Shown piece by piece: positions 1 to 64,000 of a stretch of DNA of 64,000 nucleotides. The position numbers and the translations under genes are program-made. A model generated the notes under the pieces. It saw only the letters and a program-made list of their open reading frames with translations, searched no databases and had not been told where the DNA came from. The stretch's first letter is position 1. Every line of letters starts with the position of its first letter. Source of the DNA: Rhizobiaceae bacterium (GTDB taxonomy: Bacteria > Pseudomonadota > Alphaproteobacteria > Rhizobiales > Rhizobiaceae); NCBI GenBank assembly GCA_019635775.1, contig JAHBYU010000003.1, positions 23,686-87,685 on the forward strand, written 5' to 3'.

Positions 1-1
1 C

Positions 2-97
2 ATTGTAGGCGTGAACGTGGCCGAAAGCCCGCAGTTCAACACGGCGGTGCGCCTCAACGCAGCGTATGTCGCCTGGGTGAACAGCCTCTGGAAGTAA
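2..97 (+). CDS. C-terminal end of an unidentified protein (5' truncated)
   Basis: An open frame enters from the left edge and ends with TAA at 95-97, giving 31 codons that finish in AAYVAWVNSLWK. The composition (V, N, A, aromatic residues) looks like real protein. The stop is followed by two hairpins and then by the convergent actR gene, as expected at a gene end. I do not recognise the family, and no domain can be assigned from so short a tail. Confidence 0.5.
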   Translation: MVGVNVAESPQFNTAVRLNAAYVAWVNSLWK

Positions 98-111
98 CCG
101 GCGCGGTATCC

Positions 112-182
112 GCCGAAGCCGGCTATCGGCTTCGGCATATCTGCTGCAACAACGCGTCCCGCTTTATCGCGGGGCGCGTTTT
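112..182. terminator. Two hairpins between convergent genes, the second with a T run
   Basis: The first hairpin has a perfect 10-bp stem (112-121 with 127-136) around a 5-nt loop and no T run. The second pairs 151-162 with 169-180 (one G-T wobble) around a 6-nt loop. It ends in TTTT at 179-182 on the plus strand, so it looks like an intrinsic terminator for the truncated upstream gene. It overlaps the last codons of actR, whose stop is at 164-166. Confidence 0.6.
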
Positions 183-721
183 GCCAATATGCGCTGAAGC
201 GTGCGGCGGTGCATGTTGAGCCGCCTTGCCGTTTCTGAGACGTTGCGGTCGCACATCTCGTAGACGCGCTGGATGTGCTCCCAGCGAACGCGGTCGGCAG
301 ACATCGGGTTTTCAGGCGGTGCGGCGCGCTCGCCGGACGTACGCGTAAGCGCGGCGTAAATCTCGTCGGCGTCGGCGGGCTTGGAGAGATAGTCGACCGC
401 GCCGAGCTTCACAGCCGTCACTGCGGTTGCGATGTTGCCATAGCCGGTCAGGATAATCGCGCGGGCATCTTCCCGGCCTTCACGAATCGCAGCGACCACA
501 TCCAGCCCGTTGCCGTCGCCAAGCCGCATGTCGACGACAGCGAAAGCCGGCGGCTTCGCCCGTGCCTTTGCGACCGCTTCCTCGACGCTCTCGGCGGTAT
601 CCACGGAGAAACCTCGGCCTTCCATGGCGCGTGCGAGCCTCGTCAGGAACGGTTTGTCGTCATCGACGATCAGCAAGAGGGGCTCGCCCGAAATCCGGGC
701 CGTTTCGTCCGCAGTCATCAT
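164..721 (-). CDS. actR: Redox response regulator ActR/RegA/PrrA
   Basis: This is a 185-residue two-component regulator. The receiver domain occupies about residues 15-125, with the acidic pocket (VDDD near 19-22) and phospho-acceptor Asp64 in VVDMRLGDG. The C-terminus is a Fis-type helix-turn-helix (RNVSETARRLNMHRRTLQRI), the hallmark of the RegA/ActR/PrrA family. Family members control respiration, nitrogen metabolism, carbon fixation or acid tolerance in response to redox state. Two ATGs are adjacent at the start; the second gives the usual 184 residues. It lies 74 nt downstream of its partner kinase actS and is probably cotranscribed with it. The length is normal and the key residues are present. 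Confidence 0.93.
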   Translation of the reverse strand: MMTADETARISGEPLLLIVDDDKPFLTRLARAMEGRGFSVDTAESVEEAVAKARAKPPAFAVVDMRLGDGNGLDVVAAIREGREDARAIILTGYGNIATAVTAVKLGAVDYLSKPADADEIYAALTRTSGERAAPPENPMSADRVRWEHIQRVYEMCDRNVSETARRLNMHRRTLQRILAKRAPR

Positions 722-795
722 CCTGGGTCCGTACTTTCTTCTTTTCAGCCCTCAAATATGACCTGTGCGCCGGCTTGTCCAACTTTTGCCGCGAT

Positions 796-2115
796 TCAGG
801 CCGTGTCGAACATGCGCTCGGGTACCCGCGCCGGCGCAACGAATGCGGCGAGCGGCCACGAAATGTCGACGATCGCGCCCTCGCCCGGCGTATTCGAGTT
901 GCGAAAGGAAAGCGTCGCACCTGATCGTTCGAGCAGGGTCTTTGCGATGAAGAGCCCCAGTCCGAGCCCGCCGCCACGCTCCGCACCCTGACGCGTCGAC
1001 ATGTAGGGTTCGCCGATCCGGCCAACCACTTCAGGGGGAAAGCCCGGCCCATCATCCACGATGGTGAAGGCGACCTGGCTCTCATCCCACTGCCAGCGGA
1101 CAACAACCTTTTCCTTTGCGAAATCGACGGCGTTCTCGACAAGATTGCCCAGTCCGTAGATCAGGCCCGGATTGCGTCGCCCGACCGGTTCCGGCCCAAG
1201 CCTTTCGCCCGGTTCAAGCACGATCGTTATGCCGAAATCGCGATGCGGAGCGGTAACCTCCTCGACGAGGGAGGTGAGCGGCAGGCGCGCCAGATGCGCC
1301 TCGCTTTCGGTCGACAGGCTGGTCAGCCGCTTAAGAATCTCCCGGCAGCGCTCCGTCTGCGAGCGCAGGAGCTTCACGTCCTCGGCATGGGCGCTGCCGG
1401 AACCGAGGGAGCGCTCCATTTCGCGGGCGACCAGCGCGATCGTGGCAAGCGGCGTGCCAAGTTCATGGGCGGCCGCGGCGGCCAGACCGTCAAGCGCCGA
1501 CAGGTGCTGTTCGCGCTGAAGCACCAGTTCCGTTGCCGAAAGGGCATTTGCAAGCAGGCGCGCTTCCTTGGCGACGCGGAATGCGTAGATGCCGGTGAAG
1601 GCTATTGACGAAGAAAGCGCGACCCAAACGCCGGCCACATAGACGAACGGCATCGCAAGGTCGGCGCCGTCGAACCAGGGCAGAGGCAGGTGAAAGAAGC
1701 CAAGAAGAGTGGCCATCGCGATGACAAGGCCGCCCAGCCCGGCGGTCATCGCCAGTGGCAGCGCCGTGGCCGATACGACGACGGGTACGGTCAAAAGCAG
1801 CGCGAAGGGATTGGTGAGGCCGCCGGTCATGTAGAGCAGGCCGGCGAGTTGCAGTGCATCGAAGGTCAGGATCGCGAAGGCGGCAGATGGTGACAGGCGA
1901 TGCGACGGCGGATAATCGAGCGCCAGATAGACATTCAGCGCGGCCGAACTGGCGATCAGCGCGAAACACGACAGGATGGGAAGCGGGAAAGACAGCCCAA
2001 AGGCCACGAAGAGGACGGTGATGCTTTGGCCCACGATAGCAAGCCAGCGCAATCTCACCAGCGTGTTAAGGCGAAGCCTGTGGCTGAGGCCGAGATCGAG
2101 CACGTTGTCAGACAT
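796..2115 (-). CDS. actS: Redox sensor histidine kinase ActS/RegB/PrrB
   Basis: This is a 439-residue membrane histidine kinase. The first 180 residues contain about six hydrophobic segments. They carry the quinone-site motif GGLTNPF (98-104), characteristic of RegB. The dimerisation box AAHELGTPLATIALVAREME places the phospho-acceptor at His217. Cys257 in TERCREIL corresponds to the redox-active cysteine described for RegB. A HATPase domain follows, with N and G boxes (NLVENAVDFA, DDGPGFP, GGLGLGLF). It senses ubiquinone/redox status and phosphorylates ActR, encoded just downstream. hrpB lies 65 nt upstream on the same strand. Confidence 0.93.
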   Translation of the reverse strand: MSDNVLDLGLSHRLRLNTLVRLRWLAIVGQSITVLFVAFGLSFPLPILSCFALIASSAALNVYLALDYPPSHRLSPSAAFAILTFDALQLAGLLYMTGGLTNPFALLLTVPVVVSATALPLAMTAGLGGLVIAMATLLGFFHLPLPWFDGADLAMPFVYVAGVWVALSSSIAFTGIYAFRVAKEARLLANALSATELVLQREQHLSALDGLAAAAAHELGTPLATIALVAREMERSLGSGSAHAEDVKLLRSQTERCREILKRLTSLSTESEAHLARLPLTSLVEEVTAPHRDFGITIVLEPGERLGPEPVGRRNPGLIYGLGNLVENAVDFAKEKVVVRWQWDESQVAFTIVDDGPGFPPEVVGRIGEPYMSTRQGAERGGGLGLGLFIAKTLLERSGATLSFRNSNTPGEGAIVDISWPLAAFVAPARVPERMFDTA

Positions 2116-2180
2116 GGACTTCCTGCTTGCGGATCATTCCGCCGTCCGTGTGGTTAAGTCCGGCACGGCTGCTCCGCAAC

Positions 2181-4652
2181 CTATTTCGCGCGCGGCTTGG
2201 CGCGCGAGGTCGCTTCCGCAACAAGCGGATCTTCGGGCCATACGTGTTTCGGATAGCGACCGCGCATGTCGGCGCGTACGTCGGACCATGAGCCGCGCCA
2301 GAAGCCGGGCAGGTCGCGCGTCGTCTGGATTGTACGGTGAGCCGGCGAAAGCAGCTCAAGCGTAAGCAACACCTTACCATCGGCGATTGTGGGATGCCGG
2401 TCCATTCCGAAGAGCTCCTGCACCCTGATGGCAAGGACAGGCCATTCGCCGTCATAGAGGATCGGAACGCGGCTGCCCGAAGGAGCGTCGAAATGGGTCG
2501 GCGCCAGCTTGTCGATCCGACGCTGCAGATCGTGCGGCACCAGCGACATCAGCGCGTCGCGCAAGGCAACCGCGTCGATGTGCCCGAGTGATGCTTCGCC
2601 ACGAAGATAGGGCAGCAGCCACTCGTCAAGCCGTGACACAAGGGCGTCGTCGGACATGGCGGGCCAAGGCTCGCCAAGTCCGCTGTGCAGCCAGGCGAGA
2701 CGATGGCGGAGCGCCTCGGCCTCCTTGCTCCACGGAAGCAGGGAGAGCCCGTGCTGCCGGATGGCGTCGAGCACTGCGCGGTCGGCCTCCTCGCCGGAGG
2801 GAGCCGGCAGCATGCGCTCGGAGAGCATGATGGCTCCAAGCCGGGTCGTTTCCCGCACACGCACCGTTCGACGCGCCGGGTCGAAGGCGCTTTCCGTACG
2901 GATTTCGATCCGGTCGGCGAGGATGGCCCGAACATCATCTTCCGAAACCGAGGCGGCGGATGCGATGCGTGCACCTTGCGCCCTGCCCTGGAGATCGGCG
3001 ACGACCAGGAAAGCCTCCCCGGCAAGCGGGTCAGCTGCGTCGATCTGCGCGCCGCTGCCATTGGCGAGAAGGAAGCGGCCGCGCTCGCCGCGCGCCTTCG
3101 CCACGCGATCTGGCCATGCATGAAGAAGCAGCGCGCCGATGCTTTCGGAGGGAAAGAGTGCCTCACCTCCAACCGCTTGCAAGGCGGTCTGTTTCGACAG
3201 CCGTCCGGCAAGGCTCCGCGCGGCGGTGGCGCGCGGTCCCTTTTCAGTTCGGAAGCGGCCAAGCCGGCGTTCCAGGTCGACGCTGTCGCCGCCAAGGCCC
3301 CGTTCGGTGACCAGCACCGCGAGTTGCGCGGCGAGTTCTGCTTGCCCTCTTGGCGCGGCCTCCGCGACCATGTGGGCGAGCCGCGCCGGCAGCGCCAGCC
3401 TGCGCATCGCCTCGCCTGCGGGGGTGAGCCGTCCTGCGTCGTCGATCGCGCCCAGACCTGCGAGCAGTGCCCGCGCCTCGCTGAGCGCAGGGCCTGGCGG
3501 CGGGTCGAGGAACCGCAGCGAAGCCGGTTCGGCAACGCCGAAAGCAGCACAGTCGAGAACAAGGCCTGAAAGCTCCGCCTGCAGAATTTCCGGAGGCGCG
3601 AAGGCAGGAAGCGCTGCCGTCTGCTCGGCGCGCCAGAGACGTATTGCGACGCCCGGTTCGGTGCGGCCGGCCCGACCGGCGCGCTGGTCGGCTGATGCGC
3701 GGGACACACGAACGGTCTCCAGCCGGGTGAGCCCGCTCGACGGTTCAAAACGGGGCTGCCGCGACATCCCGGAATCGATAACGACCCTGACGCCGTCGAT
3801 GGTGATCGACGTTTCGGCGATCGATGTGGCAAGGACAACCTTGCGGCGACCGGTCGCCGAGGGACGGATCGCCGCGTCCTGCGCCTTGCCATCGAGCTGG
3901 CCGTAAAGAGGAACCACGTCGACATGCGCCGGCAGACGATCCGCGAGCCGTTCGGCCGTCCGCTCGATCTCGCGCTGGCCGGGCAGGAAGGCAAGCACGC
4001 TGCCCTCTTCCGTCGCGACGGCTTCACGGATTGCCTTCGCCACCGCGTCCTCCACGGGCACGCCTGCAGAGCGTTCGTCGTGCCGGATATCGACGGGGAA
4101 GCTGCGTCCCTCGCTTTGAATCACCGGTGCATGGTCGAGCAGCTTCGCGACACGTGCACCGTCGAGCGTGGCGGACATCACGACAAGGCGCAGGTCGGGC
4201 CGCAAGGCTTCCTGAACGTCGAGCGCCAGGGCAAGGCCGAGATCGCCGTCGAGCGAGCGCTCGTGGAATTCATCGAACAACACGGCGCCGACACCCGGAA
4301 GTTCCGGGTCGTCGAGGATCATGCGCGCAAGCACGCCTTCGGTGACAACCTGTATGCGCGTCGCTGCCGACATGCGGCTTTCCATGCGCATTGCATAACC
4401 GACCGTTTCGCCCGGCTCCTCGCCAAGCAGCGAAGCCATTCGGCGTGCCGCGGCGCGGGCAGCAAGTCGGCGTGGTTCCAGAAGAACGATCCGGCTGTCG
4501 GAAAGCCAGGGCGCTTCGAGCAACGAAAGAGGCACCAGCGTCGTCTTGCCGGCTCCGGGTGGCGCGACAAGAACCGCGTTGCGGCCGGCGTCGAGCGCAG
4601 CCCCCAGTTGCGGTAGCACTTCGGTAACCGGGAGCTTCGGCAGTTCAGGCAT
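2181..4652 (-). CDS. hrpB: ATP-dependent helicase HrpB
   Basis: This is a DExH-box (DEAH/RHA-like) helicase of about 823 residues, the usual HrpB length. Near the N-terminus are Walker A APPGAGKTT, then motif II as DEFHERSLDGD, motif III SATLDG and the motif VI region RAGRAGRTEPG. A C-terminal HrpB-specific domain follows. The cellular role of HrpB is poorly defined and is presumed to be RNA remodelling. The start is chosen at the ATG giving MPELPKLPVTEVLPQ; in-frame ATG (4664) and TTG (4691) codons lie upstream, and none has a strong ribosome binding site. It shares its strand with actS-actR and lies 45 nt downstream of the oxidoreductase gene. Confidence 0.9.
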   Translation of the reverse strand: MPELPKLPVTEVLPQLGAALDAGRNAVLVAPPGAGKTTLVPLSLLEAPWLSDSRIVLLEPRRLAARAAARRMASLLGEEPGETVGYAMRMESRMSAATRIQVVTEGVLARMILDDPELPGVGAVLFDEFHERSLDGDLGLALALDVQEALRPDLRLVVMSATLDGARVAKLLDHAPVIQSEGRSFPVDIRHDERSAGVPVEDAVAKAIREAVATEEGSVLAFLPGQREIERTAERLADRLPAHVDVVPLYGQLDGKAQDAAIRPSATGRRKVVLATSIAETSITIDGVRVVIDSGMSRQPRFEPSSGLTRLETVRVSRASADQRAGRAGRTEPGVAIRLWRAEQTAALPAFAPPEILQAELSGLVLDCAAFGVAEPASLRFLDPPPGPALSEARALLAGLGAIDDAGRLTPAGEAMRRLALPARLAHMVAEAAPRGQAELAAQLAVLVTERGLGGDSVDLERRLGRFRTEKGPRATAARSLAGRLSKQTALQAVGGEALFPSESIGALLLHAWPDRVAKARGERGRFLLANGSGAQIDAADPLAGEAFLVVADLQGRAQGARIASAASVSEDDVRAILADRIEIRTESAFDPARRTVRVRETTRLGAIMLSERMLPAPSGEEADRAVLDAIRQHGLSLLPWSKEAEALRHRLAWLHSGLGEPWPAMSDDALVSRLDEWLLPYLRGEASLGHIDAVALRDALMSLVPHDLQRRIDKLAPTHFDAPSGSRVPILYDGEWPVLAIRVQELFGMDRHPTIADGKVLLTLELLSPAHRTIQTTRDLPGFWRGSWSDVRADMRGRYPKHVWPEDPLVAEATSRAKPRAK

Positions 4653-4697
4653 GGCGCGCGCCATATCAGCCTGCGTCGCGCCGCTCAACAAGGCCTC

Positions 4698-5810
4698 TCA
4701 GGTGACGTCTACCCAACGGGATTCCTGGAACGATTTTCCCATGGCGGCGATGGTCCGCTCGATCAGGATGCCTTCCTCGAAACCGATCGAGACGGATGGC
4801 TGGCCGAGCATGCGGGCAATGAGCTGGCGGCATTCGATGATCTTCAGATCGTTGAAGCCGAGATTGTGCCCGGCAGCCGGGATGAACCTGTCATAGGGCG
4901 GATGGTGCGGGGCTGTCAGAATGGTGCGGAAGCCCTGTTCGGTCGGCCGGTCGGAGGTGACGTAGAGCTGCACCTCGTTCATGCGCTCCTGATCGTAGAG
5001 GATCGAGCCCTTGGCGCCGAAGATCTGGATCGCGATGCGCCCCTTGCGGCCCCATGCAGTGCGGCTAACCGCGATATAGCCGGATGCGCCGTTTTCAAGC
5101 CGCAGCAGGACGGTGGCGATGTCGAACACCTCGACCTCGCGGTCGCCGTCCGGAGTCTTGCGGGTCGGATAGGGCTTGGCCATGTCGCACATGACGCGCG
5201 TGACGCGGCCGAACAGCGTCTGCATCAACGACAGCGGGTGCACGCCGAAATCGTCCAGCGCACCCCAGCCATTGATTGCTTCGTGGCGCTGCTGGAACGG
5301 CGCTTCCGGGTCGGCCAGGAAGTCCTCGTCCATCTCGATGCGGACATGGTTGACCGCGCCGATCACGCCCTCGTCCAGAAGCTTTCTTATATGCCGGATC
5401 GCCGGGTTCTGAATGTAGTTGTAGCCAAGCACGGCAGCCGCGCCTGAGGCGCGGGCGGCGGCAAGCATCTGCTCGGCCTCCGCCAGCTTCGGCGCCATCG
5501 GTTTTTCGCACCAGACATGTTTGCCGGCGGCAAGAGCTGCGGTCGCCATCTCGAGGTGGAACTTGTTCGGCGTGGTGATTGAGACGACGTCGACGTCCGG
5601 GTCGGCGACGACCGCTTTCCAGTCGCCCGACGCTTTCTCGAAGCCGAATTCGGCGGCCTTCTTGTGGGCCAGCTCCTGGCTGGCTTCACCCAGATGCAGG
5701 AGGCGGACCGGCGGCACGTCTCCGAAAACGGGCCGTACCGAATTCCAGGCGAGCGCGTGGGCCTTGCCCATGAAGCCGGTGCCGATCAGGCCGACATTGA
5801 TCTGTTTCAA
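4698..5810 (-). CDS. Gfo/Idh/MocA-family NAD(P)-dependent oxidoreductase
   Basis: This is a sugar- or cyclitol-type dehydrogenase of about 370 residues. It has the N-terminal Rossmann motif GLIGTGFMGKAHA and the family signature CEKPMAP. The substrate-domain segment DDFGVHPLSLM contains the expected catalytic His. The start is taken as TTG at 5810, which has GGAGA 7 nt upstream; a GTG at 5846 without a better site is the alternative. It is the last gene behind an ABC sugar transporter and is a second Idh-type enzyme in the same locus as iolG. Likely substrates are an inositol isomer or an unrelated sugar; the sequence alone does not say which. Confidence 0.85.
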   Translation of the reverse strand: MKQINVGLIGTGFMGKAHALAWNSVRPVFGDVPPVRLLHLGEASQELAHKKAAEFGFEKASGDWKAVVADPDVDVVSITTPNKFHLEMATAALAAGKHVWCEKPMAPKLAEAEQMLAAARASGAAAVLGYNYIQNPAIRHIRKLLDEGVIGAVNHVRIEMDEDFLADPEAPFQQRHEAINGWGALDDFGVHPLSLMQTLFGRVTRVMCDMAKPYPTRKTPDGDREVEVFDIATVLLRLENGASGYIAVSRTAWGRKGRIAIQIFGAKGSILYDQERMNEVQLYVTSDRPTEQGFRTILTAPHHPPYDRFIPAAGHNLGFNDLKIIECRQLIARMLGQPSVSIGFEEGILIERTIAAMGKSFQESRWVDVT

Positions 5811-5922
5811 GGAATTGTCTCCGGGGAGAATTGATTGAAGCCGCACGTGGATGACTAAAGGACGGGTGCCGGGGCCGCCAGAAGGGTCAGCCCTCGGATT
5901 TTACCACCCCGCCCCGGTCCGT

Positions 5923-6714
5923 TCAAACCGTGCCGCCAAGTTCGTCCGACAGCTCGGCGAGTTCCCTGCCGCCGGCCATGAGGTTCTGCAACTCCTCCGC
6001 CGTGATCTTGCCGCGCTCCGCCGTGCCAAGCGTTTTGCCGCGGTTAAGCACCGTGAAGCGGTTGCCGACCGCCATTGCGTGACGAACATTGTGGGTGATG
6101 AAGACGACGCCGAGACCCTTCTTGCGCACCATGTCGATGTATTTGAGGACCATCGAGGTCTGTCGCACGCCAAGAGCCGATGTCGGTTCATCGAGAATCA
6201 GCACCTTGGCTCCGAAATAGACCGCGCGGCTGATCGCGACGCATTGGCGTTCGCCGCCGGACAGCGTGCCGACGGCCTGTCCGGGATCGCGCACGTCGAT
6301 GCCGATCCGCTTCATCTCCTCGCGGGTGACGCGGTCGCAGAAATCGAAATCGACGTGGCGGAACGGCCAGATGCCCTTCACGGGCTCGCGGCCCATGAAG
6401 AAGTTGCGAGTAACGCTCATCAGCGGGATCATCGCGAGATCCTGATAGACCGTGGCGATGCCGGCATCGAGCGCGTCGCGTGGACCGGAAAACGTCACCG
6501 GCTGGCCGTCGATGAACATTTGGCCGCTTGTCGGCCTGAACACGCCCGCCATGGTCTTGATGAAGGTCGACTTGCCCGCGCCGTTGTCGCCAAGCAGGCA
6601 ATGCACCTCGCCGGCGTTGATGGTGACCGAGACGCCCGACAGCGCGATGACCGACCCGAAATGCTTCTCGATGTCGCGCATTTCCACCAGTGGAGGATGG
6701 GACGAGGCGGCCAT
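5923..6714 (-). CDS. Sugar/cyclitol ABC transporter ATP-binding protein (single NBD)
   Basis: This is a 263-residue ABC ATPase with Walker [11 protein letters not shown] loop (VYQDLAMIP), signature LSGGERQ, Walker [13 protein letters not shown] and H-loop His in FITHNVRHA. Only one nucleotide-binding domain is present, whereas many CUT2 importers (RbsA, MglA) have two fused domains of about 500 residues. The rhizobial fructose importer FrcA is a known single-domain case. The start ATG at 6712-6714 overlaps the permease stop as TGATG, which fixes the start and argues for translational coupling. It energises the importer encoded upstream, with the substrate inferred from the inositol genes nearby. 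Confidence 0.92.
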
Positions 6715-7844
6715 CAGCGTTCTCCCGTCACGCGCTTGCGGATGATGTTGTTGAAGAACACCGCCATCAGAAGCATGCCGCCGAGGAAGACGAGGTACCA
6801 GTCCTGGTCGATGGTGGTGTAGGTCAGCCCGATCAGAACCATGCCGAAGATGACCGCGCCAATGGCCGCGCCGATCGCCGAGCCATAGCCGCCGGTCAGC
6901 AGGCAGCCGCCGATGACGGCCGCGATGATCGCCTCGAACTCCTTCTGGAAGCCGCGTCGCGCGTCGGTCGACCCTGAGTCGAGCACGGTCAGGATGGCGA
7001 CCAGCGCCGCGCAGCAAGCGGTGATCATGAAAAGCGTCGTCTTGACCCGCCGCACCGGCACCCCGGAATTGCGCGCGGCATTCGCATCGCCGCCCGCGGC
7101 AAATATCCAGTTGCCATAGCGCGTGCGCGTCAGGACCCATGCGGCAAGCGCCGCGATCAGCGCGAACCAGATGATCTCGACGGGAATGCCCGTCACTTTC
7201 GGCTGGCCGTTCGGGAATTTCGCGGTAAGGTCGTTGGCTGCGAGCCAGGCAAACAGGCCCTCGAACGCGTCACCGGCGAAGATTTCGTAGAAGAAGGCGT
7301 CCAGCGGGCTTTCGGTGGCTGCCTCGCGCACCCCGCGAAGCTGGGTGGAGCCGCCTGTCGCCCATTTGAGCCCGACAAGCGACAGACCCCGCAGGATGAA
7401 CAGGAAGGCGAGCGTGACGATAAAGGACGGAAGTCCGGTGTGAATGACGATCTGGCCGTTCACCAACCCCATCACGGCAGCGAAAGCGACAGTGAGGAGG
7501 ATCGCGACGGGCAGCGGCAGGCTGATCGTGACGACGCAGGCGGCGAAGATCAGGCCCGTGAAGGCGACCATCGACCCGACCGAGAGGTCGAACTCGCCGC
7601 CGACCATGAGCAGCGACGCGCCGATCGCCAGGATGCCGAGTTGGGCGGCCGGCGCCATGAAGTTCATGATGCCGGAGAATTCGAACATCGTGGTGTTTGC
7701 CACGACGATGAAGAAAACGGTGACGATCACCAGTCCCATAACGGCGCCCAACTCGGGCCTGCGCATGAACCGCAGCGCAAGCGGGGCTTCTTTCAGGCGC
7801 TCGTCCTTGACGGAAACAAGGTCGGCCGCGTCCTGCTGAGACAT
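6714..7844 (-). CDS. Sugar/cyclitol ABC transporter permease (CUT2/RbsC type)
   Basis: This is a 376-residue hydrophobic permease of the branched-chain/ribose family, with roughly ten transmembrane segments. It contains typical RbsC-like stretches such as [16 protein letters not shown] and [18 protein letters not shown] (the cytoplasmic coupling loop) and, near the C-terminus, [20 protein letters not shown]. It begins 102 nt downstream of the binding-protein gene, after a strong hairpin, and overlaps the ATPase gene by one nucleotide. It forms the membrane channel of the importer. The family is certain; the substrate is inferred. Confidence 0.92.
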
Positions 7845-7902
7845 GGGTGTCCTCCCGAGCCGGCATCTATTCGACCGGCTGCAATCCTCTTTTCAGGTCG
7901 GA

Positions 7903-7928
7903 GGGGAAGGCCGTCTGCGGCCTTCCCC
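7903..7928. terminator. Perfect 11-bp hairpin between binding-protein and permease genes
   Basis: Bases 7903-7913 pair perfectly with 7918-7928 around a TCTG loop. No T run follows on either strand, so this is more likely an mRNA-stabilising or partial-termination element. Such elements often sit after binding-protein genes and raise their expression above that of the membrane subunits. Confidence 0.55.
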
Positions 7929-7946
7929 CGGCTTACCGCAAGGCGG

Positions 7947-8879
7947 TTAGCGGATACCCTTGGTAGACAGGTCGATGACCTGGGCAGCCTTTTCCTTGGT
8001 GATCAGGTTCGGACCGGAAGGAACATTGCCGCCCGGCATCAGGCCATATTTGGCGTTGAGCGCGAGGAAGGCGACGGGCAGGTAGCCCTGCAGGTACTGC
8101 TGCTGATCGATGGCGAAGGTGGCCTTGCCGTCAACGATGGCCTGCAGGAAGCCGGCAGACATGTCGAAGGTGCCGATGTTGATCTTGCCTTCCATGCCGG
8201 ATTCGGCGATCGCGGCCAAGGCAGGCTCGCCTGCAGTGGACGCACCGAGGCTCATGATCGTGTCAATGGCGCTGTCCGACGAGAGTGAGGCCTTCACCTT
8301 GGCCGTCACCTCGGTCGGGTCCATGGTGACCGGAACCACCGTGGAGTCGCCGAAGCCGTCGGCGAAGCCCTGGCAACGCTGATCGAGCGCGACGTTGCCG
8401 ACCTCCTGATTGATGCAGATGGCCTTCTTGCCACCCATCTCCTTGAGTAACTCGCCGGCGGCCTTTCCGGCATCATATTCTTCCTGACCCACATGCAGCA
8501 GGGCGCCGAGCTTCTTCGAGACGTCCGAACCGGAGTTCATCGAGATAACCGGTATGCCTGCTGCCACGGCCTTCTGGATGGATGGTCCAAGCGCGTCTGC
8601 GTCCGGAATGGAGACGATCAGCCCGGCGGGGTTCTGGTTTACGGCTGCATCGATCAGCTGGGCCATCGCCACCATGTCGAAGGTTTCGGGCGCGCGGTAG
8701 TCGACATTGACGCCCATGTCTGAGGCGGCCTGAGAGACGCCGTTCTTGACGACGGACCAGAACGGGTCCGACGCCTGGCCGTGGCTCACAACGATGATCT
8801 GAGTATCCTGTGCGTTAGCAGTAAAAAGCGAGGCCGCAAGCGCGGTCGCGGCGAGCAGCGATTTGACAACGGATTTCAT
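7947..8879 (-). CDS. Sugar/cyclitol ABC transporter substrate-binding protein
   Basis: This is a periplasmic binding protein of about 310 residues, ribose/galactose type (Peripla_BP_4). The start at 8879 is supported by GGGAGGT a few bases upstream and by a classical signal peptide (MKSVVKSLLAATALAASLF, cleavage after ANA). Mature motifs include IIVVSHGQASDPFWSVVKNG, typical of sugar-binding LacI-like folds. It is the first gene of a binding protein-permease-ATPase-oxidoreductase transcription unit, divergent from an RpiR-type regulator. A GGAA-N6-TTCC palindrome lies in the shared promoter. By context it binds myo-inositol or a related cyclitol (IbpA-like role); this is inference. Confidence 0.88.
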   Translation of the reverse strand: MKSVVKSLLAATALAASLFTANAQDTQIIVVSHGQASDPFWSVVKNGVSQAASDMGVNVDYRAPETFDMVAMAQLIDAAVNQNPAGLIVSIPDADALGPSIQKAVAAGIPVISMNSGSDVSKKLGALLHVGQEEYDAGKAAGELLKEMGGKKAICINQEVGNVALDQRCQGFADGFGDSTVVPVTMDPTEVTAKVKASLSSDSAIDTIMSLGASTAGEPALAAIAESGMEGKINIGTFDMSAGFLQAIVDGKATFAIDQQQYLQGYLPVAFLALNAKYGLMPGGNVPSGPNLITKEKAAQVIDLSTKGIR

Positions 8880-8983
8880 GAAATTACCTCCCGATTGATC
8901 GAACCCAGAGGCGATCCGCAGCTCCTCCGCTATCGGACCGCGCCACAGAAAACAGAACAAATATGCCATTTGTTTTTTCTGCT

Positions 8984-8997
8984 GGAATATTCATTCC
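8984..8997. promoter_or_regulatory. Putative IolR operator (GGAA-N6-TTCC)
   Basis: GGAA (8984-8987), six bases, TTCC (8994-8997) match exactly the palindrome described for IolR in Sinorhizobium meliloti. The site is 105 nt upstream of the binding-protein start and 89 nt upstream of the RpiR-type regulator start. A minus-strand TTGACG at 9013-9018 could be the transporter -35, which would put the palindrome over the -10 region, as for repression. Promoter placement is inference. Confidence 0.65.
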
Positions 8998-9085
8998 ATT
9001 ATTGGCATCATCCGTCAAGCGCTGTTTTCCAGTTGCGAGGCCGGTCGCGCCATGATCTAGGACACGGCCGGGAAGGTGAGGCAGG

Positions 9086-9925
9086 ATGGTCGACGGGGAA
9101 AACGCAGAGGCTCCCAAGGATTTCGAGACGCTGCGCGCGTTGATAATCGAGCGTCGTGCAACGCTGCCCAAGCGACTGGCGCAGGTGGCGATTTACGCAC
9201 TCGACAATCCGGACGAGGTCGCCTTCGGAACGGCGGCCAGCGTCGCGCAGTCTGCCGAGGTGCAGCCGTCCACGCTGGTGCGCTTCGCCCAAAGTTTCGG
9301 GTTCCAAGGTTTTTCCGACCTGCAGGATGTGTTCCGGGCCCGGCTGCGGGAACGCGTGCCAAGCTATGACGAGCGTATTGAGAGGATGCGGCAGCACGGC
9401 ATCACGGCCAGCCGCTCCAACCTGATCCTGGACGGCTTTCTCGAAGCGACCGAACAATCCGTGGCCGGCTTCCGGTCGGGGGCGGACCGGGATGCGCTTG
9501 ACCGCGCCGTCGACTTGCTCGCGCAGGCGCATACCATCTATCTCATCGGGCTGCGTCGATCGTTCCCCATCACCTCCTACATGAGCTATGCCATGGGCAA
9601 GCTTGGTGTGCGCAACATCCTCGTGGACGCGGTGGCGGGAATGGCGTCCGAGCAGGCGGGTTTCATCGGCGATAAGGATGCGGCGCTGGCGATCAGCTTC
9701 ACGCCCTACGCAAACGAGACGGTCAGTCTGGTCGGCAGCGCAAAGGCGCGCGGCGCGCGGATCGTATCTGTCACCGACTCGATCTTCTCGCCAATTTCCG
9801 CGCCTGCAGATGTCCTGATCGAGATCGGCGAAGCCAATTTCGAAGGATTCCGGTCGATGGCTGCGACAATGGCGGTTGCGATGGCGCTGTCGGTCGCCGT
9901 CGCCGCAAGGCGCGGCGGCGGCTGA
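9086..9925 (+). CDS. iolR: RpiR/MurR-family transcriptional regulator, probable IolR
   Basis: This is a 279-residue regulator with an N-terminal HTH_6 domain (about residues 15-90; SVAQSAEVQPSTLVRFAQSF is the recognition region). A C-terminal SIS sugar-phosphate-binding domain spans about 125-260 (IYLIGLRRSFPITSYMSYA, AISFTPYANETVSL). It sits between the ABC transporter and the inositol catabolic genes. IolR-type palindromes occur upstream of itself, the transporter, iolG and iolC. In S. meliloti, IolR is an RpiR-type repressor of inositol genes relieved by a pathway intermediate. The symbol rests on family plus context plus operators, not on a search. Confidence 0.85.
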   Translation: MVDGENAEAPKDFETLRALIIERRATLPKRLAQVAIYALDNPDEVAFGTAASVAQSAEVQPSTLVRFAQSFGFQGFSDLQDVFRARLRERVPSYDERIERMRQHGITASRSNLILDGFLEATEQSVAGFRSGADRDALDRAVDLLAQAHTIYLIGLRRSFPITSYMSYAMGKLGVRNILVDAVAGMASEQAGFIGDKDAALAISFTPYANETVSLVGSAKARGARIVSVTDSIFSPISAPADVLIEIGEANFEGFRSMAATMAVAMALSVAVAARRGGG

Positions 9926-9941
9926 AGCCCAAAGCGGGCTG

Positions 9942-10772
9942 TTACTCCACCGGCGGCGAGGGCATCGGCGCGTCGCCTGCGCCGCGCACCTGCTGGTCGA
10001 AATCGATGATCGAGCCGGTCATCATGCCGCTCTCGTCGCTCGCCAGATATGCGATCGCGCGAGACACCTCGTCGACCTCCAGAAGGCGGCCGAACGGCTT
10101 CGTCTTTTCCGACTGTGCAAGCCATCCGTCCTCGGCACCGTGATAGGTCTTCATGATGCGGTCTTCGCCAGGCGTATTCATGTGGCCGATGGTAAGCCCG
10201 TTGACGCGGATCCGGTGGTTCATGACGGCGGCTGCGACATTGCGTGTGAGCGCGATCAAGCCGCCCTTGGATGAGCAATAGGCAGTGATGAAGCTCTGGC
10301 CGCCATGACCCGACATCGAGATGATGTTGACGATGGAGCCCTGGATCTTCTCCCGCCTCATGACGGTAAGAGCGTCCTGCATGAGGAAGAAGGGAGCGCG
10401 GACATTGACCGCGAACATGGCGTCGAAGAGTTCCGGGCTTGTATCCCAGATCGTGCCGCGATCGGTGATGCCGGCGGAGTTGACAAGGATGTCGACGCGG
10501 CCGAACGCCTTGTCCGCCTCGGCGACGACCTTGCGCGTGTCTTCCATCAAGGCAAGGTCTGCCTGCACGAAGACCGTCTTCACTCCCTTCGCATCAAGGT
10601 CGGCCTTGACCTTGGCGCCGCGCGCCGCGTTGCGGCCGGTTATCACGAGCCCCGTTATGCCGCGATCGGCGAAAAGATGCGCGGTACCCTCGCCCAGCCC
10701 CTGTGTCGAGCCGGTGACGATGGCGACCTTGCCTTCAAGGGAGGAATGGCGGAACGTGTCATTGTCGATCAT
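9942..10772 (-). CDS. SDR-family oxidoreductase in the inositol locus
   Basis: This is a 276-residue classical short-chain dehydrogenase. It has the cofactor motif TGSTQGLGEG, NSAGIT (NNAG equivalent), an active-site Ser in ISMSGHGG and the catalytic YCSSK pair. The substrate loop is longer than average (ending GWLAQSEKTKPFGRLLEVDE). It lies 14 nt downstream of iolG on the same strand and probably shares its IolR-controlled promoter. That suggests an NAD(P)-linked step on an inositol isomer or a downstream keto acid. The exact reaction is unknown; it is not one of the canonical Iol enzymes. Confidence 0.88.
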   Translation of the reverse strand: MIDNDTFRHSSLEGKVAIVTGSTQGLGEGTAHLFADRGITGLVITGRNAARGAKVKADLDAKGVKTVFVQADLALMEDTRKVVAEADKAFGRVDILVNSAGITDRGTIWDTSPELFDAMFAVNVRAPFFLMQDALTVMRREKIQGSIVNIISMSGHGGQSFITAYCSSKGGLIALTRNVAAAVMNHRIRVNGLTIGHMNTPGEDRIMKTYHGAEDGWLAQSEKTKPFGRLLEVDEVSRAIAYLASDESGMMTGSIIDFDQQVRGAGDAPMPSPPVE

Positions 10773-10786
10773 CGAATATTCCTTTT

Positions 10787-11776
10787 TTAGCCGATCTTCA
10801 CCGGCTTGCCTGTTTCGCGCGATTTGGTCGCGGCGTCGGCCATCAACTGCGCCTTCAGTCCGTCAACGCCATCCGGTTTCGGTTTCCTGCCCTTGACGAT
10901 GGTGTCGATGAAAGCCTCGATCTCCGCCTTGTAGGCTCCGGCATAGCGCTCGAGGAAGAAGTTCTGAACGGGATCGGCGCTGATACCCTTTGCTCCTGCG
11001 AACTGCACGGTGGTCTCGTGAACGTTGCCGGCCGACAGCAGGCCCTTCGAGCCATGCACCTCGATACGCTGGTCGTATCCATAGGTGGCGCGGCGCGAAT
11101 TGGATATCTGGCAGATCTTGCCGCTTGCGGTCTTCAGCACCACCGCGGCCGTGTCGACATCGCCGGCCTTGCCGATCGCCGGGTCGATCAACGCTGAGCC
11201 GAGCGCGAAGACCTCGACCGCATCTTCACCGAGAAGGAAACGCGCCATGTCGAAATCGTGAATCATCATGTCCCGAAACAACCCGCCGGAGCGCTCGATG
11301 TAGGAGACTGGCGGCGGGCCAGGGTCGCGCGACAGGATGGTCACCAGTTCGACATCGCCGGCAACGCCATCTGCAAGCCGCTTCTGCAGTGCCGCGAAGT
11401 TCGGGTCGAACCTGCGATTGAAGCCGATCATCAGTGGAATACCCGCCTTATTAACCCGTTCAAGAGTCTTCCTGATGCGCGCCGAGCTGAGATCGACCGG
11501 CTTTTCGCAGAACACCGCCTTGCCCGCTTTGGCCGCGCGGTCGATGAAATCGGCATGGGTGTCGGTCGGGGTGCCGATGAGGATCGCTTCGATGTCTTTG
11601 TCCGCCAGAATCTCGTCAGGCGTGCGCACCGGCGCGCCGGTCGCCGCCGACAACGTCTTGGCGCCTTCGGGCATAGGATCGGCTATCGCCGCCAGCCTTG
11701 CGCGCGGCGACGCCGCAATGTTGCGGCCATGAATCTGGCCGATGCGGCCCGCGCCAAGCAGCCCGATCGAAATCAT
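10787..11776 (-). CDS. iolG: myo-Inositol 2-dehydrogenase IolG/IdhA
   Basis: This 329-residue Gfo/Idh/MocA enzyme oxidises myo-inositol to scyllo-inosose with NAD+ (EC 1.1.1.18). The Rossmann motif GLLGAGRIGQIHG is at the N-terminus, with CEKPVDLS near residue 95 and HDFDMARFLLGEDAVEV (catalytic Asp/His region) near 170. Length and motifs match rhizobial IdhA. It is divergent from iolC across a 129-bp spacer that holds two near-consensus IolR palindromes. The SDR gene follows 14 nt downstream. Confidence 0.92.
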   Translation of the reverse strand: MISIGLLGAGRIGQIHGRNIAASPRARLAAIADPMPEGAKTLSAATGAPVRTPDEILADKDIEAILIGTPTDTHADFIDRAAKAGKAVFCEKPVDLSSARIRKTLERVNKAGIPLMIGFNRRFDPNFAALQKRLADGVAGDVELVTILSRDPGPPPVSYIERSGGLFRDMMIHDFDMARFLLGEDAVEVFALGSALIDPAIGKAGDVDTAAVVLKTASGKICQISNSRRATYGYDQRIEVHGSKGLLSAGNVHETTVQFAGAKGISADPVQNFFLERYAGAYKAEIEAFIDTIVKGRKPKPDGVDGLKAQLMADAATKSRETGKPVKIG

Positions 11777-11808
11777 ATCTTCCTCCCGAAATACGGATTA
11801 TGGGAAAT

Positions 11809-11852
11809 AGAATAAATATTCCACGTTGACTGTCAAATGGAATTTGTGTTTC
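11809..11852. promoter_or_regulatory. Two near-consensus IolR operators in the iolG/iolC spacer
   Basis: AGAA-N6-TTCC at 11809-11822 and GGAA-N6-TTTC at 11839-11852 each differ by one base from the GGAA-N6-TTCC palindrome. A plausible iolC -35 (TTGACT, 11826-11831) lies between them, so the second site would occupy the -35/-10 interval. This arrangement suits repression in both directions. Confidence 0.55.
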
Positions 11853-11905
11853 AATTCGTCGAAATCTGATCCCGACAACAAGCATTTATCCAAAGGGAGT
11901 AAATC

Positions 11906-13834
11906 GTGGCAAGGGCAGCAGCTTCCGGTCCGCTCGACGTCATCGCAATAGGGCGGTGCTCGGTGGACCTCTACGGCCAGCAGATCGGGTCGAGGCTGGA
12001 GGATATCACCTCCTTCGCCAAGTCCGTCGGCGGTTGCCCGGCAAACATTTCGGTTGGCACTTCGCGGCTCGGCCTCCGTTCGGCTCTTCTCACCCGGGTC
12101 GGCGACGAACAGATGGGACGTTTCGTGCGCGAGCAGCTGGTACGGGAAGGCGTCAACGTCGAAGGCGTACATACGGACAAGGATCGCCTGACTGCGCTCG
12201 TGCTGCTTTCCGTGGAGGACGAAGGCGTCTCGCCGATGATCTTCGTGCGCACGGATTGCGCCGACATGGCGCTTTCGGAAGAGGACGTGGACGAGGCGTT
12301 CGTCGCCTCGGCCCGCGCGTTGGTGGTGACCGGCACGCATTTCTCGCGGCCCAACAGCGAGGCCGCGCAGCTCAAGGCCATCCGCATAGCCAAGGCCAAC
12401 CGCGGCAAGGTGGTGTTTGACATCGACTACCGCCCGAACCTGTGGGGCCTGGCCGGCCACGCCGAAGGTTTCGAGCGCTACGTCAAGTCGGATGTCGTGT
12501 CGGCCAAGATGCGGCAGGTGCTTCCTGATTGCGACCTGATTGTCGGAACCGAGGAAGAGATCATGATCGCTTCGGGAGCGGACGATGTGCTCGGCTCCCT
12601 GAAGGCGATACGGGCCGTCACCGACGCGGCTATCGTGCTGAAGCGCGGCGCGATGGGCTGCATCATCTATGACGGGCCGATCTCCGACGATCTGGAGGCC
12701 GGTATCGTCGGCAAGGGCTTTCCGATCGAGGTCTACAACGTGCTGGGCGCGGGAGACGCGTTCATGTCGGGCCTGCTCCGCGGCTGGCTTGGCGGCGAGA
12801 GTCTCGAAACCGCCGCCACCTGGGCCAATGCCTGCGGGGCGTTCGCCGTGTCTCGCCTGCTCTGCGCACCCGAATACCCGACTTTCGAGGAATTGCAGTA
12901 TTTCCTGAAGAACGGCAGCAAATACCGCGCCTTGCGCAGGGACGAGGAAATCAGCCACATCCACTGGGCGACCACGCGACGCCGCGATATACCCTCGCTC
13001 ATGGCATTCGCCTGCGATCACCGTGCACAGCTTGAGGATGTGGCGAGGCGACTGGGCGTGGACGAAGCAAAGATTGCGCAGTTCAAGGTGCTTGCCGTCA
13101 AGGCTGCCGCGAAGGTGGCGGGCGGGCGGGAAGGATACGGCATGCTTCTGGATGAGAAGCACGGCCGCGATGCGATGTTCGAGTTCGCGCGGCATGGTTT
13201 TTCCTGGCTCGGCCGTCCTGTCGAACTGCCCGGCTCGCGTCCGCTGCGCTTCGAATTCAGCCAGGACATCGGTTCGCAGCTGATCGAATGGCCCGCGGAC
13301 CACTGCATCAAGTGCCTGTGCTTCTACCATCCCGATGATCCGCCAGCGCTCAAGGACGAGCAACAGCAGAAACTGCTTGCCCTGTACCAGGCTGCCCGAA
13401 AGGTCGGGCGCGAGCTTTTGGTCGAGATCATCGCCGGCAAGCATGGCCAGCTCGACGAGCATACTGTGCCGCGCGCGCTGGAAGAACTTTACGCGCTTGG
13501 CATCAAGCCCGACTGGTGGAAGCTGGAGCCGCAGACTTCGAGTGCGGCCTGGGCCAATATCGGGGCCGTTATCGAAAGGAACGATCCCTGGTGCAGGGGC
13601 GTGGTTCTGCTTGGCCTCGACGCGCCGCAGGCAGAGCTTGAAGCTGCCTTCTCGGCGACAGCCAATGCCCCGATCGTGAAGGGGTTCGCGGTCGGGCGCA
13701 CGATCTTCGCGGACGCTGCCGAGAAGTGGCTTGCTGGCGGGATCGATGACGAAACCGCCATCGCCGAGATGGCGCGGCGGTTCGAGGCTCTGACGGATGC
13801 ATGGCTTGCCGTGCGCGGCCGCAAGGCCGCATAA
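11906..13834 (+). CDS. iolC: 5-dehydro-2-deoxygluconokinase with C-terminal DUF2090 aldolase-like domain
   Basis: This 642-residue two-domain protein starts at GTG, with GGGAG just upstream. Residues 1-330 are a PfkB-type kinase: GGCPANISVG substrate motif and LGAGDAFMSG with catalytic Asp near 284. The kinase phosphorylates 2-deoxy-5-keto-D-gluconate. Residues 330-642 are a DUF2090 TIM-barrel domain related to class I aldolases, predicted to cleave the phosphorylated product as IolJ does in Bacillus. No separate iolJ is present, consistent with the fusion doing both steps. It is the first gene of iolC-D-E-(DUF3329)-B, divergent from iolG. Confidence 0.93.
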   Translation: MARAAASGPLDVIAIGRCSVDLYGQQIGSRLEDITSFAKSVGGCPANISVGTSRLGLRSALLTRVGDEQMGRFVREQLVREGVNVEGVHTDKDRLTALVLLSVEDEGVSPMIFVRTDCADMALSEEDVDEAFVASARALVVTGTHFSRPNSEAAQLKAIRIAKANRGKVVFDIDYRPNLWGLAGHAEGFERYVKSDVVSAKMRQVLPDCDLIVGTEEEIMIASGADDVLGSLKAIRAVTDAAIVLKRGAMGCIIYDGPISDDLEAGIVGKGFPIEVYNVLGAGDAFMSGLLRGWLGGESLETAATWANACGAFAVSRLLCAPEYPTFEELQYFLKNGSKYRALRRDEEISHIHWATTRRRDIPSLMAFACDHRAQLEDVARRLGVDEAKIAQFKVLAVKAAAKVAGGREGYGMLLDEKHGRDAMFEFARHGFSWLGRPVELPGSRPLRFEFSQDIGSQLIEWPADHCIKCLCFYHPDDPPALKDEQQQKLLALYQAARKVGRELLVEIIAGKHGQLDEHTVPRALEELYALGIKPDWWKLEPQTSSAAWANIGAVIERNDPWCRGVVLLGLDAPQAELEAAFSATANAPIVKGFAVGRTIFADAAEKWLAGGIDDETAIAEMARRFEALTDAWLAVRGRKAA

Positions 13835-13855
13835 GGAAGCGGGAGGACTATTCAG

Positions 13856-15703
13856 ATGACAAGGACCATCCGCCTGACCATGGCGCAGGCGCTTACCCGC
13901 TTCATGACGCGCCAGATGACCGTCATCAACGGCAAGAAGCTGCCGATTTTCGGTGGCGTCTGGGCAATCTTCGGCCATGGCAATGTGGCGGGTGTCGGCG
14001 AGGCGCTCTATCAGGTGCGCGATGAACTGCCGACCTACCGTGCCCATAACGAGCAATCGATGGCGCATGCGGCGATCGCCTTCGGCAAGGCGAACTTCCG
14101 TCGCCGGTTCATGGCCACCACCTCCTCAATCGGACCCGGGGCGACCAACATGGTGACGGCCGCGGCACTGGCCCATGTCAACCGCCTGCCGCTGCTCCTC
14201 CTGCCCGGAGATGTCTTCGCCAATCGTGCGCCTGACCCCGTGTTGCAACAGGTGGAGAATTTCGGCGACGGCACGGCAAGCGCCAACGACGTGTTCCGTC
14301 CCGTGTCGCGCTATTTCGACCGCATCACGCGGCCCGAGCACATCATTCCGGCGATGCAGCGCGCCATGGCCGTGCTCACCGATCCCGCCGATTGCGGGCC
14401 GGTAACGCTGTCGCTCTGCCAGGACGTGCAGGCGGAAGCCTTCGACTATCCGGAAGCGTTCTTCGACGAACGGATCTGGATTCCGCGCCGCCCGCAGCCG
14501 GATGCGCGCGAACTCGATGCGGCGGTCGCCGCACTGAAGGCCGCGAAGAAGCCTGTCATCATCGCAGGCGGCGGCGTCCTCTATTCGGAAGCCACCGAAA
14601 CGCTGAAGGCTTTCGCCGAAAAGCACGGCATCCCGGTGATGGAGACGCAGGCCGGCAAGTCCAGCCTGCCGCATGTGCATCCACTCAACATGGGGTCAGT
14701 GGGCGTTACCGGCTCGTCTGCCTCGAACCTGCTCGCCGAACAGGCGGACGTTGTTCTGGCTGTCGGCTCGCGCCTGCAGGATTTCACCACCGGCTCATGG
14801 GCGCTGTTCAAGGCAGACGGTGCCAAGATCATCGGGTTGAACGCGCAGCCTTTCGATGCCGGGAAGCACAGCGGCCTGCCGCTGGTGGCCGACGCAAAGG
14901 CAGGATTGGAGGCACTTGAAAGCCGGCTAACAAGCTGGAAGTCACCTGCTTCATGGGTAAAGACGGCAAAGGACGCCAAAGCCGCCTGGCTGAAAGCCGC
15001 CAAGGCCGTCACCGACCCCACGAACGCGCTTGCCTCTGACGCGCAGGCGATCGGCGCTGTGCATCGTGCGCGAAGCTCGAAGGCGACGCTGGTTTGCGCG
15101 TCTGGCGGCCTGCCGGGCGAGTTGCACAAGCTCTGGCCGGCTGGCGCGCCCGGCAGCTACCACCTCGACTACGGCTATTCGACCATGGGCTACGAGATTG
15201 CAGGCGGGCTCGGCGTCAAGATCGCGCGACCCGAGCAGGACGTCATCGTCATGCTCGGCGACGGCAGTTACATGATGGCCAATTCCGAGATCGCCACATC
15301 GGTGATGCTCGGCAAGAAGCTCACCATCGTCGTGCTCGACAACAGGGGCTTCGGCTGCATCAACCGGCTGCAGATGGCGACCGGCGGCGCGAACTTCAAC
15401 AATCTCTTCGAGGACACGCTGCACGAGCGTCCTTCCGACATCGACTTCGCCGCGCATGCCGCGTCCATGGGCGCGATCGCGCGCAAGGTCGAGTCCATCG
15501 CAGAGCTCGAGCGCGCCCTGAAGGAGGCCGAGAAGGACGATCGCACCAGCGTCATCGTCATCGACACCGATCCGCTCGTTTCCACCGAGGCAGGCGGCCA
15601 CTGGTGGGATGTCGCGGTGCCGGAAGTCTCGACGCGCCCAAGCGTCAACAAGGCGCGCAAGGACTATGAGAAGAAGCGCAAGATGCAGCATCTCGTGAAT
15701 TGA
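13856..15703 (+). CDS. iolD: 3D-(3,5/4)-trihydroxycyclohexane-1,2-dione hydrolase IolD
   Basis: This 615-residue ThDP-dependent enzyme opens the ring of the dione to give 5-deoxy-glucuronate (EC 3.7.1.22). The N-terminal PYR domain has the conserved Glu in YRAHNEQSMAHAA. The C-terminal PP domain has the ThDP/Mg motif starting at GDGSYMMANSEI and continuing through LDNRGFGCINRLQ. The length equals that of other IolD proteins. It starts 21 nt after iolC with GGGAGG upstream, in the same operon. Confidence 0.94.
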   Translation: MTRTIRLTMAQALTRFMTRQMTVINGKKLPIFGGVWAIFGHGNVAGVGEALYQVRDELPTYRAHNEQSMAHAAIAFGKANFRRRFMATTSSIGPGATNMVTAAALAHVNRLPLLLLPGDVFANRAPDPVLQQVENFGDGTASANDVFRPVSRYFDRITRPEHIIPAMQRAMAVLTDPADCGPVTLSLCQDVQAEAFDYPEAFFDERIWIPRRPQPDARELDAAVAALKAAKKPVIIAGGGVLYSEATETLKAFAEKHGIPVMETQAGKSSLPHVHPLNMGSVGVTGSSASNLLAEQADVVLAVGSRLQDFTTGSWALFKADGAKIIGLNAQPFDAGKHSGLPLVADAKAGLEALESRLTSWKSPASWVKTAKDAKAAWLKAAKAVTDPTNALASDAQAIGAVHRARSSKATLVCASGGLPGELHKLWPAGAPGSYHLDYGYSTMGYEIAGGLGVKIARPEQDVIVMLGDGSYMMANSEIATSVMLGKKLTIVVLDNRGFGCINRLQMATGGANFNNLFEDTLHERPSDIDFAAHAASMGAIARKVESIAELERALKEAEKDDRTSVIVIDTDPLVSTEAGGHWWDVAVPEVSTRPSVNKARKDYEKKRKMQHLVN

Positions 15704-15734
15704 GCGTGTTCATCATTCAAACCGGAGAAATCCC

Positions 15735-16655
15735 TTGAAAGCCAAGCTTGGCATGTCCCCCATCGCGTGGTGGAACGACGATCTGGTCGAATTGTCCGAC
15801 GACGTCTCGCTTGAGGAGTGCCTGCGCCAGTCGCGTTCGGCAGGCTTCACAGGGATGGAAATGGGCCGGCGGTTCCCGAGCGATCCGGCCGTCATGCTGC
15901 CAATCCTGAAGGAAGCCGACGTCACGCTCTGCGGCGGGTGGTTCTCCGGCACGCTGGCAGCTGATGGCGACATCGCCGCGAACAAGGATCGCATCCGCCC
16001 GATGATCGAACTCTTCAAAGCCGTCGACGCACCCTGCATCGTTTATGGCGAGGTTGGCCGCTCGATCCAGGGCGATAGGTCAGTCCCGCTCGCGAACAAG
16101 GCTGTGCTGTCGGACGACGAGATGAAGGCCTACGCCAGAAAGCTTACCGAATTCGGGGAATGGTGCGCCGATCAGGGCATGCCGCTGGCGTATCATCACC
16201 ATATGGCGGCGGTCGTGCAGTTCGAGCACGAACTCCACGCCTTCATGAACCATTCCGGCGAGGGGATTCCCCTGTTGTTCGACGCCGGCCATCTGGCATT
16301 TGCAGGGGGCGACGTGCTGGCCACCATCGACAGGCACCACAAGCGCATCGTCCATGTCCATGTGAAGGACGTGCGCATGGACGTGCTCAAGAGCCTCGAC
16401 TGGACCAGGCACTCGTTCCTCGACGCGGTGGCGCTCGGCGCCTTCACGGTGCCCGGCGATGGATCGCTTGATTTTGGCGCGATCGTGCAGAAATTCGCAG
16501 ACTACGGCTATGAAGGCTGGTTCGTCGTGGAGGCAGAGCAGGACCCGAAAAAGAGCCCGCCGCTGAAGATGGCTCAGGTCGGCCACAAGGAATTGATGCG
16601 TGTGATGGGCGCGGCGGGTTATACGGTCGAGACACAAGGCTTTCCGGCCAACTGA
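15735..16655 (+). CDS. iolE: myo-Inosose-2 dehydratase IolE
   Basis: This 306-residue xylose-isomerase-like TIM-barrel enzyme dehydrates scyllo-inosose to the dione used by IolD (EC 4.2.1.44). Visible metal-site segments are GMPLAYHHHMAAVVQ, LLFDAGHLAFAGGD, VHVHVKDVR and GWFVVEAEQDPKKSPP. The length is standard. It lies 31 nt downstream of iolD, with CGGAGA before the start. Confidence 0.94.
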   Translation: MKAKLGMSPIAWWNDDLVELSDDVSLEECLRQSRSAGFTGMEMGRRFPSDPAVMLPILKEADVTLCGGWFSGTLAADGDIAANKDRIRPMIELFKAVDAPCIVYGEVGRSIQGDRSVPLANKAVLSDDEMKAYARKLTEFGEWCADQGMPLAYHHHMAAVVQFEHELHAFMNHSGEGIPLLFDAGHLAFAGGDVLATIDRHHKRIVHVHVKDVRMDVLKSLDWTRHSFLDAVALGAFTVPGDGSLDFGAIVQKFADYGYEGWFVVEAEQDPKKSPPLKMAQVGHKELMRVMGAAGYTVETQGFPAN

Positions 16656-16730
16656 CCGACCAGAGCGTGGTCCCGAAAAAGGCGGCAACCATCTTCGTCG
16701 AGATCTCGCTGAAACCAAAGGACCACCCGT

Positions 16731-16982
16731 TTGAAAGACCACGAACATCCCTTTTTCCGACCGCTTTGGCGGCGCATAGCCATCGTCGCCGTTTGTGCAG
16801 GCTGGTCGATCTTCGAGTTTTCCACCGGCGCACAGATGTGGGGCATGATTGCCGCCGCCTTTGCCGCCTATGCGGTCTGGCAGTTCTTCTATCTCTACAA
16901 GCCAGCCGAACCCGTATCGGCGGCTGAGGCAGGAGGACCGGCATCCACGCCGGATGGCGAGGGTGGGGAAAAGAAGGAATGA
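16731..16982 (+). CDS. Small DUF3329-like membrane protein
   Basis: This 83-residue protein begins at TTG with AAAGGA about 8 nt upstream; no in-frame ATG exists nearby. It has a basic start (MKDHEHPFFRPLWRRI), two hydrophobic helices (about 15-35 and 38-55) and an acidic, Gly-rich tail. It resembles the DUF3329 small proteins of Rhizobiales, whose function is unknown. Its stop overlaps the first possible iolB start as ATGA, so it is embedded in the inositol operon. A link to inositol metabolism is only positional. Confidence 0.7.
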   Translation: MKDHEHPFFRPLWRRIAIVAVCAGWSIFEFSTGAQMWGMIAAAFAAYAVWQFFYLYKPAEPVSAAEAGGPASTPDGEGGEKKE

Positions 16983-16984
16983 CG

Positions 16985-17797
16985 ATGTCCAGGCTTCTGG
17001 TGAAGAGGAAGGCCGGAACCGGCCGCGTAGCGCATGTCACGCCCGAAAGCGCTGGCTGGACATATGTCGGTTTCGACCTCCACCGGCTCAAGCCGGGCGA
17101 AAGCCTTTCGGAAAACAGCGGCGGACGCGAGGTCTGCCTTGTTCTCGTGACCGGCAGAGCCAAGGTGGGGGCGGGTGGCCATGACTTCGGTCTGATCGGC
17201 CAGCGGATGAGCCCGTTCGAGGGCAAGCCCTGGTCGGTCTACGTCCCCGAAGGCTCGGACTGGTCGGTTACCGCCGACACGGATGTCGAACTCGCAGTCT
17301 GCTCCGCGCCCGGTCTTGGCGGCGGCTTGCCTGCGCGACTGATCGCACCGGAAGATTTGGGCCAGGAAGTGCGCGGCAAGGGCACGAATGTCCGCTATGT
17401 CACCAACATCCTGCCTGAAGGCCAGCCTGCTGACTCGCTGCTGGTGGTCGAGGTCATCACGCCGGGCGGTCACACGTCGAGCTATCCGCCCCACAAGCAT
17501 GACAGCGATAACCTGCCGGCCGAATCCTATCTGGAGGAAACCTACTATCACCGGCTCAACCCGCCGCAGGGCTTCGCCTTCCAGCGTGTCTACACGGATG
17601 CCGACGAGAGCGGGAAGCGCGAGCTGGACGAGGTCATGGCGGTGGAGGATGGCGACGTGACACTGGTACCGAAGGGTTACCATCCCTGTGCCGCCTGCCA
17701 CGGCTACGATCTTTACTACCTGAACGTCATGGCCGGCCCGAAGCGCACGTGGAAGTTCCACAACGCGCCCGAGCACGAGTGGCTCATGAAGGCCTAA
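16985..17797 (+). CDS. iolB: 5-deoxy-glucuronate isomerase IolB
   Basis: This 270-residue cupin-type isomerase converts 5-deoxy-D-glucuronate to 2-deoxy-5-keto-D-gluconate (EC 5.3.1.30), the substrate of IolC. Metal-binding positions are visible in HTSSYPPHKHD and in the following EETYYHRLNPPQGFAFQRVY. The C-terminal cupin strand includes GYHPCAACHGYDLYYLNVMAG. The start at 16985 is preferred because AAGGA lies 6 nt before it; an ATG two codons earlier (16979) overlaps the previous stop. It is the last gene of the operon, convergent with the TRAP genes 12 nt away. Confidence 0.93.
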   Translation: MSRLLVKRKAGTGRVAHVTPESAGWTYVGFDLHRLKPGESLSENSGGREVCLVLVTGRAKVGAGGHDFGLIGQRMSPFEGKPWSVYVPEGSDWSVTADTDVELAVCSAPGLGGGLPARLIAPEDLGQEVRGKGTNVRYVTNILPEGQPADSLLVVEVITPGGHTSSYPPHKHDSDNLPAESYLEETYYHRLNPPQGFAFQRVYTDADESGKRELDEVMAVEDGDVTLVPKGYHPCAACHGYDLYYLNVMAGPKRTWKFHNAPEHEWLMKA

Positions 17798-17809
17798 GCA
17801 CTCTCGACG

Positions 17810-19216
17810 TTAGCGGATCAGCCCCAGCACGCCTGGCAGCCAGAGGCTGACGGCCGGGACGAAGGTGATGATCAGAAGCGCGATCAGCAACGGTGCCAGC
17901 CACGGCAGGATCGCCATTGTCGTTGCCTCTATCGATAGCTTGGATATCCGCGACAGCACGAACAGCACCATGCCGACCGGCGGCGTCAAAAGGCCTATCA
18001 TGAGGTTGAGCGTGACGATGAGGCCGAGGTGAACCGGGTCAACGCCGTACTGGACCGCCATCGGCATCAGGATGGGCACAAGGATGGTGATTGCCGCGAT
18101 CGTGTCGAGGAAGGAGCCGACCACGAGCAGGATGAGGTTGACCAGTAAGAGGAACACCCAGGGGCTTTCGGTCAGCGAGAAGATGAAGGCCGAGAAGAGC
18201 TGGGCCGCCTGACTGACAGTCAGGAGCCATGCGAAGATGGACGCCGCCGTCACGATGAAAAGCACCGAGGCCGTCGTCTCAATCGTGTCGAAGCTTGCCT
18301 TGGCGAGCGTCCTCAAGGTCATGGTGCGATAGCGAACGAGGCCGAGGAAAAGCGACCAGATGACCGCTGCGACCGCAGCCTCGGTCGGCGTGAACCATCC
18401 CATCGTCATTCCGCCGATCAGGATGACGGGTGTCATCAGCGCCATGACGGCGGAAAAGTCGAAATACCAGTCAAGTGCAATGAGTGCGGCGAGCGCGACC
18501 AGCACCGCAATATTCACTGAGAGGCCCGCCATGACGAGCAGGTAGACGGCAAGCGGGAAGCACGCGACGACAACCACCTCGATCGAGGCGGCCGCCAATT
18601 GCCGAAGTTCGAAAGGCGTGTCAGATCCCCACCCCTTGCTGCGGGCGAAGAAGAACACCGTGAGCATCATCAGGGCGGTCATGATGAGACCCGGCACGAT
18701 TCCAGCCATGAACAGCGCGCCGATCGAGACATTCGCCAGCATGCCGTAGATGACGAATGGCAGCGAAGGTGGGAAGATCGGTCCAAGCGTAGCCGATGCC
18801 GCCGTGACCCCGACAGCAGCCTCGACGGGGTAGCCATGATCCTTCATCGCCTTGATCTCGATCGTGCCGATGCCGGCGGCGTCCGCGAGCGCCGTGCCGG
18901 ACATGCCCGAGAACACGACGGAGCCGATGATGTTGACCTGCGCGAGTCCGCCACGCATCCAGCCGACCAGCGAAAGCGCGAAATGGTAGATGCGGCCGGT
19001 GACGCCCGCGATGTTCATCAGGTTTCCAGCCATGATGAAGAACGGAACCGCAAGCAGCGGAAAGCTCTCGACACCCGCGATCATGCGCTGCGCCGCGATG
19101 ATGTCCGGCGCCACCCCGTAGAACACGAGATAGAGCAGGGAGGCGACAGCCATGGCGACCGCGACCGGTACGCCGACGATCATGAAGACCAGGAAGGAGC
19201 CGATGAGAAGAAGCAT
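17810..19216 (-). CDS. TRAP transporter large permease (DctM type)
   Basis: This 468-residue, strongly hydrophobic permease has the DctM fold of about 12 transmembrane segments. Typical segments are PFFIMAGNLMN, SAASATLGPIFPPSLPFVIYG near one third of the length, and LNLMIGLLTPPVGMVLFVLSRIS near the C-terminus. It is Na+-coupled in characterised members. It is slightly longer than the usual 425-440 residues because of extra sequence in the middle. It follows the small permease gene by 3 nt and is the last gene of the binding protein-small-large unit. Substrate unknown. Confidence 0.92.
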   Translation of the reverse strand: MLLLIGSFLVFMIVGVPVAVAMAVASLLYLVFYGVAPDIIAAQRMIAGVESFPLLAVPFFIMAGNLMNIAGVTGRIYHFALSLVGWMRGGLAQVNIIGSVVFSGMSGTALADAAGIGTIEIKAMKDHGYPVEAAVGVTAASATLGPIFPPSLPFVIYGMLANVSIGALFMAGIVPGLIMTALMMLTVFFFARSKGWGSDTPFELRQLAAASIEVVVVACFPLAVYLLVMAGLSVNIAVLVALAALIALDWYFDFSAVMALMTPVILIGGMTMGWFTPTEAAVAAVIWSLFLGLVRYRTMTLRTLAKASFDTIETTASVLFIVTAASIFAWLLTVSQAAQLFSAFIFSLTESPWVFLLLVNLILLVVGSFLDTIAAITILVPILMPMAVQYGVDPVHLGLIVTLNLMIGLLTPPVGMVLFVLSRISKLSIEATTMAILPWLAPLLIALLIITFVPAVSLWLPGVLGLIR

Positions 19217-19219
19217 TGG

Positions 19220-19795
19220 TCAGATTCCCGGCACGTTGTTGGCGTCGTCGGCCTGTTCGCGAACCGTCTTTTCTTCCGTCAGGTCGCGGTAGAAATTCTG
19301 CAAAGCCCGAAGGGTCATCAGGGCAAAGGCTGCCAGCACCGAATAGAAAACGATGCCACGCGGAAGGTTGACCGTGACCATGCGTTCCTTGCCGACGATC
19401 GCAACATAGCGCCACATCAGCCACGTCATGTAGGCGAAGAAGGCGATCACCAGGACATCGACGAGGATCGAAAGGACGCGGCCGGCGCCGCGCGGGATCA
19501 GGCGGTAGATGAAGTCTACCTTTATGTGACGCATCAGCCTTACGCACATGACCGACCCGAGGAAGACGACCATGACAAGGCAGTTGGCCGCTATTTCCTC
19601 CGTCCAGGCAAGGCTGTTGTTGAGGACGTAGCGCGTGAAGAACTGGAGTACGACGCAGCCCGCCATGCCCCAGAACAGGGCGAAGGTGACCCAGTCCTCG
19701 ATGGCATAGGCGGACAGGTCGACGGGCTCGGCCTCATCCTCGAAGGATCTGGCCATCTCGTCGATGCTGACAGTCGTGTGGTCCGAATGGTCCAT
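19220..19795 (-). CDS. TRAP transporter small permease (DctQ type)
   Basis: This 191-residue protein has about four transmembrane segments. It carries the DctQ pattern FTRYVLNNSLAWTEEIAANC, which contains the conserved aromatic-Trp-Glu-Glu feature. The N-terminal 35 residues are acidic and cytoplasmic. The start has GGAAGG 5 nt upstream. It sits between the binding protein and the large permease, as in most TRAP operons. A loose 11-bp stem (19839-19849 with 19867-19877, one mismatch) lies in the 91-nt spacer before it. Confidence 0.9.
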   Translation of the reverse strand: MDHSDHTTVSIDEMARSFEDEAEPVDLSAYAIEDWVTFALFWGMAGCVVLQFFTRYVLNNSLAWTEEIAANCLVMVVFLGSVMCVRLMRHIKVDFIYRLIPRGAGRVLSILVDVLVIAFFAYMTWLMWRYVAIVGKERMVTVNLPRGIVFYSVLAAFALMTLRALQNFYRDLTEEKTVREQADDANNVPGI

Positions 19796-19886
19796 CGAAG
19801 CCTTCCGATCCGCAGTCAGGCAGAGTGTGGCCCGGAGGGAGTGGACGCGCCGGCGCGGAGCCTGGTCGCGCCCACTCGCGTCGGAA

Positions 19887-20861
19887 CTACTGGATTGCCT
19901 GTATGGCGTCCCAGTCCGCCTTGTCGTAGCCGAACTCCTCGAACGTCACTTTCTCGGCGACGGTGTTCTGGAAGTCGGCCCGGTCGATTTCGGTGACGGT
20001 CAGACCCTGATCCTTGAAGAACTGGACCAGTTCCTTTTCGCGCTCGACGATCTTGGCGGTCGTGCGTTGAGAGGCTTCGCGCATGACATCCGTGAAGATC
20101 TGCTTGTCCTCGTCGGAAAGCGACGCCCAGCGGCTCTTGGAGACGATGGTGTTGAGGTGATCGACGATGTGGCCGGTCAGGATGATATGCTTCTGGACCT
20201 CGAAGAACTTCTTGGCCTCGATCGTGGTCAGCGGATTTTCCTGCGCCTCAACGGTGCCGTTCTGCAGCGCGATATAGACTTCCGCGAAGGCTATGGGCGC
20301 CGTGTTGGCCCCGCAGGCGCGCGGCATGGCAAGGTATGCCGGCACGTCAGGGACGCGGATCTTCAGGCCTTCCATGTCCGAGCATTTCGCAATCGGCTTG
20401 TTAGAGGTCGTGTGGCGCGTTCCGTAGTAGGTAGTCGCGGCAATGTGGTGTCCCGACGCCTCCTCGTAGCCCTTGGCAAGCTTGTTGTAGGTGTCGCTGC
20501 CGACATAGGCGAGCAGATGGTCCGCGTCGCGAAAGGTGAAGGGATAGTAGGTGACGCCGATCGGCGCATATTCGCGCGCTGCAAAGCTTGAGCCGGAAAT
20601 GATGATGTCGACGGTGCCCAGCGTCAGGCCCTGGTTGATGTCGGACTCCTTGCCGAGCTGCGAGGAAGGAAAGACGTCGATCTTATAGCGCCCGTCGGTT
20701 CGCTTCTCGATCTCGCCAGCGGCCCAAACCGATTCGGTGTGGAACGGTTCGGACGGCTCGTAGACATGGGCCCACTTCAGCACCGTCTGAGCCGATGCCG
20801 CCGAGAACGGCAAGGCAACCGCCGCCGCGATGCCCAGAACTGCCGAATAACGAAACTTCAT
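19887..20861 (-). CDS. TRAP transporter substrate-binding protein (DctP type)
   Basis: This is a periplasmic DctP-family protein of about 324 residues. The start at 20861 is set by a signal peptide (MKFRYSAVLGIAAAVALPFS, cleavage near ASA) and by GGAGG about 8 nt upstream. The segment LKIRVPDVPAYLAMPR contains the Arg that binds substrate carboxylate in this family. GTVEAQENPLTT is another DctP signature. The ligand is therefore probably an organic acid; a sugar acid would suit a neighbour of inositol genes, but that is a guess. A palindrome and a -35-like TTGACC lie upstream. Confidence 0.9.
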   Translation of the reverse strand: MKFRYSAVLGIAAAVALPFSAASAQTVLKWAHVYEPSEPFHTESVWAAGEIEKRTDGRYKIDVFPSSQLGKESDINQGLTLGTVDIIISGSSFAAREYAPIGVTYYPFTFRDADHLLAYVGSDTYNKLAKGYEEASGHHIAATTYYGTRHTTSNKPIAKCSDMEGLKIRVPDVPAYLAMPRACGANTAPIAFAEVYIALQNGTVEAQENPLTTIEAKKFFEVQKHIILTGHIVDHLNTIVSKSRWASLSDEDKQIFTDVMREASQRTTAKIVEREKELVQFFKDQGLTVTEIDRADFQNTVAEKVTFEEFGYDKADWDAIQAIQ

Positions 20862-21222
20862 GCACTTTCCTCCCTGTGTGATGCCTTCGCCTTCCGATGT
20901 GAGAGGCAGGCGGGTTCCCTTTTTCCTCTTCTTCCGGCACATGCCGGACCCAACCGGCGCGCCGCCGGAATTCTCCCTCAGGCGGAACGCTCGTTGCGAA
21001 CTGGCCCTACCAATCTGGAAAGTGAAATATGCGGGCAGTGAGGTCAAGCATTCGATTCCGCATAGTGCGGCAAGGTCGCCCCAAAAGCGGCTCGCCTCAC
21101 GCTGGGAAGGCCGACGTGACATGACTTTGCCGCGGCGCTCTGCTATCTGCGGCCCTTATTCAGCCGGCTTCGTCATTTCGTCATGGAAATCGCCTAAGGA
21201 CGCGCTGACAGGGATTCTTTCG
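20862..21222. other. 361-bp intergenic region between TRAP and phosphonate genes
   Basis: This divergent spacer has no convincing gene. It holds the dctP ribosome binding site, a minus-strand TTGACC (21042-21047) that may be the dctP -35, and the palindrome at 21058-21070. On the phosphonate side there is a short direct repeat of CGTCAT (21171-21184). Its 8-nt period does not fit the 11-nt spacing of a Pho box. Confidence 0.6.
21058..21070. promoter_or_regulatory. CCGCA-TAG-TGCGG palindrome upstream of the TRAP operon
   Basis: This is a perfect 5-bp inverted repeat with a 3-nt spacer, extended as TTCCGCA/TGCGGCA. It resembles operators of IclR-family regulators (TTCCGC..GCGGAA). It lies just upstream of a TTGACC element that could drive the TRAP genes. 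No IclR-type regulator is encoded in the window. Confidence 0.35.
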
Positions 21223-21930
21223 ATGCGCTACGCCATTTATTTCACGCCAGGGCAGAACGAAACTTTGACACGCCTCGCGGCGAGCTGGCTTGGACGCGAC
21301 GCCTTCACCGACGCGTCCGTGCCTCCCCCGGCCGTGTCCTCGCTGGCGGCGGCCGAGATCGCCTTTCATACGGCGAGCGCGCGCCGATACGGTTTTCACG
21401 CTACCCTGAAGGCGCCGTTCCATCTCGCATCGGGAACGACTGAGGCCGAGCTCGATGCAACGCTGGCGAGATACGCCGACGCCGCGCAACCGGTGCGGTT
21501 GCCGAAGCTGGTGGTCAAGCGCCTGGACGGGTTTCTCGCGCTGGTTCCTGGAGGCGCCGCGCCGGAACTCAACAGCCTGGCTGGCGAGATCGTCACGCAT
21601 TTCGATCGCTTTCGCGCGCCACTGTCGGATGCGGACATGAAGCGACGCAATCCCGAGGCACTGGGACCGGACGAGTTCCGAAACCTGATTCAATGGGGCT
21701 ATCCATACGTCTTCGAAAGCTTCCGGTTCCACATGACGCTGACCGGCCGCGTCTCCGACGGCGACCTGCCGCGCGTGCGCGCAGCGATAGACGAGGTCTT
21801 TGCGACGGTGCTCGACCAGCCGGTCGTCATCGACGGGCTAGCCCTCTTCGTCGAGCCGGAACCCGGCGCTCCGTTTCTTGTCAAATCCTGGTATGAGCTC
21901 GGCGGCCGCCGGGAAAGAAAGACAGCCTGA
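21223..21930 (+). CDS. DUF1045 / 2H phosphoesterase-like phosphonate metabolism protein
   Basis: This 235-residue protein begins MRYAIYFTP. It has two HxT motifs, FHATLKAPFH (about residues 66-75) and FHMTLTGRV (about 168-176), the signature of 2H phosphoesterases. The family (DUF1045) is recurrently found in phosphonate operons. The stop overlaps the phnM start as TGATG, so the two are translationally coupled. A plausible role is hydrolysis of the cyclic ribose phosphate made by C-P lyase, the job of PhnP in E. coli; this is inference. Upstream in-frame ATG codons are rejected because the extension has no conserved character. Confidence 0.85.
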   Translation: MRYAIYFTPGQNETLTRLAASWLGRDAFTDASVPPPAVSSLAAAEIAFHTASARRYGFHATLKAPFHLASGTTEAELDATLARYADAAQPVRLPKLVVKRLDGFLALVPGGAAPELNSLAGEIVTHFDRFRAPLSDADMKRRNPEALGPDEFRNLIQWGYPYVFESFRFHMTLTGRVSDGDLPRVRAAIDEVFATVLDQPVVIDGLALFVEPEPGAPFLVKSWYELGGRRERKTA

Positions 21931-23066
21931 TGTCCGAAATCGTTCTGACAAACGCCAACATCGTGCTCGCCGACGAGGTCGTTCCCGGCAGCGTCGTCAT
22001 CCGCGACGGCAAGATCGCGGAGATCGATCGCGGTCCGGTTCGCGCCGGCAAGGACATGGAGGGCGACTACATCATCCCCGGCCTTGTCGAACTGCACACG
22101 GACCACCTCGAAGGCCATTATGCGCCGCGCCCCAAGGTGCGTTGGAACCCGATCGCTTCCGTGCTTGCGCACGATGCCCAGATCGCAACCGCCGGCATAA
22201 CGACGGTGTTCGATGCGTTGCGCGTCGGCATGGATTACGAGGCCGACCTGACGATGCAGGACATGCGGAAGCTTGCCGATGCGATCGAGGCGAGTGTCAG
22301 CGAAGATCTGGTGCGCGCCGACCACTTCATCCACCTGCGCTGCGAGGTCTCCGCACCCGATTGCCTGGAGGCGTTTTCGTTGTTCGAAGGCGACTATCGG
22401 GTGAAACTGGCCTCCCTCATGGACCATGCGCCGGGACAACGGCAGTTCGCGAGCTTCGACGCCTATGCGGTCTACTACATGGGCAAGATGAAGATGTCGG
22501 AGGAACAGTTCCGCATCTATTGCGACGCGCGCATCGCCCAGTCGCAGCAGAATTCGGCGCCCAACAGGATTGCTGTCGCTGCGGCCTGCCACGATCGGGG
22601 CATCGTGCTGGCGAGCCATGACGACGCAACGGTCGCGCATGTCGAAGAGGCCGTGGACCAGGGCATCCGCGTCGCGGAATTCCCAACGACGATGGAAGCG
22701 GCCGCCGCCTCGAAGCAGGCCGGCCTCGGCGTGCTGATGGGCGCACCGAACGTCATGCGCGGCGGATCGCATTCCGGCAACGTTTCGGCTCGCGATCTGG
22801 CGGCTGACGGCCTGCTGGATATCCTTTCCTCGGATTACATTCCCTTCAGTCTGATCCAGTCTGCCTTCTTCATCGGTGATGCCGTCGAAGGCATCAGCCT
22901 GCCGCAGGCCGTCGCGATGGTGTCGAAGAACCCCGCGGATGCCGTAGGGCTCACCGACCGCGGCGTGATCGAGCCGGGACGCCGCGCCGATCTGGTACGC
23001 GTACGCCTCGACGAGCATGTTCCGGTGGTTCGCACCGTCTGGCGCGAGGGACGCCGCGTCGCATGA
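21930..23066 (+). CDS. phnM: alpha-D-Ribose 1-methylphosphonate 5-triphosphate diphosphatase PhnM
   Basis: This 378-residue amidohydrolase has the metal-binding motif ELHTDHLEGH near residue 55, a distal His-Asp site in VLASHDDATVAHV, and the closing segment SSDYIPFSLIQ. PhnM removes diphosphate from the ribosyl-phosphonate triphosphate before C-P bond cleavage (EC 3.6.1.63). The length agrees with the family. It overlaps the preceding gene by 1 nt and phnN by 4 nt. The core C-P lyase genes phnG-L are not in this window and must lie elsewhere if the pathway works. Confidence 0.93.
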   Translation: MSEIVLTNANIVLADEVVPGSVVIRDGKIAEIDRGPVRAGKDMEGDYIIPGLVELHTDHLEGHYAPRPKVRWNPIASVLAHDAQIATAGITTVFDALRVGMDYEADLTMQDMRKLADAIEASVSEDLVRADHFIHLRCEVSAPDCLEAFSLFEGDYRVKLASLMDHAPGQRQFASFDAYAVYYMGKMKMSEEQFRIYCDARIAQSQQNSAPNRIAVAAACHDRGIVLASHDDATVAHVEEAVDQGIRVAEFPTTMEAAAASKQAGLGVLMGAPNVMRGGSHSGNVSARDLAADGLLDILSSDYIPFSLIQSAFFIGDAVEGISLPQAVAMVSKNPADAVGLTDRGVIEPGRRADLVRVRLDEHVPVVRTVWREGRRVA

Positions 23067-23686
23067 TGACATCGGCGATGCTCGAGCGCGCGCAGGAAAG
23101 CGCCCTGCCCATCCGAAACGGTGCATTCGTCGCGGTCGTCGGACCGAGCGGTGCGGGCAAGGATACGCTGATCGCGCATGCGAAGGCTGCGCTGTCCGAG
23201 GAGCCAAAGGTCGACTTCGTGCGCCGCGTCATAACGCGGTCATGCGACGGCTCGACCGAGATCCATGATTCGATGAGTGACGCGGAATTTGTCGAAGCAG
23301 AGAAAAAGGGTGCTTTCGCGCTGTCTTGGGAGGCGCATGGCCTTCGCTACGGCATCCCGTCCAGTGTCGATGGGGCGCTCCATGCTGGCCATGTCGCGAT
23401 CGCCAACCTCTCGCGCGGCGCGCTGCCGGCACTGCGCGAGCGCTACGCGAACGTCGCCGTGGTCGAGGTAACGGCCGATCCGGAAATCCTCGCCTCGCGC
23501 CTTGCTGGTCGTGGTCGCGAGACGAAGGAGGAAATCCTGTCGCGCCTGGCCCGCACGATCGCTTGCGAAACAACGGGGCCGGCGATCCCGCTCGACAACA
23601 GCGGACCGGCGCAAATCGCCGGCGACAGACTCGTTTCCATCATTCGCAAGGCCATGGCATTCGCCGACATATCCGGCGCTGTCTGA
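23063..23686 (+). CDS. phnN: Ribose 1,5-bisphosphate phosphokinase PhnN
   Basis: This 207-residue P-loop kinase of the guanylate-kinase fold has Walker A VVGPSGAGKDTL near residue 25. It also has the base/sugar-phosphate region FALSWEAHGLRYGIPSS and the lid RGRETKEEILSRL. It converts ribose 1,5-bisphosphate to PRPP (EC 2.7.4.23), returning C-P lyase products to central metabolism. Two adjacent ATGs overlap the phnM stop. The gene ends 3 nt from the convergent DUF1513 gene. Confidence 0.93.
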   Translation: MMTSAMLERAQESALPIRNGAFVAVVGPSGAGKDTLIAHAKAALSEEPKVDFVRRVITRSCDGSTEIHDSMSDAEFVEAEKKGAFALSWEAHGLRYGIPSSVDGALHAGHVAIANLSRGALPALRERYANVAVVEVTADPEILASRLAGRGRETKEEILSRLARTIACETTGPAIPLDNSGPAQIAGDRLVSIIRKAMAFADISGAV

Positions 23687-23689
23687 GGG

Positions 23690-24796
23690 TCAGGAGATTC
23701 TCAGCATGTGGTTGTCCCAGACATAATCTCCATTCGTGGAGGATACGCCGGAAGGCTCGACGATTTCTCCGGTTCCCGTCGTCACCATGAAGCCGGACCG
23801 GTCCGGCGCGACACCGCAGACCTCGGTCAAGCCTTCAACCCTTTTGATTTCGCCCGTTTCCGCCTCGATGACCGCATAGGCGTTACCCTGGGGCGAGGTT
23901 ACAGCGACCGTGCCGGCCTCGCGGTTCGCAGCGACGGAGCCGATATAGTTGCGAAAGCCCGCAAGCACCTTCGGTTCCATGTCGAGCAATTGCAGATCCT
24001 TGCCGCGAACCGCCCGGCCGACCAGACCCGGCCGCTCCGTCGCGGGCCCTTCATGCTGGCAGCCGAACCAGACAGTGCCTGTCTGGTCTACATCCATGTG
24101 GCGGATCGAGAGCTGGTGCAGTTCGGCGGGCAGTTCATGCTTCTCGACCAGATCGCCCGTTACCCTGTCGACCAACACGAAGGACGGCTTCATGGTTGGC
24201 AGGTTCAGCTTTGCGCGTCCGAAATCCGGATGCGTCTCGATACCGCCATTGGCAATCGCGATGGTTCGGCCATCGCCGAGAAGAAGAAGTTCGTGCGGAC
24301 CGACGCCGTATGTTGGAAATTCCCCGATCCGTGAAAATCCGTCCTTCGCATCGTAGATGCCGACCATGCCGGCTGCGTTTTCGAAATCGTTCTCGGTTGT
24401 GTAGAGCAAAGCTCCATCTGGAGAAAAAACGCCGTGGCCGAAAAAGTGCCGACCGGGCATGCTTTCGACCGTTGTCGGCGCTGCGCGGCCCGTATGATCA
24501 AAGGCCACGAAGAAGGTGCCCGGTTGGCGGGCAAAGACCACCGAGCGTCGCGAAACCGGATCGAAGGTGATGTCGTGACCGCGATCCGGCAGCTCGACCT
24601 CATGCAGTATTTTGCCGGCCTCGGAGAGGATCGCTGCTCCATATCGGCCGTCGCGGCGCTGATAGGCCGTGGCAAACACCGCGTCGGCTTCGAGTGTCGC
24701 CGCGAAAGCGTCCGGCGCGAGCGCGGAAACGAACGACACGCCGGCGGCCTTGAGAAAATCCCGGCGGTCGATCAGGCGGGTTCCATTTCGCCTCAT
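23690..24796 (-). CDS. Tat-exported DUF1513 beta-propeller protein of the imelysin iron operon
   Basis: This 368-residue protein has an N-terminal twin-arginine signal (RRDFLKAAGVSFVSALAP). Repeated WD-like beta-propeller blades follow (HDITFDPVSRRSVVFARQPG, GVFSPDGALLYTTENDFE, GPHELLLLGDGRTIAIANGG). This is DUF1513, whose biochemical role is unknown. In Pseudomonas the same family sits at the end of the Fur-regulated operon with IcmP-type imelysin and a di-haem protein (PA4370-PA4373). It begins 2 nt after the second imelysin and is the last gene of a six-gene unit. Tat export suggests it folds, perhaps with a cofactor, before export. Confidence 0.87.
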   Translation of the reverse strand: MRRNGTRLIDRRDFLKAAGVSFVSALAPDAFAATLEADAVFATAYQRRDGRYGAAILSEAGKILHEVELPDRGHDITFDPVSRRSVVFARQPGTFFVAFDHTGRAAPTTVESMPGRHFFGHGVFSPDGALLYTTENDFENAAGMVGIYDAKDGFSRIGEFPTYGVGPHELLLLGDGRTIAIANGGIETHPDFGRAKLNLPTMKPSFVLVDRVTGDLVEKHELPAELHQLSIRHMDVDQTGTVWFGCQHEGPATERPGLVGRAVRGKDLQLLDMEPKVLAGFRNYIGSVAANREAGTVAVTSPQGNAYAVIEAETGEIKRVEGLTEVCGVAPDRSGFMVTTGTGEIVEPSGVSSTNGDYVWDNHMLRIS

Positions 24797-24798
24797 CG

Positions 24799-25872
24799 CT
24801 AGTCCCCGTCCAGCGAAGAAAAGCCGGAGGTCAAGCCGAGCGCGCCGGACATCTGGGTGCCGAAGATACCCGAAAGGCTTGAGGTGACGACGCCGAAATA
24901 GGCGAGTTTGGCGCGCTTGTTCGGATCCGTGAGCACGTCGGCGATCGGACCGTGCAGTGTCGACAACGCGTTTGCAGCATTGGAGAACTCGAACAGGGCG
25001 CTGCTGCCGAGAAACGCCTGCTCCGCCGGCAAGGTACCTGCCAGTTTCGATGCGTCCAGCAGCGCGCGCATGCCCGCCATGTTTCCGGCCAGCGATGGCA
25101 CCGTCTGACCGGAACGCCAGAACAGCGCCTGTCTTGGCTTGTCCTGGCCTGCCTCCTCGCCGAGAAATCCGCCCAACCGAACGTCGCGCACCAGTTCCGT
25201 ACCCGTCACGAAAACGTCCATCAGCTCGGTGACGGCTTCCTTGCCGTCGCGAAAGATTGGGTTTTCGTCTGACGGCGTCGTCCAAACCTTCGCAAACCCG
25301 TTCGGATCGGACCACGCGGAATCAAGTTCGCCGGCAATCGTGTGGAGATTTTCAGCGATCGCCTCGCCATAGGCGCAGCGATAAGTGTTCCCTGCCGCAA
25401 GCGCCTCCGAACCGGTGCCAAAGAGCACGAACTCCAATGCGCCGAGCCCCTGCAGGGCGACGCTCTTTTCTGCGAGCGTTGCCGCATCGGTCGCAGTCGG
25501 GTCCTCGTCGGCAAGTGCGGCCTGCACCTGCTTCAGTCCGATGCTCTTGCGGTCAGGCCAGTAGAGGATACGTTCCAGCCGGTTCTGCTCCATCACTGGC
25601 CCGAACCGGATGATCTCGATGCGCGACCAAGCATCGACCGTGGTCGCGAATGCCGCCCTGATTGCATCGAGATTTGCTTGCGAGGGGGATGCGCAGAGCG
25701 TCTCGCCAGCTTCGGACAGTGCGGAGGTGGATCGGTTGAATGACTGGTAGCCGGGGCGGATGAAACCGTCGATGGCATTCGCGACAAGGTCCGTGGCCTT
25801 GCTCGCCTGCGCGATCCCCGCATTCGCAAGGAAGACAGCGACGACAAGGCAGGCTGCGGCACCCGGGCGCAT
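24799..25872 (-). CDS. Imelysin-family periplasmic iron-binding protein (second copy)
   Basis: This 357-residue imelysin (peptidase M75 domain) protein has a signal peptide (cleavage near AQA) and an all-helical body with RSTSALSEAGETLCASPS and VDAWSRIEIIRFGP. The canonical GxHxxE iron motif is changed: residues 142-147 read GLGALE, with Gly where His is expected. It starts with a TGATG overlap with the di-haem oxidoreductase. Imelysins bind or deliver iron in the periplasm. This copy, together with DUF1513, matches the PA4372-type partner of IcmP. Confidence 0.9.
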   Translation of the reverse strand: MRPGAAACLVVAVFLANAGIAQASKATDLVANAIDGFIRPGYQSFNRSTSALSEAGETLCASPSQANLDAIRAAFATTVDAWSRIEIIRFGPVMEQNRLERILYWPDRKSIGLKQVQAALADEDPTATDAATLAEKSVALQGLGALEFVLFGTGSEALAAGNTYRCAYGEAIAENLHTIAGELDSAWSDPNGFAKVWTTPSDENPIFRDGKEAVTELMDVFVTGTELVRDVRLGGFLGEEAGQDKPRQALFWRSGQTVPSLAGNMAGMRALLDASKLAGTLPAEQAFLGSSALFEFSNAANALSTLHGPIADVLTDPNKRAKLAYFGVVTSSLSGIFGTQMSGALGLTSGFSSLDGD

Positions 25873-27431
25873 CAGAGGGACTCCAGGAATTTTATCAGGG
25901 CGTCGCGGTCGGAAACGGGGAGGTCGGCGAAACTGTCGCGAGCGGCCTGAGCTTCCCCGCCGTGCCACAGGACGGCTTCCGTCAGGTTGCGGGCGCGACC
26001 GTCATGCAGGAAGAATGTGTGGCCGCTTACCTTTTCGGTGAGGCCGATACCCCAGAGGGGCGGGGTGCGCCATTCGGTGCCGGTCGCATCGCCAACCTGT
26101 TGTCCGTCCGCCAGTTGTTCGCCCATGTCGTGCAGGAGGAAATCGGAGTAGGGCCAAATGAGCTGGAAGGCATGCGCCTTGTTTGGCGCATCTCGCCGCG
26201 TGACGAATTTCGGTGTGTGACAGGAGACGCAGCCGGACTCATAAAACACCTGCTTGCCGCGCAGGACTTGAGGCTTGTCGACAGCGCGACGCGCCGGCAC
26301 GGCGAGGTTTTGAGAATAGAAAGTGACCAGGTCGAGCACAGGGTCCGGCGCTTCGGTGTCGCCAAGCCGTTCCTGAACGCCGGTCGGTCGGTCAAGGCAA
26401 TCTGTTTGCGCTGGGGTGCAATCGCCCCAGGACTTCGGCATGTCGGGCGTCGAGATGCCGATGTCGCCGGCGAATGCGTCCGCCGTCTGCTGCCGGATCG
26501 TGGAGGTCTGTGCCTTCCATCCGAACCGGCCGAGCGTGGGCGCTTCACTCTTGGGATCGCGCACGAGGGAGGCCCGGCCGGATATTCCGTCGCCATCGGC
26601 GTCATCCGGGTCGGCATTCGCGAGTATATCCGCAGGATGGATCTGCTCGACCAGTCCAAGCCCGATCATCTGCGGGGTCACCCTGGGGGACAATGTGGTT
26701 CGCGGATCGATCGGTCCGTATCCCAGGTCTTCGACCGAGTAGGCGGGCTTGCGCAACGAAACCGTTGTGCCATCGCCGAGCGTTACCGGGATCTCTTCAT
26801 AGGCGATTGTCATGCGACCCTCGCCTTTCAGGCCGGGGACAGCAAGATCCTGAAGTTGGGTGCCATAGACGGGATCCGGGAAATTGCGAACGGCGCGCTC
26901 GGCGACAAGCTTCTTTTCTTCCTCGGTCTGCGCCGCACGCGCGAGACGCAAGAACATGGACGTCGCGTCCGGATTTCCTTCGGGGGGATGGCCGCGCCCA
27001 TCCTTAAGGTGACAGCTCTGGCACGCTCTTGCGTTGAATAGCGGCCCAAGGCCGTCGGACGCCTGCGTCGAGGAGGGCGAAGAGACCCACAGCTTGCGGA
27101 AAAGCGCGTTACCGAGCTTGAAGTTACCTTCCTCCTCGAAGGTGATGTTGGCGGAGGACTGCGAGAAGGCGTCGCGGTTGATACGCTTCGTTGACGTGCC
27201 CGCACCGCCCTGCATCAGTTCGAAGGGTTCCGGCTGCGAAAAGTCGATAGCCGGTTTGGTGATGGCGTCCACCCGCGCCTTGTCCTCGGGTGTCAGGTCG
27301 AAACGTTCGGTAGGCAGGCTGCCATCGCCGGCAAAAGAGGCTGGCAGACATATCAGAGCCGCGCCGAAAGTCGCGGCGAGGGCTCGGAATGCGTGCGGCG
27401 CGCTTGAGGGTTTCGCTATGGCGCGCCGCAT
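25872..27431 (-). CDS. Di-haem oxidoreductase, thiol oxidoreductase/DHOR (DUF1111) family
   Basis: This 519-residue secreted c-type cytochrome has two haem-binding sites, CQSCH at 137-141 and CVSCH around 401-405. The family Asp-rich loop (DDADGDGISGR) lies between them. A signal sequence is present in the first 35 residues. Members resemble MauG-like di-haem proteins and are regularly encoded between two imelysins in iron-regulated operons. The likely role is redox chemistry on iron in the periplasm; this is inference. It lies 12 nt after bfr and overlaps the second imelysin by one nucleotide. Confidence 0.91.
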   Translation of the reverse strand: MRRAIAKPSSAPHAFRALAATFGAALICLPASFAGDGSLPTERFDLTPEDKARVDAITKPAIDFSQPEPFELMQGGAGTSTKRINRDAFSQSSANITFEEEGNFKLGNALFRKLWVSSPSSTQASDGLGPLFNARACQSCHLKDGRGHPPEGNPDATSMFLRLARAAQTEEEKKLVAERAVRNFPDPVYGTQLQDLAVPGLKGEGRMTIAYEEIPVTLGDGTTVSLRKPAYSVEDLGYGPIDPRTTLSPRVTPQMIGLGLVEQIHPADILANADPDDADGDGISGRASLVRDPKSEAPTLGRFGWKAQTSTIRQQTADAFAGDIGISTPDMPKSWGDCTPAQTDCLDRPTGVQERLGDTEAPDPVLDLVTFYSQNLAVPARRAVDKPQVLRGKQVFYESGCVSCHTPKFVTRRDAPNKAHAFQLIWPYSDFLLHDMGEQLADGQQVGDATGTEWRTPPLWGIGLTEKVSGHTFFLHDGRARNLTEAVLWHGGEAQAARDSFADLPVSDRDALIKFLESL

Positions 27432-27443
27432 GGGTTCATGATC

Positions 27444-27941
27444 CTAGTGGTCTCCGCCTTCGGCCTCGTTGGCGGAATCGGCGTTGAGCTGGCCATACTT
27501 GGCTTCGCCCAGCTTGGTAAGCAGGTCGAGCTGGGTCTCAAGGAAATCGATATGGCCTTCCTCGTCGGCCAGAAGTTCTTCAAAAAGCTTCATGGTCACA
27601 TAGTCGCCCGCGTCGTGGCAGATCTCGCGCGACTTCTTGTAAGCGGTGCGGGCGTCATATTCCCCCGCCAGATCGGCCTCGAGTACTTCCTTCACATTCT
27701 GGCCGATGCGCAGTGGCGCCACGGACTGCAGGTTCGGATGGCCCTCGAGGAAGATGATGCGGGCGACGAGCTTGTCGGCGTGCTGCATCTCCTCGATCGA
27801 TTCGGCGCGTTCCTTCTTCGCCAGCTTGGTGTAGCCCCAGTCTTCCAGCAGCCTGTAGTGAACCCAGTACTGGTTGACGGCTCCGAGTTCGAGGAACAGC
27901 GCCTCGTTAAGCCGCTCGATTACCTGCTTTTCGCCCTTCAT
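27444..27941 (-). CDS. bfr: Bacterioferritin
   Basis: This 165-residue haem-containing ferritin stores iron in the cytoplasm. Ferroxidase ligands are visible: Glu in [16 protein letters not shown], Glu-x-x-His in [10 protein letters not shown] (which also carries the haem-ligand Met near 52), [10 protein letters not shown] and [13 protein letters not shown]. The start at 27941 (MKGEKQV) is the normal Bfr start and lies inside the 3' end of bfd, a 35-nt overlap. It is placed within an imelysin operon, linking uptake and storage. Irr-dependent control of bfr is known in rhizobia. Confidence 0.95.
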
Positions 27942-28218
27942 GGCCTCTGCTCCCGTATTCGGACCGCAGTCCACGGACGCGGTCCAGGTGTGAAACGATG
28001 TCCACGTCGCTCGCCTCCGAGCGGGCGTGGTAGTGTTCGGTGACCCGAATGATCGTTTCCACCACATTTGGGAAGCAGCCGCAACAGCGCCCCCTCTTGC
28101 GAAGGGTGTGATAGACCTTCGCCGGCACGATAAGCTGCCAGGGGTCCTGCTCCAGCAGGCCCATGATCGTCTGCTCGATCTCCTTCTCCGTTATCAGATT
28201 GCAGTGGCAGACCAGCAT
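27907..28218 (-). CDS. bfd: Bacterioferritin-associated [2Fe-2S] ferredoxin Bfd
   Basis: This 103-residue protein starts [14 protein letters not shown]. It has the four cluster cysteines in C-x-C (4 and 6) and C-x-x-C within [15 protein letters not shown] near 42-50. Bfd docks on bacterioferritin and reduces its core to release iron. The conserved domain ends near residue 62. The remaining 40 or so residues are a charged extension not found in E. coli Bfd (64 residues), and the reading frame runs 35 nt into bfr. It lies 60 nt downstream of the first imelysin. Confidence 0.9.
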
Positions 28219-28278
28219 CTGGATCTCACATGGCTGGCGAAGCGATAACGCCCCGCCTGGCTAGGGTTTAGCGCCGAC

Positions 28279-29568
28279 TTACTCAAAGACCTTGTCGGGG
28301 GAGTCTAGGCTGTCCGAACCTTCGAACGCGATTGCGTCGAGTTTGAGGGCTCCGACCGCGCGTTCGATCGATTTGGTCTGATCGACAAGCGCGTCCACAC
28401 CAGCCTGGATGGCGGCGTTGCCCTCGGCATTGCCTTCGCCGATCTGCTGGTCGTAGGCTTCGCCGCCCTCTGCACGCTTTGCGATCGCCTCGAATGCCGC
28501 CACCGCGGCGTCGATCTTGGCCGAAAGCTCGACATCGACAGCAGTGTCCGCAGCCTTGACCAGATCGGAGACCGAAGGGCCTTCAACCTTGGAGCCGTCG
28601 ATGCGGGTATAGCTGCCGTGGTAGACGTTGCGGATACCGACCACGTCATAGAGATGCGAGATGTGAGTGTTGTCGGAGAAGCAGTCGTGCTCCTCCTCCG
28701 GGTCATGCAAGAGAAGGCCGAGCTTGATGCGCTCGCCGGCCAGCTCGCCGTAGGAAAGGGAGCCCATGCCGGTGAGGATGGTCGAGATGCCGGCGTTCGC
28801 GTCACCTCCCATAAGAGCCTTGCGCGCGTCGCCGTCCGTCGACCAGTTGCCGACCATTTCCTCGAGATCGGCAACCAGAAGCTCGGTCGCCGCGGCAAGA
28901 TACTCGGCGCGGCGCTCGCAATTGCCGCCGGTGCAGTTCGTCCTGTCGAAATCGGTGTAGGGCCGGTTGCCGGCACCCGGACCAGTGCCATTCAGGTCCT
29001 GGCCCCAGAGCAGGAACTCGATGGCATGATAGCCGGTGGCGACATTGGCCTCGATGCCGCCGGCCTCCTGCAACGTCCCGGACAGGAATTCCGGAGTGAT
29101 CTTTGACGCGTCGACCATTTGGCCATCGATCTCGATGGACGGATTGGCGATGACGTTTGCGGTGAAGAGCGTGTTCTCGTCTGACTCCGTTCCATAGGAG
29201 GAATCGACATAGTCGATCAGCCCTTCGTCCAGAGGCCATGCGTTGACGCGGCCTTCCCAGTCGTCAACGATGGCGTTGCCGAAGCGAAAGACTTCCGTCT
29301 GCTGGTAAGGGATGCGCGCTGCCTTCCAGGCGTCGCGCGCCGCGCCAAGCGTCTCTTCGGAGGGACCGGCGATCAGAGCGTCGGTTGCTGCGTCAAGCGC
29401 CCTGGCAGTGGTCAGCGCGTCCTCATACTCCGCGAGTGCGATGTCCGCATAGGTCGAGAGCACCGCCTTCGGGTCGGTGTCGGCAATCGCCGGCATCGCG
29501 ACGAAAGTCGCCAGCATGGTGGTCGCCGCAAGTGTACGGCCAACCTTTCCCAGACAGTTGCTCATCAT
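28279..29568 (-). CDS. Imelysin-family periplasmic iron-binding protein (IcmP/IrpA-like)
   Basis: This 429-residue protein has a signal peptide (cleavage near AIA, residue 29) and a full imelysin domain. The intact GxHxxE motif GYHAIE is at 179-184, with the second family region LLLHDPEEEHDCFSDNTHISH. It is the first gene of the iron operon. Two ATGs are adjacent; AAGGAGG lies 5 nt before the second (29565), which is probably used. An Irr-type palindrome and a candidate promoter lie upstream. Family members bind ferric iron or haem-derived iron. Confidence 0.92.
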   Translation of the reverse strand: MMSNCLGKVGRTLAATTMLATFVAMPAIADTDPKAVLSTYADIALAEYEDALTTARALDAATDALIAGPSEETLGAARDAWKAARIPYQQTEVFRFGNAIVDDWEGRVNAWPLDEGLIDYVDSSYGTESDENTLFTANVIANPSIEIDGQMVDASKITPEFLSGTLQEAGGIEANVATGYHAIEFLLWGQDLNGTGPGAGNRPYTDFDRTNCTGGNCERRAEYLAAATELLVADLEEMVGNWSTDGDARKALMGGDANAGISTILTGMGSLSYGELAGERIKLGLLLHDPEEEHDCFSDNTHISHLYDVVGIRNVYHGSYTRIDGSKVEGPSVSDLVKAADTAVDVELSAKIDAAVAAFEAIAKRAEGGEAYDQQIGEGNAEGNAAIQAGVDALVDQTKSIERAVGALKLDAIAFEGSDSLDSPDKVFE

Positions 29569-29756
29569 TCCCTCCTTGGCCAAGCGCTTGCCAGCGCTTC
29601 GAAAAATCTGTCTACGAGTGGGGAGCCATGAATTTCCCGGCGTTTTCAACGGCGCTCCGCTTCCAGGGCGGGTCGGACCGGGAATCATCAAAGTTCCTCC
29701 AATCAACCGGGTTCAAGGCCCGGACATCAAAGGCGACGCCCTAGAGGGCGCACGGT

Positions 29757-29786
29757 CTGATAGGCCTGTATAGGGTCCCAGGTCAA
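29757..29786 (-). promoter_or_regulatory. Candidate promoter of the iron operon
   Basis: On the minus strand TTGACC (29781-29786) and TATCAG (29757-29762) are separated by 18 nt. If used, transcription would begin near 29750 and the Irr-type palindrome would lie about 80 nt upstream of the start, a position more typical of activation than repression. The match to sigma-70 is moderate. Confidence 0.3.
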
Positions 29787-29818
29787 CGAAAATCACCAAA
29801 AAGCGTAATTCAATCAAT

Positions 29819-29839
29819 AGTTTAGAATTATTCTAAACT
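29819..29839. promoter_or_regulatory. Irr-type iron control element (perfect palindrome)
   Basis: AGTTTAGAA-TTA-TTCTAAACT is a perfect 9-bp inverted repeat with a 3-nt spacer. It matches the iron control element recognised by the rhizobial haem-responsive regulator Irr (TTTAGAA-N3-TTCTAAA). It lies in the spacer between the iron operon and a divergent FAD-dependent reductase, so it could control either. Confidence 0.8.
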
Positions 29840-29965
29840 AAGCTTGTCATGTTTTTCAGAGCGTGTGCCGATTGACAGCATGCATGCCGGATGCGACGCG
29901 AACGCGCGCCTTCAGGTCGCAGTGCGACGTTCGGTGCAAACAAGGATACGCCAAGGATAGCAAGC

Positions 29966-31222
29966 ATGAGGAACGGCGTTGTCATCATCGGTGCCGGGCA
30001 TGGCGGCGTACAGGCTGCCGCGAGCCTGCGTGAAGAGGGGTATGAGGGGCCGGTCAGGCTGATCGGCGAAGAGTCCGATCTTCCCTACCACAAGCCGCCG
30101 CTTTCCAAGACCTTCATCAAGGACAAGGAAGCAAAGCCCCAGATCCTGCGCGCCGAGGCTTTCTACAGTGGCGCGAACATCGATCTCCTGCTTGGCGAAA
30201 CGGTGACGGCGCTTGACCCGGCGGCGCACCGGCTGACGCTGGCGAGCGGCGCCAGCCTGCCTTTCGACGAGGTCATACTGGCGACGGGTTCGCGGCCTCG
30301 CGCCTTGCCGGTCGATTGCGGACCGCTCGCTGGCATGCTGTCGCTGCGTTCGATCGCCGACGCCCGGGCTATACGCGATCTCGCCGCTTCTGTGGAAGAT
30401 GTCGTTATCCTTGGCGGCGGCTTCATAGGCCTTGAGATCGCCGCGACGCTTGCAGCAGGCGGCCGTCACGTCACCGTTATCGAGGCGCAGGATCGGCTGC
30501 TTGCGCGCGTGCTTCCGGCAGCCATTTCCGGTCATGTCGGCGCGCGGCTCGCGGCATCCGGCGTCCGGCTGCTGACAGGCACGACGGTCAGCAGCATCGA
30601 AGGCGAGAATGGCCATGTCAGCGCGCTCACCACGTCCGCCGGCGAACGCATACCGGCGCGGATGGTGATTGTCGGCATAGGTGTCGTGCCGAATGTCGAA
30701 CTTGCAAGTGCCGCCGGTATCAAGATCGCGAATGGCATTCGCGTCGATGCACGGATGCGATCCAGCGCGCCCGACATTTTTGCGATCGGCGACGTCGCAA
30801 GTTTCCGCCATTGGTTCACCGGGCAGGATGTGAGGCTGGAATCGGTGCAGAATGCCACCGACCAGGCAAGGCTTGCTGCGCGGACCATTGTCGGCCATGA
30901 CGAGGCCTATTCGGCCGTACCCTGGTTCTGGTCCGACATTGGCGACATGAAGCTGCAGATGGCGGGCCTCACATCCGGCAGCGACCATCAGGTTCTGTCT
31001 GGTGATCCCCAGGACAACAGGTTCTCCATCTTCCACTACAGGGACGGTCGCCTGCTCGGCATCGAATCAGTCAACCGGCCCGCCGACCACATGCTCGGTC
31101 GCAAGATGATGGGCCTTGGCTTTTCCCCCGATCCCGCCCTCGCGGCTGCCGGTACGGATGCTTTGAAGGCGGCGCTGGCCGATTGGCAGGCAAAACAGAC
31201 CGTCGCGTCAACCGGGTCTTAA
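29966..31222 (+). CDS. FAD-dependent ferredoxin reductase-like oxidoreductase
   Basis: This 418-residue flavoprotein has an FAD motif GVVIIGAGHGGVQAA at the N-terminus, an ATG box ILATGSRPR, an NAD(P) motif VVILGGGFIGLEIA and a second FAD motif IFAIGDVA. The reductase C-terminal domain follows (WFWSDIGDMKLQMAG). It belongs with rhodocoxin/putidaredoxin reductase-type enzymes that pass electrons from NAD(P)H to a [2Fe-2S] ferredoxin. The start at 29966 is chosen because AAGGA lies upstream and homology begins at MRNGVVIIG. It is divergent from the iron operon, so an electron supply to Bfd is conceivable but unproven. Confidence 0.88.
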   Translation: MRNGVVIIGAGHGGVQAAASLREEGYEGPVRLIGEESDLPYHKPPLSKTFIKDKEAKPQILRAEAFYSGANIDLLLGETVTALDPAAHRLTLASGASLPFDEVILATGSRPRALPVDCGPLAGMLSLRSIADARAIRDLAASVEDVVILGGGFIGLEIAATLAAGGRHVTVIEAQDRLLARVLPAAISGHVGARLAASGVRLLTGTTVSSIEGENGHVSALTTSAGERIPARMVIVGIGVVPNVELASAAGIKIANGIRVDARMRSSAPDIFAIGDVASFRHWFTGQDVRLESVQNATDQARLAARTIVGHDEAYSAVPWFWSDIGDMKLQMAGLTSGSDHQVLSGDPQDNRFSIFHYRDGRLLGIESVNRPADHMLGRKMMGLGFSPDPALAAAGTDALKAALADWQAKQTVASTGS

Positions 31223-31246
31223 AGTCTTGCCGCCATCTTGCACGGT

Positions 31247-31864
31247 ATGGCTGGATTAGGACTTCCCAAGCTCAGATGGCTGATCGTCGGCGCGGTTGCC
31301 GCCGGCATCTGGGTTGTTCGAGAGGACATGAAGGCGCCGCGGCCTCCCGAGCGCGTGGGCGCCCAAAGCCAGCAAAGTCCGGCAAAGGAACGTCCGCAGA
31401 AACCTGTTGCGGCAAAGTCTGACGAGCCGAAGAAGGCCGATATCCGCAAACAGGCGGAAAAGCCCGTTCCGCCCAGGCCGGTGACCGGCAAGCAGCCGAA
31501 TACACCGAAACGTGTGACGGCGCTCACCCTGCCCAGGACCGTAGAGCGTCCGCCGTCCAGGCCGCAGAAAATCGTCACCGGATCGGTCAGCCGGCCGGCA
31601 AAGCCAACTTTCATTCAGACAAGGACGAAGGTTAACCTCAGGGCGCAGGCGAGGGCGGACGCGGCGATCATCGTCACGCTCCAGCCAGGCACTGTGATGC
31701 GAGAACTGGCGCGCTCGGGCCAATGGCGGCTGGTCATGGGCGACGGACGAAAGGGCTGGTTGCGCGACGACTATGTCGAGGCGTCCAATTTTCTCAAAAG
31801 AAGGCCGAGACTGCCGGTCGCCGATGTCAAGAAGGCAGAAGCAAGTACCGGCGCAAGGCCTTAG
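31247..31864 (+). CDS. SH3-domain protein with N-terminal membrane anchor
   Basis: This protein has about 205 residues. A hydrophobic helix near the start (WLIVGAVAAGIWVV) is followed by a long Pro/Lys/Glu-rich linker (about 25-120). A bacterial SH3 domain is at about 125-180 (TKVNLRAQARADAAIIVTLQ, ending GWLRDDYVEAS). This layout suits an envelope protein that reaches peptidoglycan. The start is taken at ATG 31247; a TTG three codons earlier is possible. Function unknown beyond the domain. Confidence 0.78.
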   Translation: MAGLGLPKLRWLIVGAVAAGIWVVREDMKAPRPPERVGAQSQQSPAKERPQKPVAAKSDEPKKADIRKQAEKPVPPRPVTGKQPNTPKRVTALTLPRTVERPPSRPQKIVTGSVSRPAKPTFIQTRTKVNLRAQARADAAIIVTLQPGTVMRELARSGQWRLVMGDGRKGWLRDDYVEASNFLKRRPRLPVADVKKAEASTGARP

Positions 31865-31869
31865 ACAAT

Positions 31870-32106
31870 CTAGAAGGCGCGGAAAGTCAGCGTGGTCAGC
31901 GACCTTACGATCCCGGGAACGTTGGCGATGTGCTCGTTTATGAACTTGCCGATATCGTCCTCAGCCTCGATGTAGATCTTCATCAGCAGGTCGTACTCGC
32001 CGCTGGTGGAGTAAAGCTCGGAAACGATCTCGCGCTCGAACAGCGCATCGGCGACCTCATAGGTCTTTCCGGGCTGGCACTGGAGCTGCACAAATACGGC
32101 TCTCAT
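31870..32106 (-). CDS. Stand-alone Lrp/AsnC ligand-binding (RAM) domain protein
   Basis: This 78-residue protein consists only of the RAM domain of Lrp/AsnC regulators: MRAVFVQLQCQPGKTYEVAD, then SELYSTSGEYDLLMKIYIEA and IGKFINEHIANVPGIVRS. There is no helix-turn-helix. Such proteins can form the Lrp-type octamer core and bind amino acids, or modulate full-length Lrp proteins. It is convergent with the SH3 gene, 5 nt away. Confidence 0.88.
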   Translation of the reverse strand: MRAVFVQLQCQPGKTYEVADALFEREIVSELYSTSGEYDLLMKIYIEAEDDIGKFINEHIANVPGIVRSLTTLTFRAF

Positions 32107-32192
32107 CGAGGTTTTTCCATTGCAGACGCCGATGTTTCGTTCGGCGCCTCGTTTCCTTCAAGGCTAGTCGATAGCCCGTTGACCTCTTGCTT

Positions 32193-33023
32193 TCAATCCG
32201 CCAGCACGGCGCACGTCAAGGGGTGTTCGGATTCGGTGAGCCCGTCAATGACGTTGAAGTGGTGCCGGTCCGGCTCGACAACAAGCGCTGTCGCGCCGCC
32301 GGTTCCGATCCAGCAATTGGCCAGCAATTCGCTCTGGCGGATGAATTCGGAGCGTTCCGCGCCGCCGACCCAGAACGTCACCGGGATGCCCTCGAGCGGG
32401 TCGAGGAAGATCGGGCTTTCGGATCTGGCCTCTGCGGCGTCGATCTTGAGCGTCTCGTTCAAGCCCGTCCGCATCAGCGGCCGCAGGTCATGCAGGCCGG
32501 AAATGGACACGACGCCGCGGATACGTTGGCGGACGCGATCGGAAAGCGGGGTATCTGCGCACACCATGCGGGTTGCGAGATGCCCGCCCGCCGAATGGCC
32601 GGCGATCCGGATCGGGCCAGCGACCATGCCGGCTATCTTTTCGACGGCCTGACCGATCTCCTTCGTTATACCGGCGATCCGGTTTTCCGGGCAAAGCGTG
32701 TAGGTCGGCATGGCCACGGTATAACCCCGCTCCACCGGTCCCTTTGCGAGATGGGACCAGAAGCGCTGGTCGAATTTCATCCAGTAACCGCCGTGAATGA
32801 AGATGACGAGACCTCTTGAATCCATGTCAGGGAGGAAGAGGTCGAAGCGATTGCTCGAGCCGCTACCATATTTGACATCCAGCCTGGCCTTGCCGGCAGC
32901 GGCTCGTTCTTCGCGCCATGCCTTTGCAGGCCCAGCCCACGCGTCTGGCCAGCGATCCCCGCCGGCGATATGCGCGCCGTTGGTATAGGCGTCATCCCAG
33001 TTCAAAATGCGATGGTGGTACAT
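32193..33023 (-). CDS. alpha/beta hydrolase, kynurenine-formamidase-like
   Basis: This 276-residue hydrolase has the oxyanion motif HGGYW (IFIHGGYWMKFDQRFW), typical of arylformamidases. The nucleophile elbow is GHSAGGH, with an acid region near EGIPVTFWVGG and the catalytic His in DRHHFNVIDGL. The start at 33023 (MYHHRILNWDDAYTN) has GGAGG 6 nt upstream, so the 40-residue upstream extension is rejected. It is divergent from the DUF1989-GcvT fusion gene across a 148-bp spacer. The substrate may be an N-formyl compound, by family analogy. Confidence 0.85.
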   Translation of the reverse strand: MYHHRILNWDDAYTNGAHIAGGDRWPDAWAGPAKAWREERAAAGKARLDVKYGSGSSNRFDLFLPDMDSRGLVIFIHGGYWMKFDQRFWSHLAKGPVERGYTVAMPTYTLCPENRIAGITKEIGQAVEKIAGMVAGPIRIAGHSAGGHLATRMVCADTPLSDRVRQRIRGVVSISGLHDLRPLMRTGLNETLKIDAAEARSESPIFLDPLEGIPVTFWVGGAERSEFIRQSELLANCWIGTGGATALVVEPDRHHFNVIDGLTESEHPLTCAVLAD

Positions 33024-33171
33024 GCCGTTCCTCCGAAGGATCGCTTCATAGCCTCTGACGCGCGCCGTGTCATCGGGAGTAAGCTTGCCCGAACCGTGGG
33101 GCTTCGATATTCTCTCCATTAAAATAATGTTCCGCTGAAGCAACTTCGGCGGGCGTCAGGGATGATATCGA

Positions 33172-35541
33172 ATGCCTGAGCCAAGTTACCCCCCTGTTAT
33201 ACCTGGCCCGCCGCGGGCGAGTTCGATTGTGTTGCCTGGCGTATTTTCGCTTGGTGCGGGCAACGAGCGGTATGTTGTTGTTGGCGGTGGCGCCTTGCTG
33301 ATCGAGGTCGAGGCCGGCGACCGGGTGACTGTTGTGAACACCGAAGGCGGGCAGCCCTGCGAGCTTGTCGGGGTGGGATCTGACGGTAAGGCGGATGCCG
33401 GGCTTGTGGGGGTTGCGGCCAACAGCCATGCGGCGGGGCTGAAGGCGCTGCTGCTTTCGGGCGAGGAGAGCCTGTTGCAGTTCCGCAGGAAGATCGAGCG
33501 GCGCGGGATCGAGCTTGCGGGTGCGCAGGCGGTTCGGCTGTTCGGCGAGGCGACGCCTGCTGGGAGCGAGGAGAGCTTCGTCGTGCAGCGTGCGGGTTCG
33601 CTCATCGTGGCAGCGCCCGGCGGACCGATGGCGCCCGATGGACAGGACACGGCAACGCCGCTGACGGTTCTGGTGCGGCGTGCGGCCGTCAATCCGGTGC
33701 GTCGGTTCGAACTGCCCGACCCGCTTGCCGACCCGGTACTCGACCAGCGGGTGAAGTCGATGACGGCGCAGGCCTATTTCGTGAAGGCCGGCGACTACAT
33801 CCAGATCATTGACGTGGACGGCCGGCAGTGCACGGACTTCCAGTGCTTCTCGGCGCGCAAGTTGGACAAGGGGCGCGACCTCCCGCTCGACGTGACGACG
33901 ACGCGCACGCTGATGGGATCGAGTTACCCCATGCCGGGGCTGTTCTCGAAGTACTACGACCAGGACATGGAGCCGCTGGTAGAGGTTGTGCAGGACACAT
34001 GCGGCCGGCACGACGCCTTCGCGCTTGCCTGCGCTGCCAAATATTACGACGACATCGGCTATCCCGGACATCCCAACTGCTCGACCAACTTCAACACGGT
34101 GCTGGCCGAGCACGGCGTGACGCCGCGCGCCGGCTGGATGGCGGCGAACTTCTTCTTCAACACCGCCATCGACGCGCATGGGCTCGTCGTGTCCGACGAG
34201 CCGTGGTCGCGGCCGGGCGACTATGTGCTGATGCGCGCGCTGACGGACCTCGTCTGCGTCTCGTCGGCCTGTCCCGACGATACCTCTCCGGCCAATGGCT
34301 GGAACCTGACCGACATCCACGTTCGCACCTATAGCGGGGCGGAGAAGTTCACACGAGCGATAGCCAGAAGAATGAGCCCGGACGCCGAACCCGTCATGAC
34401 CCGCGAGACCGCCTTCCATTCACGCTTTGCGCGGCACACGCGCGACTTCATCGAATACAAGGGCTACTGGCTGGCCAACTCCTTCGCCAAGGCCGGACCG
34501 ATCGAGGAATACTGGGCCTGCCGGGAGAAAGCGGTGGTGATGGATCTGTCGCCGCTCAGGAAGTTCGAGGTGACGGGACCGGATTCGCAGGCTCTGCTGC
34601 AATATGTGCTCACCCGCGACGTGAAGAAGCTGTCGGTCGGCCAGGTGGTCTATTCCTCGATGTGCTACAAGCATGGCGGCATGATCGACGACGGCACGCT
34701 ACTGAGGCTTGGGCAGGACAATTTCCGGTGGATCGGCGGCGATGACTTCAGCGGCACATGGCTGCGCCAGCAGGCAGAGAAGCTCGGCCTGAAGGTCATG
34801 GTCCGTTCCTCCACGGACCAGATGCACAACATCGCGGTGCAGGGGCCGAAGAGCCGCGACATCCTGAAGGAGATCATCTGGACATCGCCGAAGCAGCCGT
34901 CGATGGACGAACTGGAATGGTTCCGCTTTGCGGTGGCGCGCATCGGCGACGCGCAAGGGGTACCGGTGGTCGTCTCGCGCACTGGTTACACGGGCGAACT
35001 CGGCTACGAGATCTTCTGCCACCCGCGCGACGCCGAGACGGTGTTCGACGCCGTGTGGGAGGCCGGCCAGCCCCACGGCCTGAAGCCGATGGGCATGGCT
35101 GCGCTCGACATGGTGCGCATCGAGGCGGGCCTTGCCTTCGCCGGCCATGAGTTCACCGACGACACCGATCCGTTCGAGGCAGGCGTCGGCTTCACCGTGC
35201 CGCTCAAGTCCAAGCCCGACGACTTCATCGGCCGCGACGCGCTGATCCGCCGCAAGGAACATCCCGCCCGCAAGCTCGTCGGGCTGGAGATCGATGGCAA
35301 CGTCAATGTCGGCCACGGCGATTGCGTCCATGTCGGCCGGCCGCAGATCGGCGTCGTCACCTCATCCATGCGCTCGCCCGTGCTGGGCAAGAACATCGCG
35401 CTCGCCCGCGTCGACGTCGCGCATTCCGAACCCGGCACAAAGGTCGAGATCGGAAAGCTCGACGGCCACCAGAAGCGCCTGCCCGCAACCATCGTAACGT
35501 TCCCACACTTCGACCCGCAAAAAACAAGGCCAAGATCGTAA
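33172..35541 (+). CDS. Fusion of two DUF1989-like domains with a GcvT aminomethyltransferase domain
   Basis: This is a 789-residue multidomain protein. Residues 40-175 resemble a degenerate DUF1989 unit (EVEAGDRVTVVNTEGGQPCE). Residues 200-390 are a full DUF1989 (urea carboxylase-associated) domain: FVKAGDYIQIIDVDGRQC, then Cys277, His280, Cys287, His300, Cys303, Cys362 and Cys367, likely metal ligands. Residues 410-785 are a GcvT tetrahydrofolate-binding aminomethyltransferase, with RTGYTGELGYEI at 603-614 and RIEAGLAFAGHE near 649-660. DUF1989 pairs elsewhere act as carboxyguanidine deiminase. The fusion implies C-N chemistry coupled to folate one-carbon transfer; the substrate is unknown. 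It may share regulation with the divergent hydrolase gene. Confidence 0.9.
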   Translation: MPEPSYPPVIPGPPRASSIVLPGVFSLGAGNERYVVVGGGALLIEVEAGDRVTVVNTEGGQPCELVGVGSDGKADAGLVGVAANSHAAGLKALLLSGEESLLQFRRKIERRGIELAGAQAVRLFGEATPAGSEESFVVQRAGSLIVAAPGGPMAPDGQDTATPLTVLVRRAAVNPVRRFELPDPLADPVLDQRVKSMTAQAYFVKAGDYIQIIDVDGRQCTDFQCFSARKLDKGRDLPLDVTTTRTLMGSSYPMPGLFSKYYDQDMEPLVEVVQDTCGRHDAFALACAAKYYDDIGYPGHPNCSTNFNTVLAEHGVTPRAGWMAANFFFNTAIDAHGLVVSDEPWSRPGDYVLMRALTDLVCVSSACPDDTSPANGWNLTDIHVRTYSGAEKFTRAIARRMSPDAEPVMTRETAFHSRFARHTRDFIEYKGYWLANSFAKAGPIEEYWACREKAVVMDLSPLRKFEVTGPDSQALLQYVLTRDVKKLSVGQVVYSSMCYKHGGMIDDGTLLRLGQDNFRWIGGDDFSGTWLRQQAEKLGLKVMVRSSTDQMHNIAVQGPKSRDILKEIIWTSPKQPSMDELEWFRFAVARIGDAQGVPVVVSRTGYTGELGYEIFCHPRDAETVFDAVWEAGQPHGLKPMGMAALDMVRIEAGLAFAGHEFTDDTDPFEAGVGFTVPLKSKPDDFIGRDALIRRKEHPARKLVGLEIDGNVNVGHGDCVHVGRPQIGVVTSSMRSPVLGKNIALARVDVAHSEPGTKVEIGKLDGHQKRLPATIVTFPHFDPQKTRPRS

Positions 35542-35548
35542 GCGGATG

Positions 35549-36562
35549 CTAACGGATGGCCGAGAAGACCCGGAAGCCGTTCTCGTTGCGAAGCTCATCG
35601 ACTTTCCGGAAGGAAGCCTTGATGACCGGTTCGTAAGGCAGGCCGCGGTTTGCGACCATCAGCAACTTCCCGCCGGGCTTCAGCGCTGACGCCGCCCGGC
35701 CGATCATGGCTTGGCCGATACCAGGTTCGGCAGCACGGCCCTGATGGAAAGGCGGGTTCATGACGATGAGGTCGTATTTCCGCTCGACCGGCTCGCCGAC
35801 CAGATCCTGCCAGAAAAAGCCGAATGCCGGTGGCTGCGGCAGGTCGGCAAGGTTGCGCCTGGCGGCTTCCAGCGATTCATAGTCGGCTTCGTAAAGGTCG
35901 ATCGACGCAAGCCCCTTGGTGCGTTCCGCGAGCATCGCCGACAGATAGCCCCAGCCGGCGCCGAAATCGGCAGCAGCGCCCTTGCCCGTTTCGGGCAGGC
36001 ACTCCACCAGCAGGTTCGATCCCGTATCGAGCCGTTCGTGCGAGAACATGCCGGGCGCGGTCGTGTAGCGGTTTTCGACGAGGACAGGCGGCGACCGCAG
36101 CACGGCGACGCGTGACGTGTCCTCTGGTCGCCTGAACCAGAACGCGACGCCATGATGCTTCGGCAGCGAATCGTCGGTTCCCACGAGCTTGTTGACGCGC
36201 TTGCGAAGCGACCCGATGCCGTCTTCGTTGCTGCCGGCAACCACGATCAATCCACCCGGTACGACGCGTTCCACGGCCTCGGCGATCCAGTTCTCGTTCT
36301 GGCCGCGGTGCCGACCTGCGAGCACGAGCGCGCCATCGTAGCCCGATCCCTCAGGGAGTGCCGATATCGTGTTTCCCGACGCTTCAAGAGCGCGAAAATG
36401 CGGACGAAACCCCTGGACGAGATGCAGGGTCGCCGCGAACCCTTCGGGCGCATGAAATCCGGGCTCCGCGCCTAGGAACAGTAACCGTTCACCACCTGCC
36501 GAGGCAAGCGTGCCGCTTTCGAACGGGTAAAACAGCGTGGCGAGGGGGCGACTTGGCTTCAT
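35549..36562 (-). CDS. Class I SAM-dependent methyltransferase, RsmC-like
   Basis: This protein has about 337 residues and a two-domain layout like RsmC. A degenerate N-terminal methyltransferase-like domain is followed by a catalytic domain with AADFGAGWGYLSAML (SAM motif I), the DLYEAD acidic loop and the NPPFHQG motif IV used for exocyclic amine methylation. The expected target is guanine in 16S rRNA (m2G1207), by family. The start at MKPSRPLATLFYPF is preferred over a 15-codon extension. It is convergent with the fusion gene, 7 nt away. Confidence 0.85.
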   Translation of the reverse strand: MKPSRPLATLFYPFESGTLASAGGERLLFLGAEPGFHAPEGFAATLHLVQGFRPHFRALEASGNTISALPEGSGYDGALVLAGRHRGQNENWIAEAVERVVPGGLIVVAGSNEDGIGSLRKRVNKLVGTDDSLPKHHGVAFWFRRPEDTSRVAVLRSPPVLVENRYTTAPGMFSHERLDTGSNLLVECLPETGKGAAADFGAGWGYLSAMLAERTKGLASIDLYEADYESLEAARRNLADLPQPPAFGFFWQDLVGEPVERKYDLIVMNPPFHQGRAAEPGIGQAMIGRAASALKPGGKLLMVANRGLPYEPVIKASFRKVDELRNENGFRVFSAIR

Positions 36563-36666
36563 GTTATGCTGGATCCGTTTCGTGCTGGACCTTCGGCTAA
36601 CCGCCAATGGCGCAGGACGCTTCTTCGTGCACCGTGTAGACTGCGACGCGAACCGAGGAAACCATC

Positions 36667-37746
36667 ATGTGGCGCGACCGGCGTGTTCTCGATCTTTTTG
36701 GCATCAAACACCCGATCCTTCTAGCGCCGATGGCAGGCCCGGTTTTGTCAGAAATGGCGATCGCTGTCGCAAAGGAGGGCGGGCTTGGCTCCCTTCCTTC
36801 GGCCATGCTGAGCCCCGAACAGACCCGCACTGAAATGGAAAAATTCCGCGCGGCTGTGAAGGCCCCGGTCAATCTCAACTTCTTCTGTCATACGCCCCCG
36901 GCACAGGACGAGAAGCGCGAGGCGGCATGGCGAGCTAGACTGGCACCTTACTACGACGAGTTGGACATAGATCCCGCGGCGCCGATTCCTGTCTCCAGCC
37001 GTACGCCCTTCGACGAAAATCTTTGCCAGATGGTCGAGCAACTGCGACCCGAAGTCGTCAGCTTTCATTTCGGCCTGCCGCCGGAGGTGCTGGTCGCCCG
37101 CGTCAAGGCGTCCGGAGCAAAGGTCATATCTTCCGCGACGACGATCCGCGAGGCGATCTGGCTGGAGGAACGAGGCTGTGACGCGATCATTGCGCAGGGT
37201 TCCGAGGCTGGAGGACACAGGGGTATTTTCCTCTCTAAACACACCGATCGGCAGGTCGGCACAATGGCTCTTGTCCCCCAGATGGTTGACGCAGTGAAGG
37301 TTCCGGTGATCGCCGCTGGAGGCATAGCCGACGGGCGTGGCATCGTCGCCGCACTGGCGCTCGGCGCTTCGGCCGTGCAGATCGGCACGGCCTATCTGTT
37401 CTGCCCGGAGGCCAAGGTCAACGCACCGCACCGGGCCGCGCTCAAGGCTGCATGGGATGATGACACCGTTCTGACGCGCGTCTTCACCGGACGGCCGGCG
37501 CGCGGGATCGCAAACCGAATCGTGAGCGAGATCGGCGCGATGTCTGATTTGCCACCCGAGTTCCCGCTCGCCGGAGGAACGATCATGCCGTTGCGCGGCA
37601 AGGCGGAGCCGGCCGGCTCCGGGGATTTCACGCCGCTCTGGTCTGGGCAAGCGATGCGGCTTGGCCGCGAGATGCCGGCGACGGAACTGACCAGGACACT
37701 CGTTGAGGAAACGCAGGCGCGATTGCGCCAGATGACGCCTGGCTGA
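36667..37746 (+). CDS. Nitronate monooxygenase / NAD(P)H-dependent flavin oxidoreductase
   Basis: This 359-residue FMN enzyme of the 2-nitropropane dioxygenase family is a TIM barrel. It has IKHPILLAPMAGPV at the N-terminus, QGSEAGGHRG near 175-185 (FMN phosphate and catalytic His region) and IAAGGIADGRGIVAAL near 215-230. Members oxidise alkyl nitronates and detoxify propionate 3-nitronate. It is convergent with pnp; a strong hairpin separates the stops. Confidence 0.9.
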   Translation: MWRDRRVLDLFGIKHPILLAPMAGPVLSEMAIAVAKEGGLGSLPSAMLSPEQTRTEMEKFRAAVKAPVNLNFFCHTPPAQDEKREAAWRARLAPYYDELDIDPAAPIPVSSRTPFDENLCQMVEQLRPEVVSFHFGLPPEVLVARVKASGAKVISSATTIREAIWLEERGCDAIIAQGSEAGGHRGIFLSKHTDRQVGTMALVPQMVDAVKVPVIAAGGIADGRGIVAALALGASAVQIGTAYLFCPEAKVNAPHRAALKAAWDDDTVLTRVFTGRPARGIANRIVSEIGAMSDLPPEFPLAGGTIMPLRGKAEPAGSGDFTPLWSGQAMRLGREMPATELTRTLVEETQARLRQMTPG

Positions 37747-37752
37747 AATAAG

Positions 37753-37780
37753 AAAGGGCGCAGCTTTTGCTGCGCCCTTT
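37753..37780. terminator. Bidirectional intrinsic terminator between nitronate monooxygenase and pnp
   Basis: A perfect 12-bp stem (37753-37764 with 37769-37780) has a TTTT loop. The stem ends in AAA/TTT on each side, giving a short T tract in both directions. It is placed 7 nt after the plus-strand stop and 26 nt after the pnp stop. Confidence 0.85.
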
Positions 37781-37805
37781 GAAGCAATCCGAACGTTGCG
37801 GAATA

Positions 37806-39965
37806 TCAGGCAGCGCTTTCCGCGCCTTCATCACCCTCGGCCTTCTTCTCGGGCTTAGGCAGTTCCTTGCCAGTGGTCTGGTCGACGACTTTCATCGACA
37901 GGCGGACCTTGCCGCGCTCATCAAAGCCCATGAGCTTGACGAAGACCTTCTGGCCTTCCTTGACCACGTCCGACGTCTTGGCGACGCGGTCGTTGGCGAG
38001 CTGGGAGATGTGAACGAGGCCGTCCTTCGGACCGAAGAAGTTGACGAAGGCGCCGAAGTCGGCGGTCTTCACCACGGTGCCTTCGTAGATCTCGCCGACT
38101 TCCGGCTCGGCCACGATGGTGTGGATCCACTTCTTGGCCGCTTCGATCTCCTTGGCGTTCGACGAAGCGATCTTCACCGTGCCGTCGTCCTCGATGTTGA
38201 TCTTGGCACCGGTCTTCTCGACGATCTCGCGGATCACCTTGCCGCCGGAACCGATGACATCGCGGATCTTGTCCGTCGGAACATGCATGACCTCGATGCG
38301 CGGCGCGAATTCACCGAGTTCGGCGCGTGCGCCGGAAAGCGCATTGCCCATCTCGCCGAGGATGTACTCGCGTCCACCCTTGGCCTGGTCGAGCGCCACC
38401 TTCATGATCTCTTCGGTGATGCCGCTGATCTTGATGTCCATTTGCAGCGAGGTGATGCCGTCACGCGTGCCGGCCACCTTGAAGTCCATGTCGCCGAGAT
38501 GGTCTTCGTCGCCGAGGATGTCGGAGAGCACCGCGAAGCGCTCGCCTTCCTTGATCAGGCCCATCGCGATGCCGGCCACCGGCTTGGTGAGAGGAACGCC
38601 CGCATCCATCAGCGCCAGCGAGGTGCCGCAGACGGTTGCCATCGAGGACGAGCCGTTCGACTCAGTGATCTCGGAGACGACGCGTAGCGTGTAGGGGAAC
38701 TGCTCGGCTGCCGGAAGCATCGGGCGAATTGCGCGCCAGGCGAGCTTGCCGTGGCCGATCTCGCGACGGCCTGGCGAACCCATGCGGCCTGTTTCGCCGA
38801 CGGAATAGGGCGGGAAGTTATAGTGGAGAAGGAACTTCTCCTTGTACATGCCGGTCAGGCTGTCGACGTACTGCTCGTCTTCGCCGGTGCCGAGCGTGGC
38901 AACAACCAGCGCCTGGGTCTCGCCCCGCGTGAACAGCGCCGAGCCGTGGGTGCGCGGCAGAATGCCGACTTCCGACACGATCTTGCGGACCGTCGAGAGG
39001 TCGCGGCCGTCGATGCGCGATGCAGTGTCGAGGATGTTCCAGCGCACGATCTTGGCCTGGAGTTCCTTGAACACCGTGGCGACCTGCTCGGCCGACCATG
39101 CGGTTTCTTCTGCACCTTCCGGCAGCAGCGTTGCCTTGACCTTGGCCTTGGCTGCGTCGACGGCGGCGTAGCGGGCCTGCTTGTCGACATTCTTGTAGGC
39201 AGCGCGCAGTTCGTCCTCGACAAGGCCGAGCATGGTGCTCTCGAGTTCGGAAAGATCTTTAACCTGATGGTCGCGCGGCTCCTTGGCGGCGACTTCCGCC
39301 AGCTTGATGATCGCGTCGATCACCGGCTGGAAGCCCTTGTGACCGAACATGACGGCGCCGAGCATGATATCCTCGGGAAGCTCTTGGGCTTCCGATTCAA
39401 CCATCAGGACGGCTTCACCCGTGCCGGCGACCACAAGGTCGAGCTTGGACTCAGGCATCGTGTCGATATGCGGGTTGAGCACATACTCGCCGTTGATGTA
39501 GCCGACGCGTGCGCCGCCGACCGGGCCCATGAAGGGCACGCCCGAAAGTGTCAGCGCGGCCGAGGTTGCGACGATCGACAGGATGTCCGGATCGTTTTCC
39601 ATGTCGTGCTGCAGGACCGTTACCACGATCTGCGTGTCGTTCTTGTAGCCTTCCGCGAAGAGCGGGCGGATCGGACGGTCGATGAGGCGGGAAACCAGCG
39701 TTTCCTTCTCGGAGGGCCGGCCTTCGCGCTTGAAGTATCCGCCGGGAATCTTGCCTGCGGCGAATGTCTTTTCCTGATAGTTTACGGTCAACGGAAAGAA
39801 GTCGAAGCCGGGCTTGGGTTCCTTGGCCGAGACGACCGTGGCGAGAACGACCGTTTCGCCGTAGGTGGCAAGCACTGCGCCGTCAGCCTGGCGGGCGATC
39901 TTGCCGGTTTCGAGGATGAGCGGACGACCGCCCCATTCAATTTCCACTTTATGTTGCTTGAACAT
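37806..39965 (-). CDS. pnp: Polyribonucleotide nucleotidyltransferase (PNPase)
   Basis: This 719-residue 3'-5' phosphorolytic exoribonuclease is a degradosome-type enzyme. It has two RNase PH domains, the second containing [15 protein letters not shown] and [18 protein letters not shown] domain ([20 protein letters not shown]) and a C-terminal S1 domain ([18 protein letters not shown]) follow. The start is at [13 protein letters not shown], with AAGGAC 6 nt upstream; a longer in-frame extension is rejected. It lies downstream of rpsO, the conserved rpsO-pnp order. Confidence 0.96.
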
Positions 39966-40193
39966 GTCTTGTCCTTGTGTAGGGGAAGAGCGGCGTAGCC
40001 TTTGCCACGCCGGCAATCCCTTCCCTGGCTTCGTTCGGGCGAGCCACGGGCAAGACAACGGGAAGCTCGTTGAAAGCGGACATGTGCCCGAGCGTCCTGC
40101 AATCCTGCCCCATGACCGTCCATGGGCGGCTCTCGCCGGACCCCTTCCGGTTCGAACCCTGTAGGCCGCTTTTTATCGCGGCCCGAATACGAA

Positions 40194-40217
40194 ACCGGCG
40201 CGCCGAAGCGCGCCGGT
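40194..40217. terminator. UUCG-type hairpin in the rpsO-pnp spacer
   Basis: A perfect 10-bp GC-rich stem (40194-40203 with 40208-40217) has a CGAA loop, which reads UUCG on the transcribed minus strand, an extra-stable tetraloop. It lies 7 nt after the rpsO stop. A smaller GGCCGC/GCGGCC stem follows at 40164-40183. In this conserved spacer such hairpins act as processing sites or partial terminators that control pnp. Confidence 0.65.
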
Positions 40218-40223
40218 AAGCGG

Positions 40224-40493
40224 TTAGCGGCGAAGGCCGAGCTTATCGATCAGCGTCGAATAGCGGGCCTCGTCCTTGCGCTTGAGGTAGTCAAGCAGGC
40301 TACGGCGCTGCGAAACCAGAGCGAGCAGACCACGGCGGGAATGGTTATCCTTCTTGTGGTCCTTGAAGTGCTCGGTCAGGTTCTTGATGCGCTCGGAAAG
40401 GATCGCAACCTGGACTTCCGGAGAACCGGTATCGCCCTTGACGGTTGCAAATTCGGCCATCAGGGCCTGCTTGCGTTCAGCAGTAATCGACAT
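40224..40493 (-). CDS. rpsO: 30S ribosomal protein S15
   Basis: This is the 89-residue S15 of normal length: [16 protein letters not shown], the 16S-binding segment [20 protein letters not shown], and a C-terminal KLGLRR. S15 binds 16S rRNA early and often represses its own translation through its leader. The start has AAGGAAG upstream. The 191-nt spacer to truB has a 7-bp stem at 40572-40590. Confidence 0.97.
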
Positions 40494-40684
40494 CGGATTC
40501 TTCCTTTCAAATTGAGGAACGGGACGCCCTCAGCCGGGATGTCGTCCAGCAGGGGCCGGTGGACAAAGCGCCGAAATCAAGCCGATTTCGCCATTTTTGG
40601 CGCGATGTTGCGGGGCATATAGGCGAATTCCGGGTAAAAAGCCAGAGAGCATTTCTCTCCCGAGTTCCGTTCGATCTGTGGCAC

Positions 40685-41641
40685 TCAACCTGCAAAGACC
40701 CGTTTCGGCCTGAACATTCCGGCCTCGATCGCGCCGATGGCCACCAGACGGCCGCGCGCGGTCGCGCAGGCCTCGTGTGCCTCCAGGGGAGCGTCGCGGC
40801 CACGAACGATAACCGGGTTGCCGAGCCTGATGCGATGCGCCGCGTCGTCGGACAATGCCACCTGAGGCAGGCATTCCAACGCCGCGCCGGTATCGACCAC
40901 GAGATCGTCTATGGCAGAGAAATCCATCGGCATCGGCCCTTCAACCGGCTGGCCGTCCGCGCCGAAGCGCGCCCTTTCCAACTCGGCGACGGTTACGAAG
41001 TCCTCTGGCGTGAAGGGATCTACCTCGGTCCTCCGCAATTCTGCGATGTGGCCGAAACAGCCGAGGTCGCAGCCCATGTCGCGAGCGAGGCTGCGCACAT
41101 ATGTGCCCTTGCCGCATTCGATCTCGAACACGGTCTGGCCTTCGGGACGCATCTCGATCAGGTCGAAGCGGCCAATCTCTACCTCCCTTTCCGGGATATC
41201 GACTGCTTCGCCGGAACGGGCGATGTCATACGCCCTTTCGCCGGCGATTTTGATGGCCGAGAACTGCGGAGGCGCCTGCATGATGACGCCGGTGTATTTT
41301 GGCAGCAGGGCCCGAATCTCGGCTTCAGCCGGTCTTTGATCCGAGGTCTTCGTTACCGGACCTTCAAGGTCGTCGGTAGAGCGCTCCTCCCCCCAGGCGA
41401 CGGTGAAACGATAGACCTTTGCACCATCCTGAACATAGGGAACCGTCTTGGTCGCCTCGCCGAGCGCGATCGGCAACATGCCCGACGCCAGCGGGTCAAG
41501 CGTGCCGGCATGCCCAGCCTTGTCGGCCTGGAAAAGCCATTTGACTTTCGAGACCGCCTCGGTCGAACCCATGCCGACCGGCTTGTCCAGAATCACCCAG
41601 CCTGAGACAGGCCGGCCCTTCTTCTTGCCTCTGCGGGCCAT
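40685..41641 (-). CDS. truB: tRNA pseudouridine-55 synthase TruB
   Basis: This 318-residue enzyme makes pseudouridine 55 in the T loop of tRNAs. The catalytic motif [15 protein letters not shown] carries the nucleophilic Asp near residue 45. Also visible are [15 protein letters not shown] and the RSLARDMG motif. The C-terminal part is PUA-like. The start overlaps the rbfA stop as TGATG, so the two genes are coupled. Confidence 0.96.
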
Positions 41642-42051
41642 CAGTCGTCCTTGTCGTTGTTGTCGTGATCGAGGTCGCGCGCCACTTCCGGCGACTTCAG
41701 GAGCGTCTCGATCTTCGCGAAATTGTCGAAGCTCGTGTCCAGCCGGAAACGAAACTCCGGCATGTACTTCATCTGCCTCAGCGCATGGGTGACGCGCCCG
41801 CGGATGAACTTCGCATGGTGATTGAGGGCTGCCACCACAGCGTCATGGTCGCCTGCGCCAAGCGGCGCCACGAAGGCGGTAGCGATCTTGAGGTCGGGCG
41901 ACATGCGCACCTCGGAGATCGAGATCACACTCGTTTCGATGACGGGATCGATGATCTCGCCGCGGCTAAGCATATCGGAGAGCGCATGGCGAACCTGTTC
42001 GCCGACGCGCAACATGCGTTGTGATGGGCCGGAGCCTGAACTTCTGGACAT
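41641..42051 (-). CDS. rbfA: Ribosome-binding factor A
   Basis: This 136-residue KH-fold 30S maturation factor has [20 protein letters not shown] at the start, [18 protein letters not shown] and the C-terminal helix-kink region [15 protein letters not shown]. The start at [13 protein letters not shown] is the family norm; a 24-codon upstream extension is rejected. It lies between infB and truB, the conserved order. Confidence 0.95.
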
Positions 42052-42172
42052 TGTTCCAATCTTGAAATCGTGCGGGCGCGGATTGGGACCGCACCCGCAT
42101 GTTTCATTTCCATGTTCCGCCATCGGGCAATCCCGGTGACGGCGGAGCGGCGACAGCCGCCCACTTCAAGCG

Positions 42173-44734
42173 TCAGAGTTTGCGCGTCACCATCTCGACG
42201 CGGAAGCACTCGATGACATCGCCGACCTGGATGTTCTCGTAGTTCTGGAAGGCCATGCCGCATTCCTGACCGACCGGAACCTCCGAGACCTCATCCTTGA
42301 AGCGCTTTAGCGTCTTCAGCGTGCCTTCGTGGATGACGACATTGTCGCGGATCAGGCGAACGCCTGCGCCACGTTCCACGCGGCCTTCGGTGACACGGCA
42401 GCCAGCGATCTTGCCGACCTTGGTGATATCGAAGACCTCCAGGATTTCTGCGTTGCCGAGGAAGGTCTCGCGACGCTCCGGCGACAGCAGGCCCGACATC
42501 GCATCCTTAACGTCGTCCACCAGGTTGTAGATGATGTTGTAGTAGCGGATTTCGATGCCTGCATTTTCAGCGGCCGTCCGCGCTTGCGGATTGGCGCGGA
42601 CGTTGAAGCCGATGATCGCGGCACCCGACGTCTCGGCGAGCGAGATATCGGTTTCGGTGATCGCGCCGACGCCCGAATGGACGATGCGTGCCCGGACCTC
42701 GTCCGTACCCAGCTTGTCGATAGCCGCTGCAATCGCCTCGATGGATCCCTGGACGTCGCCCTTGATGACCAGCGGGAATTCCTTAAGCCCGCTCGTCTGC
42801 AACTGCGACATCATCTGCTCAAGCGAACCACGCTGGCCGGCATGCTTGGCGGCAGCCTTGTCGCGTGCGATCCGCTGGCGATATTCGGTGATCTCGCGGG
42901 CTCGCGCCTCGCTCGGCACGGTCGCGAACCGATCGCCGGCGCGGGGCGAACCCTGAAGTCCCAGGACCTCCACGGGCGTGGAGGGGCCGGCTTCCTTGAG
43001 TTGCTCCCCACGGTCGTCGATGATCGCACGGACACGGCCCCACTCGTTGCCGGCAACCACGATGTCCCCGATCATCAGGGTGCCGATCTGCACCAGCACG
43101 GTGGCAACGGCGCCGCGGCCCTTGTCCAGTTTGGACTCTATGACGACACCTTCCGACGTGCGGTCGGGATTGGCCTTGAGGTCGAGAACCTCGGCCTGAA
43201 GCAGAATCGCTTCCAGCAGCTTGTCGAGATTGGTTCCCTTGGTAGCCGACACCTCGACGTCGAGAACCTCGCCGCCCATGGATTCGACGAACACCTCGTG
43301 CTGGAGGAGCTGCGTGCGCACCTTCTGCGGGTCGGCGCTCGGCTTGTCGATCTTGTTGATCGCGACGATGATCGGAACGCCGGCAGCCTTGGCGTGATTG
43401 ATTGATTCAATCGTCTGCGGCATGACCGAGTCGTCCGCGGCTACGACCAGCACGGCGATGTCGGTGGCCTGCGCGCCACGGGCGCGCATCGCGGTGAACG
43501 CCGCGTGGCCGGGCGTGTCGATGAAGGTGATCTTGTGACCGTCCTTCTCGACCTGATAGGCCCCGATATGCTGGGTGATGCCGCCGGCTTCGCCCGCAAC
43601 GACCTTGGCGTTGCGGATGGCGTCCAGCAGCGAGGTTTTGCCATGGTCGACATGGCCCATGATGGTGACGACAGGCGGGCGCGGCAGCAGATCCTCTTCC
43701 TTGTCCGGCGCCTTGAAGACGCCTTCCTCGATATCGGCCTCGGCGACACGGCGAACCGTATGGCCGAACTCGGAGGCAACCAGCTCGGCAGTATCCGCAT
43801 CGATCACGTCGCCGGGCTTCAGGATCTGCCCCTGCTTCATGAAGAACTTTACGATATCGACCGCGCGCTCCGACATGCGGTTTGCCAGATCCGAGACGGT
43901 AATCGTCTCCGGCAGCACGACCTCGCGCGAAATCTTCTCACGTGGCTCCTGATGCATGGCACGCTTGAACTTCTCCTGCCTGCGCCGCATCGACGACAGC
44001 GAGCGCGAGCGGGATTCCTCGCCCGATGTAGCGGAGCTCAGGGTCAGCTTGCCGCGCCGGCGGTCTTCCTCACCCTTGGTGCGCTGGGGCTTCTCAGGCA
44101 CCGCCGGAGTCAAGCGGCGTGGTGGCATGGCGGCTGGCGTCGCGCCGACACGGCGCGGCTTGGCCACTTCCTCCTCGTCTGGCAATTGGTCGGCAAGCGG
44201 AGTGCGGCGGCGGGCTTCCTCTTCCGCGCGGCGACGCGATTCCGCCTCCGCGAGAAGCCGGGCTTCTTCGTCGGCCTGCCGACGAGCGGATTCCTCACGT
44301 TCGCGCTTGCGGCGATCTTCCTCCTCCTGGCGGCGCTTGGCCTCGTCAATGGCCCGCTGACGATCCTCGACTTCACGCGCCTTGGAGCCCTCGAGGGCAC
44401 GGCGGCGCGCTTCGATTTCGTCGGCCGACAGGTCGTTCAGCACAAGGTTGGGTCGATCCGGGGCTGGAGCGCGCGGGGCGGGTTTGGGCGCCTCCTGAAC
44501 GACGGGCTTTGCCGGGGCGGCCGGAGCGGGCTTGGGCGTAAACACCGAAGCTGCCTCTGACTTCTCACCGGGCTTGACGAATTTGCGCTTGGTCTCGACG
44601 ACGACAGACTTTGTGCGCCCGTGCGAGAAGTTCTGCCGCACGGTCGACTGCTCAACGCCCGGACGCTTCAGCGTCAACGTCTTCTTGGGGTTGACGCTCA
44701 AAGTCTTGTCGTCACCGGTTTTCGTATCGGTCAT
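42173..44734 (-). CDS. infB: Translation initiation factor IF-2
   Basis: This is an 853-residue GTPase. The N-terminal 300 residues are low-complexity: Ala/Pro-rich, then a long charged Arg/Glu coiled coil (about 105-200). The G domain follows, with [22 protein letters not shown] and NKID, then domains II-IV ending in [20 protein letters not shown]. It positions initiator tRNA on the 30S subunit. Its start overlaps the ylxR stop as ATGA. Confidence 0.97.
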
Positions 44735-45381
44735 TCCACATCCTCTGCGGCTTCATTCTTGTCGGCAATCGCCGCAAACATTGCCAGATCATCCGGGGAT
44801 CCGCCCCGGTATCGGTCAAGCGCAACCATGCGCTTTTCAGCCGATTTTCCCGCGTCGCCCGCGAGAACGGCTGCATGTATCACATTTGTGCCACCCAATG
44901 CCAAACCCAATTCCTGCTCGGAAAAAAGTTTGTAGCGACGGATTTCCGGACCACCCAGATGCACGACAGCCCGCCTGGCCTGCGCGATCTTTCGGATTCC
45001 GTCCTCCGAGGCTTCCGCGGCATGGAGAACGAAAAGCGCGCTGCCGTTGCGCACCGAAGCTTCGACCTTGGTGGCGCCCAGTGCGACGACGCCTGCCTTG
45101 CGGGCGAGCCCGATGGACCCAAGCGCCGCCTTCGCAAGCACATGATCGACCATTCCGCCAAGATCGGCGGGGACCGATAGCTCGGTCTTCAGAGCTCTTG
45201 CAAAGAGGCCCTTTCGGGCAGCCTTGTCGACGTGCCCGCGATCGGCGGTTACCCAACAGCCCCTGCCGGGCAGGCTCTTCTTCAGATCAGGGACGACGGC
45301 CCCGTCGGGGCCGACGACAAAACGGATCAGGTCATCCGGCCCGGCCGGACGGCGCGTGACGATGCAGGTGCGATCGTTCAT
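44731..45381 (-). CDS. YlxR (DUF448) RNA-binding protein fused to an L7Ae-like domain
   Basis: This 216-residue protein has an N-terminal YlxR domain ([36 protein letters not shown]). The C-terminal ribosomal L7Ae/L30e-type domain contains [34 protein letters not shown] and [12 protein letters not shown]. The pair is separate in Bacillus (YlxR, YlxQ) and fused in alphaproteobacteria. It lies between nusA and infB and is presumably involved in RNA or ribosome function. The start is at MNDRTCIV. Confidence 0.92.
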
Positions 45382-45413
45382 CTCGTCCAATGCGTACTCC
45401 GGGCCGTGGCACC

Positions 45414-47009
45414 TTACGCGTCCGCCGGTTCGGCGGCTGCGTCGGCCTCGGCTGCGGCCTCCTCTTCGGTGATCCAACCAGCCTTCAGGCGGGCCGCAAG
45501 CACCATCTGCTCGGCTTCGGCGCGCGAAACATTGTGCGCGGCAAAAACGCCGGGGAAGAACTTCGTCTCGCCGTCCTTGCGTTCCTTCCAGCCGACCAGG
45601 TCGTCGACGGCGTAGCCGGCGAAATCCTCAATCGTCTTCACGCCGTCTTCGCCCAGCGTCACCATCATCGCGGTGGTCACGCCGGGAATCTCGCGCAGTT
45701 CGTCCTGCACGCCGAGATGCCTGCGCTTTTCGTCGTGCTCGCCCTCGATCCTCTCGAGATACTCGCGGGCACGGGTCTGGATTTCCACGGCGGTATCCTC
45801 ATCGAATCCGTCGATGGAGGAAATCTCGTCAGCTTCGACATAGGCCACTTCCTCGACCGACGTGAAGCCTTCGGAGGCAAGCACCTGGCCGACCATCTCG
45901 TCTACGTCGAGCGCCTCCATGAAGAGGGTCGAGCGTTCCACGAACTCCTTCTGGCGCCGCTCGGACTCTTCCTGCTCGGTCAGGATGTCGATGTCCCAGC
46001 CGGTAAGCTGCGAGGCAAGGCGCACATTCTGGCCCCGGCGACCGATGGCCAGCGAGAGCTGGTCGTCCGGAACGACTACCTCGATGCGCTCGGCATCCTC
46101 GTCCAGCACCACCTTGGCGACTTCGGCAGGCTGCAGCGCATTGACGATGAAGGAAGCGGCCGAGGGCGACCACGGTATGATGTCGATCTTCTCGCCCTGA
46201 AGCTCACCCACGACGGCCTGGACGCGACTGCCGCGCATGCCGACGCAGGCGCCGACCGGATCAATGGACGAATCGCGGGAAATCACGGCGATCTTGGCGC
46301 GGCTGCCCGGGTCGCGGGCGACCGACTTGATCTCGATGATGCCGTCATAGATTTCCGGCACTTCCATCGTGAACAGCTTCGCCATGAACTGCGGATGGGT
46401 GCGTGACAGGAAGATCTGCGGCCCGCGCTGCTCGCGTCGCACGTCATACACATAGGCGCGCACGCGATCGCCATATTTGAAATTCTCGCGCGGGATCAAC
46501 TCGTCGCGGCGGATGATAGCCTCGCCGCGACCAAGATCGACGATGACGTTGCCATATTCGACGCGCTTGACCGTACCGTTGACGATTTCGCCGATCCGAT
46601 CCTTGTATTCGTCATACTGGCGGTCGCGCTCAGCCTCGCGCACCTTCTGCACGATCACCTGCTTGGCGGACTGCGCGGCAATACGGCCGAAATCCATCGG
46701 CGGTAGCTGCTCCGCGATGAAGTCGCCCACTTCGGCGTCGGGATTTCGCTCACGTGCAGAGGACAGCGCGATCTGGCGACCGTAATCCTCGACCGTGTCC
46801 ACGACTTCCATCAGTCGCTGAAGCTTCATCTCGCCCGTGCTCGGGTTGATGTCGGCGCGGATGTTCGTTTCCTGGCCGTAGCGCTGGCGCGCCGCCTTCT
46901 GGATCGCATCCGCCATCGCGGCGATCACGATCCCCTTGTCGATCGACTTTTCGCGCGCGACCGCATCGGCGATCTGCAGCAGCTCAAGCCTGTTCGCACT
47001 GACTACCAT
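45414..47009 (-). CDS. nusA: Transcription termination/antitermination protein NusA
   Basis: This 531-residue protein contains, in order, the RNA polymerase-binding N-domain (to about 125), S1 ([20 protein letters not shown]), KH1/KH2 ([39 protein letters not shown]) and C-terminal acidic helix-hairpin-helix repeats (about 355-500). It modulates pausing, termination and rRNA antitermination. The start at [12 protein letters not shown] is typical. It follows rimP by 46 nt. Confidence 0.96.
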
Positions 47010-47055
47010 GTCCGTCTCCCTGAATTCCCGCCTCACGCGGGAGCTCGATCAAACC

Positions 47056-47676
47056 TTAGACTTCGGTTTCCTCGACGGCCTCTTCGGGCTCGCCTCGGCG
47101 CTTCTTCGCTTCCTTGCGTGCCTTGTTGTCCTTGGACAGGGCATCGCGAATGAGATCGTCGGTCAGAACTAGTCGCGCTTCCGCGATAGCCTCGTATGGA
47201 ACCCTGACCGTGGGTTCATCACCATAGGCAGGCACGTCGCGCTCGATCAGCACGTCCGTTTCGCCGGCCTGGGCGATCCGGCCCTTGAAACGCTTGCGCT
47301 CGGCAACGAGGATGGATGTCTCCATCTTCACCTGATGTCCTGCCCAAGCCGCAAAATCCGACTTTCGCACCAAAGGACGGTCTATACCTGGCGAGGAAAC
47401 CTCCAGGTGATAGGCTTTCTCAACCGGGTCGACAACATCGAGCGCCGGCGAAACCGCGCGACTGACCTCTTCGCAATCCTCGACGGTCATGGTTCCGTCG
47501 TTGCGCTCGGCCATGATCTGAAGCGTCAGTCCGTTTTGGCCCGAAAGCCGAACACGCACCAGCCGGAAGCCCATGCCGCGAAGCACCGGCATGATGATCG
47601 ACGCGATGCGCGCATCGATCCCGCTTTCGCGGATGATGCGATCGTCTTCCATCGTGTCGTCCGTCAATGCCGTCAT
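47056..47676 (-). CDS. rimP: Ribosome maturation factor RimP
   Basis: This 206-residue factor is needed for 30S assembly. Family segments include [46 protein letters not shown] and [10 protein letters not shown]. The C-terminus adds a charged tail. It is the first full gene of the rimP-nusA-ylxR-infB-rbfA-truB-rpsO-pnp operon. GGAG lies 6 nt before its start, and a short ORF overlaps that start. Confidence 0.95.
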
Positions 47677-47756
47677 CGGGTCTCCGGTTCCCGCAGTCTC
47701 AGCAAGCTCGCCGGTAACAAAAAAGAGCGGGACCGGGTGGACCCACTCTTCGTCAT
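47673..47756 (-). CDS. Possible 27-codon leader ORF overlapping rimP
   Basis: ATG at 47754-47756 opens a frame of 27 codons whose TGA overlaps the rimP ATG as ATGA. The frame runs straight through the intrinsic-terminator hairpin at 47717-47750. The encoded peptide is Ser/Arg/Leu-rich and unlike any family I know. No strong ribosome binding site precedes it. The overlap and position suggest a leader peptide, but chance is not excluded. Confidence 0.3.
47717..47750 (-). terminator. Intrinsic terminator/attenuator in the rimP leader
   Basis: On the minus strand a 9-bp stem (47742-47750 with 47723-47731, one wobble pair) is followed by a run of T (47719-47724). The hairpin lies downstream of the candidate operon promoter and upstream of rimP. 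It would therefore end most transcripts after about 55 nt unless read through. Confidence 0.7.
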
Positions 47757-47777
47757 ACCGACCAAGAATTTGACGCT

Positions 47778-47806
47778 GATATAGAGGCGATCAGGCGAAA
47801 AAGCAA
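47778..47806 (-). promoter_or_regulatory. Candidate promoter of the rimP-nusA-infB operon
   Basis: On the minus strand TTGCTT (47801-47806) and TATATC (47778-47783) are spaced exactly 17 nt, a good alphaproteobacterial sigma-70 promoter. Transcription would start near 47771, giving a leader of about 95 nt before rimP. Confidence 0.6.
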
Positions 47807-47894
47807 GCCGGTCGCCTGCCAGGTCCTACCCGCCAGTCGTTTCGGGCGCTCCCATGCGCAGGACGCAGGGCTGCCTTGTCACCAAACCCCTGAC

Positions 47895-47918
47895 AGATAG
47901 TTTCGCCAGTCACTATCT
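47895..47918. promoter_or_regulatory. Inverted repeat AGATAGT-N10-ACTATCT
   Basis: Perfect 7-bp arms (47895-47901 and 47912-47918) are separated by 10 nt, about one helical turn between arms. It lies 40 nt upstream of a small conserved-looking gene. It could be an operator or, with the following TTTC, a weak terminator. Confidence 0.35.
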
Positions 47919-47957
47919 TTCTTGCAGTGCAGCAAGGCACTGGAAAGCAAGGTTATC

Positions 47958-48113
47958 ATGTTACGCAAACGCACGCGCATCGGTGAGATCGTCTCGATCA
48001 TCGGTGATGCAATAGCGACGGCTGCCGCAGTCAGCGAGGGCCATCAGCCGAAGGTGCACAATCTGCGCGGCCTAGGCATCGATCCAAAGCAGTTCCGAAA
48101 GATCCGCTATTGA
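47958..48113 (+). CDS. Small conserved-looking protein of unknown function
   Basis: This 51-residue basic protein is MLRKRTRIGEIVSIIGDAIA followed by TAAAVSEGHQPKVHNLRGLG and a C-terminus ending FRKIRY. The pattern (basic start, Ala-rich helix, LRxLGIDPxxF near the end) resembles small uncharacterised proteins of Rhizobiales as I recall them. GCAAGG lies about 7 nt upstream of the ATG. An inverted repeat sits in its probable promoter. No function can be assigned. Confidence 0.65.
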   Translation: MLRKRTRIGEIVSIIGDAIATAAAVSEGHQPKVHNLRGLGIDPKQFRKIRY

Positions 48114-48165
48114 GCGGACTGAAGCATAATCTGCCTAAACAGGTTTCCGCCTTCGGGTTCGTGCA

Positions 48166-49710
48166 CTAGTCGGTGTCGCCGGCGATCTGCTCAAGCAACT
48201 TGCCCTTTCCGCGATGGCGCAGCCAAAGCGGCAGCAAGACTGCCGTCAGCGCGAGCATCCATAGCAGGATCGCAATCCAGGAATGGAACAGGGCGAGCAC
48301 ATCACCCTGGCTGATCTGCAGTGCCTGTCTCAGGCTTTTCTCCGCCATGGGCCCGAGGATCAGTCCGACCACAACCGGCGCGATGGGATAGTGGAAGCGG
48401 CGCAGCACGTAGCCGAGTATGCCGAACAGCATGAGCAGGAACAGCCCGAAGGATATGGGTATACCGAACAGCATGTAGGTGGACCCGTCGGCCCCGATCG
48501 TTCCGAGCGTCGCAAAGGTGAGGATCCCGGCATAGAGCCATGGCCGGGGGATGGTCAGCAGCTTCACCCACAGCCCGATCAGCGGCAGGTTTAGGATGAG
48601 AAGCATCAGGTTGGCGACCAGCAGGCTGGCGATCAGGCCCCAGACAAGAGGTGCGTTGGTCGCGAACAGAAGCGGACCCGGCTGAAGGCCGAATTGCTGG
48701 AAACCCGCTAGCATGATGGCGGCCGTCGCCGTCGTCGGCAGGCCAAGCGTCAGCAGAGGCACAAGCGTCCCGGCCGCCGAAGCGTTGTTGGCCGCTTCCG
48801 GGCCGGCGACACCCTCGATAGCACCATGTCCGAATTCCTCAGGATGTTTCGAGAAGTTCTTTTCCGTCGAATAGGACAGGAAGCTTGAGACATCGGCACC
48901 CCCGGCGGGCATCGCCCCGATGGGAAAGCCTATCGCGGTTCCGCGCAGCCAAGGCGCCCATGACCGCTTCCAGTCCTCGCGGTTCATCCACACCGAACCC
49001 TTTACGGCTTCAACCTTTTCCTCCTGCATATGGCGAGCCGCAACCACGGCCAGCGTCTCGCCGATGGCAAACAGCGCGACAGCAAGCGTCGTCACGGAAA
49101 TGCCGTCAAAGAGATTGGGCAGTCCCATCGCAAGCCGCGTCTGTCCGGTCAGTTGGTCGATTCCGATCAGGCCGAGGGCCAGGCCGATGAACAACGAGGT
49201 CAGCCCCCGGACGGTAGAGTCGCCGAAGGCCGCCGAGACGGTCATGAAGGCCAGCAGCATCAGCGCGAAATATTCCGAGGGCCCGAAGGAAAGCGCGAAT
49301 TTCACCACCGAGGGAGCGATGAAGGCCAGCCCCAGCGTGGCGATCAGGCCGGCGACGAACGACCCGATTGCCGCCGTCGCGAGCGCCGGCCCGCCGCGCC
49401 CCTTGCGGGCCATCTTGTTGCCTTCGAGCGCGGTGACGATGGAGGCGCTTTCACCAGGCGTGTTCAGGAGGATGGATGTGGTTGAGCCGCCATACATGCC
49501 GCCGTAATAGATACCGGCGAACATGATCAGCGAGCCGGCCGGATCGAGCTTGTAGGTGACGGGCAGGAGAAGCGCGACCGTCAGGGCCGGGCCGATGCCT
49601 GGGAGGACGCCGACGGCGGTGCCGAGCGTCACGCCGATCAGGGCATAGAGGAGGTTGTGCCATTGCAGGGCGGTCAGGAGACCCTGGCTCAGAAGCTCGA
49701 AGGTTGTCAT
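48166..49710 (-). CDS. tctA: Tripartite tricarboxylate transporter large permease TctA
   Basis: This 514-residue permease has about 10-12 transmembrane helices and the family motifs [20 protein letters not shown] and [19 protein letters not shown] near the N-terminus. A repeat-like second motif ([17 protein letters not shown]) is near the middle. TctA is the ion-coupled channel of TTT systems, which import citrate or other carboxylates. It follows tctB by 24 nt. Confidence 0.93.
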
Positions 49711-49734
49711 CCGTCAGGCCTCCGCGCGCTGGCG

Positions 49735-50217
49735 TCAGAAAAGCTGCTCAAAGGGTCCGGCAGGCAGGCTGAGTTGCAGGCCCTTGGCGAAAATGAACCA
49801 GATAACGAATGAGAAGACGATGCCGATTGGGACCGTCTTCCAGAGCGGACCTTTGCCGAATCCCTTGGCGGTGGCGGCGAAGAGCAGACCAGTGGCGATC
49901 GAGAAACCGGCCGTCTTCATGGTCAGCATCTGGACAATCAGTCCGCCCACGATCCAGGCCATCGGACCGAGCGCCTGCGGCTCCCTTGCCGGGAAGCCGC
50001 CGCGCCAAGCCTCTATTGCCGTCAGTATGCCCAAGCCGAAGAGGCCGCCTGAGATGATATACGGAAAGGTCTTCGGACCGACCGGCGAATAGCCGGCGAC
50101 GCCGCCCGTGCGTGCAGTGCCAATGGCGATCGCCGCCGCAGCCAGCACCAGCAGCGCTGCAATGACAAGCGCGGCCCGGTCGGGTCGTTGCTTGTCGATC
50201 TGTTCTGTCCCGCTCAT
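49735..50217 (-). CDS. tctB: Tripartite tricarboxylate transporter small permease TctB
   Basis: This 160-residue protein has four hydrophobic helices and the TctB feature GPKTFPYIISGGLFGLGILT. The N-terminus is charged and cytoplasmic. Its start overlaps the tctC stop by 4 nt. It partners TctA. Confidence 0.9.
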   Translation of the reverse strand: MSGTEQIDKQRPDRAALVIAALLVLAAAAIAIGTARTGGVAGYSPVGPKTFPYIISGGLFGLGILTAIEAWRGGFPAREPQALGPMAWIVGGLIVQMLTMKTAGFSIATGLLFAATAKGFGKGPLWKTVPIGIVFSFVIWFIFAKGLQLSLPAGPFEQLF

Positions 50218-51158
50218 TGAACGAGGCCGATGTCCTTCAGGATCGCAGCCGTAGACTCGGTGTCTTTCTTAAGTTGCTCGGCGAAAGCGTCGCCGGCAAG
50301 GTAGGTGTTGGCCCAGCCCTTGTCGGCAAGTGTCTTCTGCCATGTGGCGGAATTCACCATCTTGTCGACGTCGGCAACGATGGCGGCCTTCAGCTCGTCG
50401 GTGATGCCGGGCGCGGCCGCGACCATGCGCCAGTTCTGGATCGAGACGTCGACACCGCTTTCCTTGAAGGTTGGGGCGTCAATTCCGGCAACCCGTTCAT
50501 CGCTGGATATGCCTATTATGCGCAACGTGCCTGCTTTCAGCTGTTCGGCGAACTCACCATAGCCCGAGATGCCAACGGTCACCTGATTGCCGAGAAGGGC
50601 GGCCAGCGCTTCGCCGCCACCCGAAAAGGCGATGTAGTTGACCTTGGTGGGGTCGACCCCGACGGCCTTTGCGATCAAGCCCGCCGTGATGTGATCGGTG
50701 CCGCCGGCCGAGCCGCCCGCCCAAGAGACGGAGCCCGGGTCGGCCTTCAGTTTCTCGACAAGCCCTGCCATATCCTGGATTTCGGAGGCGGCAGGCACGA
50801 CGACCGCCTCGTACTCGCCGGTCAGTCGCGCGATGGGCGTTACCTGTTCAAGCGTTACGGGCGACTGGTTGGTGAGGATGGCGCCGACCATGACATAGCC
50901 GCCGACGATGAGCTGGCTGGGGTCGCCGCTGGACTGGTTGACAAACTGCGCAAGCCCGATAGTGCCGCCCGCGCCGGGCACGTTCACGACCTGGACGCTG
51001 TCCGAAATCTTCTCGTCCTGAAGGGCCGCCTGCATGGAGCGGGCAGTCTGGTCCCAGCCGCCGCCAGGTGAAGCCGGAGCCATGATCTTGTAATCGGCTG
51101 CCCAGGCAGGCGCTGACAGAAGGCCGGCAAAGATCGCCGGCAGCAGAATTTTCTTCAT
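50214..51158 (-). CDS. tctC: Tripartite tricarboxylate transporter substrate-binding protein TctC (Bug family)
   Basis: This 314-residue periplasmic protein has a clear signal peptide (cleavage after AWA). Bug-type motifs are IMAPASPGGGWDQTARSMQ, NVPGAGGTIGLAQFVNQ and the ligand loop VSWAGGSAGGTDHITAGLIA. GGGAGGAG precedes the start. It is the first gene of tctC-B-A; no regulator is adjacent. The ligand is a small carboxylate by family, identity unknown. Confidence 0.92.
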   Translation of the reverse strand: MKKILLPAIFAGLLSAPAWAADYKIMAPASPGGGWDQTARSMQAALQDEKISDSVQVVNVPGAGGTIGLAQFVNQSSGDPSQLIVGGYVMVGAILTNQSPVTLEQVTPIARLTGEYEAVVVPAASEIQDMAGLVEKLKADPGSVSWAGGSAGGTDHITAGLIAKAVGVDPTKVNYIAFSGGGEALAALLGNQVTVGISGYGEFAEQLKAGTLRIIGISSDERVAGIDAPTFKESGVDVSIQNWRMVAAAPGITDELKAAIVADVDKMVNSATWQKTLADKGWANTYLAGDAFAEQLKKDTESTAAILKDIGLVQ

Positions 51159-51261
51159 TCGGAACTCCTCCCATGAACGGCCTGACCACGCCCCCCTTCG
51201 TCGTCAGGTATTTTGAAGGATCATCTTTGCAAATCGCGGCAACAGCGGCAAGGCACGACGC

Positions 51262-51960
51262 CTATTTGCGCAGGAACGTCAGATAGGCTGGAGTACGGCC
51301 CTCCCGAAAGGCCTTCGCCTCGTAGCGCGTTCCTGGCCAGCCGGCATACGGCTTGCGCCAGTCATCGGCCTTCGCGGCCTGCCACTCGAAGCCGTCATGG
51401 GCCGCGCAATGGAGCAAGGTCCAGTTCACGTAAGTGTCTATGTCGGATGCAAACCGAAACGTGCCCCCCGGCTTCAAGACGCGCGCGAAACGTTCGAGGT
51501 TGACGGCGTTCACGAAGCGCCGCTTCCAGTGCTTCTTCTTTGGCCATGGATCGGGATAGAGCAGGTCGATTCCCGAAAGCGATGCGGCGGGCAGCCAGTC
51601 GAGCAACTGCGTTGCGTCGTTGTCATAGACACGGAGATTGTCGCGCGGCGTTTCGGCGACGGCGGCCATGAGCTTCGCCATCGAATTGACGAATGGCTCG
51701 ACGCCGATGAAGCCCGTTTCGGCAAATGCAGACGCCTCGTGGAGCAGGTGCTCGCCGCCTCCGAAGCCGATCTCCAGACGCACGGTCGAGACGGGCCGGG
51801 CAAAGAGATCGCGCAGATCGGCGGGTGCAGGGTGCGTCGGGTCTATCCGGTATCGACTTAGTCCGACGGAGAGCGCAACAGTCTGCTGGGGGCGGATCGT
51901 CTTGCCCCGCCGCCGCCCGAAGAAGGCTTCGGTCGAGCGGCTCTTGCGGGTTTCGGTCAC
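51262..51960 (-). CDS. trmB: tRNA (guanine-N7-)-methyltransferase TrmB
   Basis: This 232-residue enzyme makes m7G46 in tRNA. It has SAM motif [16 protein letters not shown], the region [18 protein letters not shown] that is diagnostic for TrmB, and [13 protein letters not shown]. It lies 10 nt downstream of metK, which makes its cofactor SAM, and the pair is probably cotranscribed. Confidence 0.95.
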
Positions 51961-51970
51961 GGCGACCTCG

Positions 51971-53212
51971 TCAGGCAGAAAGCCGTTCCTTGAGCGCCTT
52001 CACGAGATCGGTCTTCTCCCAGGAGAAGGAACCGTCGCGGCCGGGCTTGCGGCCGAAATGACCGTAGGACGACGTTTTGGCATAGATCGGCTTGTTAAGG
52101 TCGAGATGCTTGCGGATGCCCGTCGGCGAAAGGTCCATGATGTCGCGAAGCGCTTCTTCGAGCTGTGCTTCATCGACCTTGCCCGTGCCGTGCAGGTCGA
52201 CATAGACCGAAAGCGGCTGGGCGACGCCGATGGCGTAGGAAAGCTGGATGGTGCAGCGGTCGGCAAGCTTTGCGGCGACCACGTTCTTGGCCAGATAGCG
52301 AGCGGCATAGGCGGCCGAACGGTCGACCTTGGTCGTGTCCTTGCCGGAGAATGCGCCGCCTCCATGAGGTGCTGCGCCACCGTAGGTGTCGACGATAATC
52401 TTGCGACCGGTGAGACCGGCGTCGCCGTCCGGGCCGCCAATGACGAATGCGCCCGTGGGGTTGATGTACCAGTTGCAGTCCTTCGCGATCTTCAGATCGC
52501 CGAGAGCCTCCCGGATGTAGGGTTCGACGACCTTGCGGACTTTCTTGGAATCCCATGTCGGATCTAGATGCTGAGTGGAGAGGACAATCGAGGTGACCTC
52601 GGCGGCCTTGCCGTCGACATAGCGCACCGTCACCTGGCTCTTCGCGTCAGGACCGAGTTTGCCGACATCGCCATGGCCTGCGTGGCGCGCTGCTGAAAGT
52701 AATTCCAGGATCTTGTGGCTGTAGTAGATCGGCGCAGGCATAAGATCAGGTGTTTCGCGGCATGCGTATCCGAACATGATTCCCTGATCGCCGGCGCCCT
52801 CCTCGCCCTGCCGGTCGGAGGCGTTGTCGACACCCTGTGCAATGTGCGCGGACTGGCCATGAAGCAGCACGTCGATCTTGGCCGTCTTCCAGTGGAAGCC
52901 GTCCTGCTCATAACCGATCGCGCGTATCGCCTTGCGCGCCACCGACTTGAACTTTGATGGATTGACAATCTTGTTGCCGTTCTTGTCGACCTTCATCAGG
53001 GAGTCGGGCAATCGCACCTCGCCGGCGATAACGACCCGGTTGGTCGTTGCCAGCGTCTCGCAGGCTACGCGCACATTCCTGGGGTCCATCCCGCTCTTCT
53101 TTGCCTCGCGATAGACCAGATCGACAATCTCGTCAGAGATGCGGTCACAAACCTTGTCCGGATGTCCTTCGGATACGGATTCGGAGGTGAAGAGATAGTT
53201 CTGCCGAGTCAC
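51971..53212 (-). CDS. metK: S-adenosylmethionine synthase MetK
   Basis: This 413-residue enzyme makes SAM from methionine and ATP (EC 2.5.1.6). It has [20 protein letters not shown] at the N-terminus, [31 protein letters not shown] and [20 protein letters not shown] with the P-loop Lys and Asp residues. It starts at GTG with GGGGAAA upstream. No known SAM riboswitch was recognised in the 147-nt leader between praR and metK. Confidence 0.96.
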
Positions 53213-53359
53213 AAATTTCCCCTTTGAACAATCAGTCGGCGAATGCCGGCTTCGGGCGGGGATGGTGTTAGCGAGGCGTAACCGCCTTCGTCAAGAAGCC
53301 AATACCCCGCCAGCAGCCGTCCAGGGGAATGATTTTCCGACTAGAACTGCTGTCGCAGT

Positions 53360-53782
53360 TCAGCTGGCGTCGACCTCATCCGCCAACGCCTTCACCAGAT
53401 CGATTGTCCGCCGTCGCACTTTAGGGTCGGCTATCCGGACGAATGCCCGGTTGAGTTGCAACCCTTCCATACTGGTGCAGAACTCGATGGCAAAGTTTGT
53501 CGAACTGTCTTCCGAGAAGCCAACTGGCCGATTTTCCTCGCCCGGGGCGCCTTCGAAAAAGAAGGCCACCGGAACGTTCATTATGTTAGCGATCGCCTGC
53601 AGGCGGCTCGCACCGACGCGGTTGGTCCCCTTCTCATATTTCTGAATCTGCTGGAAAGTAATGCCAAGGCTCTCCCCCAGCTTTTCCTGGCTCATTCCCA
53701 ACATGTTGCGGCGAAGCCGAATCCTGCTCCCGACATGCATATCTGTCGGGTTTGGCCTCTTCTTGTTGTCTGTGTCTGCCAT
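53360..53782 (-). CDS. praR: XRE/Cro-family regulator, PraR-like
   Basis: This 140-residue regulator has a helix-turn-helix at about residues 18-75 (RRNMLGMSQEKLGESLGITF, then QQIQKYEKGTNRVGASRLQA) and a C-terminal helical dimerisation part. Sequence and position between lnt and metK match PraR of rhizobia, known in Azorhizobium and Rhizobium as a repressor affecting symbiosis, biofilm and lectin-type adhesins. A good ribosome binding site (AGGAA) precedes the ATG. The symbol is by resemblance. Confidence 0.85.
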   Translation of the reverse strand: MADTDNKKRPNPTDMHVGSRIRLRRNMLGMSQEKLGESLGITFQQIQKYEKGTNRVGASRLQAIANIMNVPVAFFFEGAPGEENRPVGFSEDSSTNFAIEFCTSMEGLQLNRAFVRIADPKVRRRTIDLVKALADEVDAS

Positions 53783-53908
53783 CTTGTTCCTGCCGGTGCG
53801 GCCGGCTCATAGTGTTCTTGTTTTCATCCGCCGCATTCGCAATTCCCCAACGATGCGACAAGCCTAGCCTTTTGGCCGATCATTTATGAGATTCTGATAT
53901 AACCTGTG

Positions 53909-55495
53909 TCAATTCGCCCTGAACTTTTCCTGCATAAATCCGGTAACGGCCAGAAGCCCGAAAAACGCTGTTAGCAGAAGGCCGATGCGCGCGCGCCACG
54001 GCACGAGGGCGCCTTGCGAAGGAGACACTGCGACTTGCGTGTCGATACTGTCCCTAACGTTCAGCGCCAGCGCATCCACGACACGACCTCGTGCATCGAT
54101 AACGCCTGAGATGCCATTGTTTGCCGCGCGCAGCAGGGGAATTCCGTTCTCTACCGCCCGGATCTGTGCCTGCCTGAAATGCTGGTACGGACCGGGAGTA
54201 TCTCCGAACCAGGCATCATTGGTCACGTTCAGAACAAGGCCGGCTGACTCTGCGTCAGACGAGACCATATCAGGAAAGATTATTTCATAGCAGATAAAGG
54301 GAACGGCCGCCATACCGCCCGGCACGACGATGGCAGGGCGCTGGCTGCCGGGCTCGAAGTTCATAGGTCCAGCAACAAGCTGCTCGATGCCAAAGCGCTT
54401 TGCGAGGCCGGAAAACGGAATGTATTCGCCGAACGGTACGAGATGCACCTTGTCGACCGCGTCGACGATCTCGCCATTGTCGTCGATGGCGATGACCGAG
54501 TTGTAATAGAGCGTAGTAGCGGAACTCTTCTCCTCCCTTACCACGCCGGCTATCAGCATCTGCCCCGGCTTCAGCATCTCGCCGATCGTTGCCAGGGCGT
54601 CTGGCCGCTCCGTGAACAGAAATGGCACGGACGTTTCCGGCCAGAGGATAAGCTGCGGCTTCGGTGTACCTTCGGCGACAGGCCGGGAAGACAGTTCAAG
54701 CATCGTGGAGAATATGCGGTCGCGCACGCCCTCGTCCCACTTTTCCGACAAATCGATTGACGGCTGCACGATCCTGGCGGCGACCTCGGAGGAGGGCCCA
54801 GGCAGCGGGGTATTCAGCATGATCAGGCCAAAGATGGCATGGACGGCGACCAGAAGGGCGGCGAGGGCGAGGCCGATCCCGCTCCTCCTCTGCTGCCCGA
54901 CGAGAAGCGCTGGCGCGGAAAACACAAACACTACCAGCGCATTCATACCGGTGACACCGACCACCGCCACGCTTTGCATCAGCAGCGGCGTCGGCATGGC
55001 CGCAAAACCTATCGGGTTCCAGGGGAAGCCTGTTAGCATGAAGGTCCGGAGCCACTCGGCCAGCCCGAAGCCGAAGGCAAGCGCAGCAAGACGCGTCACT
55101 CCGCTTGTCCAGAACAGCCGCGCGACGGTGGCCGCGACGGCGTAGAAGAACGCCATAAGGATCGGAATGCCGACGACAGCGAAAGGCAGCGCCCATGCGA
55201 AGCTTTCTGCTTCGACCAGCACTGCGCCCCCTATCCACCAAAGCCCGGCGAGGAAATACCCGAAGCCAAACCACCAGCCGGTCGCGAAGGCCGGAATGAG
55301 CCTTTTAAGGACGTTGCGCGAACCGTCCGCCGTGACGCCGTCAAGCAGCCATACGAGCACCGGAAACGATATGAATCCGACGGCAAAGAAATCGTAAGGG
55401 GCTTGCGTGAGAGTCAAAAAGGCGCCGGCAACGAAGGCCACGGCCAACCTGCGCCAACCCCAAAGCAGAATTATTCGCCCTGCCAGGCGCTCCAT
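53909..55495 (-). CDS. lnt: Apolipoprotein N-acyltransferase Lnt
   Basis: This 528-residue inner-membrane enzyme adds the third acyl chain to lipoproteins. About six hydrophobic segments fill the first 210 residues. The nitrilase domain carries the full triad: Glu in [13 protein letters not shown], Lys in [15 protein letters not shown] and Cys in [11 protein letters not shown]. The start at [11 protein letters not shown] is chosen over a 23-codon extension. It is 126 nt upstream of praR. Confidence 0.95.
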
Positions 55496-55613
55496 GCGCG
55501 GTTGGCCCCCGTCCTGTTTTCCCGCCTTGGGCTGCAGCAGCCGGTCAGGCGTCGGTAGAATCACTCGACGGACGTTAAAGCAACTTTGGGTGCTGTTGAA
55601 TCGGTTGCCGTCT

Positions 55614-56699
55614 TCAGGATGAGGATGTCTGCTCGGACCGGGCCGCGCGTCGTCGCCGCTCGGCCTTGCCGCTGTCTACGATCCGAACGCGTTTCACGCG
55701 GCGGGGGTCGGCGTCGAGGACATGAAACTCGAAGCCCGGGACTGCCTGTACGACCTCGCCGCGCGTCGGAACCCGGCCAAGCGTGTTGAAAACCATTCCG
55801 CCGATCGTGTCGACATACTCGCCGTGCTCGCCCGGCTTGAACTGATCGCCGATTGTCTTCGCGACCTCGTCGATCTCGGCCTTGCCGTCGACGATGTAGA
55901 TACCGTCGCCTGCCTGCGTGATCGTCGGCTGCTCGTCGTCGTGCTCGTCTTCGATATCGCCGACAACCGTCTCCACGATGTCCTCGAGCGATACCAGCCC
56001 GTCTGTACCGCCATACTCGTCGATAACGAGCGCCATCTGCGTGCGGCTCGCTTGCATGCGTGCCATCAGGTCGGAGGCGAGCATGGATGGCGGCACGAAA
56101 AGAACCGTGCGCATGAGATTGAGATCTGCCACGGTCTTGCTCATGTCCACATTGGCGAAATCGAGCGTCGGAGCGGCACCCTTGGCCAGGTTCCTGGACT
56201 TACCAACACGCGCAAGGCGGGTTATGTGGGCCAGAACGTCTCGGATGTGAACCATTCCGCGCGGATCGTCGAGCGTCTCTGCATACACCGGCATGCGGGA
56301 ATGCCCCGATTGCTCGAAGATGTTCATCAACTCGCCAAGCGTGATGTTGATTTCCACGGCCTCGATGTCTGCGCGGGGGATCATGACGTCCTCGACGCGA
56401 ACTTCGCGCAACCTCAGGATGTTGTTGAGCATCGCCCGCTCGCCTGGCGAGAAGGCTTCTTCGCCTGCTGCGTCGGTCTCCGCCAACGCATCGGCGATCT
56501 CCTCCCGGAGGGTGGCACCATTCTTGTGTTTGAAGAGGTTCGCCAACCGCTCGAAGATGGACGACCGGGCAGCCGGTAATCCCGTTGCCGCGGCCGGCGG
56601 CATAGACTGTCCGGGACTCGAACTCGGCCCGTCTTCGTTCTGTTCGGCTTTCGCACCCCCTGTCTCGGCAGGTGCGGCAGTCACTGGACTATCGTTCAT
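55614..56699 (-). CDS. CorC/HlyC-family CBS-domain protein
   Basis: This 361-residue protein lacks the DUF21 membrane domain and is CorC-like. The N-terminal 90 residues are low complexity (Ala/Pro/Glu). A CBS pair spans about 105-255 ([60 protein letters not shown]). A C-terminal transporter-associated domain follows ([17 protein letters not shown]). The family is linked to Mg/Co efflux. The start at [10 protein letters not shown] follows a 42-codon rejected extension. It lies 29 nt after ybeY. Confidence 0.9.
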
Positions 56700-56727
56700 C
56701 GCGGTCTGGTTGGTTTCCAATTTTCTG

Positions 56728-57240
56728 TTACGCGTAGGGATCGGGAATAGCAAGCCTTGTGAGCGCTTGCCTTTCAAGGGCTTCCATTCGCTCCGCCTCC
56801 TCTTGCTCCTCGTGATCGTAGCCAAGCAGATGCAGCAGCCCGTGGACCACTAGGTGGATGATATGGTGCTCCAGCGGCTTGTCTTCCAGTTCGGCCTCGC
56901 GCGTCACGGTTTCCGCAGCAAGAACGATGTCACCCAGCATTGGCGGTAGAGCCTCGCCCGTCCGGACAGGAAAGGCGTGAAAGGAGAGCACGTTTGTCGG
57001 CTTGTCCTTGCCCCGCCAGCCGGCGTTCAACGTACGGATATGCGCATCATCGGAAAAGACGACGCTGAGTTCGGAATTGCCTCCGACCCCTGCTTCCCGA
57101 AGGCCTGCCGCCACAGCTTTGCCGACAAGCGTCCGGAGACGGCGGCCGTTCGGCCAGTTTCCGGCTTCCACGGCTATATCGATTGAAATGGCGGGCTTTT
57201 TCGAGGGCATACGATCGGATGCGGCCTTTCGGCCGACCAT
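56728..57240 (-). CDS. ybeY: rRNA maturation endoribonuclease YbeY
   Basis: This protein has 170 residues. The zinc motif [20 protein letters not shown] contains the HxxxHxxxxxH ligands. The preceding segment [10 protein letters not shown] is also conserved. YbeY processes 16S rRNA 3' ends and takes part in ribosome quality control. The start at 57240 has GGAGAG 5 nt upstream; an inner ATG at 57210 has none. It directly follows phoH (2 nt), the usual order. Confidence 0.95.
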
Positions 57241-57242
57241 GG

Positions 57243-58304
57243 CTACTCTCCGTCGACACCGAGACCGCGCGCCATTTTGGCATCCCGGTCGTAGGCCTTG
57301 ACGATTTCGGCCACCAGAGGATGGCGAACGACGTCTGCATCGTTGAAGCGCACGGTGACCGCGCCGGGGATGCCGTCGAGGACGCGAAGCGCCTCAACAA
57401 GGCCCGACTTGGTGTTTGGCGGCAGGTCGATCTGCGTTGGATCGCCCGTGATGATCATGCGCGACCCCTCGCCGAGGCGCGTCAGAAACATCTTCATCTG
57501 CATAGGCGTGGTATTCTGCGCCTCGTCGAGAATAACGGCCGAGTGGGCGAGCGTCCGGCCACGCATGAAGGCGAGCGGCGCGATCTCGATAACCTCAGCG
57601 GTGATCGCCCGTTCGACCTTGTCGGCCGGCATCATGTCGTAGAGCGCGTCATAAAGCGGCCTGAGATAAGGGTCGACCTTTTCCTTCATGTCCCCGGGCA
57701 GGAATCCCAGCCGTTCGCCGGCCTCGACCGCGGGGCGGGACAGGATGATGCGTTCGACCATCCCGCGTTCGAGCAGCATCGCGGCATGGGCGACAGCCAG
57801 ATAGGTCTTTCCGGTGCCGGCCGGGCCGATGCCGAATACGAGTTCGGATCGTTCAAGCGCCCGCATATAGGCGTCCTGGTTCAGCGAACGGGCATAGATG
57901 GTACGCTTGCGCGTGGAAATCTGCGCCGCGGCCATCTTGCCCTTGCGCTCAAGCGTCGGCAGGGTCAGCTGGTCGTCTGCCGCTACCGCCATGCGTACCG
58001 CGCCATCGACATCGGACTGGCCGATATCCGCACCCTTCTGGAGGATGGCATAAAGGGTGTCGAGCGCCCTGCGGGCCTGTTCGGAGGCTTCGGCCGACCC
58101 CGTGATGGTCAGCTGGTTGCCGCGTGAGCGGATGTCGACGCCAAGCTTCTGCTCCAGCCGGGCGAGATTTTCGTCGAATTGTCCGTAAAGCGCGCTCGCC
58201 AGCCGGTTGTTGTCGAAGGTGAGAACTATGTGCGCCATGTCGGAAGCCCCCGTTGCCGGCCCGGATGCGGGACGGGCGGGCTTCTTCAGTTCGGTAGCGC
58301 TCAA
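57243..58304 (-). CDS. phoH: PhoH-family ATPase
   Basis: This 353-residue cytoplasmic ATPase has an N-terminal RNA-binding-like segment, then Walker [38 protein letters not shown] and Walker [20 protein letters not shown]. The start is probably TTG at 58304, since AGGAGAG lies 6 nt before it and no ATG gives a full protein. It lies 19 nt downstream of miaB, in the conserved miaB-phoH-ybeY-corC-lnt string. Confidence 0.92.
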
Positions 58305-58323
58305 ACGTCTCTCCTGACAGGGT

Positions 58324-59739
58324 TCAGACCGGTTCGGCAAACAGGCTGTTGTGACCCGTCCGCGTGATTCGCACAGTGATAATGTCACCGATTTCGCCGG
58401 CCGTCTCATCAACAACGACGGGCTGCAGCCAAGGCGAGCGACCGACGCGCTGAGCGTGCTGCCTGCCCGGCTTTTCGATCAGCAAGTCCATCGTCTTGCC
58501 GGACATTGCCAGGTTGAAAGCATGCATCTGCGTGCTCAGAAGCGCCTGAAGACGTTGCAGCCGCTCGTCTTTTACCGCTTCTGCGACATGATCCTTCATA
58601 TCTGCTCCAGGAGTGCCCGGGCGCGGCGAATATTTGAACGAATAGGCCTGCGCATATTCCACGGAGCGGATCAGCTCCATCGTGTCCTCGAAATCCGCGT
58701 CCGTTTCGCCGGGGAAGCCAACAATGAAGTCGCCGGAAAGCGCCATGTCGGGCCGCGCTGCGCGGATGCGCTCGATCAGCCTGATATAGTCGGCAGCCTT
58801 GTGGCGGCGGTTCATGGCCTTCAGGATGCGGTCCGAGCCCGCCTGTACCGGCAGGTGAAGATACGGCATCAGCGAGGGCAGGTCGCGATGCGCCTCGATC
58901 AACTCGTCGTCCATGTCGCGCGGATGGCTCGTGGTGTAGCGCAGGCGGGCTATGCCGGGGATTTCGGCAAGCCGGTACAACAGCCGACCCAAGCCCCATT
59001 CTCTCCCGTCCGGGCCTTCGCCGTGCCAGGCGTTTACGTTCTGGCCGAGCAGGGTGAGCTCTCGAACACCCGCCTCTGCAAGCTTCATTGCCTCCGCCAC
59101 GATCTGGGAGACAGGCCGAGAGACCTCCGAGCCACGCGTATAGGGTACCACGCAGAAGGTGCAGAACTTGTCACAGCCTTCCTGTACGGTCAGGAAGGCC
59201 GTTACGCCGCGCCCGATGATCTCGGAACGGCGGGGTTTTGGCAGGTGCTCGAACTTGTCCTCGATTGCGTACTCGGTCTCCACGATCTTCTCGCCGCGCC
59301 GGGCGCGGCGCAAAGCCTCCGGCAGCCGGTGATAGGTCTGGGGGCCGATCACGAGGTCCACAGCCGATTGCCGGCGAATGATCTCGCGTCCCTCCGCCTG
59401 CGCCACGCAGCCGGCCACACCGATGACCATCTCATGCCCGCGCGCTGCGCGTTCAGCCTTCAGCGCCTTGATGCGGCCAAGCTCGGAATAGACCTTTTCC
59501 GCAGCTTTCTCGCGGATATGGCAGGTGTTCAGGAGAACGAGATCGGCTTCCTCGATTCTGTCTGTGCCCGCATAGCCGTCCGCCGCCAGCGCGTCGGACA
59601 TGCGCTGGCTGTCATAGACGTTCATCTGGCATCCATAGGTCTTGACGAAGACCTTCTTCGTTGAGGCCGTCGCCGGATAGGCAGCCTTACCCTCGGATAC
59701 TTCGTCTGAGCCTGTCAGTTCTTCTTGTTCCAGTTCCAT
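58324..59739 (-). CDS. miaB: tRNA-2-methylthio-N6-dimethylallyladenosine synthase MiaB
   Basis: This 471-residue radical SAM methylthiotransferase modifies A37 of tRNAs. The N-terminal UPF0004 domain has three cluster cysteines ([28 protein letters not shown]). The radical SAM motif is [17 protein letters not shown], and a TRAM domain lies at the C-terminus. Length and motifs are complete. Confidence 0.96.
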
Positions 59740-59797
59740 CAGGCGGCTTTTAGAGGGTTTTCACGACAAAAAACAGACGGTCGCCCGACTTCCGATT

Positions 59798-60622
59798 CTA
59801 TCCCTTGGGCTCAGATTTTCGCGCCCCGCTGGGAACCGGGCTGGCCAGCGCCTCGACGAGCATTGCGCGCACCTCTGACTCGGCGCGCCGCGTCACGGCC
59901 TTGCGGTCGTCGCCCGCGGAGAATTCGATGGGCTCGCCGAAATGAAGTTCGACGTCGACCGCACCCTCCTTGAGCAGCGCGGCGGCATGGTGCGCCAATT
60001 CCGCATCGCCTATCCAGGAAGCTATGTGTCTGTGCTGACGCCCCATCGGCAGGCCCTGGACGCGTGTGTAGGCAATCGCCAGCGGTTGGATATAGACCTT
60101 GCTCACCGCGCCTTCGGTGATCGCCTTCGTCGCAGCACCGAAAAGCGTGCTCTTGAATGGCAGAACCATGTTGCCATCGCCGGTTGTACCCTCCGCGAAA
60201 AGCACGATTGCGGCGTCTTCTGCCAGCCTGCGCGCGATCTCCCCTGCCTGTTCGCCGGACGCGCGTCTGCGTTCACGCTCGACGAAGATGGTGCGCTGCA
60301 GGCGGGCGAGAAAGCCGATCAGCGGCCATCTGGCCATCTCGGACTTGGCTATGAACGAAACCTCGCAGCGCGAGGAGATGACCGGGATGTCGGTCCAAGA
60401 CACATGGTTTGCGGCGATAATCAGCGGACGTTTTTCGGTCAGCCGGCCCTTCTGGTACACGCGAAATCCGAGCGCACGAACATTCAGGCTGTGCCAGAGG
60501 CGTGGCACCCGACGCTCGTTGAGCAGGCTTGTCGCGATGGCGACAAGTTGCACGGGGAGCAGCGTCAGTGTCGTGACTGTAACGAAGCCGAGCGCGGCAA
60601 CCAGCCTGATCCTGCCGAACAT
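59798..60622 (-). CDS. 1-acyl-sn-glycerol-3-phosphate acyltransferase (PlsC family)
   Basis: This 274-residue membrane acyltransferase has one N-terminal hydrophobic helix. The HxxxxD motif is NHVSWTD near residue 73, with the partner motif VLFAEGTTGDG near 140-150. It makes phosphatidic acid or acylates ornithine lipid precursors, depending on subfamily, which cannot be settled here. It is upstream of miaB on the same strand. Confidence 0.9.
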   Translation of the reverse strand: MFGRIRLVAALGFVTVTTLTLLPVQLVAIATSLLNERRVPRLWHSLNVRALGFRVYQKGRLTEKRPLIIAANHVSWTDIPVISSRCEVSFIAKSEMARWPLIGFLARLQRTIFVERERRRASGEQAGEIARRLAEDAAIVLFAEGTTGDGNMVLPFKSTLFGAATKAITEGAVSKVYIQPLAIAYTRVQGLPMGRQHRHIASWIGDAELAHHAAALLKEGAVDVELHFGEPIEFSAGDDRKAVTRRAESEVRAMLVEALASPVPSGARKSEPKG

Positions 60623-60700
60623 TGGAGCGCCTGCTTTGAAGACCCGACGACGAAGAGGAGTTTTGCCTTCGCGTGGAACTTACGTTTCCTGCGATAGCCG

Positions 60701-61192
60701 CTAGCGAAGATCGCGCCGCATGACAAGCGCGCCCTTCCGCCCCTCCTTTGTCTCGTAATAGCCGGGCCGCTTTCCGACCTCGAAGAAACCGAGCCTGCGA
60801 TAGAGCGCGATTGCCGGCATGTTGGTTTCGTCAACTTCAAGGAACAGGGCTTCGGCGCGCTGACTGTGCAGCTCGCGAAGCACTGCGTCCATCAGGCGCC
60901 AGCCCAATCCCTGCCGCCTGTGCGTGCGGGCAACCGCGACGGTGAGGATCTCGGCTTCGCCAGCGGCCAGCCGCGCCAGCACGAAGCCGACCGGCGGTGT
61001 TCCGCCATGACCGGTTTCGCGGGCGGCATAGCCGAACACGGTGTCCTGGCCAAGCAGGCCCAGGAACTCCCCGTCAGTCCACGGGCGCACGAAATCCTCC
61101 CGGTGGATCGCGGAGATCGCGGGGCTGTCTCCCGGGCCGAGCGGCTCAAGCGCATAGTCGCGCTGCTTTGGCGTCAGAAAGGGTATGCGCAT
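60701..61192 (-). CDS. rimI: Ribosomal protein S18 alanine N-acetyltransferase RimI
   Basis: This 163-residue GNAT acetyltransferase has the acetyl-CoA motif VAVARTHRRQGLGWRLMDAV (R-x-x-G-x-G/A), AEALFLEVDETNMPAIALYR and the closing RRLGFFEVGKRPGYY. Its position 33 nt after tsaB is a widespread arrangement and supports RimI rather than another GNAT. Confidence 0.9.
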   Translation of the reverse strand: MRIPFLTPKQRDYALEPLGPGDSPAISAIHREDFVRPWTDGEFLGLLGQDTVFGYAARETGHGGTPPVGFVLARLAAGEAEILTVAVARTHRRQGLGWRLMDAVLRELHSQRAEALFLEVDETNMPAIALYRRLGFFEVGKRPGYYETKEGRKGALVMRRDLR

Positions 61193-61225
61193 TTGCGTCT
61201 TGTCGTTGGGCGTTTCCGGCCGCGA

Positions 61226-61903
61226 TCATGACCGGATTCGCGGCAACACGAAACCGGCCTGAGGCTTGGCGTCCGCTTCCCTTAGGTAAAGCGGTTTTGG
61301 CCGAACGTCGATGGACTTGTCTACACCCAGTCTTGCGTAGACGCCAATATCGGCGGTAGCGCCGCCGGGAACGATACGGATGTCCACACTTGCTGCGTTC
61401 GCCACTTCTGCGGAAGCGGAGCCGATTAGGATGCCCTTGTGTTTCTTTGCCAGGATTGCCGCGCCTTCAATGGTCGTCGCAACGGGCCCATTGGTGGCGA
61501 GCCCCGCTTCATCGAAGATTTCGACGTTGATCTCGCCACGTCCGCCATCCAGCGCCACCATGATCGCGCTTCCGGGATGTTGCGCGCGCGCCTGGGCGGC
61601 AAGACCCTCAAGCGTCGTCACGCCGACTGCCGGGATTTTCAAAGCCAGTGCAAGGCCCCGCGCGGTCGCCACGCCGACGCGAACGCCGGTGAACGATCCC
61701 GGCCCGACGGCGATGACGATCCTGTCGAGCGCACCGAAGTCCAGCCCAGCCTGCGCCAGCGCATCGGCGATCACGGTCATCAGGTGCTCGGCATGGCCTT
61801 TTCCGAGGTCGAGCTGCGTGCGCCCGAGTTCCTTTTCAGCATCGCTGTCATAGATGCAGGCCGCGCAAAGCGCGGACGCTGTATCTATGGCGAGAACAAT
61901 CAT
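61226..61903 (-). CDS. tsaB: tRNA threonylcarbamoyladenosine biosynthesis protein TsaB
   Basis: This 225-residue ASKHA-fold protein lacks the metal-binding site of TsaD. Typical segments are VLAIDTASALCAACIYD, IVIAVGPGSFTGVRVGVATA and MVALDGGRGEINVEIFD. It scaffolds TsaD/TsaE in t6A37 synthesis. It forms a unit with rimI downstream. Confidence 0.94.
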   Translation of the reverse strand: MIVLAIDTASALCAACIYDSDAEKELGRTQLDLGKGHAEHLMTVIADALAQAGLDFGALDRIVIAVGPGSFTGVRVGVATARGLALALKIPAVGVTTLEGLAAQARAQHPGSAIMVALDGGRGEINVEIFDEAGLATNGPVATTIEGAAILAKKHKGILIGSASAEVANAASVDIRIVPGGATADIGVYARLGVDKSIDVRPKPLYLREADAKPQAGFVLPRIRS

Positions 61904-61940
61904 TGCTGCCTTTCGCCTTCGTCTGTCGTTAGACGGGCTT

Positions 61941-64000
61941 CTATTGCGCCCGCTCCCGAGCCTTCAGTTTGAGACGACGCGCATGCAGGACCGGCTCGGT
62001 GTAGCCATTCGGCTGCTCACGGCCCTTGAAGACGAGGTCGCATGCCGCCTGGAAGGCGATGGAGCCGTCGAAGTCGGCTGCTATCGGCCGGTAGAGCGGA
62101 TCAGCTTCGTTCTGCTTGTCCACAACGGCAGCCATGCGCCGCATCGTCTCCATGACCTGCTCTCCGCTGCACACGCCGTGATACAGCCAGTTGGCAATGT
62201 GCTGCGAGGATATGCGCAGCGTTGCGCGATCTTCCATCAGCCCTACATCGTTGATGTCAGGCACCTTGGAGCACCCCACGCCCTGATCGACCCAGCGCAC
62301 GACGTAGCCGAGGATACCCTGTGCGTTGTTGTCGAGTTCCTGCTGTATTTCTTCCGACGTCCAGTTTGGACGCGTGGCGACGGGAATCGACAGGATGTCA
62401 TCGAGGCTGGCCTTCGGTCGGCTCTTCAGCCCCCCCTGAACGGCATGGACGTCAACCTTGTGATAATGCGTGGCGTGCAGCGTTGCCGCTGTGGGAGAAG
62501 GCACCCAAGCAGTGTTGGCACCGGCCTTAGGGTGCGCGATCTTCTGCTCCAGCATCGCCGACATCAGGTCGGGCATGGCCCACATCCCCTTGCCGATCTG
62601 TGCATGGCCGGAGAGGCCGCATTCCAGCCCGGTGTCCACATTCCATGCCTCATAGGCAGAAATCCATGCGGCCTGCTTCATGTCGCCCTTGCGGATCATC
62701 GGCCCCGCTTCCATCGACGTGTGGATCTCGTCGCCGGTGCGATCGAGGAAGCCGGTGTTGATGAAAACGACCCGTTCGCTCGCCGCGCGGATGCATTCCT
62801 TTAGGTTCACGGTGGTGCGCCGCTCCTCGTCCATGATGCCCATCTTGATAGTGTTGGGATTCATTCCGAGCAGTTTCTCGACACGGCCGAAGATCTCGAC
62901 CGCGAACGCCACCTCTTCAGGGCCGTGCATCTTCGGCTTCACGACGTACATCGATCCGGCGGCGGAATTCTTGCGGCGCCCGCCGGTCCCGATGTCATGC
63001 AGGGCGATAAGCGCCGTAATTGCGGCATCCATAATTCCTTCCGGTACCTCGTTGCCGTCACGGTCAAGGATCGCCGGGTTCGTCATGAGGTGTCCGACAT
63101 TGCGCACCAGTAGCAGCGAGCGGCATTTCAGTTCGAAGGTCGACCCGTCCGGGGCGGTATAGTCGAGATCAGGGTTGAGTCGGCGGGTAAACGTCTTGCC
63201 ACCCTTCGTCACTTCCTCGGAGAGGTCGCCCTTCATCAGGCCGAGCCAGTTGCGATAAGCGGCAACCTTGTCTTCAGCGTCCACTGCGGCCACGGAATCC
63301 TCGAAGTCCTGGATCGTCGTCAGGGCGGATTCGAGCCAGATGTCGGAGATGTGCGCCGAGTCCGCCTTGCCGATCGCGGAGGTGGAATCGATCAGGATCT
63401 CGATGTGAATGCCATTGTTGCGAAGCAGGATCTGGGTTGGCGCCGAGGTGTCCCCCAGATAGCCCACGAATTTTTCGGCCTGCCTGAGACCCGTTGCCTG
63501 CCCTGCGCCAAGAGACAGGACAAGCTGGCCGTCGACAACGGAAAGCGCTCTCACATCGCGCCAGTTGGCCCCCTCGAGAGGAACAGCATCGTCAAGGAAG
63601 TTGCGTGCCCAAGCGATAACCTTGCCGCCGCGGATAGGGTTGTAGTCCCTGCCCCTCTCGGCGCCACCCGTGTCGGCGATCGCGTCCGTACCGTAAAGCG
63701 CATCGTAGAGGGACCCCCAACGGGCGTTTGCGGCGTTCAGCGCGTAACGCGCGTTCATGACTGGAACGACGAGCTGCGGACCGGCAAGGCTAGCGATTTC
63801 CGGGTCGACGTTCTGCGTGCTGACTTGGAACGGCTCGCCTTCTGGAACGAGGTAGCCAATTTCCCGGAGGAACGCCTTGTAGTGTCCGATATCGATTGGG
63901 CCGCTGTTCGCCCGATGCCATGCATCGATTGTCGCCTGAAGTTCGTCACGACGCTTGAGAAGCGCGCGGTTCTTTGGCGCGAGTTCATGGACAATGTCGG
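61941..64000 (-). CDS. glcB: Malate synthase G (5' end beyond the window)
   Basis: The C-terminal 686 or so codons of malate synthase G (full length about 720) condense glyoxylate and acetyl-CoA to malate (EC 2.3.3.9). Recognised segments: [80 protein letters not shown] and [20 protein letters not shown]. The frame stays open to the right edge, so the start lies beyond base 64000. An apparent ATG at 63758 is internal. It ends 37 nt from tsaB. Confidence 0.96.

Follow-up and report, generated by a model that had tools for sequence, protein, structure and literature searches.

The window analyzed here is a stretch of 64,000 nucleotides from the draft genome (36 contigs) of a Rhizobiaceae bacterium. 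Its forward strand carries an open reading frame (33172..35541) with an ATG start, which encodes a protein of 789 aa. The question is which reaction this protein catalyzes. The original prediction, made from the sequence, proposed that it may belong to an uncharacterized catabolic route. In an NCBIfam search, the protein passed the TMAO demethylase equivalog NF053776 with 1268.3 bits (cut-off, 1100). A phmmer search against the PDB returned 9q59_A (1215.8 bits) and 9q5a_A (1208.5 bits), with residues 5–789 covered. The PDB entries 9q59, 9q5l, and 9q5a, all named trimethylamine N-oxide (TMAO) demethylase, aligned with the window protein across this same range. At two positions of the DUF1989 domain, 9q5a has Ala, whereas 9q59 and the window protein have Asp. 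Because the Tdm equivalog was passed, PDB Tdm chains were matched, and the metal ligands were invariant (see below), the protein is not uncharacterized. As a whole, the best explanation is that the gene is tdm and that its product is almost certainly a TMAO demethylase, placed in the pathway from trimethylamine to methylamine and accompanied by a second, near-identical copy. The part of this explanation that concerns gene conversion is held with less confidence.

Pfam confirmed the reading frame and the domain order that had been proposed. The DUF1989 metal domain occupies residues 193–361 (33748..34254, + strand; PF09347, E = 1.9e-45). It is followed by a GCV_T domain at residues 416–674 (34417..35193, +; PF01571, E = 4.1e-68) and a GCV_T C-terminal barrel (GCV_T_C) at residues 700–781 (35269..35514, +; PF08669, E = 4.1e-19). 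In front of them, a DUF1989-like domain without metal cysteines was placed at about residues 31–170 (33262..33681, +) from weak profile matches, an AlphaFold2 model, and the fold assignment given for the Methylocella silvestris enzyme in PMC12560246. The original prediction that a first half without metal cysteines is fused to DUF1989 and GcvT parts was supported. The same three-domain layout, with a cysteine-less first DUF1989-like domain, was published in 2025 for M. silvestris Tdm (PMC12560246, section 2.1). According to that paper, such a first domain occurs throughout Tdm homologs.

M. silvestris Tdm holds zinc by three cysteines and converts TMAO to dimethylamine and formaldehyde at 1:1, most likely with the substrate's own oxygen, as described in the parts of PMC12560246 concerned with the reaction. 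Its site residues (C263, C279, C343, H276, D198, and D346) were mapped onto the window protein by position and residue identity, not by aligning the M. silvestris sequence, and a single offset of 24 fitted all six. In the window protein, C287, C303, and C367 would bind zinc, and H300, D222, and D370 correspond to the rest of the proposed site. All six were invariant in 26 of 26 alignment rows; C367 and D370 fall just beyond the Pfam DUF1989 match (193–361). Judged from orthology and these conserved residues, the Zn/Fe site of the second DUF1989 domain would convert TMAO to dimethylamine and formaldehyde. The two enzymes are alike in their three domains, in the residues of the proposed Zn/Fe site, in a Leu at the position of the GcvT folate Arg, and in an N-terminal domain lacking metal cysteines. 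No functional difference was seen. A difference is that here there are two near-identical gene copies in a single genome.

Two segments of the same pattern had been predicted, and these are present, with motifs beginning at residues 45 and 203. The N-terminal half of the window protein received no Pfam call, and its trimmed segment scored E = 0.29 for DUF1989. Trimmed segments (about residues 25–173, second domain excluded) were taken from the window protein and nine relatives out of the 26. Eight of these ten matched DUF1989 at E up to 1, four at E < 0.01, and the best at 3.4e-4. The other two had no match, and none of the ten reached the Pfam cut-off of 27 bits. The matches always fell inside the first ~42 profile positions, in register. 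With longer cut-outs (residues 1–192), 22 of 26 matched at E up to 1, and the window's own had no match. A profile–profile comparison with hhalign, using trimmed and non-overlapping cut-outs, paired the same hairpins over 40 columns, weakly (probability 26%, E = 7e-4). An hhalign run on longer N-terminal cut-outs was discarded; it matched only the linker common to both cut-outs. The AlphaFold2 model of residues 1–192 was strand-rich (pLDDT 79.5, pTM 0.70; one of the 26 rows of its input alignment was wrong). On these sequence comparisons, the repeat exceeds chance. As a sequence pattern over about 40 residues (profile matches in register), the predicted DUF1989 tandem thus holds, and the claim for a whole domain leans on the model of M. 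silvestris Tdm built with AlphaFold (PMC12560246). The first domain most likely serves structure and oligomerization.

Two loci in the genome scored above the Tdm cut-off, the window copy and a copy on the reverse strand of contig C2 (C2:54823-57192; L003:8823-11192). The second copy was 99.53% identical to the first over 2345 bp, with 11 mismatches. In the window this stretch is 33200..35544, with no mismatch across 33562-35415 (1854 bp). At their 5' ends, the two coding sequences differed at 15 of the first 28 nt, after which identity set in abruptly. Identity stopped three bases beyond the stop codon and was confined almost to the coding sequence. All 11 mismatches lay within the first 362 bases or the final 129, and when 11 mismatches were placed at random 200,000 times, no identical run as long as 1854 bp arose. 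That one gene had been seen twice was rejected on account of the different flanks and the 11 mismatched positions. A contaminant origin of the C2 contig is unlikely. The G+C content was 62.4% in the C2 stretch and 62.5% in the window. One gene, located some 6 kb away from the tdm of C2, had its only match there and was 82, 77, and 73% identical in three congeners.

Among 297 genomes of the family, 68 had a tdm match at E ≤ 1e-100, with at most three candidates scored per genome. On the same basis, two tdm genes were found in 4 of the 68, namely the window genome, G208, G165, and G225. The copies were near-identical in the window genome and G208, and divergent in the other two. No DNA match was found between the two copies of G165 or between those of G225, and all were near importer-type genes (L119-L122). 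The second tdm-like genes of these two genomes share only 42–48% identity with the window protein and may act on a different substrate.

The G208 copies, which lie on one contig (1.64 and 4.74 Mb), were 99.67% identical over 2427 bp, with 8 mismatches and a longest identical run of 2226 bp. Their near-identical stretch extends 72 bases beyond the stop codon and includes a hairpin. Mesorhizobium sp. 1M-11 came from another collection, in which it was among the best 80 of 424 relatives. It had 2351 bp of identical tdm sequence in four contig-end pieces (L052, L053, L054, and L110); this genome is a draft, and its identical contig ends may stem from a single consensus collapsed during assembly. 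Its contigs end at or near the limits of the 2351-bp stretch, which is what a multi-copy repeat would produce. Contig ends near tdm as a sign of hidden copies were rejected, as more than one full-length tdm was found in 1 (1M-11) of 12 genomes, most but not all of which had been chosen for contig ends at or near tdm.

Next to the C2 tdm are importer genes of the betaine/choline/TMAO type, and then homologs of TorR, TorS, and TorT. The permease passed the NCBIfam choline permease model (389 vs. 363 bits), which leaves its substrate, of the choline/betaine/TMAO type, putative. The ATPase passed the betaine/proline/choline subfamily (337.6 vs. 326.6 bits), and the binding protein gave only a weak ProX match. 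The TorR homolog scored 301.4 bits, above the cut-off of 275, and the TorS homolog scored 673.8 bits, just under 676.5. The TorT homolog passed NF008185 (372.6 vs. 200 bits) and stayed below the cut-off of TIGR02955 (294.1 vs. 310). No TMAO reductase TorA was found above cut-off in the window genome, where the best score was 655.9 of 1465 bits. TorR, TorS, and TorT homologs lie beside tdm in three genomes (L003:15496-19232 and L129:1167-2270; L118:2159-7089; L052:1094-5860). In G208, one tdm copy is flanked by TorT, TorS, and TorR, and the best importer permease match is about 6 kb beyond torR. In 1M-11, one contig carries importer genes, TorR, and TorS between two tdm pieces, plus a TorT-like gene. 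The adjoining TorTSR homologs suggest a regulator of TMAO demethylation. If this is true, TMAO demethylation would be served by a sensor system known from the anaerobic respiration of TMAO.

Why the two copies are so alike was examined with the window genome, G208, and 1M-11. Over all aligned columns, tdm identity was 98.9, 99.3, and 99.5% within these genomes; from one of the three to another it was 76.0, 76.4, and 81.7%. A tree of 16 chosen sequences paired the copies by genome, with support of 1.00 in all three genomes. Thus, in three genomes the copies were more alike within a genome than orthologs were between genomes, which is the pattern of concerted evolution. Near-identity within genomes, despite 76–82% between genomes, points to gene conversion that keeps the copies alike. 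Judged from the sequence pattern, gene conversion is the most likely cause, and we are less confident of it than of the enzyme's identity.

A different account is that the second copy arose by a very recent simple duplication instead of conversion between older copies. The high identity of the copies would fit it, and so would a single tdm match in each of three other genomes of the genus, in one of which (G003, 87% complete) a contig breaks inside tdm. Against it, the homologous stretch starts within the 5' codons in three genomes. Further, the aligned stretch of G208 opens with six differences in its first 21 nt, all of them synonymous and at third codon positions, unlike a recent copy. Finally, G091, which has the importer permease nearest to that of C2, has a tdm placed as on C2, yet differing. 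We therefore consider a simple duplication unlikely, though it is the strongest of the alternatives.

Conversion between older copies also agrees with the relationships of the C2 cluster. Its permease was 80% identical to that of G091, and the best matches of the congeners were 43–44%. In G091, tdm lies directly behind the importer permease and is cut by the contig end. The C2 tdm was 73.5% identical to that of G091, and 84.6 and 82.1% identical to those of the congeners G002 and G001, respectively. With the permease nearest to G091 and the tdm nearer to the congeners, the cluster appears to have a history different from that of its tdm. From these few genomes, we infer that the resident tdm may have overwritten the cluster's own copy. 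In the 5' part, C2 agreed with G091 at five of six mismatch sites. The direction of conversion stays tentative, because three of those five sites also agree with G001. Assigning the 28-nt 5' remnant of C2 to the G091 type was rejected, as the remnant is too short.

A broader reading follows the same lines. Some genomes of the family Rhizobiaceae would keep a resident tdm and another tdm in a TMAO-sensing cluster (TorT-TorS-TorR and importers). Conversion would repeatedly rewrite one with the other, so that a cluster of outside origin gets the resident enzyme and TorTSR then serves demethylation. We regard this reading as somewhat more probable than its opposite.

Homologs of other steps of the pathway are encoded elsewhere in the genome. 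The contig of the window (C23) encodes a trimethylamine monooxygenase (Tmm; NF058570, 856 vs. 675 bits) near importer-type ABC genes, a type III glutamine synthetase (TIGR03105, 673 vs. 469.6 bits), and a sarcosine-oxidase-alpha-type (soxA-type) protein (1488 vs. 1164 bits). The genome has two HODM-like homologs (PF11927), one on C23 and one on C31. The HODM-like, type III glutamine synthetase, and soxA-type homologs would stand for the DMA monooxygenase, GMAS, and N-methylglutamate steps. These steps are partly covered in PMC8918994 and PMC4543880. With these homologs present, Tdm fits into a route from trimethylamine to methylamine. The HODM-like, GcvT-like, type III glutamine synthetase, sarcosine-oxidase-alpha-type, and trimethylamine monooxygenase genes of C23 lie in two stretches, C23:121001-141000 (L128) and C23:283001-296000 (L127). 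A broken importer gene on C23, with one internal stop, was considered and rejected, as an uninterrupted 660-codon ORF is present there.

The direct neighbors of the window tdm include no TMAO genes; a lipase-like gene lies on one side and an RsmC-like gene on the other. The gene order of the window at 29891-40058 (reductase, lipase, tdm, rsmC-like, NMO, and pnp) recurs in Mesorhizobium sp. YM1C-6-2 (L036). The single tdm of G002 has neighbors other than those of the window order.

The protein might be a Tdm relative whose substrate has shifted to another tertiary amine oxide or a methylated osmolyte. This would suit the position of the window tdm between lipase-like and RsmC-like genes, shared with YM1C-6-2, where one tdm was found, and also the C2 permease passing a choline model. 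However, the score is far above the Tdm equivalog cut-off, TorTSR homologs adjoin the near-identical copy, and Tmm and homologs of the downstream steps are encoded in the genome. A shifted substrate is therefore very unlikely.

Most of what concerns TMAO demethylase here is in print already. The enzyme, its architecture, and its folate independence have been published, and the original finding turns out to be a known enzyme with a known architecture, closed by published work. The near-identical second copy is the less expected part, and the paired copies and the link to TorTSR may be new. In the PMC literature, which leaves most subscription journals outside, no earlier report of paired tdm copies or of a TorTSR–tdm link was found. 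PMC6053082 describes concerted evolution that lasts long as rare among prokaryotes, and the words trimethylamine and demethylase are absent from that paper's main text. This side result (paired copies and TorTSR) is of modest weight. A catabolic enzyme that stays near-identical in two differently placed genes would offer a testable example of conversion that serves dosage or double regulation.

The GcvT part had been predicted to pass a product to folate, and this was not borne out. The Arg of the GcvT motif GLGARD (1yx2 and 1woo alignments) corresponds to L645 in the window protein, and Leu was found in 26 of 26 rows. This Arg is probably the folate-contacting Arg named in PMC12560246. According to that paper, Arg-to-Leu and Tyr-to-Phe changes have impaired the folate site of Tdm, the M. 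silvestris enzyme works without THF, and its formaldehyde release drops slightly when THF is added. Given this slight effect, some folate binding by Tdm may remain. The window protein, with L645 in place of the motif Arg, scored 224.2 bits for the gcvT equivalog TIGR00528, not reaching its cut-off of 235.85. It did not reach the cut-off of the NCBIfam DMSP demethylase model either.

UAAP1 and UAAP2 are urea amidolyase-associated proteins, which the original prediction linked to CgdA and CgdB. They have a DUF1989 domain in common with the window protein, and their models (198 and 233 positions) lack a GcvT part. Membership in either was rejected, with 88.9 of 284.7 bits for UAAP2 (TIGR03424) and 43 of 205.95 bits for UAAP1 (TIGR03425). 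Thus, the original idea that merged carboxyguanidine deiminase-like subunits pass a one-carbon unit to folate, in an uncharacterized route for a guanidino- or formimino-type compound, can draw on the common DUF1989 domain and the presence of GcvT domains, but it is hardly credible and the least probable of the readings, as both UAAP scores are far below cut-off while the TMAO demethylase equivalog is passed, the motif Arg is Leu in every row, and published Tdm needs no THF (PMC12560246).

By sequence, GcvT, DMSP demethylase, and the C-terminal region of dimethylglycine oxidase have a GcvT-type domain in common with the window protein. The assembled enzyme probably depends on the GcvT domain of Tdm, which may hold formaldehyde, as a remnant for assembly or formaldehyde handling that would not require folate. 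For all three relatives, the match was confined to the part of the window protein after residue ~404.
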